NCBI GenBank assembly: GCA_025359915.1
Contig: JANYDE010000052.1
Span: forward strand, 1 to 47,854
Direction of reading: 5' to 3'
Length of the DNA: 47,854 nt
Origin: Chamaesiphon sp. 336R_metabinner_41
Lineage (GTDB): Bacteria; Cyanobacteriota; Cyanobacteriia; Cyanobacteriales; Chamaesiphonaceae
Shown here piece by piece: positions 1-47,854 of the stretch. Below the pieces are notes generated by a model. It was not told where the DNA came from, ran no database searches, and was given only the letters and a program-made list of their open reading frames with translations. The first letter of the stretch is position 1. The number at the start of each line of letters is the position of its first letter. A program made the position numbers and the translations under genes.

Positions 1-80
1 GACACTTTTTTTGTGATATTTGAGTTTGGATGATTAATAAAAATTATAACTGATGCCGATCGGCTCCTAATTGCTGATGG

Positions 81-106
81 ATTCAATTCGATCGATCGAA
101 TTGAAT
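81..106. repeat. 26-bp perfect palindrome
   Basis: Half-site attcaattcgatc is followed directly by its exact reverse complement, centred on GATCGATC, with no loop. It lies in the gene-free first 322 bases. It is not followed by a T-run, so a terminator role for a gene left of the window is only possible, and a protein-binding site is equally open. The rest of 1-322 holds one interspersed hairpin repeat (184-232) and no other recognisable gene or RNA. Confidence 0.6.
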
Positions 107-183
107 GCCATTTTATTGACTTATTCAGCAAGCCCTAACTAACTATTGCCTCTTGATATTGTTGGTAAGCAGAGAATAATCGA

Positions 184-232
184 AGATCTTACCCACCCCA
201 CCCTTCGGGCACCCCTCCCAAGAGGGGATTTT
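184..232 (+). repeat. Interspersed GC-rich hairpin repeat, copy 1
   Basis: The pattern is AGATCT, then ACCCACCCC, GCCCTT-like, CGGGC, ACCCCTCCC and GAGGGGATTTT. The segment cccctcccaagagggg is a small hairpin. Closely similar copies lie at 40004-40051 (opposite strand) and 46325-46375. All three are intergenic. It is a non-coding repeat of the kind common in cyanobacterial genomes. Confidence 0.75.
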
Positions 233-322
233 GGGGAGATAGTGGGTTGCTGAGGGGACGACACAAGCGAAGAACCTTGGATCTCTAGGGCATTCTAAAT
301 ACAGCAACGATCTTTTACTCAA

Positions 323-502
323 ATGACTAAATTTTTAATTGGCATCGGGTCATTTTGTGGCACAGTTGGCGGGAGCTATATTCCTGGTTTGTGGGGTGAT
401 GACTCATTTTCGTTGATGGGGATTCTGTTTAGTATTATCGGTGGCGTAGTCGGTATTTTATTAGGCTACCAATTAGCCAAACGGCTGGGCTATACTCAAT
501 AA
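323..502 (+). CDS. Small glycine-rich membrane protein (59 aa)
   Basis: This is a 59-residue reading frame starting with ATG and stopping at TAA, 55 bases before the aldo/keto reductase start. The product begins MTKFLIGIGSFCGTVGGSYI. It has two hydrophobic stretches, at about residues 4-22 and 30-52, separated by a short polar loop (WGDDS). The second carries closely spaced glycines (GGVVGILLG), a pattern that packs helices tightly. A charged tail, KRLGYTQ, follows. It is probably an inner-membrane protein. No function is recognised. The coherent two-helix pattern and the tandem position before a real gene argue that it is expressed, but it could be a chance frame. Confidence 0.6.
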   Translation: MTKFLIGIGSFCGTVGGSYIPGLWGDDSFSLMGILFSIIGGVVGILLGYQLAKRLGYTQ

Positions 503-557
503 CCAATTTCGCCCAAACAGTTACCATTAGATCAAGAACTTACAGGAGATTGAACAG

Positions 558-1544
<987 letters not shown>

Positions 1545-1629
1545 AAACCGCTAGCTAACTAAAATATCGATCTTTTGAGCTAATTCGAGATCGAAGACCT
1601 TGATTCGTCCTGCATCATTTTTTTTGATA

Positions 1630-2118
1630 TTATTCTAATTTATTGCCGCAATTGGCACAGAATTTATCAGTTGGTTTTACCGGAGTCCCACACTGACTGC
1701 AAAACCTTTGCCGCTGGGCTGTTGCACCCATATTTAGTTCCATATTACCCATGCGCATCACCATTGGGGGCATATTACCCATTTGCATCGGCGGCATTGG
1801 CGGCATCCCAGATGCGAAGCTAGAACTGGAACTGCTACTAGTTGTAGACTGATGTTCGCCACTATGATTGCTTTGGATCTGAATACTATTACCCTGTATC
1901 TGAATTAGTGATTCTCCGGTGGAGGTAGTAATTTTGATGGTTGCACCAGTTGGCGTGATGGACATTTCTGGGGGTAATAGCCAGATTCCGGTATTGAAAC
2001 TATTGCTCGTTCGCTGTTGTTGTCCGGCACTACTATGCAAGATCGTCACGACGGTTTGCGCGCCCTGATTGTCTACGGAGATTTGATGTCCAGTTGCTAA
2101 TTCCCAGTTATGCATCAT
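1630..2118 (-). CDS. Zinc-ribbon protein with low-complexity linker
   Basis: The product is 162 residues. The last 25 residues form a double-CxxC zinc ribbon (Cys140, Cys143, Cys154, Cys157; motif CSQCG then CANCG). The first 80 residues look like a beta-rich domain without recognised family. Between them lies a serine run (about 93-100), then a Met/Pro/Gly-rich stretch (PPMPPMQMGNMPPM). No signal peptide is seen, so it is probably cytoplasmic. Zinc ribbons of this type often end regulatory or scaffold proteins, but no partner is evident here. Function is unknown. The Met/Pro repeats may vary between strains. Confidence 0.8.
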   Translation of the reverse strand: MMHNWELATGHQISVDNQGAQTVVTILHSSAGQQQRTSNSFNTGIWLLPPEMSITPTGATIKITTSTGESLIQIQGNSIQIQSNHSGEHQSTTSSSSSSSFASGMPPMPPMQMGNMPPMVMRMGNMELNMGATAQRQRFCSQCGTPVKPTDKFCANCGNKLE

Positions 2119-2236
2119 AAGCGGCTCGATTGATTAAGTAAAGCCAGGGTGAAATTCAATAGAGATCTTGAACGATCGATCCATGTTGCCATTGTACCAC
2201 TGCTAAATTATTTAATCCGACAACTCCTCGACAATT

Positions 2237-2647
2237 CTATTCCACGATTTTCCGCAAAGCTTTGATTTGAGATTGATGTTTCTTGTCCTCCAATCGTCGC
2301 CGATTTTGTCCCTGACTAGGCGTTCTCAGCTTGCGGGGTAATACGACTACTGATACACTCAAAATTAGCGTACGCAATCTGTCGAGAGCTTCAGCTCGAT
2401 TGCGTTCTTGGCTGCGGTGTTCCTGAGATTTGATGATGACGACACCTTCACTGGTGATGCGACGATCTCGTAATTGGAGTAGTCGATCCTTATACCGATC
2501 TGGTAATGATGATGCCATAATATCAAAGCGCAAATGAATTGCCGTCGCTACTTTATTGACATTCTGACCGCCTGCACCTTGAGATCGAATGGCACTTAGC
2601 TCGATTTCACTAAGTGGCAAACTAAGATTTTTAGAAACTTGGAACAT
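2237..2647 (-). CDS. arfB: Alternative ribosome-rescue factor ArfB (peptidyl-tRNA hydrolase)
   Basis: This 136-residue protein has the class I release-factor catalytic domain at its N-terminus. The GGQ motif is at residues 26-28 inside SQGAGGQNVNK, the hallmark of ArfB/YaeJ. The basic C-terminal tail (RKLRTPSQGQNRRRLEDKKHQ) is the part that in the family enters the empty mRNA channel of a stalled ribosome. ArfB hydrolyses peptidyl-tRNA on non-stop ribosomes without a stop codon. The start matches the family N-terminus. Its start codon lies only 7 bp from that of the divergent neighbour, so its promoter must lie largely inside that gene. Confidence 0.93.
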   Translation of the reverse strand: MFQVSKNLSLPLSEIELSAIRSQGAGGQNVNKVATAIHLRFDIMASSLPDRYKDRLLQLRDRRITSEGVVIIKSQEHRSQERNRAEALDRLRTLILSVSVVVLPRKLRTPSQGQNRRRLEDKKHQSQIKALRKIVE

Positions 2648-2654
2648 GAATTAA

Positions 2655-3209
2655 ATGGCTAAATTTTATGCTCAATTAGACGATCGACTGTGTGAATTTA
2701 TTCAGCAGCAACAGCTCTTTTTTACAGCAACAGCTCCAGTTGACGGACGGATTAATTTATCACCCAAAGGAATCGATTCTTTCCGATGTTTGGATTTTCA
2801 ACGGGTGGCATATTTAGATCTTACAGGCAGTGGCAACGAAACAGCCGCCCATTTGCTCCAAAATGGGCGAATCACCATCATGTTTTGTAGTTTTACCGAT
2901 AAACCCTTAATTCTTCGATTGTATGGTCGTGGTGAGGTAATTAGCCCCAATTCAGCACAATGGGATAATTTAATCGACAGGTTTACCGATTTACCTGGGA
3001 AACGGCAGATAATTTCGATTCAGCTTGAATCGGTGCAAACATCTTGCGGCTATGGAGTGCCAATTTACGAGCTTCAGGCAGAACGATCTACTTTACTTGA
3101 TTGGTCGGTCAAAAAAGGTGTCGATGGAGTCAGAGCATATCAACTGGAAAATAATCATACCAGTATTGATGGTTTATCGATTATTGAGGGAGGAGCTGGG
3201 GAGAGCTGA
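2655..3209 (+). CDS. Pyridoxamine 5'-phosphate oxidase-fold flavoprotein
   Basis: This is a 184-residue protein of the split-barrel FMN-binding family. The N-terminus MAKFYAQLDDRLCEFIQQQQ and the segments VDGRINLSPKGIDSF, TGSGNETAAHL and GRITIMFCSF follow the pattern of the PNPOx-like group. Members bind FMN or related cofactors, but most of this subgroup has no proven substrate, so a pyridoxine-oxidase activity should not be assumed. It is divergent from arfB with a 7 bp start-to-start gap. No good ribosome binding site is seen, which fits a short leader. Confidence 0.85.
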   Translation: MAKFYAQLDDRLCEFIQQQQLFFTATAPVDGRINLSPKGIDSFRCLDFQRVAYLDLTGSGNETAAHLLQNGRITIMFCSFTDKPLILRLYGRGEVISPNSAQWDNLIDRFTDLPGKRQIISIQLESVQTSCGYGVPIYELQAERSTLLDWSVKKGVDGVRAYQLENNHTSIDGLSIIEGGAGES

Positions 3210-3247
3210 TCGTGAGTGTATTTTCCCCTCCTCCATCCTCCCTGAAA

Positions 3248-4288
3248 TTACGATCGCGCTTGCTTTTTAGCAGCATAAGCTTTGACAAATCGATCGTCAA
3301 ACAATTTGCTCGTATCTACTTTAGTTTTGATAATGCCATTGTCAAGTAGAAACTTACTAATTTCTACTGCTGAAGTAGCTAAATACGTCGAGTCATTTCC
3401 AGTTCCAAAAGCTTCAGTATTGTCTTCAACTGTAAATATTTTGGCACCGTCAGCATAATCTTTATATTCTGCTAGACTTACCCCTGCGCGTTTAGCCATA
3501 ATTTCATTGACTTCATCTTTATTCTTGTTAGTATTATTGTATGCAAGTGTTGCAAACCAACTATCGACAACTCCCTGTACTTGGTCGGGGTGCTCATTTA
3601 CAAACTTGCGAGTAAATACTACGTGGTCAGAAATTGAGCCAGGAAAGTTACTAGAACTAAATAGTTCTTTGCTGCCAGCACGCTTTAACGCTTTAGTTGT
3701 AAAAGGTGCGTACACTGCGGCGGCATCTACTTCTCCAGCCGCAAAAGCCGCAGCAGCTTTACTTGTTTCTAACGGAACAAGTGTAAAATCTTTGAACGTC
3801 ATGCCTGCTTTTTTCAAAGCTTGAGCGAGTAAGAAATGATCGACACTACCTACTTCTGCGGCTACTTTTTTGCCCTTGAGATCTCTGATCGATTTGATTT
3901 TGTCACTAACCACAATTTTGTCATTACCAGTAGAGTTGTCATTAGTCATTACGATGACTAAATCTGCGCCATTAGCAACTCCGGTAATTGTATCTCCTAG
4001 TGTTTGGTTATTAGCATCTAGTTTACCTGTATTTAGTGATTCGAGCGACTTCATCGCATCAGGAAACCATTGCAGATCGACATCAACTTTATTGTCTTTG
4101 AATAGCTCTTTGGCTTGAGTTACTTGCCAAGGTAAATAACCTACCCAAAGACCAGAACCCAACTTAACAACACCAGCCTTGGGGCTGCTAGGTGCTTTAC
4201 TCTCAGTCGTTGGATTACTGCAACTTACTGTCACTGACAAGCTCAGTGCAAATAGTAAAGTCGAAGTAAGAGTAGAACGTCGTTTCAT
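3248..4288 (-). CDS. ABC transporter substrate-binding lipoprotein, NMT1/taurine-sulfonate-like
   Basis: The product is 346 residues. The start is set at the internal ATG that gives a lipoprotein signal peptide: MKRRSTLTSTLL, a hydrophobic stretch, then a lipobox-like SVSC-type site (VTVSCSNP) near residue 23. The mature part is a type 2 periplasmic binding fold with WVGYLPWQVT near its start and GSVDHFLL and AAVYAP in the middle. This resembles binding proteins for nitrate, taurine, sulfonates or thiamine precursors. The ligand cannot be inferred. No permease or ATPase gene is adjacent on either side, so it is an orphan. An upstream in-frame extension to 4369 lacks a signal peptide and is rejected. 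Confidence 0.88.
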   Translation of the reverse strand: MKRRSTLTSTLLFALSLSVTVSCSNPTTESKAPSSPKAGVVKLGSGLWVGYLPWQVTQAKELFKDNKVDVDLQWFPDAMKSLESLNTGKLDANNQTLGDTITGVANGADLVIVMTNDNSTGNDKIVVSDKIKSIRDLKGKKVAAEVGSVDHFLLAQALKKAGMTFKDFTLVPLETSKAAAAFAAGEVDAAAVYAPFTTKALKRAGSKELFSSSNFPGSISDHVVFTRKFVNEHPDQVQGVVDSWFATLAYNNTNKNKDEVNEIMAKRAGVSLAEYKDYADGAKIFTVEDNTEAFGTGNDSTYLATSAVEISKFLLDNGIIKTKVDTSKLFDDRFVKAYAAKKQARS

Positions 4289-4573
4289 ATAATGCACCCG
4301 TAAAATTACATATTTTCGATGGCTCGTGCAGTACCTCTCAAAAGAGATTGACTGTCTGATCGGCCTCATCGCAAGCTAAAATACTGCCAAAGATCCTATC
4401 TATATCGGCATAGACCGAAAACAGCATATTCCTATAGTTCCCAAAAGTTTCGCTAGAATTTGACTCAATCAATAATAAAAGTCTGAAACCCATGTGGTGA
4501 GCAGTGCCTACTAGGGTAAAATGGAAATTTAGGTACATTTCAGCTATAAACTCTAGAAAAGTCAGATCCAGAT

Positions 4574-5479
4574 ATGTCAAATCTCAAACAATCGATCTCT
4601 GAGTGGGCACCACTAATTAAGATTGTAAATTTATCACTGTCAGGATTTGTCGGACTGTTAGCGATCGATTTTTATCTCGATTTAGATTTCGATGTTTGGG
4701 TGGGATTGGCATTGATGTGTTCGATCTTTTCAGTTTATATATTCAATTGTTTTACAGATCGAGCCGAAGATTTAGCTAGCAAGACTAAATGCAATTCAAA
4801 AATCATCGAGTTGCGATTAGATCGACTGGGAATAATTACGTTTGCGATCAGCATCCTGATTTTTGTATTTCATTGTTTTAGTACGCTCAAATTATCACTA
4901 TTCGCAATCGGTGCTCTAATCTCGATCGCTTATTCGTATCGAATTATTCCTAGTTTTGCCAACAATCTCAAGCTGGATAGTTGTCAACAGCATCATTATC
5001 GATTCAAGGAAATAACCGCAGTTAAAAATATCGCTATCGCTTTGTGCTGGACTGGATCGATCGTGATCCCACCGTTCCTATTTAGCGACGAACAAATTGA
5101 TGTCGATTATTCATTCACACTACTATTTATTTCTTTATTCATTTTGACTTTTGTCAATACTATATTTGGTGATATCCGAGATCGACATGGCGATCGATTG
5201 GCGGGAGTCAAAACACTGCCTGTGGTGTTTGGCAGAAGTACCTGTTATGGATCGATTATCTTTGTGTCAACATTATGGCTAGCTTGGATTTTTAATAGCT
5301 ATCAGGACAACGCGATCGATCTCAATGATTTTTGGTTTTTAGCTGCTGTTGTTGCTTATCCACTCAGCTATTTTATTCCTTATCGCTTGGGCGTAAGATG
5401 GGAATTTATCTTAGATACAATCTGTGAATTCGATCTCTGGTTTTTCTCGATCGGTTTACTACTATTATCTATTTTATAG
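4574..5479 (+). CDS. UbiA-family prenyltransferase-like membrane protein
   Basis: This 301-residue protein has about eight hydrophobic segments. The two aspartate motifs of UbiA enzymes are present in modified form: NxxxDxxxD at Asn58/Asp62/Asp66 (NCFTDRAED) and DxxDxxxD at Asp200/Asp203/Asp207 (GDIRDRHGD), followed by KTLPVVFG, which is typical of the family. UbiA enzymes transfer a prenyl chain to an aromatic acceptor in the membrane, using Mg2+ held by these aspartates. It is not one of the standard chlorophyll synthase or tocopherol/plastoquinone enzymes that I recognise. It is a monocistronic-looking gene with a poor ribosome binding site. Confidence 0.8.
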   Translation: MSNLKQSISEWAPLIKIVNLSLSGFVGLLAIDFYLDLDFDVWVGLALMCSIFSVYIFNCFTDRAEDLASKTKCNSKIIELRLDRLGIITFAISILIFVFHCFSTLKLSLFAIGALISIAYSYRIIPSFANNLKLDSCQQHHYRFKEITAVKNIAIALCWTGSIVIPPFLFSDEQIDVDYSFTLLFISLFILTFVNTIFGDIRDRHGDRLAGVKTLPVVFGRSTCYGSIIFVSTLWLAWIFNSYQDNAIDLNDFWFLAAVVAYPLSYFIPYRLGVRWEFILDTICEFDLWFFSIGLLLLSIL

Positions 5480-5500
5480 TAATTAAATCGACTAAAGTCG

Positions 5501-5637
5501 CTAGAGGGCGGGCATGAAGCGGCGTTTTTATATCTAGGGTTCCCCCGTAACCGAGAGCCTCTCCAGGGTGGTTTCAGACACCGTCAGCCTCAATCGCTTA
5601 GTCCACTTCAGTGGACTTTCGCTCTTAGCCCCAAATT
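5501..5637. repeat. Interspersed repeat cluster between convergent genes
   Basis: The 201-base gap between the prenyltransferase and the SNF2 gene holds two repeat parts. At 5501-5515, ctagagggcgggcat recurs at 14422-14436. At 5563-5637 a segment of about 75 bases recurs at 20738-20813 on the other strand, with 46 bases identical by eye. That segment contains the near-palindrome agtccact-tc-agtggact. It is non-coding and may act as a transcript end for the two convergent genes. Confidence 0.75.
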
Positions 5638-5680
5638 CAAATGTTGCTAACAAAGAACTCAATTTGGATTGAGATCGAGG

Positions 5681-8600
5681 TTATTCATTAATCAACCGCA
5701 GTAGTTCAGTTGTGGAGACTTTTCCGCTCATATCGGAGCCTTCGAGCAGGCTGTCGGCGAGATCGCGTTTGTGTTTGTGTAAATCGACGATCTTTTCTTC
5801 GATCGTGTGTTGAGCCACTAACCGATATATTGTAACAGGGCGAGTTTGACCGATGCGGTGGGTGCGATCGGATGCTTGATCTTCGACGGCGGGATTCCAC
5901 CAGGGATCCATGTGGATTACGTAGTCTGCGGCGGTGAGGTTGAGTCCTGTGCCCCCTGCTTTGAGGCTGATCAGGAAAACGTCGCCAACGCCTGATTGGA
6001 AGGCTTTGACGCGACTTTGACGATCGCGTGCAGTAGTACTCCCATCGAGATATTGGTAGGTGATATTTTGGCTTTCTAAATATTTGGCAATTATACTTAA
6101 ATGACCGACAAATTGACTGAAGACGAGGGCTTTATGTCCGTTTTCTAGTAGTTCGGTGAGGACTTCGCCGAATAGTTGGAGTTTGGCACTAGGGATGGCA
6201 ATATCGGTGGTGACTAGTTGGGGGTTGCAACAGGCGCGGCGCAGTTTCATGATTTCTCCCAGCACTTGAAAGTGTTTTTGTTCTGGTGGAACATCAATTT
6301 CGTTGAGTTTAGCAATTGCTTGTTGGCGAAGTGCTTCGTAGAATGCCATTTCTGCGGGGGATAGTTCAACTCGGAGGACGATCTCGGTGCGGGAGGGAAG
6401 TTCGGTAAGTACGTCGCGTTTGAGGCGGCGGAGGATGAAGGGTTGGATCAGTTTTTTGAGTTGGAGGCGGGCGTTTTGTTGGCGGAGTTTATCGGCAGGA
6501 GCGTCGCCGGAACGTTCTATAGCATTGGCGAAGCGGGTGTTAAAATCATCGAGGGAACTGAGTAAGCCAGGGTTGATAAATCTGAACAGATTCCAGAGTT
6601 CGCCGAGGTGATTTTCGATGGGGGTTCCGGTGGCGATAATTTTGAATCCGGCTTGGAGATTCATCGCTGCTTGGGAACGTTTGGTGGCGAAATTTTTGAT
6701 CGATTGAGCTTCATCTAAAACGATCGTTTGCCAGGTAATTTTTGCCAGCATTTCGGCGACATCTTCTTGTTGCAATAAACCATAACTACAGACGACTAAA
6801 TCGAAGGGTTGCAATCCATCTAATACTTTCTGTCTGTCGCCATTCCCAAATTGAATCGGCTTGAGCGTAGGGGCAAATTTTTCGGCTTCACTGAGCCAAT
6901 TCATACAGACGGAAGTTGGCGCAATTACTAATGTTGCTCCACCTGGGGCGCGGGTGAGAATTACCGCCAAAGATTGGAGGGTTTTTCCTAATCCCATATC
7001 ATCCGCCAAACAAGCACCGACACCCCAATGAGCGAGTCTAGCCAACCAGCGGAAACCGTCGAGCTGATAATCCCGTAATTCAGCTTGCAAGGTAGACGGT
7101 AATTCCGGTTCGAGCTGTTCTACCTCCCGCAGCTTTTTGATGTGGGATTTCCAATGCTGATCCGTCTCAACCCCGCCTACCTCATCAATCCAATCCTCCA
7201 TCGACAGCGCGGCGAGAGGGTGCATCCCCAATTTCTTCCCATGCTTACTGGAAATCAACCGCAATTGATCCAACCGTTGACGGAACTCCTGCGTCAGAGC
7301 CAAAAATTGCCCATCCCCCAGCGGAATAAACCGACTCGGAGTACGATCGAGTAATGCCAACAATTGCTGTAATTCCAGCACCTCATTCTCATTTACCTGT
7401 ACCTCGCCAGTAGTTGCAAACCAATCATGCTCGCGGTTAATACTGAGCTTGAAATCACTCAAACCCTTCTGACGACTAACCCGCATTTTCTCACCTTCTG
7501 GCCACTCGATCGTCACCACATCATCGAGATCTTGCAACTCCATCAATAATTCTAAACAATCAGCGGGATCTTCGATCGACCATTCGCCCTCTAATTCCGT
7601 TGTCTGCTCCAATGTCGGACAGGCACTAATTACCGCATTCGCTAATCGGCTCTCTGCTGCCAAATCGCGGCTGGTTTGCAACCGTTTGCCTTCAATCTCG
7701 GCAATTACCGTTTCCCCACCCTTCCCAGGGCTGTAATAGGGGCCTACAGGCGCAAATGGACGAGACAGGATATTAAATTTTAACCCAGATCCGATCGGGA
7801 ATAACTGGACATGGGGTTGAGGATCGCTGGGTACTTCCTCAATATCAATCGCACCACCGCCGATATCGGAATGGATGGTGACAATTTGGGAAATCGAACC
7901 TATGGCTGTCAGCACCCGATCCTTAGCAATAGCGGGAACTTCCAGCCGATTTCTAATCCCCAGAATATCGCTAATTTTACGATGACTTTCGGTAATTTCG
8001 ATCGCTTTGAGCCGTGATGGACTTTCCTTGACGAGCATCACATTCTCCGAAGGATCGGGATGGGGATTCATTTCTAGGACTATTTTATCACCCGCGATCG
8101 ATTTAATCGTCAATTCCGGCTCACCCTTAACAACCTCAATCCGGGTAGTCGGATTATCTTCCCAAAATACCAACGGGTGACTAATTAATGCGATCATGGC
8201 TCGATCGTCAAATCGATATTCCGTACCACCCCAACTACCTTGGGAATAAGTTTTCAAATGCTTGCATATCCGCAAATCTTGGGGCGTAAAATAATCAAAC
8301 TCATCAGGATCTCGCAACCGTTTCAGCGCAATATTTCGCCCCTTCCCCCATTCTCCTTTCGCATTAATTCCCTGTTCTCGCGGTTGCAACATCCAGCTAC
8401 TCGCACCATACATAACAATCATCCAAGCGAGTCGTTGACTATTACCTGTACGCTCAACAGTATTAGCTTCCGCAGCTTTTCCTTGGAGATTAGTTAAAGC
8501 AGTCAAAGAGATTTCCCACTGCTCTTTTGGTTGAATCAATTTAGCGATACTAGCAACACCGATTTCCTGTTGACGCTTGGTAGTTTCCTTCTGATAAAAA

Positions 8601-9928
8601 CTCTGGAATTTTTCCGTCGGATTAATCTGCGAAAGCATCGCCGCCGCTTCCATTGCTAACCACTGATAACCAGATTCATTCGCCTTACTATAAAACTGTT
8701 CGAGGATTTGGGGAAGTTGTTTATTCGACGCACTTTTATCCACCCAATGAATGCATAAAGCTCGAACAAGAATTTCCAGACTATGATGAGTTTTAATCGG
8801 CGTACAGCGCAGAATTATCTCCCGCCGACTGGCTGCACCCAATTGCAACTCGATAATATTTTCCAGCACACTGTAAGTATTACTCAGCCAAGATTTCGCC
8901 TGAATCGCAATGCGGACATATTCTAAAGCAGCGCGAAGATCTGCACCTTCACCCCGTCGGAGTAAAGCGAAGATATAAAATAAACCACCCGCCGTCATGA
9001 AATAAACTTTGCGCTTACCAGTCCCTTTTTTGAGAGCCTTTAAAGCCGTCTCATACTCGACAATCGCCAGCCGATCTTCTCCTTGTAAAAAATACCACCA
9101 CCCCCATAAAAGTGCAACTCGATCGCGCCAAGCAGCCGGAAAATTATCTAATATTTTCTTCGCCGCCGTCACTTTCCCCCGTAATAATAACTCCTCAATC
9201 AGTAAAATTTTGAGCTTCTCAGGAATCGGTTTAATTCGGTCGTTCCCAGCACTTTCTAGTGCAGCAAAAATACCATCCGTCGGCGTTAAATGTTCGAGCG
9301 AATAATTAAAAACGTTGTACCAAGTTATTTCGGCTAATTCAGCATCTAGCGTTGCAAACCAATCAGCATCAAAGGGATTATTGCAAACCTGCTGCCAAAT
9401 TTGAGTGGATGGAATCGGATCTGATAAACGACTATAAGCACTATTATAATAAGCATCAAATTGCTCATTGATAAATTTCAGATCGTTGAGATATAGCCCC
9501 AATCGAAACTCACGAATAAATTCACCACGATGATCAAATTGTCGCTGCTGCTTATATCCAAGCTGAGTCACGGGTAACTTTTCCGCTACTACCTGAGCCA
9601 TCATCATAAATTTCCCCGTCGCCACTGCTTCGCGCGTAGCAATTTCAGCGATAGTGGGATTAATCTGGATCGTATTTTTCGCATGGGGTACCAGCATGTC
9701 GCTGACTAGCAATCGATCGAGATAAGGCTTTAGTGTCGCGGATTGCCAAGGCTTATCACCCCCGAATCCCATCTGATTGAAGCAATCCAAGCAGAGAGTT
9801 CTAGTCACTGGGGTATACATGACCGAAAATAACTGGACGATCGATCGATCCACTTCTACTAGGATCTGGTAGACAGCGACCAATTTTTGACGGTGTTTCT
9901 CGATCTTCAGATTATTTTCAGTTATCAT
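5681..9928 (-). CDS. SNF2-family DEAD/DEAH helicase, 1415 aa
   Basis: The C-terminal 460 residues form a complete Swi2/Snf2 double-RecA ATPase. ELRDYQLDGFRWL begins it near residue 950, Walker A is DDMGLGKT near 978, the DEAQ box (VLDEAQSIKN) is near 1070, TGTPIENHLGELW is motif III, and the helicase C lobe has KALVFSQF, LKAGGTGLNLT and DRTHRIGQTRPV. The N-terminal 900 residues are long and helical, with an early cysteine pair (LCLDCF) and a middle region like the SNF2-associated domains of bacterial homologues. Such proteins translocate on double-stranded DNA, and RapA-like recycling of RNA polymerase or DNA remodelling are possible roles. No defence or restriction genes adjoin it. Confidence 0.92.
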   Translation of the reverse strand: MITENNLKIEKHRQKLVAVYQILVEVDRSIVQLFSVMYTPVTRTLCLDCFNQMGFGGDKPWQSATLKPYLDRLLVSDMLVPHAKNTIQINPTIAEIATREAVATGKFMMMAQVVAEKLPVTQLGYKQQRQFDHRGEFIREFRLGLYLNDLKFINEQFDAYYNSAYSRLSDPIPSTQIWQQVCNNPFDADWFATLDAELAEITWYNVFNYSLEHLTPTDGIFAALESAGNDRIKPIPEKLKILLIEELLLRGKVTAAKKILDNFPAAWRDRVALLWGWWYFLQGEDRLAIVEYETALKALKKGTGKRKVYFMTAGGLFYIFALLRRGEGADLRAALEYVRIAIQAKSWLSNTYSVLENIIELQLGAASRREIILRCTPIKTHHSLEILVRALCIHWVDKSASNKQLPQILEQFYSKANESGYQWLAMEAAAMLSQINPTEKFQSFYQKETTKRQQEIGVASIAKLIQPKEQWEISLTALTNLQGKAAEANTVERTGNSQRLAWMIVMYGASSWMLQPREQGINAKGEWGKGRNIALKRLRDPDEFDYFTPQDLRICKHLKTYSQGSWGGTEYRFDDRAMIALISHPLVFWEDNPTTRIEVVKGEPELTIKSIAGDKIVLEMNPHPDPSENVMLVKESPSRLKAIEITESHRKISDILGIRNRLEVPAIAKDRVLTAIGSISQIVTIHSDIGGGAIDIEEVPSDPQPHVQLFPIGSGLKFNILSRPFAPVGPYYSPGKGGETVIAEIEGKRLQTSRDLAAESRLANAVISACPTLEQTTELEGEWSIEDPADCLELLMELQDLDDVVTIEWPEGEKMRVSRQKGLSDFKLSINREHDWFATTGEVQVNENEVLELQQLLALLDRTPSRFIPLGDGQFLALTQEFRQRLDQLRLISSKHGKKLGMHPLAALSMEDWIDEVGGVETDQHWKSHIKKLREVEQLEPELPSTLQAELRDYQLDGFRWLARLAHWGVGACLADDMGLGKTLQSLAVILTRAPGGATLVIAPTSVCMNWLSEAEKFAPTLKPIQFGNGDRQKVLDGLQPFDLVVCSYGLLQQEDVAEMLAKITWQTIVLDEAQSIKNFATKRSQAAMNLQAGFKIIATGTPIENHLGELWNLFRFINPGLLSSLDDFNTRFANAIERSGDAPADKLRQQNARLQLKKLIQPFILRRLKRDVLTELPSRTEIVLRVELSPAEMAFYEALRQQAIAKLNEIDVPPEQKHFQVLGEIMKLRRACCNPQLVTTDIAIPSAKLQLFGEVLTELLENGHKALVFSQFVGHLSIIAKYLESQNITYQYLDGSTTARDRQSRVKAFQSGVGDVFLISLKAGGTGLNLTAADYVIHMDPWWNPAVEDQASDRTHRIGQTRPVTIYRLVAQHTIEEKIVDLHKHKRDLADSLLEGSDMSGKVSTTELLRLINE

Positions 9929-10023
9929 TGCATTTTAGTAGCTAGCAATCCCTTTCCTAGTCTAGCTTAGATTGCCGATCGCGTAGCGTCGCCACTGGTG
10001 AATCGACAGCAGCCGATCGTAGT

Positions 10024-11025
10024 TCAATTCAAATCCTTCGTATTACCCATCAAATAAAGTAACGCCATCCGAATCGCCACACCATTAGTTACTTGCTCGG
10101 AAATCAAACTCAAACCTGGATCGTCCATTAAATCCGAAGTAATTTCCACACCGCGATTAGTCGGCCCAGGATGCAGAATTCTAACATCTGGATGACATAA
10201 TTTCAACCGTTCCCGCGTAATCCCATAGTATTGATGATACTCGCGCAAACTCGGTAATAAATGCTCAGTCATCCGCTCTTGTTGGAGCCGCAATGTCATT
10301 ACAAAATCGGCATCTTTCAACGCTGGTCCGAGTTGCCAATGGATGAATAAATTTGACTCATCAATCCCCTCCCGTGGCTCCTGACAATAGTCGGCAAATT
10401 CCGCCGGAAGTAAAGTCGGTGGTGCGACGAGATGAACCTTAGCACCGCTAGCAGTCAGACTCCAGATATTCGATCGAGCCACACGAGAATGTAGAATATC
10501 CCCAACGATCGCGATTTTCTGATCTTTGAGTAATGATAGCCGAGGATTGACTGGATCGATCGTCGCACAAATAGTCAGTAAATCTAATAACGCCTGCGAA
10601 GGATGCTCGTGTTGTCCATCGCCAGCATTTAAAATCCCCACCTTCATCCCCATCTGATCCATCGCCGCCGCAATTGCCTGGGGAACTCCCGCTTGCTTGT
10701 GGCGAATCACCATCAAATCCGCACCCATTGCCAAATAGGTTTTCGCCGTATCGAGAATAGTCTCCCCCTTAGTCAGCGAAGAAGTCGCCGCTGCAAAATT
10801 GAGCGTGTCAGCCGAGAGCCGTTTCGCCGCCAATTCAAAACTACTGCGGGTACGAGTGGAGGATTCAAAGAACAGATTGGCAACTACGCGCCCTTGTAAG
10901 GTGGGTACCTTCTTAACAGGGCGGGATAAGACCTCCTTGAAGCTAGCCGCTGTCTGGAGGACGGTATCATACTCCTGTGGGGTAAAGTCTGCGAGGGATA
11001 ATATATGTCGGCGCGTCCAAGTCAT
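10024..11025 (-). CDS. pyrB: Aspartate carbamoyltransferase catalytic subunit
   Basis: This 333-residue enzyme joins carbamoyl phosphate and L-aspartate to give N-carbamoyl-aspartate, the first committed step of pyrimidine synthesis. The carbamoyl-phosphate motif STRTR is at residues 56-60 ([15 protein letters not shown]). Further family signatures are [36 protein letters not shown] and [10 protein letters not shown]. Length and order match the class without a regulatory chain. No pyrI lies nearby. Upstream DNA (11026-11253) shows no attenuator or PyrR-type leader that I can recognise. Confidence 0.97.
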
Positions 11026-11253
11026 TCTAGGGATGAGGGGAGAGGGAATATGATCGATTGTGTAGGCTGTGGCAAGACATGAGTAAATTAATCTTAGCTT
11101 AATGGTTCGATCGATCCCACAGGTTAATATTACCCGCTGCCTGGGTACACGACAGATACGCGATCGATACCAACCGCGATCTACCCACGAAAAACATGGG
11201 CAGGTACAAAGAGGCTATCAGCAATAATTTCAAGACGAGAATTGCTGGCTCTG

Positions 11254-12492
11254 TTACTGCAAAATAGTCTTAGAAACCATTCTGGTTTGTTTCTTATCAG
11301 CTTCGGAGAGATCGTCCCCGCCTTGGAGAATGGTGGCGTTAGATTGCAGCACTGTGGCGGCGTTGGTATCGCCCATTTGGAGGGCGGTTTTGGCGGCAGT
11401 TTGGAGTAGAGTTGCGGCACCAGTTCGATCTCCTTGTTGGAGTTTTTGTTCGGCGAGTTGGGTTTGACGATATTTGGCGAGAGTGAGTGTCTGTTGTTGG
11501 ACATTGCTCTCTACCACGGGTTGATGGTTGCGAATGACGTTGACGTTGACGCTGACGGGTGGGGTGAGGAGGTTGGTTAAACCTTTGGCAGGATCGTCGT
11601 AGCGGATTTGGAGGGTGGCGATAGATTGTTCGCCTTCAGTAAGTTGTCCGATATAGGTATTGACGAGGATGACTCGTGAGAGATCTGTCATCAAATCGCC
11701 GAGGCGGACAATCTGAAGAGTACCATCATCTTCGACGGCTAATTCGATCGTATCTGGAGCAACTTGAGCGACGGGTTTGAGTTCGGCGAGTCGAACTTTG
11801 GGTTTTAATTCTAGTTGGAGGTACGCATTCGTCAACCCGACTGATTGCATCCGATTGAAGATCCGCGCAAATTCAGCGACAGCTTGAGCGGCTTCGGCGA
11901 TATAGGCGAGGGTTCCGGCGGCGGTGTCGGCAATTTTTTCGAGGATATTTTGATTCCAATGTTCGCCAAAGCCGAGGGTATTGAGGGTAATATTGCTCTC
12001 GGTGGCAAATCCGGCTAATTTGAGACACCGCTGGTTATCACCGTGTTCATTTTCGCCATCGGTGAGAATAAATGCGTGAGATACCCGATTCTGTTTACCT
12101 TCGAGCAGTTGGGTAATTCCGAGTTTGATTCCTGCGTCAATAGCTGTCCCACCCGCCGCTTGAAGTCGATCGATCTGTGCGAAAATATCTGTAGAATCGG
12201 TGACTTGTTGACAAGGAACGATCACTTTCGCCTCATGATCGAAGGCAACGATCGATAACCGATCTTCGGGTGTTAAACCTGCAATTAATTCCTTGGCAGC
12301 CAGCTTCACAGTATTTAGCGGCGTACCTTTCATCGAGCCGCTATGGTCTAAAATTAGACATAAATTCAGCGGTAATTGGCGATCTTCAGGTTCGGCTAAG
12401 GCTGATACCTCGATCGAGAGTTGACGTTGACTGTTACCCTGACTGATATCTACCTGTGGATCGCTGATTACGGTTTCGATCGTCACTTGCAT
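11254..12492 (-). CDS. von Willebrand factor A domain protein
   Basis: This is a 412-residue protein. Residues about 40-215 form a VWA domain with a complete metal-ion-dependent adhesion site: Asp49-x-Ser51-x-Ser53 (DHSGSMKG), a Thr in GGTAIDAG and an Asp in LTDGENEHGDN. A beta-sandwich-like region follows (about 220-330), then a helical tail with RQTQLAEQKLQQGDRTGAA. There is no signal peptide, so it is probably cytoplasmic. VWA proteins of this kind usually work in metal-dependent protein assemblies. The partner is unknown, and no MoxR-type ATPase is nearby. Confidence 0.9.
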   Translation of the reverse strand: MQVTIETVISDPQVDISQGNSQRQLSIEVSALAEPEDRQLPLNLCLILDHSGSMKGTPLNTVKLAAKELIAGLTPEDRLSIVAFDHEAKVIVPCQQVTDSTDIFAQIDRLQAAGGTAIDAGIKLGITQLLEGKQNRVSHAFILTDGENEHGDNQRCLKLAGFATESNITLNTLGFGEHWNQNILEKIADTAAGTLAYIAEAAQAVAEFARIFNRMQSVGLTNAYLQLELKPKVRLAELKPVAQVAPDTIELAVEDDGTLQIVRLGDLMTDLSRVILVNTYIGQLTEGEQSIATLQIRYDDPAKGLTNLLTPPVSVNVNVIRNHQPVVESNVQQQTLTLAKYRQTQLAEQKLQQGDRTGAATLLQTAAKTALQMGDTNAATVLQSNATILQGGDDLSEADKKQTRMVSKTILQ

Positions 12493-12509
12493 CAGATTTA
12501 ATTCCTGAA

Positions 12510-12604
12510 TAGGGGATAGGGATTAGGGATTAGGGATTAGGGGATAGGGATTAGGGATTAGGGATTAGGGATTAGGGATTAGGGATTAGGGGATAGGGGA
12601 TAGG
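12510..12604 (+). repeat. Heptamer tandem array (GGGATTA)n with GGGATAG variants
   Basis: About 13 near-perfect 7-base units run head to tail just upstream of the VWA gene start. Most are GGGATTA, mixed with GGGGATA. An inverted stretch of the same word (tatcccc / taatccc) lies at 12708-12738, so the transcript could fold the two together. This is a short tandemly repeated repetitive sequence of the cyanobacterial type. It resembles telomere repeats in composition only. Confidence 0.9.
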
Positions 12605-12707
12605 TTCAGTACTAATTCATCTATATATGGTAACTGCCAAGACGATTGGGCAAAGTCAGATTATTGCTAGCCAAAAACTAGATTATTATGTCAGTAAGAC
12701 GTTTTCT

Positions 12708-12738
12708 CTATCCCCTATCCCCTATCCCCTAATCCCTA
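12708..12738 (-). repeat. Inverted heptamer array (complement of GGGGATA/GGGATTA)
   Basis: About four units of ctatccc / taatccc end 4 bases before the 3' end of ycf4. They are complementary to the array at 12510-12604, giving a long potential stem across the 249-base gap between ycf4 and the VWA gene. Confidence 0.85.
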
Positions 12739-12741
12739 GAC

Positions 12742-13308
12742 TTAAAGTCCTTCCAAAGGTACTCCTAAAAACTGTGCTAATTTAGCACCTTGAGTTTCTA
12801 GCTCTGTGAGCGAAATCGGCTCACCGACGCGGGTGAGGGGGATTTCCCGACGACCTTTGATCCGGACGTAGAGAGTACGACGAGGACTCAAACCATCTTT
12901 GATATCCACTCTGACGGCTTGAGCGTCAGCCAGCTTGCTGACGAGTTCGATCCGGCGATTTTTGCCTGGAAAACCATTGCGGAAGATCGTAATGTCACCA
13001 GCTTCTCGATCGAATTTATTATAGCCGCCGCCGATGTCGAGGAGAATAGCCACCCATAAATAAGTAGCCAGAAGAGTCCCAGCGACACCATAAAATGTCA
13101 TCGCAATCCCTTGGGGGATGAATACCAAGGCAGTCGGATTGCCGATGGGTAGCAAGTTAACTTGAAAATAGCTAGAGAGTCCAGCCAAGAGAAAGCCAAT
13201 GCCACCAATGGAAACGACTATCGCCCAAAAGAAATTACTAAAGCGGCGCGAACCCAGCACGGGTTGTGACAAAACTGTCTGAGTTACGGTAACTGTTGTC
13301 GTAGACAT
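12742..13308 (-). CDS. ycf4: Photosystem I assembly protein Ycf4
   Basis: This 188-residue thylakoid membrane protein helps assemble the photosystem I complex. The family pattern is strong: GSRRFSNFFWA near residue 20, two membrane helices in the first half (about 28-48 and 65-88), GGYNKFD and FRNGFPGKNRRIEL after them, and the highly conserved end TRVGEPISLTELE...FLGVPLEGL. The start is placed at MSTTTVTVTQ, which gives the usual length. A 31-residue upstream in-frame extension has no family counterpart. Upstream gene order (VWA downstream on the same strand) does not suggest a functional operon. Confidence 0.96.
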   Translation of the reverse strand: MSTTTVTVTQTVLSQPVLGSRRFSNFFWAIVVSIGGIGFLLAGLSSYFQVNLLPIGNPTALVFIPQGIAMTFYGVAGTLLATYLWVAILLDIGGGYNKFDREAGDITIFRNGFPGKNRRIELVSKLADAQAVRVDIKDGLSPRRTLYVRIKGRREIPLTRVGEPISLTELETQGAKLAQFLGVPLEGL

Positions 13309-13435
13309 TTTAAATAAGTTAGTCTTGAATATATCGATCGGGTGGTCAGTATCTTTACCTACTATTACCGATCTACCGAAGACTCGATCGAATTTAGCCA
13401 CAATTTTTACGCTTCTTCATTTATAGCATTTATCC

Positions 13436-13528
13436 ATTGACAAGGGTTTTCGCCGACAGGGCTAGCTCCACTAACAACAACACACCCGTTATCACCAGCG
13501 CATTTCAACGTCTCAAAACCTTGTCAAT
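13436..13528. repeat. Inverted repeat with 14-15 base arms
   Basis: Arm attgacaagggtttt (13436-13450) pairs with aaaaccttgtcaat (13515-13528), with one extra G in the left arm. A spacer of 64 bases lies between the arms. The repeat is in the gap between divergent ycf4 and the methyltransferase gene. It could be a regulatory structure or a remnant insertion. The rest of this gap (13309-13617) holds nothing else recognised. Confidence 0.55.
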
Positions 13529-13617
13529 ACACCGTTTAATCGATCGAACCTGTTATAGTAAACAGTCAGCCTAAATAATTAGGTTTCAAATTCTTATCGA
13601 TAGCCCAGGAAACCGAA

Positions 13618-14307
13618 ATGCTTAGAACCGATGTAATTCAAAAAATAATCGACAAGAAAAAAGCCACCCGATATCTAGAAATCGGCGTAAATAATGGCGA
13701 TAGTTTTTTTCCAATCGAGATCGCTCACAAAGTTGGTGTCGATCCTAGCTTTGCATTTTCCCCAGAACGTAAAATAGAATGGGTGAGCAAGAATCCCTGT
13801 AATGGAACAGCCGAATATATCGACGCTACTAGCGATGCTTTTTTTGCCAGTGCCCAGCCGATTGAAAAATTTGACGTAGCGTTTATCGATGGATTGCACA
13901 CCTATGAACAATCATTGCAAGATGTCCTCAATACCTTGGATAATCTCAATCAAAATGGTGTAATTGTGATGCATGATTGCAAACCACCCCATGTTCCCGC
14001 CGCCTGTCCTGCACCATCTTTACAAGCGGCAATTGACCTGAATGTACCTGGATGGGATGGTATTTGGTGTGGTGATGTTTGGAAAACTATTTGTCATCTC
14101 AGAAGCAATCGCAAGGATTTGCGAGTATTTGTCTTGGACTGCGATTTTGGATTGGGCATCGTGATGAAAGGCAAGTCGGACATCGATCTCAATTTAACAA
14201 AAGCAGCCATAGATGCCATGACTTATGATGATGTTGTTGATAGTAAGGAAAACTTGCTTAATTTGAAAGACGAAAATTATTTGTTTGAATTTTTAGAGAG
14301 TATTTGA
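13618..14307 (+). CDS. Class I SAM-dependent methyltransferase
   Basis: The product is 229 residues. The SAM-binding motif I is clear (YLEIGVNNGDSFF, residues 19-31), then VGVDPSF as motif II and FDVAFIDGLHTYEQSLQDV as motifs III/IV, then GVIVMHDCKPP. This matches the Methyltransf_24 group, whose members often act on sugars or surface polysaccharides. The target is not known. The next gene on the same strand is a glycosyltransferase, which weakly supports a glycan role, though 334 bases of repeats separate them. An agga ribosome binding site (cccaggaaacc) precedes the ATG. Confidence 0.87.
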   Translation: MLRTDVIQKIIDKKKATRYLEIGVNNGDSFFPIEIAHKVGVDPSFAFSPERKIEWVSKNPCNGTAEYIDATSDAFFASAQPIEKFDVAFIDGLHTYEQSLQDVLNTLDNLNQNGVIVMHDCKPPHVPAACPAPSLQAAIDLNVPGWDGIWCGDVWKTICHLRSNRKDLRVFVLDCDFGLGIVMKGKSDIDLNLTKAAIDAMTYDDVVDSKENLLNLKDENYLFEFLESI

Positions 14308-14310
14308 TTT

Positions 14311-14398
14311 TTAGTGGTTTAGTGGTTTAGCGAAAAGTGCGGTCTTGGGGTTTCCCCAAGGGAGCACCTTTTCAAGACAGCGATTTAGTGGTTTAGCG
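14311..14398 (+). repeat. TAGTGGTT repeat units flanking a short hairpin
   Basis: The word tagtggttta occurs in 14311-14330 (twice) and in 14382-14398. Between them lies cttgggg-ttt-ccccaag (14344-14360), a perfect 7-bp stem that could end the methyltransferase transcript. The same word occurs inverted at 14546-14570. Confidence 0.7.
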
Positions 14399-14421
14399 AT
14401 CCTAAATAAGGAGATTAAACT

Positions 14422-14436
14422 CTAGAGGGCGGGCAT
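14422..14436 (+). repeat. Short dispersed repeat ctagagggcgggcat
   Basis: This 15-base word is identical to 5501-5515. It lies between the two inverted TAGTGGTT arrays in the 334-base gap 14308-14641, which otherwise contains only repeats and AT-rich DNA. Confidence 0.6.
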
Positions 14437-14545
14437 ACTAACGTTACAAGCAAGTACTACGTAAATAGTGTGAATAAACTACCGCTCTGTAAAATCAACG
14501 TTGCTACAACAAAAACAAATAAAGATTGCTATATTTAGCTAACAA

Positions 14546-14628
14546 CTAACCACTAAACCACTAAACCACTAGCAACTAGCAACTATCAACTATCAACTAG
14601 CAACTATCAACTATCAACTATCAACTAA
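14546..14628 (+). repeat. Tandem heptamer arrays ACCACTA and CAACTAT/CAACTAG
   Basis: First come about three units of cactaaac (inverted relative to 14311-14330), then about eight units of caactatcaactag. They end 13 bases before the glycosyltransferase start and so lie in its leader. Confidence 0.85.
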
Positions 14629-14641
14629 TGATGCATCTATT

Positions 14642-15604
14642 ATGAAAATGGCATTCGTCGCCGATGGTTATGTTCCGACACCGCCAGTATCTAGTTCAAT
14701 TTTGAATCTAATTGGGGAATATAAAAATTGTTCGGAAAAAAATGGGCATCAAGTAGATGTGTTCAATCGGCGGGATGTGCGGCAGGTGATCGACGAGATT
14801 AATAACGGTGATTATGATTTTGTCCATTTACACGCAGGTAGTTTGGTAGCACAATTTAACGAATATCTGCACCAAAAGTTTTGTTTTACCTCCCATGCTG
14901 GACATTTATTAAAAGCACATGAATGGGATGATGCTTTTAAATTAGAGTTTCAATCTTATTTGCAGGCTCCTGGTGTGATCGCACTTTCGAGTGCATCTAA
15001 GCAACTATTTCTAGATGCTGGTTATTCGGGATATCTAGAAGTTCAAGTTAATGGCATCGATACAACCAAAGTAAATCGTCAACCGCAAGGTAATGGTAAG
15101 GCTATTTGTTTGGGTTGGATTCAACCTCGAAAACAGCAACGACTATTGGCAGAAACATTAGATGGTAAAGTGGAGATCGATTTTGTCGGTCCTTTAGACG
15201 ATCCTGATTTTCGAGAGGGAGTGACAACTAAATATTTAGGGATATGGAGTTTAGACGAAGTTTATCAGCGGTTGACTGAATACAACTGTTTGGTGTTAAT
15301 TAGTCATGGCGAAGTTGCTCCATTAGTTGTACTCGAAGCAATGGCGGCTGGCTTGTGTCTTGTTGTATCCGAATCGGCTAGTGCAAATTTGCATGTCCAA
15401 GATTTTATCAAGGTGCTACCAGATCATATTTTGACAGATCCGACTCCCGCACATCAACAAATTGTCTGTGCATCGATCTCGGAGCTAATCGAACAAAATC
15501 ATTCTTCTCGGCAAGAAATTGCCAATTATGCCCAGGAGCATTTTGATTTTAGTCGGATCGTCAAAAATTACGATCGAATAGTTACAGAATTTAGTCATCT
15601 GTGA
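14642..15604 (+). CDS. Glycosyltransferase, GT-B fold (family 4 type)
   Basis: This 320-residue protein has the two-domain GT-B pattern. MKMAFVADGYVPTPPVSSS begins the N-terminal Rossmann fold, HLHAGSLVAQF and CFTSHAGHLLKAH follow, and the C-terminal half has GWIQPRKQQRLLAE and the E-x7-E type sugar-nucleotide motif (GEVAPLVVLEAMAAGLCLVVSE, near residues 223-244). It probably transfers a sugar to a surface glycan or a small acceptor. Donor and acceptor are unknown. The sequence is shorter than many GT4 enzymes (about 350-400), but both lobes are present. The leader holds heptamer repeats. Confidence 0.88.
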   Translation: MKMAFVADGYVPTPPVSSSILNLIGEYKNCSEKNGHQVDVFNRRDVRQVIDEINNGDYDFVHLHAGSLVAQFNEYLHQKFCFTSHAGHLLKAHEWDDAFKLEFQSYLQAPGVIALSSASKQLFLDAGYSGYLEVQVNGIDTTKVNRQPQGNGKAICLGWIQPRKQQRLLAETLDGKVEIDFVGPLDDPDFREGVTTKYLGIWSLDEVYQRLTEYNCLVLISHGEVAPLVVLEAMAAGLCLVVSESASANLHVQDFIKVLPDHILTDPTPAHQQIVCASISELIEQNHSSRQEIANYAQEHFDFSRIVKNYDRIVTEFSHL

Positions 15605-16005
15605 AAGGGGGGAGTTGGGGGTTCGGTAAAATGGCGATCCTGACTAGGTAACAATGCTGAGATCGTTGCTCTGTAGATCGAGTAACAATGCTGATGTTGT
15701 TGAAAAATAGATTGATAGTACGAGCTTGAGTGTATATCAATAAACAACCATATTCGATTAGCTTAATCTATCTAGTAGTCTCTCAAAAGCTTTCTCACCA
15801 ATATTTTGCAGTGTTTTCTACTTGGATTTGAACCTAAAAAAAGAGCGATCAAATCGTATTCGTATTTGCGCAAAATGCTGATCGTACTTTTCATACTTTC
15901 AGCGGTGTGAATGCGAAAAATGGTTGTGATAAATTGTTAGCAAGTTGAAACGTTCCTACCTTGGAAAATTCAATTTATTAACTCACAGCTTGCCGTTAGA
16001 AGATT
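15605..16005. other. Gene-free stretch before the DUF4114 pair
   Basis: The 401 bases contain no supported gene or RNA. A 13-base direct repeat, gtaacaatgctga, occurs at 15648-15660 and 15682-15694. The region from about 15780 on is AT-rich and probably holds the promoter of the following gene, but no box is clear enough to call. Confidence 0.5.
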
Positions 16006-17676
16006 ATGACAGACATTAAATTAGGTCAAAGCATTGCAGGTTCTTTCACCAGTACCAAGGAGAGTGTTGATAATACTAATCCACTCACTGCTGCCTACTT
16101 TAATGAATACGATCTTCCAGGCTTAGATAGTTTTAGACAGTTCCACATTACCCTGCAACTTCCCGCAGGTAGCACCACCAGCACCACGCTCGAACTAATC
16201 GATGCCGCAACAGGTGACATTATCGCTCAAAGTATCCAAGCGGGAACCGTTACCCTCTCGGAAACCACCTTTCCAGGAATTAATTACAAAATTCGGGTCA
16301 CTAATACAAGTTTAGGCGACTATCAATTATCCCTTACCGATGGTGGTAAAGCGACTTCGATCGTCAGTCCACATAAACCGAATGTGCTCGACAATCATAC
16401 CAACTCTTTAGTCGGCACGATCGGTCAAAGCGGTCAATATTTTTCGCTAGCATCGGGAGGTGCCATCGAACTCACAGATATCGCCCTCGCTGCCGACAGT
16501 CAATTTTATGGAATCGGGCCATCTGCGACTCCAGGGCGGATAGATTCATTGTACCGAATCGATCCCAGTCTCGATCGATCGCAGCAGGTGAAACTCGTCA
16601 GCGAAATCAAAGATCCTCAAGGCAATAATTTGAGTAGCAGCATCCAGTCGTTGGAATTTGCCGCCGATAACAAACTCTACGCACTCGGTTATGCCGCCGA
16701 AGGAGCCAAGTTTTATCAGATTGATGTCAATACCAGTGTGGCAACTACGCTCGCCACTCTACCCCAAAGCTTTCTGATTGCTGGCGATCTCGTCTATGAT
16801 GCCGCCAAACAGAGCTTCCTAGCAACCTCTCTAGACGCTACAAATACATCAAATGATGCTTTGTGGCAAATCCCCCTCAGCAACCCGGCTGGAGCGACTA
16901 AAATCGGCATGACAGGCTTTACCGATGTCTATGGATTAACCTTGGAAAACGGTCAACTATTTGGCTATACCGCTCACGTCGTCCCAGGTGGCACTGGTGC
17001 CACTCGGATTAAGATCGATACTACCACTGGAGCCGGAACATTCGATCGAGCGATTACCGGAACTCAAACTTTTGGAATTGGCGGAGCTGCAAGTATTTTT
17101 ACCCCTGCGAACGAACTAGTCTTAAATGTCGTCAATTTAGGTGGTGCGACTACCATCGGCAGTAAATATCAAGGATTGCCCCAAGGACACACGATCGATC
17201 TCTCTGATTATACAGGTCGATCGATCGTCGCCGATATTACCACGATCAGCTCCGCAACTTATACCAATCAGATCGGCTTTTATGTCGTTGAAGATACCAT
17301 CGGCACGATTAAACTTGCCGATGGTACTACTCTCCAGCCTGGTGACATAAACTATGCCGCTGAAGCAGTTAAAAATGCCGCCTTCCAAGCAACTCAAACA
17401 GAGACTAAATTAGGTCAAAATCTCGTTGGCGGTCTCATCTATGCACCCGTAGTCATCGCTCAAGGTACGCTCACTGATTTTGTTGCCAAAAACCCCACCA
17501 ATGGTGGTGATGGTAATGCAATTCATGCTTACTTCAATTATATCGGTGCCAACTCCGATCGAACCGATCATTTCCGACTACTGGATAACAACAAATTTGG
17601 TTTTGAAGATATGTATGGTGGTGGCGACCGCGATTTCAACGATCTCATTGTTACCCTCAATGTTCGATCGATCTAA
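16006..17676 (+). CDS. DUF4114 surface-type protein, copy A
   Basis: The product is 556 residues with three regions. The N-terminal 120 residues look like a PPC-type beta domain (IKLGQSIAGSFTS, then GLDSFRQFHITL, NYKIRVTN and DYQLSLTD). The middle (about 140-380) has repeated propeller-like strands such as LEFAADNKLYALG, LYRIDP, YQIDVNTSVAT and ALWQIPLSNPAGATKIG. The end is a DUF4114 domain with the acidic, glycine-rich motif FGFEDMYGGGDRDFNDL, a likely Ca2+ site. No N-terminal signal peptide is seen, so if secreted it may use a type I (C-terminal signal) route. It is a tandem paralogue of the next gene, 101 bases downstream. Confidence 0.85.
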   Translation: MTDIKLGQSIAGSFTSTKESVDNTNPLTAAYFNEYDLPGLDSFRQFHITLQLPAGSTTSTTLELIDAATGDIIAQSIQAGTVTLSETTFPGINYKIRVTNTSLGDYQLSLTDGGKATSIVSPHKPNVLDNHTNSLVGTIGQSGQYFSLASGGAIELTDIALAADSQFYGIGPSATPGRIDSLYRIDPSLDRSQQVKLVSEIKDPQGNNLSSSIQSLEFAADNKLYALGYAAEGAKFYQIDVNTSVATTLATLPQSFLIAGDLVYDAAKQSFLATSLDATNTSNDALWQIPLSNPAGATKIGMTGFTDVYGLTLENGQLFGYTAHVVPGGTGATRIKIDTTTGAGTFDRAITGTQTFGIGGAASIFTPANELVLNVVNLGGATTIGSKYQGLPQGHTIDLSDYTGRSIVADITTISSATYTNQIGFYVVEDTIGTIKLADGTTLQPGDINYAAEAVKNAAFQATQTETKLGQNLVGGLIYAPVVIAQGTLTDFVAKNPTNGGDGNAIHAYFNYIGANSDRTDHFRLLDNNKFGFEDMYGGGDRDFNDLIVTLNVRSI

Positions 17677-17777
17677 TCATCATCTTCAATCATATTTTCA
17701 GCCAAAGCATCTATCTCCAGCAATATTTATGTTAATTACATCAGTCAATAAATCAAGGAAACAAACTGTAAAAGAAC

Positions 17778-19415
17778 ATGGCAAACATTAAATTAGGTCA
17801 AAGTATTGTAGGCTCTTTAACTAGTGGCGATGCCAAACTCGATGGCTCTAGCTACGACGAATATAATATCTCAGGACTAGACACTTTTCGACAGGTCAAG
17901 ATCTCCCTCGATCGACCAGAAAATGCTGGGAATACTATCGTCAGAGTTGTGAATGCGGATACAGGTATCCCCCTAAATGGAGCGACATCTTCCTCAGGGA
18001 CATTATCACTAACTGGAACCTCATTTCCTGGCACTAATTACAAAATTCAGGTAATCGGTGAAAAGTTAGGTGACTATACCTTATCACTCATCGATAATGG
18101 TAGAGCAACCTCCCTCGTCAGCACGCTCACCGCGCCCAGTACTGGTGATATCAAAGTTCGACTGGGCACGATTGGAGCTAGCGGGATTTTTACCCCCTTA
18201 GCAAGTTCGGCTGATAAATTTAGCACCGACTTACTATCGGATATCGCCTTGGCTCCCAACGGTCAATTATATGGAGTTGGGCATCCATCCGAGGGTGCGG
18301 GTGCCGATATGTTGTACAAAATCAATCCAAATGTTGGGGTAAGCGAGCGAATTCAGGGGACAAATATTATCAGTCCGAATGGAGTTAACCTGACAACAAC
18401 TCTCAACGCGCTCGAATTTGCGGCTGACAACAAACTTTATAGCATCGGATCCAACTCAGATAAACTTTATCAGATTGATGTTAAGACTAGTGTGGCAACT
18501 GCCATCGCCGATTTACCAAAAGGTTTTGTCGGGAGTAGCGATCTAGTTTATGATGCACCAAACAATCGTTTCTTGGCGACATCAAAAGATACCGAAACTA
18601 GTGATGCCCTCTGGCAAATTCCCCTAGCAAATCCAGCGGGAGCCACTAAAATCGGTCAAATTGGGTTTCTGGGTGTACTGGGCATCGACTTTGAAAATGG
18701 ACAACTGACTGGATTTGCGACTACTGGTACCGGAGATACTTCAAGTACCAACCGGATTAGGATTAGTCCTACGAGCGGTCTGGGCACACTCGATCAATCA
18801 ATTACAGGCGATCGACTTTTAGGCGGCATTAGTGGAGCTGCTACCATCCTAGGATCTACTCTAAATCCACTAGCTGCACCAGTAAATTGGATCGGCAGTC
18901 AATCCCAAGGACTACCCGAAGGAAATACGATCGATCTCTTCAAGGATACCGACAAAAAACTCAAAGCAGATATTACGACGAGCGGAAATGCTGCCTATAA
19001 CGATAGTATCGGTTTCTATGTTGTCGAAGACGGGCTGCTCGGCACCATCAAACTGAGCGATGGCAGTTTCTTGAAACCTGGTGATGCTAAATACGCACTC
19101 GAAGCAGCTAAAAGTGCCGTCTTCCAAGCAAGTAAAATCGACAGCCAACTCAACCGAGATATTACTGGCGGCAAAGTCTACGCACCGATAGTCATTGGAC
19201 AAGGTTCGTTAGCTGATTTTGTGAGCCGGAATCCCACGAATGGCGGCGGTAAGAATGAGATTCATGCTTACGTTAATTATGTTGCGGGTAATGCCGATAA
19301 AGTCGATCACTTCCGACTATTAGGTAATAATAGCTTTGGGGTGGAAGATATGTACGGTGGTGGCGATCGAGATTTCAACGATCTTGTCGTCAACGTTAAT
19401 ATTCGATCGGTCTAA
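17778..19415 (+). CDS. DUF4114 surface-type protein, copy B
   Basis: This 545-residue paralogue of copy A has the same order: N-terminal MANIKLGQSIVGSLTSGD with GLDTFRQVKISL, a propeller-like middle (LEFAADNKLYSIG, LYQIDVKTSVATAIADLP, ALWQIPLANPAGATKIG) and a C-terminal DUF4114 domain with FGVEDMYGGGDRDFNDLVV. The two proteins are clearly duplicates but have diverged most in loops and in the region after residue 300. An aagga ribosome binding site precedes the ATG by about 20 bases. A 16-bp stem-loop follows the stop (19437-19481). Extracellular location is inferred, not shown. Confidence 0.85.
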   Translation: MANIKLGQSIVGSLTSGDAKLDGSSYDEYNISGLDTFRQVKISLDRPENAGNTIVRVVNADTGIPLNGATSSSGTLSLTGTSFPGTNYKIQVIGEKLGDYTLSLIDNGRATSLVSTLTAPSTGDIKVRLGTIGASGIFTPLASSADKFSTDLLSDIALAPNGQLYGVGHPSEGAGADMLYKINPNVGVSERIQGTNIISPNGVNLTTTLNALEFAADNKLYSIGSNSDKLYQIDVKTSVATAIADLPKGFVGSSDLVYDAPNNRFLATSKDTETSDALWQIPLANPAGATKIGQIGFLGVLGIDFENGQLTGFATTGTGDTSSTNRIRISPTSGLGTLDQSITGDRLLGGISGAATILGSTLNPLAAPVNWIGSQSQGLPEGNTIDLFKDTDKKLKADITTSGNAAYNDSIGFYVVEDGLLGTIKLSDGSFLKPGDAKYALEAAKSAVFQASKIDSQLNRDITGGKVYAPIVIGQGSLADFVSRNPTNGGGKNEIHAYVNYVAGNADKVDHFRLLGNNSFGVEDMYGGGDRDFNDLVVNVNIRSV

Positions 19416-19436
19416 ATGTTCGATTCTTCAAGGAGA

Positions 19437-19481
19437 GGCTGATTCGTTGGCAAACTCTCCGCTACTGCCAACGAATCAGCC
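19437..19481 (+). terminator. Strong stem-loop after the DUF4114 pair
   Basis: ggctgattcgttggca (19437-19452) pairs perfectly with tgccaacgaatcagcc (19466-19481) across a 13-base loop. It lies 21 bases after the stop codon of copy B. There is no T-run after it, so it may act as a factor-dependent end or as an RNA-stabilising hairpin. Confidence 0.6.
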
Positions 19482-19528
19482 CCAAAATGCGCGATAGTGA
19501 TAACTTCAGGCGTATCGACTAAACCCAG

Positions 19529-20523
19529 ATGGCAGTAGCAGCAAAGCAGAATAATTCGGACTCGTTCGAGCAGAAACTATGGAAAACCGCCGATAAGCTA
19601 CGCAAGAATATCGATGCGGCTGAATATAAGCATATTGTGCTGGGGCTAATTTTCCTCAAATACATCTCCGATGCCTTTGATGTCTTGCATGACAAGCTGC
19701 GATCAGGTGAGGGAGAATACGCTGGAGCCGACCCTGAAGACCGAGATGAATTCTGCCGAAAATGTGTTTTTCGTGCCTGTAGAGGCGCGGTGGGGGTATC
19801 TCCAAGCCCAGGCGAAACAGCCGGATATCGGTAAGACTGTCGATTTGGCGATGGAATCGAAGCTTGCGCGCCGTCTTCGGCGGTCGAGAAAGAAAACGCC
19901 AAGCGGTTGAAGGGGATTCTGCCTAAGGTGTACGGGCAACAGCAACGAAACTACCTATAAATTGTGTCGGATGAATCTCGCGCTGCGGGGAATTGATGGC
20001 TCGAATATCAAGTGGAATCCCGAAGGTTCGTTTCTCAATGATGCTCACCAGGATTTGAAGGCGGATTTTGTGATTGCCAATCCGCCGTTTAACGATAGCG
20101 ATTGGAGTGGGGACAGTTTGCGGACGGATGGACGCTGGCAATATGGGACACCGCCAGAAGGAAATGCTAACTTTGCCTGGGTGCAGCATTTTCTCTATCA
20201 TCTCTCCCCCACGGGTGCGGCGGGGTTTGTGTTGTCTAATGGTTCTTTATCCTCGAATACCAGCGGTGAGGGGGAGATTCGCAAGGCTTTAGTCGAGCAG
20301 GATTTGGTGGACTGTATCGTGATGTTGCCGACTCAACTTTTCTACAATACGGGGATTCCGGCTTGTCTGTGGTTTCTGAGCCGATACAAGAACCGCAACC
20401 GCAAGGGTGAGGTGTTATTCATCGATGCTTCGGAGTTGGGCTATATGGTGAGTCGGAGTAGTCGGGCGTTTACGGATGATGAGACTAGCAGGATTGCTGA
20501 TACTTATCATGAGTGGAAGAAGA
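19529..20523 (+). pseudogene. hsdM: Decayed type I restriction-modification methylase HsdM
   Basis: The frame opens with MAVAAKQNNSDSFEQKLWKT and the HsdM N-terminal helices (AEYKHIVLGLIFLKYISDAF). After DPEDRDEF (about 19750) it shifts by one base into AENVFFVPVEARWGYLQ. Near 19860 a second shift or small insertion leads to [19 protein letters not shown] (ending about 19937). There the text jumps directly to [20 protein letters not shown]. The jump loses the segment that in intact HsdM carries SAM-binding motif I (DPCCGSGGMF-type). The catalytic NPPF remains at about 20079. Similarity ends at [18 protein letters not shown], where repeats take over. No hsdR or hsdS remains nearby. It is not expected to be active. 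Confidence 0.88.
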
Positions 20524-20525
20524 TT

Positions 20526-20641
20526 CCCTCCCCTAGCCCCTCCCAGGATGCGAGGATTTTCCCCTCCCCTAGCCCCTCCCAGGATGCGAGGATTTTCCCC
20601 TCCCCTAGCCCCTCCCAGGATGCGGGGATTTTCCCCTCCCA
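20526..20641 (+). repeat. 36-bp tandem repeat, about 3 copies
   Basis: The period is 36 bases, judged from ctagcccctcccagg at 20533, 20569 and 20605. As 36 is a multiple of 3, the open frame continues through it as a 12-residue repeat ([12 protein letters not shown]). The units are almost identical; the third has gcgggg for gcgagg. The array replaces the C-terminus of the hsdM remnant and may vary in copy number between strains. Confidence 0.88.
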
Positions 20642-20701
20642 GGGGCAGGGTGGTTTCATACAAGAAAAGAATAATGTCAAAACCCTAGTTCTTAGTCTTC
20701 A

Positions 20702-20813
20702 AACGCCCTCTGCGAAGGCAGACGCTACGCGAACAAATGAATTTGGGGCTAAGAGCGAAAGTCCACTGAAGTGGACTAAGCGATTTTTCTTCCGGTGTAT
20801 GAAACCACCCTGG
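20702..20813. repeat. Palindromic interspersed repeats at the hsdM 3' end
   Basis: Two parts are seen. ccctctgcgaaggcagacgc (20707-20726) is a small hairpin repeat related to one found in cofH (29166-29183). At 20738-20813 lies the second copy of the element at 5563-5637, inverted, with agtccact-ga-agtggact at its centre. They carry the open frame to a stop at 20852, overlapping the 3' end of cpcT. Confidence 0.75.
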
Positions 20814-20848
20814 TTTAGCTATTTGCTTGAGGGGGTTAAATTATTAAG

Positions 20849-21454
20849 CTAAACTACCAAACCACCAATTTGGACTTCATCGGCAAAACTAACTGTCTGA
20901 GTGAATTCAAATGGCCCCGCAATCGATCCCCAGATATGTTCATCGGTAATAATATCACGACCGCGATCGAGGCTAATTAGCTTCCCAGGTGCGATTTCAA
21001 AGCTGTTGTCCAAATAAGTCTCTTTGCCATTTCGGGTGACCTTACAGCCCTTTCCAGGCTCCACATAGCCTTTAAAAGTACTACCAGTCCACTCGGTAAT
21101 CATCGTGCAGCCGGACATCTTAATAATTTGCTGGCGGGTAAGTTGTTGGAGCTTTTCGGGCTGACGTGCAGCTCCATGAAATTCGGCTTCCGGTTCGATA
21201 TTATAATGTTCGATTTCGATTCGTTCGTTGACAATCACAAATTTCAATACTCGCAATCGATAGGGATTACCAAGCATAAAATCATAAGCCTGTTCGAGAA
21301 ATAAACTCACCCCATCCAATAACTCATATGGAAGCGGACGCATACATACCCGGATATGTGCGAAAAATGGTGGATTTTCAAATGCTTGTGCTTGATTGCT
21401 AAAATCTCCAGCCATCCAGCGTACCAGGGTAGGAATATCTGTAGAATGAGTCAT
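20849..21454 (-). CDS. cpcT: Phycobiliprotein chromophore lyase CpcT
   Basis: This is a 201-residue member of the CpcT/CpeT lyases, which attach phycocyanobilin to the beta subunit of phycocyanin (Cys153/155 site in the known enzyme). The family signatures are very clear: [20 protein letters not shown] at the start, [54 protein letters not shown] and PFEFTQ. The start is placed at MTHS, giving the normal length; an upstream extension of 17 residues is not conserved. It is divergent from the DUF309 gene with 67 bases between starts. No other phycobilisome gene is in the window. Confidence 0.95.
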
Positions 21455-21521
21455 AGTCAACGATCGGATGTTAGTTACTATCGATCTTACCTGGAACTGT
21501 GGCACTGGACTCGATAAAATT

Positions 21522-21941
21522 ATGACTGAGAACTATCCATCGGCATGGTTGCAGGGTATTGCAGAGTTTAATGATGGAGAATATTATGCTTGTCATGATA
21601 CCCTCGAAGCGTTATGGATGGATTCGATCGATCCAGACAAGAAATTCTATCAAGGTGTGTTGCAAATCGCTGTTGCTTGTTATCATCTCCACAATCGCAA
21701 CTGGCGCGGGGCTGTAATTTTGTTGGGCGAGGGGATTGGCAGATTGCCTTATTATCAGCCTGTGTATGCAGGGATTGATGTTACTGGGTTGATTCGATCT
21801 AGTAGTAATCTATTAAAGATTTTACAATCGATCGGTAGTGATGGGATCGACGGTTTTGTCGATCGATTACCTCAAGATCGATCTTTTTTACCAGTCGTTT
21901 GCTTTGTGAGAATCGAACCCGATTGTCACACTACGATTTGA
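21522..21941 (+). CDS. DUF309 domain protein
   Basis: The product is 139 residues. The DUF309 pattern is visible: WLQGIAEFNDGEYYACHDTLEALWM (residues about 8-32), then FYQGVLQIAVACYHLHNRNWRGAVILLGEG, a compact all-helical fold with conserved H, E and W residues. The start at MTENYPSAW fits the family better than the longer frame, which begins 54 bases earlier inside the intergenic spacer. Biochemical function of the family is not established. It is divergent from cpcT and has no partner gene. Confidence 0.85.
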   Translation: MTENYPSAWLQGIAEFNDGEYYACHDTLEALWMDSIDPDKKFYQGVLQIAVACYHLHNRNWRGAVILLGEGIGRLPYYQPVYAGIDVTGLIRSSSNLLKILQSIGSDGIDGFVDRLPQDRSFLPVVCFVRIEPDCHTTI

Positions 21942-22030
21942 ATAAATTCACACTTACAATACTTACCGAAAAGCAGGGGTTTAAATCCCCCATCCTGAAC
22001 ACCCAACTATCAAATATCAATTAATTTAAC

Positions 22031-22468
22031 TTATTTCCCAGTGACTGACGCAAAATCAGATTTAAGAACCATCGAGGCGCAGACAACTACCATTAAAATC
22101 ATCCCAATTAAAAATGTGACGTTAGCAATATTACCTGCTCTGCGCACACTACGATTACTATTCGTGGTTACTCTGATTGCCCAGTAAGCAATGATCGCAG
22201 CGGTGAGAAAAATAAAGGAATCGATTGCAAGTATATCGTCGATATATGTGCCAGCTTTCTGGACATCATCATCAACTTGCATAATCGAAACGCCAGTCAA
22301 GCAAACACCAACCATTGCCACCGATATTTCAGAGATATGGATATAAATATCTCGTTCAAACATCCGGTGATAAAATGATTCCAAGTTGCTATCTTCTTCT
22401 GAATTGCAATCCGATATCTTGCTAGTATCTTTGGTGAGATTTAGCATCTTTCCCATGATTTTTCTCAT
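22031..22468 (-). CDS. Uncharacterised three-helix membrane protein
   Basis: This 145-residue protein is not recognised. After an acidic, charged N-terminal 40 residues (NSEEDSNLESFYHRMFERD) come three hydrophobic helices: ISVAMVGVCLTGVSIM, SFIFLTAAIIAYWAIRV and ANVTFLIGMILMVVVC. The connecting loop between the first two is acidic (QVDDDVQKAG). An ATG start is chosen in place of a TTG 15 bases upstream, and one or two later ATGs are also possible. It stands alone between DUF309 and DUF1501 genes. It is probably a real inner-membrane protein. Confidence 0.65.
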   Translation of the reverse strand: MRKIMGKMLNLTKDTSKISDCNSEEDSNLESFYHRMFERDIYIHISEISVAMVGVCLTGVSIMQVDDDVQKAGTYIDDILAIDSFIFLTAAIIAYWAIRVTTNSNRSVRRAGNIANVTFLIGMILMVVVCASMVLKSDFASVTGK

Positions 22469-22700
22469 CTTATTTATTACCAACTATGTGTAACGATGAT
22501 TGAGATATTTAGTTGCTTCGATCATCTGCGCTTGAGAAATCGAAGAGATTGGAGATTATCGAGCAAACAGTTGGCAGATCCAGCCGAATTGCTGCGGCAT
22601 AGCTGGTGCTGTGGGTGACAAGATTCGATCGATCGACTAGATAATAACATTTTTAGCGGATAGATCTGTAAATTAGTACTGGGATTTACGCCGTAGAATA

Positions 22701-23927
22701 CTAGACAAAATTTAGCAGTTGTCCCGCGTATTTAGGAAATATCTGTGACAACTGATTGGCATCAACCGCCAACCGCCGAGTTAGCACAGTTCCCAACACA
22801 TCGCGAAAATCTGTCGTCACAGCTAAATCGCGCCCTTGATATCGCTGTGCTGGCTCCAATCCATTCCACTTACCATAGACAGTCCCACCGCGAATACCAC
22901 CACCGAGTAGCCACATCGCATTTCCATGTCCGTGATCCGTACCACCATTGCCATTTTCCTTCACCGTCCGCCCAAATTCCGACATTACGACAATCGTCGT
23001 ATTCTGATAAGCTGCACCCAATCCAGTCTGTAGGGCAACTAAGCCCTTACCTAATTGCTCTAGATTGCGGGCTAATTGCCCTTGTGCCGCGCCTTGATTG
23101 ATATGGGTATCCCAACCACCTACAGCAAGAAACGACATCTGAATGCGGGAGTCTCGTGCCATCAGACGGGCTAATCGTTGGGCATCATCGGGAAACCCAT
23201 TGGGTAAAGTTGCACCATTATTTGCCATCTTCATTTCGGCTTCGAGATCCTTGAGTAGCTCGGTACGGGCGACTCTAGCCTCGCGGTAAGTCTGACTGAG
23301 CGCGTCATTATTGCCATACAATCGATCGAATGCGTTAGCAATTTGGGGTTTATCGATTTGCTGGCGATTACCTGCGTTGCGCCCAGATGCAAGGTTGGCT
23401 ACAGCTCTTTTGCCCAGCAGAATGCGAGGGGTCGTCGCACCAACGCTGACAGCCTGAAGTGGATTTTTGGCTGACATTGCGCCCAATAATCGATTCATCC
23501 AACCATCGCGGGTGGATTTGATGCCAGGAGTACCACTTTCGAGATAGTCTTGAGCGTCGAAATGGGATCGCGTCTCGTCGTTGGAGCCGCAACAATGAAC
23601 AAAGGCGAGGCTCTTTTGTTGCCAGAGGGGGAGGAGGGAAGCTAGAGCGGGATGCAAGCCAAATTGTCCGTCTAGATCGATTGCACCATTGGGTTGCCCT
23701 GGTTGAGGGATAGCAATTGTGGGTCGATCGAGATAATATGTTGGTTCACGATAAGGGACAACTACACTCAATCCATCGATCGCCCCGCGCAAGAAAACTA
23801 CAATTAATCGATGAGGATGGGGATCTGTTGCGGCAATAGTTCGAGCTGCCCAGCCGTGCGTACCGATACTGATTAATGATGAGGCAGAAAAGAGAGTCGA
23901 TTGAATTAGGAATTGACGACGGTTCAT
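22701..23927 (-). CDS. DUF1501 family protein, probable Tat export
   Basis: This is a 408-residue protein. The N-terminus MNRRQFLIQSTLFSASSL is a twin-arginine type signal (NRRQFL), followed by a small-residue stretch ending near GWAA. The sulfatase-like DUF1501 fold is indicated by IVVFLRGAIDGLSVVVPY, GGWDTHINQG, VVMSEFGRTVKENG and GGTDHGHGNAMWLLGGGI. The family is widespread, usually paired with DUF1800 as here. The two proteins are assumed to work together in the periplasm or at the surface, but their reaction is unknown. It starts 20 bases after the DUF1800 stop. Confidence 0.92.
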   Translation of the reverse strand: MNRRQFLIQSTLFSASSLISIGTHGWAARTIAATDPHPHRLIVVFLRGAIDGLSVVVPYREPTYYLDRPTIAIPQPGQPNGAIDLDGQFGLHPALASLLPLWQQKSLAFVHCCGSNDETRSHFDAQDYLESGTPGIKSTRDGWMNRLLGAMSAKNPLQAVSVGATTPRILLGKRAVANLASGRNAGNRQQIDKPQIANAFDRLYGNNDALSQTYREARVARTELLKDLEAEMKMANNGATLPNGFPDDAQRLARLMARDSRIQMSFLAVGGWDTHINQGAAQGQLARNLEQLGKGLVALQTGLGAAYQNTTIVVMSEFGRTVKENGNGGTDHGHGNAMWLLGGGIRGGTVYGKWNGLEPAQRYQGRDLAVTTDFRDVLGTVLTRRLAVDANQLSQIFPKYAGQLLNFV

Positions 23928-23947
23928 AAAATATTAATAAGAATCAA

Positions 23948-25486
23948 TTATTTTCTCATAAATTCTGGACTACCGAGAATTAAGGCAGCGCGAATCTCTG
24001 GATTGCTAGATGAGATTGCTTGTTGGGTTTGAGTTGAAAAATTATTGCCTAACGTAGTAGATAACTTAACAGGATCGACAACTGATATCTTCATGACAGA
24101 CGACAAACTATTCGGGGTTTGAAGTGGAGAATTTGGTGCTGTAGTTGTCGATGCCGAAATAGGTAATTTACCCTTCGCTAAATTAGTCGCATAGTTAATC
24201 CGTCGAGTCATACTATCTGGATTCAGCCAAGCATCTTGAGTATTCTGATAACCATTTGGAGTCGGACAGCCATAGAGGGGCATTCCTAGTTGTTTCAAAA
24301 AATCATTTAAAGGTTTAACCTGATTAATTTCCGTACCTGTCGATCGAACTGAAGAAATTGCATATTGATATGGTGTCTTAAATTTCGCTCCATAGTACTT
24401 GGGATCCGAGAATTCAGGACTATGGAAGAGGGTATCTAGAACTAGTTTGATATCTCCATCGGTGGCAATAAATCGCTTGGAAAGCTTATCAATTAGACTT
24501 TTTGGTGGATTGTCAGCAACGAAGTATTGAGCGAGTTTAACGCTAATCTGACGGGCGGTGCTAGGATGTCTGGAGAGTAGATCTAGAGCTTGTTCACCTT
24601 CGCCGCTCCCACTGCCAATAATATTTTGGGTTAGAAATATCTTGTTGCTGAAATCATGGCGGTTGCGATTAAATTGAAAGCTATAACCATCGGGTACTCT
24701 TTGTCCTGGCTGTTTAAATCCCCAGCCAGTTAATATTTTAGCTAAGGCAATCACATCAGCTTGCTTGTAGCCACCATCTACACCCAAAGTATGGAGTTCC
24801 ATTAGTTCGCGAGCATAGTTTTCGTTTAAGCCCTGCATCCTACCTTTTTTATGAGGATTTGGCACACTATTTTGCCAATTATCTAGATAAAATAACATTG
24901 CTGGATGTCGAGCAGTTGCACCGAGTAGATCTCTAAATTTACCCATCGCATAAGGACGAATTGCTTGCTGTTCATAAGCACCTACCCACAATCTATCAAT
25001 TCCCTTATCTGCATGAACATTAAAGTGATTGTACCAAAAATCCACCATCACTTCATTGAGCTGTCTTTGACTATAGATTGATCGCCATAATTTAGCCTCG
25101 ATTGCTTGATTTGTAACCTGTCTGGTTTGTTGTTGCTGAATTTTCTTGTCGCCTGGGATCGGACTTTGGATGTCTATTTGACGATTGGGATTATATCTCT
25201 GAAATAGTTCGACAGGAGAGAGATTGATCGTCTCTAGTTTCGATAATTTTTCCGTAACAATTGGCGATTCGGCGATCGAGTCGGGATTTAGTTGTTGCTG
25301 GATATATTTATCCATCCCCATCTTTTGGACTTGTTCGAGTTCGCCAGGTCGGATTCCCAGACTCAATCGATTCAAGAGATGGATGAATTTTGAATTGACT
25401 GGCTCAGATTGAGCAATGTTAGCTAATAATAACCAAATCAAACTAGTTAGAAAAACTAAATATTTACGAGTATTCACGATCGACAA
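23948..25486 (-). CDS. DUF1800 family protein
   Basis: This 512-residue protein begins with a Sec-type signal (RKYLVFLTSLIWLLLANIAQS, cleavage near residue 28). The DUF1800 pattern is clear: FIHLLNRLSLGIRPGELEQV near the mature start, EVMVDFWYNHFNVHADK-type segment, NENYARELMELHTLGVDGGY, and AKILTGWGFKQPG. The C-terminal third has a Thr/Ser/Pro-rich linker (ASTTTAPNSPLQTPNSL). It is the first gene of a two-gene unit with DUF1501, 20 bases apart. The pair is common in bacteria and has no settled function. Confidence 0.92.
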   Translation of the reverse strand: MSIVNTRKYLVFLTSLIWLLLANIAQSEPVNSKFIHLLNRLSLGIRPGELEQVQKMGMDKYIQQQLNPDSIAESPIVTEKLSKLETINLSPVELFQRYNPNRQIDIQSPIPGDKKIQQQQTRQVTNQAIEAKLWRSIYSQRQLNEVMVDFWYNHFNVHADKGIDRLWVGAYEQQAIRPYAMGKFRDLLGATARHPAMLFYLDNWQNSVPNPHKKGRMQGLNENYARELMELHTLGVDGGYKQADVIALAKILTGWGFKQPGQRVPDGYSFQFNRNRHDFSNKIFLTQNIIGSGSGEGEQALDLLSRHPSTARQISVKLAQYFVADNPPKSLIDKLSKRFIATDGDIKLVLDTLFHSPEFSDPKYYGAKFKTPYQYAISSVRSTGTEINQVKPLNDFLKQLGMPLYGCPTPNGYQNTQDAWLNPDSMTRRINYATNLAKGKLPISASTTTAPNSPLQTPNSLSSVMKISVVDPVKLSTTLGNNFSTQTQQAISSSNPEIRAALILGSPEFMRK

Positions 25487-25812
25487 ACCTCGGAGATATA
25501 GAGGATATAAAGTGAGACAATCGGATCGTCATCTCACCTTTTAGCTACCCAAATTTAGACGGGTATTCGATCGAGAAAGTTCACTATTGCTTGGTAAATG
25601 ATTGATCTGGCAAAATCTCAGCAGGGGTAAACACCGTCAAAATCTAGATTTTCTGCCCAAGTTGTCAAAGGATCGAGCGTCCAGTCCATGCAGCTATTTA
25701 GCCCCAATACCTGCAATAAAAATAAAGCACATAATTATTTAAGCATTCCGAGCATATTTTTTGCCTCTTTGCTGGGTACATTAAGGCTGTGTAGCATTGG
25801 GTTAGCAAAGCT
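25487..25812. other. Gene-free stretch upstream of a small secreted protein
   Basis: The 326 bases between divergent genes hold no supported gene. A 42-codon frame (25688-25816) overlaps the next start and has no support. Promoters for both directions probably lie here, but none can be called with confidence. Confidence 0.4.
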
Positions 25813-26184
25813 GTGAAAAGCGTGTATATTTTGTGGTCATTAGTGACTGGCGTGAGTTTATTGGGTGTTCGGACTTTTGGAAATCCTTTTAGCGATCGAG
25901 TACAGTATCGAGTTGAGTATAGCGGTAAAGTAGGGACTACGCTGTGGGGTAGTTATACTCAAACACAGCATAATCGATCGAGAAGTAGCGTAACCGAACA
26001 GGCGATCGGTAAACTACCATTAACTGTCAATTTTACTAGTTCTAAAGATCTGACTATTTCGGCGAATGGTTCTACAGCTAACCAGGAGCCAATTACCATC
26101 AAGATCTTTAAACATGGTTCGGAGTGCAGTACTTCAGAACGAACCGATCGAGCAGGTGTCACTGATACAATTGTATGTAGATAG
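25813..26184 (+). CDS. Small secreted protein of unknown function
   Basis: This is a 123-residue frame beginning with GTG. The first 23 residues (KSVYILWSLVTGVSLLGV) look like an uncleaved or cleavable signal sequence. The mature part is polar and beta-rich, with YSGKVGTTLWGSYTQTQ and LTVNFTSSKDLTIS, and has two cysteines near the end (Cys107 and Cys122) that could form a disulfide. No family is recognised. It lies 80 bases before asnS on the same strand, which is probably coincidental. Codon use resembles neighbours. Confidence 0.6.
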   Translation: MKSVYILWSLVTGVSLLGVRTFGNPFSDRVQYRVEYSGKVGTTLWGSYTQTQHNRSRSSVTEQAIGKLPLTVNFTSSKDLTISANGSTANQEPITIKIFKHGSECSTSERTDRAGVTDTIVCR

Positions 26185-26264
26185 GTTTAATTCGTCGATC
26201 GTTGCTATCGTAGAATTTAGGATGGGATCCATTTACCTTGATTTATTTAGTCTGATTTTTAAAG

Positions 26265-27656
26265 ATGATTACGAACTATATTGCTTCAATTCTGCGCGTG
26301 GGCAATCCTGGCGATACTGTCACCGTAAAGGGTTGGATTCGGAGTAAGCGAGAAGCTAAGGAATTTGCCTTTGTTGATATTAATGATGGTTCCTGCATGG
26401 CAAACATTCAGGTGGTAATCGACAAAGACGTGCCGAATTATGCCACCATCCTCAAACAGATTAACACAGGTGCTTCGATCGAGATCCTGGGCGAATTGGT
26501 AGTATCTCCCGCAAAAGGACAGCGCGTAGAGGTAAAAGCCAGCCAGGTAAAAGTCCACGGCGAAGCAGATCCCGAAACCTATCCCCTCCAGAAAAAACGC
26601 CACTCCTTTGAATTCTTGCGCGATATCGGGCATTTGCGATCTCGTACCAATACCCTCAGTGCCGTATTTAGAGTGCGAAATGCTTGCTCGGCAGCAATTC
26701 ATCAGTTTTTCCAAGAGCGGGGCTTCTTGTGGGTACACACACCGATTATTAGTGCGAGTGACTGTGAAGGTGCCGGGGAAATGTTTAATGTCACCACCCT
26801 CAATCTCAAAAATGTCCCTTTAACTGCCGATAAGGAGATCGACTATAGTCAAGATTTCTTCGGAAAGGCAGCATATTTGACCGTCAGCGGTCAATTGGAA
26901 GCCGAAGTGATGGCGATGGCATTTGGGAATGTTTACACCTTTGGGCCGACTTTTCGCGCGGAGAATTCTAATACGTCTCGCCATCTGGCTGAGTTCTGGA
27001 TGATCGAACCAGAGATGGCATTTTGCGATCTGTTAGAAGATATGGATCTCGCGGAAACATTTCTCCAGTACATCTTCAAGTATGTGATGGAGCACTGTCA
27101 AGCAGACATGGAATTTTTCAACGAGCGCATCGACAAAACAGTCCTAGCAACCGCCGAGAATATCATCAACAATCAATTTGAACGTCTAACTTATACTAAC
27201 GCCATCGCCCTACTCGAAAAATCGGGACAGAAATTTGAATATCCTGTTAGTTGGGGGCTAGATCTCCAGTCCGAGCACGAACGTTATTTAGCCGAAGAAG
27301 TCTTCAAAAAACCAGTTATCCTGACTGATTATCCAGTCGAAATCAAGTCTTTCTATATGCGGCTAAATGACGATGGTAAAACCGTTGCCGCAATGGATAT
27401 TCTCGCCCCCAAAATCGGTGAAATCATCGGCGGTTCTCAACGGGAAGAACGGCTGGACATGCTCGAACAACGGTTAGCAGCGCAAGGATTGAATCCCGCA
27501 GATTATTGGTGGTATCTGGATCTCCGCCGCTATGGAACAGTCCCTCATGCTGGCTTCGGCTTAGGATTTGAGCGATTGGTACAATTTACGACTGGAATGA
27601 CCAATATTCGCGATGTTATTCCATTCCCCCGTGCACCACTATCGATCGAATTTTAG
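26265..27656 (+). CDS. asnS: Asparaginyl-tRNA synthetase
   Basis: This 463-residue class II synthetase charges tRNA-Asn with asparagine. The N-terminal OB-fold anticodon-binding domain has [21 protein letters not shown]. The catalytic core has motif 1 around [16 protein letters not shown], motif 2 with [21 protein letters not shown], and motif 3 [27 protein letters not shown] in the last 30 residues. The combination [12 protein letters not shown], rather than the AspRS pattern, identifies it as AsnRS. Length is normal for the bacterial enzyme. The gene ends 28 bases from the convergent gene, with a small hairpin between. Confidence 0.97.
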
Positions 27657-27665
27657 GCTCTTGGA

Positions 27666-27687
27666 TGGTGTGTTATTCAACACATCA
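27666..27687. terminator. Possible shared hairpin between convergent genes
   Basis: tggtgtgtt-attc-aacacatca forms a 9-bp stem (one G-U pair) immediately after asnS. It overlaps the stop codon of the convergent hydroxylase fusion. No long T-run follows on either strand, so its strength is uncertain. Confidence 0.35.
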
Positions 27688-28881
27688 TTCAGGAACGTCG
27701 TGGCTAATTAGATTGGGTGCTAGATTGGCACTCTTTGTGAAAAATCTAAAATAGCAGGATTGAAAAAATTCTTTGACAGGAAAAATGAGATATGTCAGTG
27801 GATTGATGGTGATGATAATATCCCTAAAATCTCTTTTAGCCAGAGCAATAATTGCCCAGGCAATCCAACTTGCCGACATGATACCAGCCGGATTTAGCTG
27901 ACTCTTGAAAGGACCTAATACTAGTTTGCGAACGATACAAGGAGCCTCTAATCTTCGCAATGTAATTAGATCGCCAATGGTGCGTTTTGACAATTCATAT
28001 AGAGGGCTAAATGCTGGGTTTACTTCGGCTTCAGATGTATTGATCCACAGTTCTTTCGTGGCTGTATCGGAAGATTTGGTAACTGTCTGGAAGAATAGTT
28101 CGGTGAGCCTGAGTGTGGAAAAGGTATTTACTTCATATGACTCATAAATTGCTGCGGGAGATCGATCGCCGTGAACATTGATGCCATGATTGATGATGAG
28201 GATATCTACTTCTTGCAGATGAGGTAGTAATTCTGATTCAGCTCTAGGCTGCCACTGCAATACAGCGATTTCCTTTTTAAAAACCGTTATCGGATTGGTG
28301 GTAATTGCGACTACTTTCGCGCCTTGATTCGACAATTCTTCAATTAATGCTTGCCCTAAGGTACCGGAAGCACCAGTCACAGCGACGACTTTGCCTTTGA
28401 GAGCTAAACTGGTACCGATGATCCGATCGACTGATGTAAAATGTCCGGCATAATAGGCATTGGTTTCGTCAAAATGATGTCGCCAGTGATAGGTACGATT
28501 TACGCGCCACTGGGCGGGAATACCCACTAAATCGCCAGGTTTGTGACTGAGATCTGTGGCAAGTAACATCCCCTGAGAACGCAAAAATGCGGGAACTAAG
28601 AAAGCAATAGAGTAAATACAACCCAGCCACATCCCAGGATTTTGGGTTAATAATGCGATCGTTGCTGTCAACCCTACCATGCACAGGGCTTCAGGAACAT
28701 CATTGTACAGTTGGGATTTTTGATACAGTTCCATATTGGCGATGGAAAAATCTCGCCGATAGGCTTTGTGATGAAGCAGATGATACTGCTTGATAGGTTG
28801 CCAATAATGTCCCGCGATATGGTAGAAATCTCGCACCACTTCGGCGAACAAGATGGAGATTAGCCCTAAGATAAATTGCAT
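27685..28881 (-). CDS. Fatty acid hydroxylase-like / short-chain dehydrogenase fusion
   Basis: The product is 398 residues. The N-terminal half is a membrane sterol-desaturase/hydroxylase-like domain. It has the histidine clusters (HIAGHYW near the start, YHLLHHKAYRRD, and YHWRHHFDETNAYYAGH) that in this superfamily hold two irons, and several hydrophobic helices. From about residue 170, VVAVTGASGTLGQALIEEL opens an SDR Rossmann fold with an NHG segment (LIINHGINVHG) and a YELSKRT-type active site. Fusions of this kind occur in cyanobacteria. The substrate is unknown. The start is an ATG inside a longer frame that would begin with TTG 15 bases earlier. Confidence 0.87.
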   Translation of the reverse strand: MQFILGLISILFAEVVRDFYHIAGHYWQPIKQYHLLHHKAYRRDFSIANMELYQKSQLYNDVPEALCMVGLTATIALLTQNPGMWLGCIYSIAFLVPAFLRSQGMLLATDLSHKPGDLVGIPAQWRVNRTYHWRHHFDETNAYYAGHFTSVDRIIGTSLALKGKVVAVTGASGTLGQALIEELSNQGAKVVAITTNPITVFKKEIAVLQWQPRAESELLPHLQEVDILIINHGINVHGDRSPAAIYESYEVNTFSTLRLTELFFQTVTKSSDTATKELWINTSEAEVNPAFSPLYELSKRTIGDLITLRRLEAPCIVRKLVLGPFKSQLNPAGIMSASWIAWAIIALAKRDFRDIIITINPLTYLIFPVKEFFQSCYFRFFTKSANLAPNLISHDVPE

Positions 28882-28980
28882 GGTTAATGGATTCAATGGC
28901 CGCGATCGCTTTTTTAGGAGGACATACTTTATTATTTATATTTATAACACCTGTAGATATTGAAAATCCTGCGGCAATTC

Positions 28981-29012
28981 GGGGAAAGGGGAAAGGGGAA
29001 AGGGAAAAGGGG
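28981..29012 (+). repeat. Heptamer tandem array (GGGGAAA)n
   Basis: Three to four GGGGAAA units with a decaying fourth lie in the gap upstream of the hydroxylase fusion. The same word forms the array at 34643-34671. Confidence 0.85.
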
Positions 29013-29113
29013 GAGCTGGGAGTAAGGAATAGGGTATGGGAAATGGTGGCTTAACTTACGCCGCTCAGTACTAGCATGTTCATTTTGATGGAATTTTCCC
29101 ATTTTCTGTCCAG

Positions 29114-30337
29114 TTAAATTAATTCATACAAAGTACTGCGTTGATGGTAATTTCGTTTGCCAAGCGTCTCTGCTGAAGCAGACACTGTGCCTAACGGCTG
29201 GCTTACGCCAACGTACACGGGACGAGAATCGATCTCTCGAATTGCAGCTTGCAACTCCGCCACTGTCTGCGAAGTACCACCTTTTGCTCCCGCCATCGTG
29301 GTAATATGCTCCTCCATCAGTGTTCCGCCTAAATCATTGCATCCCCAGGTTAATGCAGTTTTCGCACCTTCTAGACCCAATTTGACCCAACTGGGTTGAT
29401 GATTGGGGATATAGTTACCAAGAAAAATTCGTGCAACGGCTGTTAACAAGAGATTATCGGCTAAAACTGGCTGATCTCGTCCGACACGGCTGCGTAAGGG
29501 TGCGGGTGCGGATTGTCCGACAAAGGGGAGGATAATAAATTCGGTGATACGGGTGGGATATTCAGCCGCGATTGCTTGTATTTGAATCTGTTTCAAGCTA
29601 TCTAAATGCGCGATTTGTTGGCTGGGTGTCTCGATATGTCCTGCTAACAGTGTACTAGTCGTCGGCATTCCCAATCGATGAGCGGTGGTAACAATTTCGA
29701 TCCACGTCGCACTATCAATTTTTTCGGGACAAATTATTCGCCGAATATTATCGTCTAATACTTCTGCTGCGGTACCTGGCATCGAGCCTACTCCAGCCTG
29801 TTGGAGCGCGATGATTACATCTGCATAACTCAACCCATCTTGGCGAGCGATAAATTCGACTTCCTGGGGGGAAAAAGCATGTAGATGGAGTTGGGGGAAA
29901 GTGGTTTTAATCGCAGTGACTAACTCTACATAATAATCTAGCGATCGACCATCAATTTTCGCACCTGGGTGCAATCCGCCTTGCATACAGATTTCCGTCG
30001 CCGACAGCGCAACAGCAGCGGCTGCTTTGGCGAGGATTTCTTCGGTATTCAACCAGAAAGCACCCTCAGTACCTTCATCGCGTCGAAATGCACAAAAGCT
30101 ACAGTGCTGCTCGCAAATGTTGGTAAAATTGATATTGCGGTTGATCACGTAGGTGACGGTATCGCCGACTTGAATTTGACGCAATCTGTCGGCTGTTGCC
30201 CGAATTCGATCGATAAGATCGGGAGCTGTTTGAGTTAGCAGCAATAGTGCATCTGCTGTTGAGATATCTTCACTATTTAAGGCTCGATCGAGAATGGAAT
30301 CGATCGTGTTAATGTCTGAAGCAGTTGGTGAAGTCAT
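29114..30337 (-). CDS. cofH: F0 (deazaflavin) synthase subunit CofH
   Basis: This 407-residue radical SAM enzyme, with CofG, makes the deazaflavin chromophore F0, used in cyanobacteria by some photolyases. The [4Fe-4S] motif CxxxCxxC is at Cys75, Cys79 and Cys82 ([12 protein letters not shown]). [33 protein letters not shown]-like [13 protein letters not shown] and [18 protein letters not shown] are family signatures. Close to the C-terminus, between EIDSRP and [10 protein letters not shown], about 20 residues ([18 protein letters not shown]) have no expected counterpart. The DNA there is a palindromic repeat. The start is an ATG; a TTG 48 bases upstream is rejected. cofG is not in the window. 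Confidence 0.93.
29159..29216. repeat. Palindromic repeat inserted in frame in cofH
   Basis: The segment has gtctctgctgaagcagac (a hairpin) and ggcttacgcc (a second small palindrome), joined by tgtgcctaacggct. A related hairpin occurs at 20707-20726. It encodes about 19 extra residues without breaking the cofH frame. Confidence 0.6.
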
Positions 30338-30425
30338 AATTTCAGACAGATCGATATTTGAAAAAATTGTATTTTTTAGAAGCAATCTAGAATTTAATCG
30401 AAAACTAATTGAGCTATCAACTAAC

Positions 30426-31196
30426 TTACGCTGTTTTAAAGAATCGAATCAATTCGCGAGCATGTTCGAGAAATTGTCCGTCAACAGTAATCTGCGAAAT
30501 TGCCTGTTTTGCTTCCTGAGCCAATCGTTGATGTTCGAGTTCGTTACTGGCTTTGAGATCTGCCATCGATACTGTAATTTTCGATAGCTCATTACGATTA
30601 TTGTCCCAGCGATAATGTTGTTGGTTGAACCAAGAATTATCATCATCGGGATCTAATTGGCTAGTTAATTGAGTCACCCGATCTTCTAATTGCTGAAATC
30701 TGCCGCGTAGTTCTAAAATATCCATGCGAGGATAGGCAAATTGTGCTTGCATCGCGCTCAGTCTGGTGGCTAAATATTCGTAGGTACTAATTGCTGGACG
30801 CAATAAGGTTAGTAATAATACGCCGATCGAACTCCAGTAGCCTAATGACGTTATGCCATTAATTGCTAACCAGTATAAGCCGATCGCGGTACCTAAATGT
30901 AAGCCGATCGCTACGATTAAAGATTTAGTCGCAATTCCGCTCGCATATTTAATCTGACGCTCTTCGACACTAATTCCTTGGAGCTGAGATTCCTTAGCTG
31001 TTTGAACTGCGGCTTGTGCTTTGAAGTAAATATTCCAAGGTACAGTTACAATCAGAATTGCCCACTCAAAAATCCCAATCCCAATCGCCCAATCCCAGAT
31101 ATTTCCGGCTGGAATTTGAAACCAATTCAATAGTCCAAATGCTAGTAGAGCAATAAAAATTAATCCAGAATTAAAAGCTGCTACGCTGCTGTACAT
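30426..31196 (-). CDS. Uncharacterised four-helix membrane protein with C-terminal coiled coil
   Basis: The product is 256 residues. Four hydrophobic helices fill the first 140 residues (about 9-27, 36-57, 90-110 and 118-138). An amphipathic part follows: [22 protein letters not shown] has heptad spacing typical of a coiled coil (about 160-182), and a charged helical end ([17 protein letters not shown]) suggests more. The N-terminal [20 protein letters not shown] is not cleaved by appearance. No enzyme motif is seen. It is probably a cyanobacterial membrane protein with a cytoplasmic helical arm. It lies between cofH and aroA on the same strand, 88 bases before cofH. Confidence 0.72.
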
Positions 31197-31312
31197 AATA
31201 TCTGTTGGTTGGTTGTGATTTGTTCTGTTCCTCCATTATTAGTGAATGTCTCTTGGTAGATCGATCGAGCTATGCTACTTTCTCAACCTGCACAATCAGA
31301 TCGAGCAATTTA

Positions 31313-32647
31313 TTATTTGATAATACTGAGTAAAGACTCAAAGAAAGTCGGATAGGATATGGATGCAGCTTCAGCTCGATCGATCTTAGTTGCTCCTGTT
31401 GCCATCACGGCAGCAATTGCCAGACTCATGGCAATCCGATGATCGGTATAACTATCTAACTCAGCTCCAATTAATGAGCCGCTGCCAGTAATTTCTAATC
31501 CATCTGGACGTTCGGTAATTTTAGCACCCATTTTAGTAAGTTCGGATGCCATTACTTTAATTCGATCGCTTTCTTTGACGCGCAATTCTTCAGCATCTTT
31601 AATAATTGTCGTTCCTTCGGCAAATATCGCCGCTACTGCCAAAATTGGCACTTCATCAATTAAGCGGGGAATCAGATCCCCGCCAATTTCACAAGCTTTT
31701 AGTTTGCTATGTTTTACCCGCAAATCTGCCACAGGTTCGCCTGCAACTTCCCGTTGATTTTCGAGAGTAATATCAGCACCCATTAATTCTAATGCTACCA
31801 AGATCCCCGTGCGAGTCGGATTGACTCCGACATTCTCAATATACAACTCGGAACCAGGTACGATCGATCCAGCTACCAACCAAAATGCAGCCGAACTAAT
31901 ATCCCCAGGTACAATTACTTGTTGCCCCCGTAAGGTGGGATAGCCTGTCACCGTCGCACTATGAGTATCCGGATTTACGTCTATATGCGCCCCAAACGCT
32001 CGCAACATCCGTTCGGAGTGATCCCTCGATAAGGCTGGTTCAGTCACCGTGGTGCGCCCGTAAGTCATCAATCCGGCGAGTAAAATAGCTGACTTCACCT
32101 GAGCTGAAGCGATCGGCGAATGGTAATGAATTGGTTGCAATGTTTGTCCGCGTACGGCTAAAGGTGCCAGGGAATTATGCTTGCGTCCCCAAATTTGCGC
32201 CCCCATTTCCGTTAGGGGTTTGACTACCCGCGACATTGGACGCGATCGCAAAGAGTCATCTCCAGTTACAGTAAAGAAGCGATCAGGATGAGATGCTAAT
32301 ATTCCCAACATCAGTCGCATTGTCGTTCCTGAATTCCCTGCGTCGAGAATTCCGACAGGTTCCTGAATTTGTCCCAAGCCAATCCCTGTCACCGTTACCA
32401 GCTCAGTATTTAACTCAGAAATCTGCGCCCCCATCGCTGTAAAGCAAGCTGCCGTACTGCGGGGATCTTCCCCCAATAGTAAGCCCTGAATCGTCGTCTC
32501 ACCTTCAGCCAAGGCTCCCAACATTAAGGCGCGATGAGAAATCGATTTATCGCCAGGTATTTGTAATGTTCCCTGGAGCGACACACCCGCACTAGGGAGC
32601 TTGATAGTTAGGCTTTGATGACGATCGACAGATTGCAGCGTAATCAC
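31313..32647 (-). CDS. aroA: 3-phosphoshikimate 1-carboxyvinyltransferase (EPSP synthase)
   Basis: This 444-residue enzyme of the shikimate pathway adds enolpyruvate from PEP to shikimate-3-phosphate. The N-terminal [14 protein letters not shown] has the substrate-binding Lys34, Ser35 and Arg39. [57 protein letters not shown] and [14 protein letters not shown] follow in the normal order. The start codon is GTG. The GDKSISHR and ASAQVKSA forms resemble the class II type of cyanobacterial enzymes, but class was not tested. Gene context does not form an aro operon. Confidence 0.97.
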
Positions 32648-32766
32648 GGGAAGTTTAGAAGAAAGTCTAGACTTTATATTGTAGAGGCGTTGAGCGATCT
32701 CGATCGACTTTGAGGCATCACAAATTCACAAATCATCGCAGAAGTTAAAACATAGCCCCTCAACGC

Positions 32767-32799
32767 AGATCCCCGACTTCTTGGAGAAGTCGGGGATCT
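32767..32799. terminator. Perfect 15-bp stem-loop between RodZ-like gene and aroA
   Basis: agatccccgacttct (32767-32781) pairs perfectly with agaagtcggggatct (32785-32799) across a 3-base loop. It begins 15 bases after the stop of the RodZ-like gene on the minus strand and lies upstream of aroA. No T-run follows, so it may be an interspersed repeat used as a transcript end. Confidence 0.65.
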
Positions 32800-32813
32800 G
32801 AACTCATCCTTAA

Positions 32814-33776
32814 TTATTTGATGACTTTAATAGTAACAGTCTGCTTCTGACCGATTTTACCCAATGGCTGTGGTGGTTGGAGATCGCGAGAAAATAGCAA
32901 TCCGCCAGCATTATTCGTGCTGATAGTTACTTGCTTTTTCGCAGTCCAGTTAAGTTGCGCCCCAGGATTGAGACTACCTGTAAACTTCGTAGTGCCATCG
33001 ATCCCGATTTGTGCCCATGTTGGAGCTTTGACAGAGATCCCAATTGGAACGTCGGGTAATTGGATCGCTACTGGAGCTACTCCAGCAGCTTTCAGAGGTT
33101 TGACGACGATTTTTGTAATGGGTGTCGGTTGCGATTTGATGCTGTCATTGAGAAGGTGAGAAGTCCCCGCCCCAATGCCACAGATTGCCAGTGTGTAGCC
33201 TAAATAAACATGAAAAGGCTTGACTTGAGGAACTGGACTCAACCCTAGTGTTTTTTGTTTGGAAATTACTGTAGTTTTGGCTACGGCTGCTGCTTCCCAG
33301 GGGAGCATATGCTGGGCGATGTCAGTACCATCTAGTCCCAAATTATCTGCATACCGTTTGATCATCCCTTTGACGTAGACCGATTCTGGTAATATCTCAG
33401 TCAGACCTGATTCGATCGCGTGAATCAATCTAGGTTGAATCTGGGTTCGTGCTGACATATCATCGATCGATAGATGATGATATTCCCGCCATTCGCGCAA
33501 CTTGCTACCAATTTGCGCCAAAACTTCGTTGGGAGATAAAGGTAATGAATTGGGATCGCTTTCACTACCGATAGGTGTTTTCGCTTGGTGAGGTACCAAT
33601 GCACCTAAAGATTTGATTTCGTCACCGCGAACGTCTGCGTCGATATTGAATCGGTGCTCTGTCGGCTTGGCTCTGTCAACACGGGGCTTCTGCGTCCGCA
33701 AAAGTACGCCACGAAGGATCGGCAGTTTAGACAATTTGAAAGTAGGAATATGTTTGAATGGGGTTAGTAGAGTCAC
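32814..33776 (-). CDS. RodZ-like helix-turn-helix membrane protein
   Basis: This is a 320-residue protein. An N-terminal region of about 80 residues has no known domain. A Cro/C1-type helix-turn-helix (GSKLREWREYHHLSIDDMSA...LIHAIESG, about 90-150) follows. One membrane helix is at about 190-208 (VYLGYTLAICGIGAGTSHL), then a C-terminal beta domain of the DUF4115 type (GISVKAPTWAQIGIDGTTKF). This order is that of RodZ, which links MreB to the membrane in rod-shaped cells. The basic N-terminal extension is unusual. The start codon is GTG. Assignment is by architecture, so the symbol is left empty. Confidence 0.82.
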   Translation of the reverse strand: MTLLTPFKHIPTFKLSKLPILRGVLLRTQKPRVDRAKPTEHRFNIDADVRGDEIKSLGALVPHQAKTPIGSESDPNSLPLSPNEVLAQIGSKLREWREYHHLSIDDMSARTQIQPRLIHAIESGLTEILPESVYVKGMIKRYADNLGLDGTDIAQHMLPWEAAAVAKTTVISKQKTLGLSPVPQVKPFHVYLGYTLAICGIGAGTSHLLNDSIKSQPTPITKIVVKPLKAAGVAPVAIQLPDVPIGISVKAPTWAQIGIDGTTKFTGSLNPGAQLNWTAKKQVTISTNNAGGLLFSRDLQPPQPLGKIGQKQTVTIKVIK

Positions 33777-33894
33777 GATCTGGAGTTGTGGAGTAGTTTA
33801 GTTTACGGGATTGGTATATGATTTTATAGTCTGAGAGCGTAACTCTCATTTTTTGGCAGCAAGTCTCATATTTAAACTTGGCTATCAGCTTTTT

Positions 33895-34638
33895 TCACTT
33901 GACTCCAGATTGGAGGCTTTGAAGTTCTACTAATCTTAAATGACGGTAAGAGCCGATCGATAAGGGTGAATCCCCATCTATGCTAATGTCGCCAATACTG
34001 GTACGATGAAGATCCACGACTGGATGTCCTAGCTGAGTTGCGACCCTTCTAATCTGTCTATTTCTCCCCTCCGTCAGCACAATTTTGAGTAGGGTCAGGT
34101 TATCTAAGTTTTCTACAGCGACAACTTGAGCGGGTAATGTATATTTCCCATCCAAGTCGATCCCCGAACGCCAAGCATTTAGCACCGCGTTAGAAGTTTG
34201 ACCTCGAACCCATACCAGATAGGTTTTGCGAATACTATGGCTTGGATGAGTCAACCCAAAGGTCAAATCACCATCGTTGGTGAGCAACAGCGCACCACTG
34301 GAATTAATATCTAATCTCCCTACTGGATGAATTCCTTCACACTCTCGCAGTTGTGGTGGTAACAATTCCAACACTGTCGGACGACCTTGGGGGTCAAAAC
34401 AGGTGGAGACAATACCAACTGGCTTATTGAGTAATAAATATACAGGCTCAGGTCGGCTCTGTATAGTTATTAGTCTACCATCAACTTCTATCTGATCGGT
34501 AGTGGGTTCAGCCGTTTGCCCTAGTGTTGCAACTTTACCATTTACCCGCACTCTTCCCGCTAAAATTAGCTGCTCCGCTCGACGACGAGAAGCAATTCCC
34601 CATTGAGATAAGATTTTCTGAAGTCTTGCGGTGGTCAT
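33895..34638 (-). CDS. RsuA/RluB-family pseudouridine synthase
   Basis: This 247-residue protein isomerises a uridine in ribosomal RNA to pseudouridine. An S4 RNA-binding domain is at residues 4-50 (RLQKILSQWGIASRRRAEQL, then GRVRVNGKVATLG). The catalytic Asp is Asp110 in HPVGRLDINSSGALLLTNDG, and the C-terminal part has EGRNRQIRRVATQLGHPV. These features place it in the RsuA/RluB/E/F group. Whether it modifies 16S or 23S rRNA cannot be told from sequence. The ATG is preceded by a heptamer array (34643-34671), so its leader is repeat-rich. Confidence 0.93.
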   Translation of the reverse strand: MTTARLQKILSQWGIASRRRAEQLILAGRVRVNGKVATLGQTAEPTTDQIEVDGRLITIQSRPEPVYLLLNKPVGIVSTCFDPQGRPTVLELLPPQLRECEGIHPVGRLDINSSGALLLTNDGDLTFGLTHPSHSIRKTYLVWVRGQTSNAVLNAWRSGIDLDGKYTLPAQVVAVENLDNLTLLKIVLTEGRNRQIRRVATQLGHPVVDLHRTSIGDISIDGDSPLSIGSYRHLRLVELQSLQSGVK

Positions 34639-34642
34639 TAGG

Positions 34643-34671
34643 AGGGGAAAGGGGAAAGGGGAAAGGGGAAG
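34643..34671 (+). repeat. Heptamer tandem array (GGGGAAA)n
   Basis: Four perfect GGGGAAA units sit 4 bases upstream of the pseudouridine synthase ATG (as cctttcc on its strand) in the gap between divergent genes. It is the same word as at 28981-29012. Confidence 0.88.
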
Positions 34672-34727
34672 AGTTAGTTAGACGTTTTTCTAGTATTCAC
34701 TAGCAGATAGCAACTATCTACAGTAGT

Positions 34728-35465
34728 TTGGTAAACTCTTCTAAAGAAATATTACGTGAAAAAATAGCTAAATTGACAAATCAAACGAGAGGAATAGTGG
34801 GATCGATACTATCGCCTGCTTGTCGAGTGTGGTTGAAATCGCAAGTATCCCACGTAGATGACCTCCAGGTAGACATTACGGGGGGAAGTAGACAAATCCT
34901 CGGTGGAACGATTCCCCAGGTGGCGGTGGTCGCTGTCGGGGCAATCTATCAGGGATTATCATTGGGATCAATCGATCTGATTGCGGAGAATATTCGGATT
35001 AATCTACCCCAAGTGCTCAAAGGTCAAGCTTTGCGCTTGCTGGAATCGATCGCTGTCACCGCTGAGGTAAAATTTAGTGAGCGCGATCTACAAGCCTCTC
35101 TCGCCGCGCCAATTCTGGCTCAGGCGATTACCGATCTTTTTAGTCAAATCCTAGGGACAAATTCTCAGCCAAACCAGTGGCTCGTAGATTGGGATCGCGT
35201 TCATATCGCCCCCCAGACCTTAATTTTACAAGGAAATTTGACGGCGGAGGGACAAACAGCACCGATCAAGATTTCGATGGGGATCGCGATCTTCGAGGGG
35301 CATATTCTCCATCTCGATCCGCTGAACATCACCTGTTCGTTAGATCTGACAGGTAGCAATATTACCAGCCATGCGATCGATCTTGGTAATGATGTTAATA
35401 TTACTCAACTCCAGCTTCTCACTGGCGAGTTACTCTGCCAAGGACGCATTCAAGTTAATCCTTGA
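34728..35465 (+). CDS. DUF2993 (LmeA-like) lipid-binding family protein
   Basis: This is a 245-residue protein starting with TTG. The DUF2993 pattern is visible: VWLKSQVSHVDDLQVDITGG near residue 35, LSLGSIDLIAENIRINLPQVL and VTAEVKFSERDLQASLAAP in the middle, and a beta-rich end (LHLDPLNITCSLDLTGSNITSH). Members are thought to bind lipids or phospholipids. LmeA in mycobacteria is the best-studied one. There is no signal peptide in this copy. It is convergent with the transglutaminase-fold gene, one base between stop codons. Confidence 0.82.
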   Translation: MVNSSKEILREKIAKLTNQTRGIVGSILSPACRVWLKSQVSHVDDLQVDITGGSRQILGGTIPQVAVVAVGAIYQGLSLGSIDLIAENIRINLPQVLKGQALRLLESIAVTAEVKFSERDLQASLAAPILAQAITDLFSQILGTNSQPNQWLVDWDRVHIAPQTLILQGNLTAEGQTAPIKISMGIAIFEGHILHLDPLNITCSLDLTGSNITSHAIDLGNDVNITQLQLLTGELLCQGRIQVNP

Positions 35466-35466
35466 A

Positions 35467-37797
35467 CTACCTTTCCACTTTCAACCGAGCTAATAATTCT
35501 TGTAACCGATCGATCTGTTGTGCTTCTGCCCCATATCGCCAAGCAGTATAAGCTTGAGAGATTTCTACGACTAACAAGCTAGTTGAAGACGAACGATGAT
35601 CTCGAACGATCTGGGCGTATTCCAAGGGCGTTTGGGCGGGATTTTTAGATAAGCCTAGTTCTCTTAATTGAGCTAACATTTGTTGATAGATTCGATCGAC
35701 TGGTGCGAGTTTTTTCAACCACTGTCGATGTCGCCATTTGCGCCATTGTTGCCATCCCCACCAGCCACAAAAAGCGATCGAGATGGCAATTGCACTGCCT
35801 GTAAATATGCCCAACCAACCTTGATTAAATAAGCCAAAAAATAAGGCGATGCCAACTACTAACCAGCCCAGTGTTGATGACCAAAAATAGGCTAACCAAG
35901 CTGTGACAGGAGCAGGTAGCCAACTAGCTACCCAGTTCCAAATTTGCTGGAGCGTACTAAAAGTTTGGTCTTCCTCGGCACCTGGCGGGGTCAAGGGGTG
36001 CCCTGGAATCGGATCGAAGGCAAACCAACCATAATCTGGGAAATAGACCTCTGTGAGGGCATGTGCATCGGTATTGGCGACTTCGTAGAATCCGGTGAAG
36101 GGATTGAATCTACCAGGATCGAAACCGACGGCTAATCGGGCAGGAATACCGATCGAGCGTAGCATCATCGTGTAGGTAGTGGCAAAATGATCGGCGTAGC
36201 CACCAGCTTCGCAACTAGTCGATTTACCTTCACAGCGGAACAGAAACCAACTTGCTAAATCTTCTCCATCGGGGACTCGGCTGAGTCCGAGTGGGTCTTT
36301 GGGGATATTATAATGTTGCTTGAGATATTGGGCGAGGTAGAGAGCTTTGGCATAGTTAGAGTTTAGAGCTGGGCTATCTTTACCGACTTGTTGTTGAGCG
36401 GAGTTATCGACTAAAGCTTGAGTATATTTTTGCAGTTTAGTCGAGATCTGGTCGGGGATTTGCAGGTAATAATCGGCAATCTTGGGGGGATAATTGGTAC
36501 TAGCTAGATCGAGTAGTGCTCGATCCCGATATGGAACCTGGGATATCGCCGTATACGTCAAACCTGGCTGCAAGCCTACCGGAGATCGGATACTTCCTTC
36601 TGCATCCACCGCAACCTCTGAAGTGGGGAAATATAATTCATTGACGGAGGACATCGCCGGAATGATATTTGGCAATTCATCTAATGCCGTATAACTCTGA
36701 ATTACCTGCTTAGTCGGAATCTTCGTGCGGGGATAATTGATCGTAAATTTATAATCCCACTCAGGACGACGAACTTTTGCGGTTCGATCATTACGAGAAA
36801 TTTCCCAGCCTTGTCCAGTATATCGATCGAATGCTAATACCCGCCAAAATCCTGGAGCTTGGGAACGCACTCGCATCACCAATTTTGGTTTCATTACACC
36901 GCGCAAATTTTGGTCTATTTGCGAGTTGAACCCATAATAGAAATTATCATCTAAGCTCCCATCCCCGTTACCCTCGCCACCCTTCCCATCGATTTGGGGC
37001 GCACCTTTGCCACTTCCGGCTTTACCCTTGCGCTGATAGCCAGGATTGACAATCCCTTTCCCATCAAATTTCTTTTGCTCGTACTGAATCGGCGCACTAA
37101 CAGGGAGCGAACCTTGATAGCCTGGAAAACGCGGCATCAGCGCAAAAACAACTAAACCGCTGCCCAATACTATGCCAAATAGTTGTCCCAATCGTTGCCA
37201 AGGTAAACCAATCTTGGTAATCTGAGTCGGACTGGTAATAACTAATGATGGAAGATTGAGACGAGATCGATAGTCGAGAAATAATACCGGAATCGCGATC
37301 GCCAAAAACAGCAATAATAGAATTGCGAAAGTGAGCGTCTGACTCAAAGTACCCGCTACCGCAATCAGAATTAATCCGATCGTCATTGAATAGCCCAAAT
37401 CCTTGCGGCGCGGTAGATCGAAGGTATGAATTACTTGCATTTGCACCAATAATTCCGCCAAAACTAGCCGCGTATCATTGATACTGCCAATCAAATTCGA
37501 TCCAAAATAACCCAATGCTCCCAACATCGCCAAGGCGAGGGCAAATTTAGCCCCAATATTGCGGCCATGTCGATGATACCAACTCCAAGTAGCACCGAGA
37601 ATACTTAGCGGAATTGCCCACAAACTGAGCTGAGTTTCCGCCGCCATATCAGTAGCAATAATGCCGACGACTACCATTGATTGCACCAACACCCGCAGCA
37701 GCAGTGATTCCTCCTGTGAAGTTTTCGGCATTGCTGCCATCCGCTGCTGAATTCTCGTGAAAATCGAACTGTTACGAGTCGTTGAAGCTGTGGGCAT
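35467..37797 (-). CDS. DUF3488/TgpA-type membrane protein with transglutaminase-like domain
   Basis: This 776-residue protein has about seven membrane helices in the first 230 residues, an exposed domain (about 240-630) with a transglutaminase-like core, and one or two helices near residue 650-700, then a DUF4129-like end (MLAQLRELGLSKNPAQTPLEYAQIV). In active transglutaminase folds the nucleophile is a Cys before the HFA motif. Here the segment is GGYADHFATTYTMMLRSIGI with Ala535 at that place, while the His (NTDAHALTEVYF) and the Asp (GWFAFDP) remain. It may be a catalytically inactive scaffold or use Cys530. An ATG is preferred to a TTG start 18 bases upstream. Confidence 0.87.
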   Translation of the reverse strand: MPTASTTRNSSIFTRIQQRMAAMPKTSQEESLLLRVLVQSMVVVGIIATDMAAETQLSLWAIPLSILGATWSWYHRHGRNIGAKFALALAMLGALGYFGSNLIGSINDTRLVLAELLVQMQVIHTFDLPRRKDLGYSMTIGLILIAVAGTLSQTLTFAILLLLFLAIAIPVLFLDYRSRLNLPSLVITSPTQITKIGLPWQRLGQLFGIVLGSGLVVFALMPRFPGYQGSLPVSAPIQYEQKKFDGKGIVNPGYQRKGKAGSGKGAPQIDGKGGEGNGDGSLDDNFYYGFNSQIDQNLRGVMKPKLVMRVRSQAPGFWRVLAFDRYTGQGWEISRNDRTAKVRRPEWDYKFTINYPRTKIPTKQVIQSYTALDELPNIIPAMSSVNELYFPTSEVAVDAEGSIRSPVGLQPGLTYTAISQVPYRDRALLDLASTNYPPKIADYYLQIPDQISTKLQKYTQALVDNSAQQQVGKDSPALNSNYAKALYLAQYLKQHYNIPKDPLGLSRVPDGEDLASWFLFRCEGKSTSCEAGGYADHFATTYTMMLRSIGIPARLAVGFDPGRFNPFTGFYEVANTDAHALTEVYFPDYGWFAFDPIPGHPLTPPGAEEDQTFSTLQQIWNWVASWLPAPVTAWLAYFWSSTLGWLVVGIALFFGLFNQGWLGIFTGSAIAISIAFCGWWGWQQWRKWRHRQWLKKLAPVDRIYQQMLAQLRELGLSKNPAQTPLEYAQIVRDHRSSSTSLLVVEISQAYTAWRYGAEAQQIDRLQELLARLKVER

Positions 37798-37836
37798 AAT
37801 CGATAAGTACCGCAATTGTCTCGTTTCTACTCGCTA

Positions 37837-38022
37837 CTAATCACCATTGGGATTGGTTGAGGAGATTGAGATATTAATAAGTATAGGATTCCCCGATTCA
37901 GCCTCAGTTGTTTCATAGTCATCAACTTCTGTTTCCCACGGGAATAATGGCGGACGTTGCTCGATTTCAGCATCGAGTTGTTTTTGAATTAATAAAGGTA
38001 ATCGATCTTCCACGTTCGGCAC
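37837..38022 (-). CDS. Small conserved-looking protein, 61 aa
   Basis: A 61-residue frame starting with GTG ends 39 bases before the transglutaminase-fold gene on the same strand. The N-terminal part RLPLLIQKQLDAEIEQRPP and the segment LFPWETEVDDYE are non-random, with a PPLFPWETE motif of the kind seen in some cyanobacterial small proteins. The C-terminal half is low-complexity. No enzyme or membrane feature is present. It is probably real and may share a transcript with the downstream gene. Confidence 0.6.
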   Translation of the reverse strand: MPNVEDRLPLLIQKQLDAEIEQRPPLFPWETEVDDYETTEAESGNPILINISISSTNPNGD

Positions 38023-38518
38023 TCACTCTTAAATTGATTTAGATATTAATTGATGTCAAAGAAATAGTTGTCACTATCGATACACACAAGTAGCCGATGC
38101 ACAAATAGAATAACAGGTTATAAGTGCGTTGAATATAGTTAAGAGTCTAATGGTAATTAGTCTCGATCGATAACATCGATCTGTGTAGATCCGATGACTA
38201 ATCTAGCTGCCATTGACACCTATCCCCAAAAAATCTTGGTTGGACTGATTCACCAGACAACAATTTGTCATCCAAGTCAGACAGTCGATTCTTAAAGGCG
38301 ATCTCGCAAACCTAGGTAATGCACTGTAACTGGTTAAATGCTCGTCTTAATGTGAATATACACGACAGCTACTCACGAATCAGGACAATCCGCGATCGGA
38401 ACTAGTGCTAAAATCGTCCTGTTTAAGCTATCCACTTGGTGTTATTCGATCGATTAGCCGCCAATAATCATTAATTTCAGGTTAGGATATACCAAAGACT
38501 CCTCACGGTTATCCCCTC
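38023..38518. other. 496-base intergenic region, no gene recognised
   Basis: I see no coding frame of support, no tRNA, and no array. The sequence is not repetitive. Its size and lack of genes make it a place where an unrecognised small RNA could lie, but there is no positive evidence. The divergent promoters of its two neighbours must be here. Confidence 0.4.
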
Positions 38519-38896
38519 ATGTTCGGTAATTTTCAACGAAGTGAATTGCGGATTGAAGTTCCAGCTACTGCAAGTACGATTCGCGATCGATTATTATCGC
38601 CGCCAGCATTGACAAAATGGCTCTTTCCGCAGCAGATGAGCTTTCCCAGTCAAGATTTATTAACTCTAGGTACCAAATTTCAAACTACCTTCGGTCTTGT
38701 GGTAGTAAATTGTCAAGTCGATCGAGTCAGTGCCCAATCTTTACGAATTATCCTCAGCCAGGGTGTTGATGGTTATCATGAATGGTATTGGGGCGAAGGC
38801 TGGGTGCAGTCTCGCCTAGAAGGAATCTCCTTAATTCCACTCAATCTCTACCAAACTGCAACGCTATTCAGATTACAGATGGCTGTAAAGCCGTAA
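38519..38896 (+). CDS. SRPBCC-like small protein, conserved in cyanobacteria
   Basis: The product is 125 residues. The pattern ELRIEVPATASTIRDRLLSPPALTKWLFPQ at the start and VDGYHEWYWGEGWVQSRLEGISLIPL near the end fit a START/SRPBCC-type lipid-pocket fold, in which a Trp/Tyr-rich strand and a long C-terminal helix close the cavity. No ligand or catalytic residue is evident. It is a stand-alone gene between the transglutaminase cluster and fabG. Family is by pattern only. Confidence 0.68.
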   Translation: MFGNFQRSELRIEVPATASTIRDRLLSPPALTKWLFPQQMSFPSQDLLTLGTKFQTTFGLVVVNCQVDRVSAQSLRIILSQGVDGYHEWYWGEGWVQSRLEGISLIPLNLYQTATLFRLQMAVKP

Positions 38897-38997
38897 AAAC
38901 CTTACAAAAAAATTCACCAAAATCGACTGAAAAGACTGAGGGTGTGCAGTTCCCACCCTCTACATTATTACTAATAGTTACTTTTTAAGCACTAAAA

Positions 38998-40077
<1,080 letters not shown>

Positions 40078-40617
40078 CTACTTACTACTCACAACCAATC
40101 GACGACGCAGCGACTCACTCCGAAGTTTAGCAGTCTCATTATTTGGCTCAAGTTCTAAAGCTTGCTCATAGATATCCAAAGCTTGACTCATCAGCTTTTT
40201 CTGCTCGTAAGCATGACCGAGATTATTCATCGCCATCACATATTCTGGTTCGAGTTTAATCGCTTCCTTATACTGACGAATTGCCAAATCGTACTGCTCT
40301 TGCCCAAAATAAGCATAGCCCAAAGCATTGAAAACCGGAGACATTTCTGGTGCTCCTTCCCCTTCAACTTTAATCGCTTTCTTGAGCATCACGATCGCTT
40401 GCGAAAACATTTTCTTCTCTAGATAAATGCTGCCGAGTTCATAATATTCAGGAATAGTACCTGGCTCACTCTTGAGCTTCTTCTCTAATTTCTTGAGCGT
40501 ATTTTCAATTTTAGTCGTCTTGATAATTTGCTTGAGAATAAAGAACGCCGCAACACTCAATAGCAGTAAAAATGCACCAAGGTATACGGTTAATAAATTT
40601 TGGTCTGAAAAATCCAT
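40078..40617 (-). CDS. ycf37: Ycf37-type TPR protein (photosystem I assembly)
   Basis: This 179-residue protein has one N-terminal membrane helix (LTVYLGAFLLLLSVAAFFILKQI, about 8-30), then KTTKIENTLKKLEKKLKSEPG, and three tetratricopeptide repeats (YELGSIYLEKKMFSQAIVML; NALGYAYFGQEQYDLAIRQY; NNLGHAYEQKKLMSQALDIY) through residue 160. In cyanobacteria Ycf37 aids photosystem I accumulation. The start at MDFSDQNL gives the normal length, and an upstream frame of 10 residues is not needed. The identity rests on the architecture and on the family-like KxEPGxxxEYYELG segment. Confidence 0.82.
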   Translation of the reverse strand: MDFSDQNLLTVYLGAFLLLLSVAAFFILKQIIKTTKIENTLKKLEKKLKSEPGTIPEYYELGSIYLEKKMFSQAIVMLKKAIKVEGEGAPEMSPVFNALGYAYFGQEQYDLAIRQYKEAIKLEPEYVMAMNNLGHAYEQKKLMSQALDIYEQALELEPNNETAKLRSESLRRRLVVSSK

Positions 40618-40743
40618 TTTTAAGCAGTGGCTAGTGAATAATGGCACTCGGTCGATTCACCCAATACCCAGCTACATATCATAACTTGACTCAAAGCGAA
40701 GGATCTTTGTGCTTGATAACTATTAACCGACTTCGGCGAAGAT

Positions 40744-40898
40744 TTACCCCCAACCCCCTTATAAAGGGGGCTTTAGATCCTAGTGGGGAAAGCAAAGTTA
40801 CTTAGCTCAACCAGCATGGGAGCTTTCATTCCCGCCCCCGCAGGGAGCGGCTCTTGCTCCCTCCCCTTTATAAGGGGAGGGCTGGGGTGGGGTAAAGA
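40744..40898. repeat. MITE-like element with nested palindromes upstream of the atp cluster
   Basis: tttacccccaacccc begins it at 40744 and ggggtggggtaaa ends it near 40898 as an imperfect inverted repeat. Inside lie ccccttataaagggg and cccctttataagggg, each a small palindrome, and a gagcggctcttgctccc part. It encodes nothing. It fills the middle of the 402-base gap 40618-41019, the rest of which (about 40900-41019) must hold the promoter of the atp operon. Confidence 0.6.
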
Positions 40899-41019
40899 TC
40901 ACTGCATCAACACAAGAGATTTACTGGATCGATCCCCAGATAAATTTTTTTTAAGTATTGTTACCAGCGAATGATACAATCGATGATGGTCTGTCAGGCT
41001 CAAACAACACCAAACTGCT

Positions 41020-41460
41020 GTGAACTCTACTGATGAAACACCTCAACCGACAGAATCAGTCGGCGAGGAAACTACGCTTGATGAAAGTGTAACTCGATCG
41101 GCAGAGGACTCGATGGGTGAGTATCAACAACTCAAACGAGAGTTGTATCTGATTACTCTAGCGATTACTGTTGTGGCATTTGTCACTGTGGTAGTAGTCT
41201 ACGGCTGGAAGATTTCCTTCAGCTACCTTTTGGGTGCAGTCGCAGGAGTAGTGTACTTGAGACTGCTTGCAAAAGATGTAGACCGCATTGGTAACGAGTC
41301 CGTGAAGCTCAGTCCCAACCGTCTTGCCCTATTCGTGGTCTTGATGCTGGTGGCGGCTAAATGGCACCAATTGCAGATTTTGCCAGTCTTCCTGGGCTTT
41401 TTGACCTATAAAGCGGCACTTTTAATCTACATCTTCCGCACAATCTGGCTCGATGACTGA
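41020..41460 (+). CDS. atpI: ATP synthase subunit I (AtpI)
   Basis: This 146-residue protein begins with GTG. After a hydrophilic, acidic 40 residues it has four hydrophobic helices: LITLAITVVAFVTVVVVYGW, FSYLLGAVAGVVYLRLL, LALFVVLMLVAAKW and VFLGFLTYKAALLIYIF. This is the form of AtpI, the small protein encoded first in most atp operons, which assists c-ring assembly. It is the first gene of the cluster, 87 bases before atpB. Its role is inferred from place and form. Confidence 0.9.
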   Translation: MNSTDETPQPTESVGEETTLDESVTRSAEDSMGEYQQLKRELYLITLAITVVAFVTVVVVYGWKISFSYLLGAVAGVVYLRLLAKDVDRIGNESVKLSPNRLALFVVLMLVAAKWHQLQILPVFLGFLTYKAALLIYIFRTIWLDD

Positions 41461-41547
41461 TTCATCATCACGTTAACCGAGTACAGCACCGACCACCAAT
41501 TGCAATATTTGTAATTTTGGTAAACGATCGATAGAAACGGCTCCTAG

Positions 41548-42306
41548 ATGCACATGTTAGATGGTTTAAACATCATAAATCCCCTGCCCTTAGCGGCATT
41601 GGAAGTCGGTCATCACTTGTATTGGCGCGTAGGTGGACTACAACTCCACGGTCAGGTGTTCCTCACTTCTTGGTTTGTCATCGGGTTGCTGCTCATCGCC
41701 GCAATTGCCGCTGGACGGAATGTTCAACGCATTCCTAGCGGGATTCAAAACCTGATGGAATTTGCCCTAGAATTTATCAGGAACCTAACCAAAGAACATA
41801 TTGGTGAGAAGGAATATCGTCCTTGGGTTCCATTTATCGGTACCCTATTTTTATTCATCTTTGTATCCAACTGGTCTGGAGCACTACTCCCCTGGAAGCT
41901 GATTCACTTGCCCGCAGGTGAACTCGCCGCGCCAACTGGTGACATCAACACCACTGTAGCATTAGCGTTGCTTACGTCCTTGGCTTATTTTTATGCAGGT
42001 TTCCGCAAACGTGGTTTGGGCTACCTGGCTAAATACCTCGAACCGCAACCGTTCTTGCTACCGATTAATATCCTCGAAGACTTCACTAAACCGCTGTCCC
42101 TAAGCTTCCGTTTATTCGGTAACATCCTTGCGGATGAATTAGTGGTTGGTGTACTAGTATTACTAGTTCCGTTTATTGTCCCGATGCCAGTTATGCTATT
42201 AGGGTTGTTTACTAGTGCGATTCAAGCTCTAGTATTTGCTACACTAGCTGCTGTGTACATCGGTGAAGCGATCGAAGGTCACGGCGGACACGAAGAAGAA
42301 CACTAA
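41548..42306 (+). CDS. atpB: ATP synthase F0 subunit a
   Basis: This 252-residue membrane protein forms the proton half-channels next to the c ring. The essential Arg is Arg188 in [20 protein letters not shown]. The [20 protein letters not shown] segment, [14 protein letters not shown] and the C-terminal [18 protein letters not shown] are typical of cyanobacterial subunit a. The end is histidine-rich (GHGGHEEEH). The ATG follows cggctcctagatgcac, with no strong ribosome binding site. Confidence 0.97.
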
Positions 42307-42308
42307 AT

Positions 42309-42342
42309 CAGTTGACAGTTGACAGTTGACAGTTGACAGTTG
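42309..42342 (+). repeat. Heptamer tandem array (TTGACAG)n between atpB and atpE
   Basis: Four perfect TTGACAG units and a fifth partial begin 3 bases after the atpB stop. The word contains TTGACA, like a -35 box, but no fitting -10 box is seen 17 bases downstream of the last unit. It lies in the 148-base spacer of the operon. Confidence 0.88.
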
Positions 42343-42442
42343 CAATGCACATAGCTTGCAAATAGTCAATGGTCTGCGATCGCTAGAAACGACATTGAAG
42401 AGCTTCTCGTTACATAATTTATTCTCTCAATCATTTTTTTAA

Positions 42443-42700
<258 letters not shown>

Positions 42701-42926
42701 TCTTTCAATCAACCAATCGGAAAGAACAGACAGTATTAGTCGGAATTTAGTGAATAGTGAATAGACAGATAGTGAATAGTCGCTTGTAGCCGTAGGGTGG
42801 GCACTGCCCACCAGATAGGTTTGCGCATTATTACTATTAGACTGAATTACTTGTAACCCCTACTTCCGGCTGCTGTACTGCTGATTTCTTTCTGACCTAA
42901 AAAATCTCGCAGAAAGCACAAGAAAC

Positions 42927-43424
42927 ATGATCCCACAATGGACACTGTTGCTGGCTACAGCCGCAGTCGAAGAAGTAGCAGAAAAGGGTAAACTGTTTGA
43001 CTTTGATGCCACATTACCGTTAATGGCAATCCAAATTGTCGTTTTGGTGCTTGTATTAGACAAACTGTTTTACACTCCCCTTGGTAAAGTATTAGACGAT
43101 CGAGACGAGTACATTCGTGGTGGTTTGAGTACTGCGAAAGCTAGACTCGCCGAAGCTGAAGCACTCAAGACCCAGTACGAAAAAGAACTAGCTGAAACGA
43201 GACGGGAATCGAACACAGTAATTGTGACAGCTAAAGCTGAAGCGAAAAAAATTGCTGATGGACAAATTGCCGAAACTCAACAAGCAGCTCAAGTTCAACG
43301 CGAACAAGCTCAACAAGAGATTGACAAGCAAAAACAGTCTGCTTTTACAGCTTTAGAGCCTCAAATAGAAGCACTCAGTCGTCAAATTCTCACCAAATTG
43401 TTGGGAGCCGAGTTAGTTAAATAA
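42927..43424 (+). CDS. atpG: ATP synthase F0 subunit b' (second stator subunit)
   Basis: The product is 165 residues, with one N-terminal membrane helix (LPLMAIQIVVLVLVLDKLFY, about 30-50) then a long charged helix with KARLAEAEALKTQYEKELAETR and Gln/Ala-rich QQAAQVQREQAQQEIDKQ. It is the b' partner of subunit b, found in photosynthetic organisms, and forms the peripheral stalk as a b-b' pair. LFDFDATLPLMAIQ before the helix is the b' signature. The symbol follows the cyanobacterial usage, in which atpG is b'; atpF2 is a synonym. Confidence 0.94.
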   Translation: MIPQWTLLLATAAVEEVAEKGKLFDFDATLPLMAIQIVVLVLVLDKLFYTPLGKVLDDRDEYIRGGLSTAKARLAEAEALKTQYEKELAETRRESNTVIVTAKAEAKKIADGQIAETQQAAQVQREQAQQEIDKQKQSAFTALEPQIEALSRQILTKLLGAELVK

Positions 43425-43548
43425 TCGCCTGCCAACCAGATTAAAACAGTTACCTACGAACAGTTATCTATAAATACTAATTTGTCGGTATAACTGCTCA
43501 TCACCATAACTGATAACCGATCGAATAGTGCAGTTCTAGAACATATAT

Positions 43549-44076
43549 ATGATGGGAAATTTCTTATTCCTCGCCACAGAAGGTAACGGTGGTGTTGGCT
43601 TAAATTTAGATTTAATCGAAGTCAACTTATTTAACCTGACGCTGGTTCTAGGCTTTGTCATCGTCTTCGGACGCAAAGTCTTAACCGAGATTCTCTCCGA
43701 ACGTAAGGCGACTATCGAAACCGCAATTAAAGATACTGAAGCTCGTCAAAAAGAAGCAGCATCCGCTCTGGATGTCGCTAAGAAAAATCTAGCACAAGCG
43801 AAAGCCGAAGCCGAAACTATTCGCGCAACAGCAATCACCAGTGCAACGAATGCTAAAGCCGAAATCGCTGCTAAAACCGCAGCCGATATCGCGCGGATGC
43901 AGGAACTCGCTGCTGCTGATACTAGTACCGAGCAAGATAAAGCCATCGCCGAATTACGGGCGCGGGTGACAAGTCTAGCGATGGAACGTGCAGAAGCACA
44001 ACTCAAAGGTCTATTGACCGAATCCGCTCAAACTGAGCTGATCGATCGTAGCATCGCGTTGGTAGGAAATAAATAA
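43549..44076 (+). CDS. atpF: ATP synthase F0 subunit b
   Basis: This 175-residue protein has one membrane helix (LFNLTLVLGFVIVFGRKVL, about 28-47), then a long Ala/Lys/Glu-rich helix of the peripheral stalk (IKDTEARQKEAASALDVAKKNLAQAKAEAETIR). GLNLDLIEVNLFNLTL is the usual approach to the membrane in cyanobacterial b. The stop codon abuts the next start (44076/44077), so it is translationally linked to atpH. Either of the first two Met codons may be used. Confidence 0.95.
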   Translation: MMGNFLFLATEGNGGVGLNLDLIEVNLFNLTLVLGFVIVFGRKVLTEILSERKATIETAIKDTEARQKEAASALDVAKKNLAQAKAEAETIRATAITSATNAKAEIAAKTAADIARMQELAAADTSTEQDKAIAELRARVTSLAMERAEAQLKGLLTESAQTELIDRSIALVGNK

Positions 44077-44625
44077 ATGAAAGATAGTGCAATCGGTAGT
44101 GTTGTTCTCAATCCCTACGCAGACGCGCTGATGTCACTGGCTCAGTCGCAAAACCTGGTCGATGAATTCGGTACGAACTGTGCAGATTTATTGACATTAC
44201 TCAATGAGTCGCCAGAATTAACCGCCATCTTAGCAAATCCGATCGTTAAAATTGCCGACAAAAAAGCAATTTTAGGTAAGATTGTGGGCGACCAAGTTCA
44301 TCCGTTTATGTCCAACTTCCTGATGATCTTAGTTGACAGGCGGCGGATTGGCTATCTGCAAGGAATTTGTCAGCGTTATCAAGCTGCTCTCCGCAAGCTA
44401 AAAGGAATCGTCTTGGCTGAAGTCACTAGTGCAGTCGCTCTAACTGATGCTCAGACTCAGTCCGTTCGCGAACGAGTTCAAGCAATGACCAGCGCAACCA
44501 GCGTTGAAATCGCTGCAAAAGTAGATTCAGACATCCTCGGTGGAGTGATTATTAAAGTCGGTTCTCAAGTAATTGATTCCAGCCTACGCGCTGAAATTCG
44601 TCGCTTAGGTCTGAGTATTGCTTAA
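44077..44625 (+). CDS. atpH: ATP synthase F1 subunit delta
   Basis: This 182-residue protein joins the stator stalk to the F1 head. The N-terminal helical bundle is seen in VVLNPYADALMSLAQSQNLVDEFG, and the C-terminal part ends GGVIIKVGSQVIDSSLRAEIRRLGLS, a conserved family close. It starts directly after atpF with no spacer. It is called atpD in some cyanobacterial lists, and atpH in E. coli style. A heptamer array follows its stop. Confidence 0.95.
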   Translation: MKDSAIGSVVLNPYADALMSLAQSQNLVDEFGTNCADLLTLLNESPELTAILANPIVKIADKKAILGKIVGDQVHPFMSNFLMILVDRRRIGYLQGICQRYQAALRKLKGIVLAEVTSAVALTDAQTQSVRERVQAMTSATSVEIAAKVDSDILGGVIIKVGSQVIDSSLRAEIRRLGLSIA

Positions 44626-44712
44626 TTAGGGGATAGGGAATAGGGGATAGGGGATAGGAGTTTAACTAATCATTAAAAAACCTAAAGCCTAAAGCCTAAA
44701 GCCTGAAGCCTA
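44626..44712 (+). repeat. Two heptamer arrays between atpH and atpA
   Basis: 44626-44659 has GGGGATA and GGGAATA units (the word also seen near the VWA gene), and 44681-44712 has CCTAAAG units about four times. Together they fill much of the 124-base spacer before the atpA ATG. Confidence 0.87.
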
Positions 44713-44743
44713 GCACCTATAGAAAATTACAACAGTAAACTAG

Positions 44744-46270
<1,527 letters not shown>

Positions 46271-46324
46271 AAGTAAAAAGTGGGGAATATTAATTATTCC
46301 CTGCGGATTTTCTAGAAGGGTTGC

Positions 46325-46375
46325 GTAGATCTACCCACCCCGCCCTTGCGGGTACCCCTCCTCGGAGGGGATTTT
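46325..46375 (+). repeat. Interspersed GC-rich hairpin repeat, copy 3
   Basis: The pattern of 184-232 recurs with gtagatctacccaccccg at its start and cctcctcggaggggatttt at its end. It lies in the atpA-atpC spacer, immediately before the larger palindrome. Confidence 0.75.
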
Positions 46376-46380
46376 AGCTG

Positions 46381-46459
46381 TAGGGTGTGTTAGCGGAGCG
46401 GAACGCACCACTTTACGATCGTTGGAAAGGTGCGCTCGCGCTATCGCTAACACACCCTA
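46381..46459. repeat. 79-base palindrome in the atpA-atpC spacer
   Basis: tagggtgtgttagcg (46381-46395) is the perfect reverse complement of cgctaacacaccctа-type arm at 46445-46459. Inner parts gaacgcaccactttacgatcg and aaggtgcgctcg add partial pairing. Related gggtgtgttag / ctaacacaccc elements are widespread in cyanobacterial genomes. If transcribed, it would form a strong hairpin between two essential genes of one operon. Confidence 0.8.
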
Positions 46460-46510
46460 AGTCTACGCCTAGCCCTATTTTTCGTTAAAAATTATAGATA
46501 AAAATAAAAT

Positions 46511-47461
46511 ATGGCTAACCTAAAATTTATTCGGGATCAGATTCAATCAGTTAAAAATACTAAAAAAATCACCGAAGCAATGCGCCTCGTCGCAGCAGCT
46601 AAAGTCCGTCGCGCCCAACAACAAGTAGTTGCAACTCGCCCCTTTGCTGACAGATTGGCACAGGTTTTATATAGCCTCAAAAGCCGCTTAACATTTGCCG
46701 ATGCTACTTCCCCATTGCTCCAACAACGGGAAGCAAAATGTGTCGGTTTATTAGTAATTACAGGCGATCGAGGACTATGTGGCGGTTATAATAGCTCCAT
46801 CATCAGAAAAGCCGAACTTCGCGCCGCAGAACTCAAAGCGCAAGGATTGAGCTATACATATATCACCGTCGGACGTAAAGCGACTCAGTACTTCCAACGT
46901 CGCAATCAGCCTATTAGTGAAAGCTACACAGGATTAGAACAAATTCCGACTGCTGTTGAGGCGGGTAAAATTGGGGATGAATTACTCTCCCTCTTCCTCT
47001 CCGAAAGCGTAGACAGAGTAGAGCTAGTTTACACTAAATTTGTCTCCCTGATTGCTTCTCGGCCCGTCATCCAAACATTGCTACCCTTGACTTCTCAGGG
47101 TTTAGAAGTACCCGATGATGAAGTCTTCCGCCTGACTAGTCGCGGTGGTAATTTCTCCGTCGAGCGCGAGAAAGTAACCAGCTCGGTTGCACCACTGCCT
47201 AGTGATACAATTTTTGAACAAGATCCGAATCAGATCTTGGATGCACTGTTACCGCTCTATGTTAACAATCAACTGCTGCGAGCGTTACAAGAGTCCGCAG
47301 CCAGCGAACTCGCAGCACGGATGACAGCGATGAACAATGCTAGCGACAACGCTAAACAACTGATTGGATCCCTGACACTCAGCTACAACAAAGCCCGTCA
47401 AGCCGCAATCACTCAAGAAATTCTTGAGGTTGTTGGTGGTGCTGAAGCTCTCCAAGGCTAA
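46511..47461 (+). CDS. atpC: ATP synthase F1 subunit gamma
   Basis: This is the 316-residue central-stalk subunit. The N-terminal helix [36 protein letters not shown]-type pattern and the C-terminal helix ([41 protein letters not shown]) make the rotor coiled coil. [14 protein letters not shown] is conserved. Compared with E. coli gamma it carries the extra 20-30 residue segment of cyanobacterial and chloroplast gamma (about 195-235), but the chloroplast dithiol Cys pair is absent. It is called atpC in cyanobacteria and atpG in E. coli. Confidence 0.97.
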
Positions 47462-47488
47462 CTAAATTAGATCGACAATCACAATTAC

Positions 47489-47519
47489 TCGCGCTCAATC
47501 AAGTTTGAGCGCGATTTTT
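47489..47519 (+). terminator. Intrinsic terminator of the atp cluster
   Basis: tcgcgctcaa (47489-47498) pairs perfectly with ttgagcgcga (47505-47514) across a 6-base loop, followed by TTTTT. It lies 27 bases after the atpC stop. This is the best terminator in the window. Confidence 0.88.
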
Positions 47520-47659
47520 ATGGAGACTTTCGAGGCATCAACAACACATCCTCTAGCATTCTAGCTTCGCACCAACTCCGGTATTGATGGTTGCATGATG
47601 ATTTAGATCTATGAATTTAGTGCCAAAATTATGACTAAGTAGATCGAACCACCTAAACC

Positions 47660-47782
47660 ATGACCACTAAAGATAAACTCATTTGTGCCACCTACGCCCT
47701 GATTGCCTTGTTAGCGGTCGAACAGAATGGCTTAAACATACTTAAATCTTCACAAAACTCATGCTTAGTGACATGGTCATAG
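47660..47782 (+). CDS. Possible small or truncated protein, 40 aa
   Basis: The frame begins MTTKDKLICATYALIALLAV, which resembles the first membrane helix of a small membrane protein. It then turns into a polar 20-residue end with no hydrophobic follow-up and stops. It may be the 5' remnant of a longer gene, or chance. No family is assigned. The last 72 bases of the window show nothing further. Confidence 0.3.
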   Translation: MTTKDKLICATYALIALLAVEQNGLNILKSSQNSCLVTWS

Positions 47783-47854
47783 ATTTACTTTTATTGCTAG
47801 AATATAATTAGCTAAGGTCGTCAAACTGAGTATCTAAGCCAAAGCTTAGTTTTG

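Follow-up and report, generated by a model that had tools for sequence, protein, structure and literature searches.

The window, that is, the whole 47,854-nucleotide stretch analysed here, is the entire contig C4 of a Chamaesiphon draft genome in 169 contigs. Very probably, it carries most of an hsdM gene that was recently broken by three lesions and bears a repeat array in a loop, followed by a MITE at which the assembler misjoined the half of another locus that holds a CpeT gene, the real continuation of hsdM being off the assembly. As a pseudogene the locus is ordinary and recent, and it lies at what is probably a seam in the assembly. An earlier note on this DNA had described an hsdM broken by several lesions, its 3' end lost and its C-terminus replaced by repeats. 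The lesions are borne out, three being recognized in DNA alignments to the homologues L009 and L027; the replacement is not, since the array is an insert in a loop and the contig probably switches location at the MITE. The apparent replacement of a gene end by repeats is most likely a seam of the draft assembly, and serves as a warning; target-site duplications together with gene order could reveal such a seam without recourse to reads.

A search with Pfam profiles detected homology to hsdM of type I restriction-modification systems at 19529-20525, in four pieces, with HsdM_N (PF12161) in the frame of 19529 (E 1.2e-13, profile positions 2-50 of 135) and N6_Mtase (PF02384) in the frame of 19941 (E 1.9e-63, profile positions 86-279 of 311). 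The pieces and the lesions that separate them are as follows.

19529-19750, plus strand: 5' hsdM piece with HsdM_N (open reading frame 19529-19834; Pfam; aligned to L009 and L027)
19748-19752, plus strand: lesion 1, loss of 2 bases by comparison with intact homologues (DNA aligned pairwise to L009 and L027)
19752-19855, plus strand: second hsdM piece (SAENVFFVPVEARW...), in another frame
19856-19878, plus strand: lesion 2, a 23-base insertion (DNA alignment; exact ends ambiguous by a few bases)
19879-19940, plus strand: third hsdM piece, in the first frame again (alignment to L009 and L027)
19940-19941, plus strand: lesion 3, a deletion junction with about 323-326 bases missing (alignment to L009 and L027)
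19941-20525, plus strand: fourth hsdM piece, the catalytic domain with the NPPF motif, to HEWKK (Pfam N6_Mtase)

The remnant has no single open reading frame. Its frame changes three times (the coordinates 19529, 19752, 19880 and 19941 are, modulo 3, 2, 0, 2 and 0), and each piece, read in its own frame, has zero internal stop codons. The fourth, or C, piece retains the NPPF motif (as NPPFN) and is 73-90% identical to its cyanobacterial matches; AdoMet motif I is absent, which makes this a remnant of the family and not a working member. Relatives of the gene are common in cyanobacteria: Pseudanabaena cinerea (L027) has a complete hsdM of 524 codons with 90% identity, and G003, a genome of the same genus, has an hsdM with 89% identity (query residues 1-186) that stays open until its contig stops, short of the HEWKK site.

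The lesion near 19750 is real; described earlier as a one-base change, it amounts to 2 bases lost when set against L009 and L027. The frame of the 5' piece continues beyond it, shifted, to a stop codon at 19832-19834. A second shift had been placed near 19860-19880, and there the alignment reveals the 23-base insertion. A 24-mer across this insertion has exact copies at C39:542 and C126:757 of the same genome, which makes the inserted segment part of a small dispersed repeat; a search at up to 3 mismatches added no copies, and the backward control gave none. The loss of 2 and the gain of 23 bases jointly restore the hsdM frame, so that before 19940 only the stretch between these two lesions is out of frame, and it is in this stretch that the stop at 19832-19834 falls. 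The absence of the motif I segment, anticipated at about 19930-19940, is confirmed: 323 bases are missing relative to L027, and 326 relative to L009, at 19940/19941, and the lost stretch holds DPCCGSGGMF in L027. The mechanism suggested for this deletion, between two similar YGQ stretches, does not fit. The two stretches are in frame and 324-381 nucleotides apart in 13 of the 17 homologues chosen for this comparison, those with a frame usable by the pattern employed (the other four are L029, L033, L142 and L144). A clean YGQ-to-YGQ deletion was rejected, as it would have kept the frame and the junction is in the wrong phase; on visual inspection, the bases shared at the junction number only about 2.

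The age of these lesions was approached through the distribution of substitutions over codon positions 1, 2 and 3. When L027 is taken as the reference and L034 as the outgroup, the window branch has 4, 1 and 23 substitutions in the N piece and 8, 5 and 30 in the C piece, and the reference branch 3, 0 and 8, and 7, 3 and 22, respectively. The corresponding window-branch counts with L131 are 2, 1 and 17 (N piece) and 7, 3 and 31 (C piece), and with L032 they are 4, 2 and 19, and 8, 5 and 34. The two short middle pieces have too few changes for such inference, and a comparison of L138 with L029 yields no row, L029 being without a frame. The substitutions still look like the product of purifying selection; the third-position excess in the N and C pieces points to recent lesions and, by this measure, the inactivation of hsdM is recent. 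As motif I is missing and the frame is interrupted, a methylase product is not expected from the locus which, judged from its coding capacity, most likely does nothing as a methylase now.

Downstream of HEWKK, the features that make up the presumed seam are the following.

20526-20640, plus strand: 36-bp repeat (12 codons) in 3.2 copies, inserted in the loop that separates HxWK from DIKGFCKSA
20646-20812, no strand: 167-bp MITE with 17-bp terminal inverted repeats (CAGGGTGGTTTCATACA), with at least 16 other copies at 99-100% identity
20813-20831, no strand: 19-bp target-site duplication, paired with the end of contig C108 and not with the flank to the left of the MITE
20849-21505, minus strand: CpeT/CpcT-family gene, the first one in the contig's right half (Pfam CpeT)

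A 36-bp array and two hairpin repeats had been reported here; the array is present, and both hairpins belong to the one MITE. The open frame of the C piece, in which the array stays although the gene is broken, reaches 20852 (296 codons). The open frame 19962-20852 was rejected as a gene, its last part spanning the MITE and a flank that probably comes from elsewhere. The 36-bp unit is not dispersed in the genome, as no other copies of a 23-bp stretch of it were found at up to 2 mismatches. Heptanucleotide tandem arrays also occur in the window, at 12510-12604, 14539-14628, 28981-29012, 34643-34670, 42309-42342 and 44627-44712.

The MITE has no transposase-sized frame, and no autonomous partner or transposase was identified among the open reading frames of 5 kb of contig C117; it is often inserted within other palindromic repeats. 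A partial, diverged copy (89% identity) lies at 5563-5645 of the window. At 15 of the 16 other near-identical copies, among the matches listed, the contig ends after 129-142 bp of the element, which is the usual behaviour of an assembler at an unresolved repeat; in a study of Porphyromonas gingivalis, two thirds of the assembly gaps are reported to be at IS or MITE copies, and repeats to be sites of misassembly (PMC5771137). When the flanks of the MITE copies were compared (11 left and 7 right), six pairs were found to share 18-19 bases: C151-C53, C108-C4, C74-C57, C70-C28, C49-C27 and C154-C56. The left flank at C108 and the right flank at C4 share 19 bases, whereas the left and right flanks at C4 share 0. 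The remaining shared runs are of 9 and 10 bases (C71 with C56 and C21), and the flanks with no 18-19-bp partner (left, C4, C71, C80, C153 and C143; right, C21) fit sequence missing from the assembly. A duplication of 18-19 bp is unusually long for a MITE. The complete 144-bp relative on C117 is bordered by one of 19 bp; complete diverged relatives on C73 and C102 (75% identity) have no exact duplication.

Gene order in other genomes of the genus is the second line of evidence. The gene at the end of C108 comes after the CpeT gene, within about 0.3 kb of it, in six of eight of them; G003 and G004 lack it beside CpeT in the approximately 1.3-1.5 kb examined. The two halves of the contig are not told apart by tetranucleotide composition (0.143 between them, compared with 0.230 within the right half), a measure that is uninformative within one genome. 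Judging from the duplications and from how the genes are ordered in congeners, the half with hsdM and the half with CpeT do not appear to be former neighbours. They were probably joined wrongly at the MITE, in which case the CpeT gene is probably not the true neighbour of hsdM.

If so, the 3' part of the gene should be sought elsewhere. A query of 116 residues from the C-terminal part of HsdM matched the Chamaesiphon genome itself only at 20412-20525. MITE right ends were located at 12 places at up to 3 mismatches, none followed by the duplication expected of the hsdM half, and the same partner search in 222 loci gave no match. It had also been stated that no hsdS or hsdR remains. None is seen beside hsdM on the contig; their loss is unsupported, as the sequence downstream probably belongs elsewhere and the true neighbourhood is probably outside the window. 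Both genes are found 3' of hsdM in L041, L038, L030, L028 and Leptolyngbya PCC 6406; in L034, neither is evident among the listed open reading frames, the one large downstream frame encoding a TPR/trypsin protein. We infer that the true continuation of hsdM, with any hsdS and hsdR, is on sequence missing from the assembly, and the 3' end could be gone at that continuation too. Other type I parts occur in the genome, namely, a 517-codon hsdM on C113 (L130) with 35% identity to the C piece and a short hsdS-like gene of 196 codons, hsdM and hsdS fragments on C71 (L129; 123-287 and 1589-1885), and a 1175-codon HSDR_N protein on C39 (L190); none could be tied to the hsdM of the window. The C39 protein was considered as the HsdR of this family and rejected, as it matched only itself at E <= 1e-20 among 174 open reading frames from 20 loci. 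Directly upstream of hsdM are two tandem DUF4114 genes (16006-17676 and 17778-19415), 52% identical to each other. Relatives of the DUF4114 gene occur in eight of nine genomes of the genus, including this one; in the two closest foreign loci, L212 (G005) and L213 (G001), the short stretches examined contain nothing that matches the large hsdM piece.

We consider it very probable, as said at the outset, that the history of the locus was as follows. A cyanobacterial-type hsdM was inactivated by the 2-base deletion, the insertion of a 23-base dispersed repeat and a deletion of about 325 bases that removed the AdoMet motif, as the alignment shows; it carries the array in the loop that links its catalytic domain to the C-terminal part, a place where other HsdM proteins also have repeats. 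A MITE follows the array, the expected 18-19-bp duplication being absent on its other side, and here the assembler would have fused the left half to the CpeT half of the MITE copy at the end of C108, as the duplications and gene order suggest, leaving the continuation of hsdM, with any hsdS and hsdR, on sequence absent from the assembly. Unlikely, in our estimate, is the alternative in which the contig is correct and hsdM was truly brought beside CpeT, through recombination of two MITE copies or through a deletion that stops at the MITE, so that the 3' end of hsdM, hsdS and hsdR were lost or moved. Recombination between two copies would give the same contig, a review describes MITE recombination (PMC10969869), the C-terminus of HsdM is nowhere else in the assembly, and the contig is continuous through the MITE, unlike at 15 of the 16 other near-identical copies among the matches listed. 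The last observation also has the opposite implication, as a join through an element that breaks the assembly at nearly all of its listed copies is the least reliable. Moreover, C108 ends exactly at the MITE copy whose duplication matches the right flank in the window, and the gene order in six of eight congeners agrees with linkage of C108 to CpeT.

The remaining alternatives concern the gene itself. If the organism had an intact gene, and the frame changes came from errors in sequencing or assembly, this would be compatible with a substitution pattern that is that of a functional gene and with pieces free of stops, each in its own frame; base-calling errors do not usually take the form of 23 inserted bases that match a dispersed repeat, or of a deletion of about 325 bases, and we regard this explanation as very improbable. 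Hardly credible is the suggestion that the array renders hsdM phase-variable, or that the open frame of 296 codons encodes a working truncated protein. Granted, the C piece is open to 20852 and the array preserves the frame, but whole 36-bp units are unable to switch frame, the 296-codon frame includes neither motif I nor the N-terminal domain, and the frame past 20812 probably comes from another locus. Under the preferred reading, a recently broken hsdM at a wrong join, the array is an insert in a loop, and inserts at this loop are recurrent.

Among 82 distinct HsdM sequences (loci in which both HxWK and DIKGFCKSA were found, these being the best search matches rather than a random sample), the spacer between the two motifs is 6-12 residues in 68 and 15-66 residues in 14; the window's own hsdM, in which the C-terminal motif is missing, is outside this set. 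The long inserts are in frame in 13 of the 14, and eight were seen in full-length open frames. The titles of their records assign these 14 sequences to cyanobacteria, Cloacimonadota, Bacteroidota, Ignavibacteria and Brocadia, two being from genomes of the order to which the window belongs. In an alignment of 34 full-length HsdM (from 35 chosen loci, L029 lacking a frame), in which insert-bearing sequences were deliberately included, repeat-like inserts of at least 8 residues occupy the HxWK-DIKGFCKSA loop in eight, two of them with a second block. A second loop, before KGEVLFIDA, has repeat-like inserts in L035 and L048; the 8 residues at this place in L164 are not repeat-like, and by eye the same holds for the rest of the inserts, for example 15-19 residues at consensus position 155 in 12 sequences. 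In an AlphaFold2 model of the HsdM of Leptolyngbya PCC 6406 (mean pLDDT 74.9, pTM 0.72), residues 460-490, within the insert, have pLDDT below 50 and lie between a helix (442-457) and a strand (504-508). Hairpin z scores of -1.5 or lower were obtained for eight of the 14 inserts; the window's own array, with z +1.36, is not a stable hairpin. The PCC 6406 insert (L036) has at least 22 matches in its own genome, including itself, at least 12 of which are scattered, 43-44 bases long and of weak E-value. From these comparisons, the interdomain loop of HsdM appears to be a recurrent insertion site for unlike repeats; our literature search found no report of in-frame insertion of palindromic repeats in hsdM.

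Similar segments were encountered in two HsdR proteins. That of L028, an Acaryochloris MAG, is a 1329-codon open frame (L028:4347-8333) with HSDR_N, SWI2_SNF2 and T1RH-like_C and several in-frame repeat segments, between which, ahead of the helicase domain, is a DUF559 domain (E 1.7e-35). The HsdR of PCC 6406 (L223:9758-13420; 1220 amino acids) has the same Pfam domains and repeat segments at several places, with no DUF559. When the DUF559 segment was compared with 83 loci, only L028 matched, and a stricter scan for repeat motifs in the same loci flagged large open reading frames only in L028 and PCC 6406, so that repeat inserts in HsdR are established for these two systems only. It is possible, although we hold this tentatively, that the palindromic repeats of each host land recurrently in the disordered HsdM loop, in the loop before KGEVLFIDA and at several places in HsdR, inserting in frame and leaving the proteins preserved, in five or more groups of phylum level as judged from record titles; the DUF559 of L028 would fit a nuclease-aided spread of repeats. 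This by-product of the analysis is weightier than the locus itself, in that one loop of a multi-subunit DNA-cutting enzyme would tolerate unlike in-frame repeats in distant bacteria. The loop inserts make it testable whether such repeats have no effect on fitness, change the way in which the subunits assemble or owe their position to a nuclease.

Compared with known systems, the remnant shares with type I HsdM (HsdM_N plus N6_Mtase; TIGR00497 hsdM) its domains and the NPPF motif, and differs by the three lesions, the missing motif I and a C-terminal part that is outside the window. Even the intact L027 protein, for which the nearest solved chain is 3khk_A, scores below the TIGR00497 cut-off (203 versus 243 bits). 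A second broken hsdM, in G032:C8 (L132/L013, about 3370-2170), is likewise without the motif I segment and carries SPSPSQ inserted behind HEWK, the first 21 bases of the window's array being identical in L132 at the same site; the deletion ends are other than those in the window, the 23-base insert is absent and the C-terminal part is present. As the lesions differ, the two genes decayed independently. The MITE resembles MITEs in general in its terminal inverted repeats and many identical copies, and the length of its duplications alone makes the IS1202 group, for which duplications of 16-28 bp are given (PMC10132070), a candidate relative. The closest analogy to the loop inserts is with protein-coding palindromic repeats, the Rickettsia palindromic elements, which are short repeats inserted in frame into genes (PMC10969869, PMC3733652). 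The window's array differs from these elements in not being a stable hairpin and, in HsdM, unlike repeats meet at the loop of one family, in several phyla.
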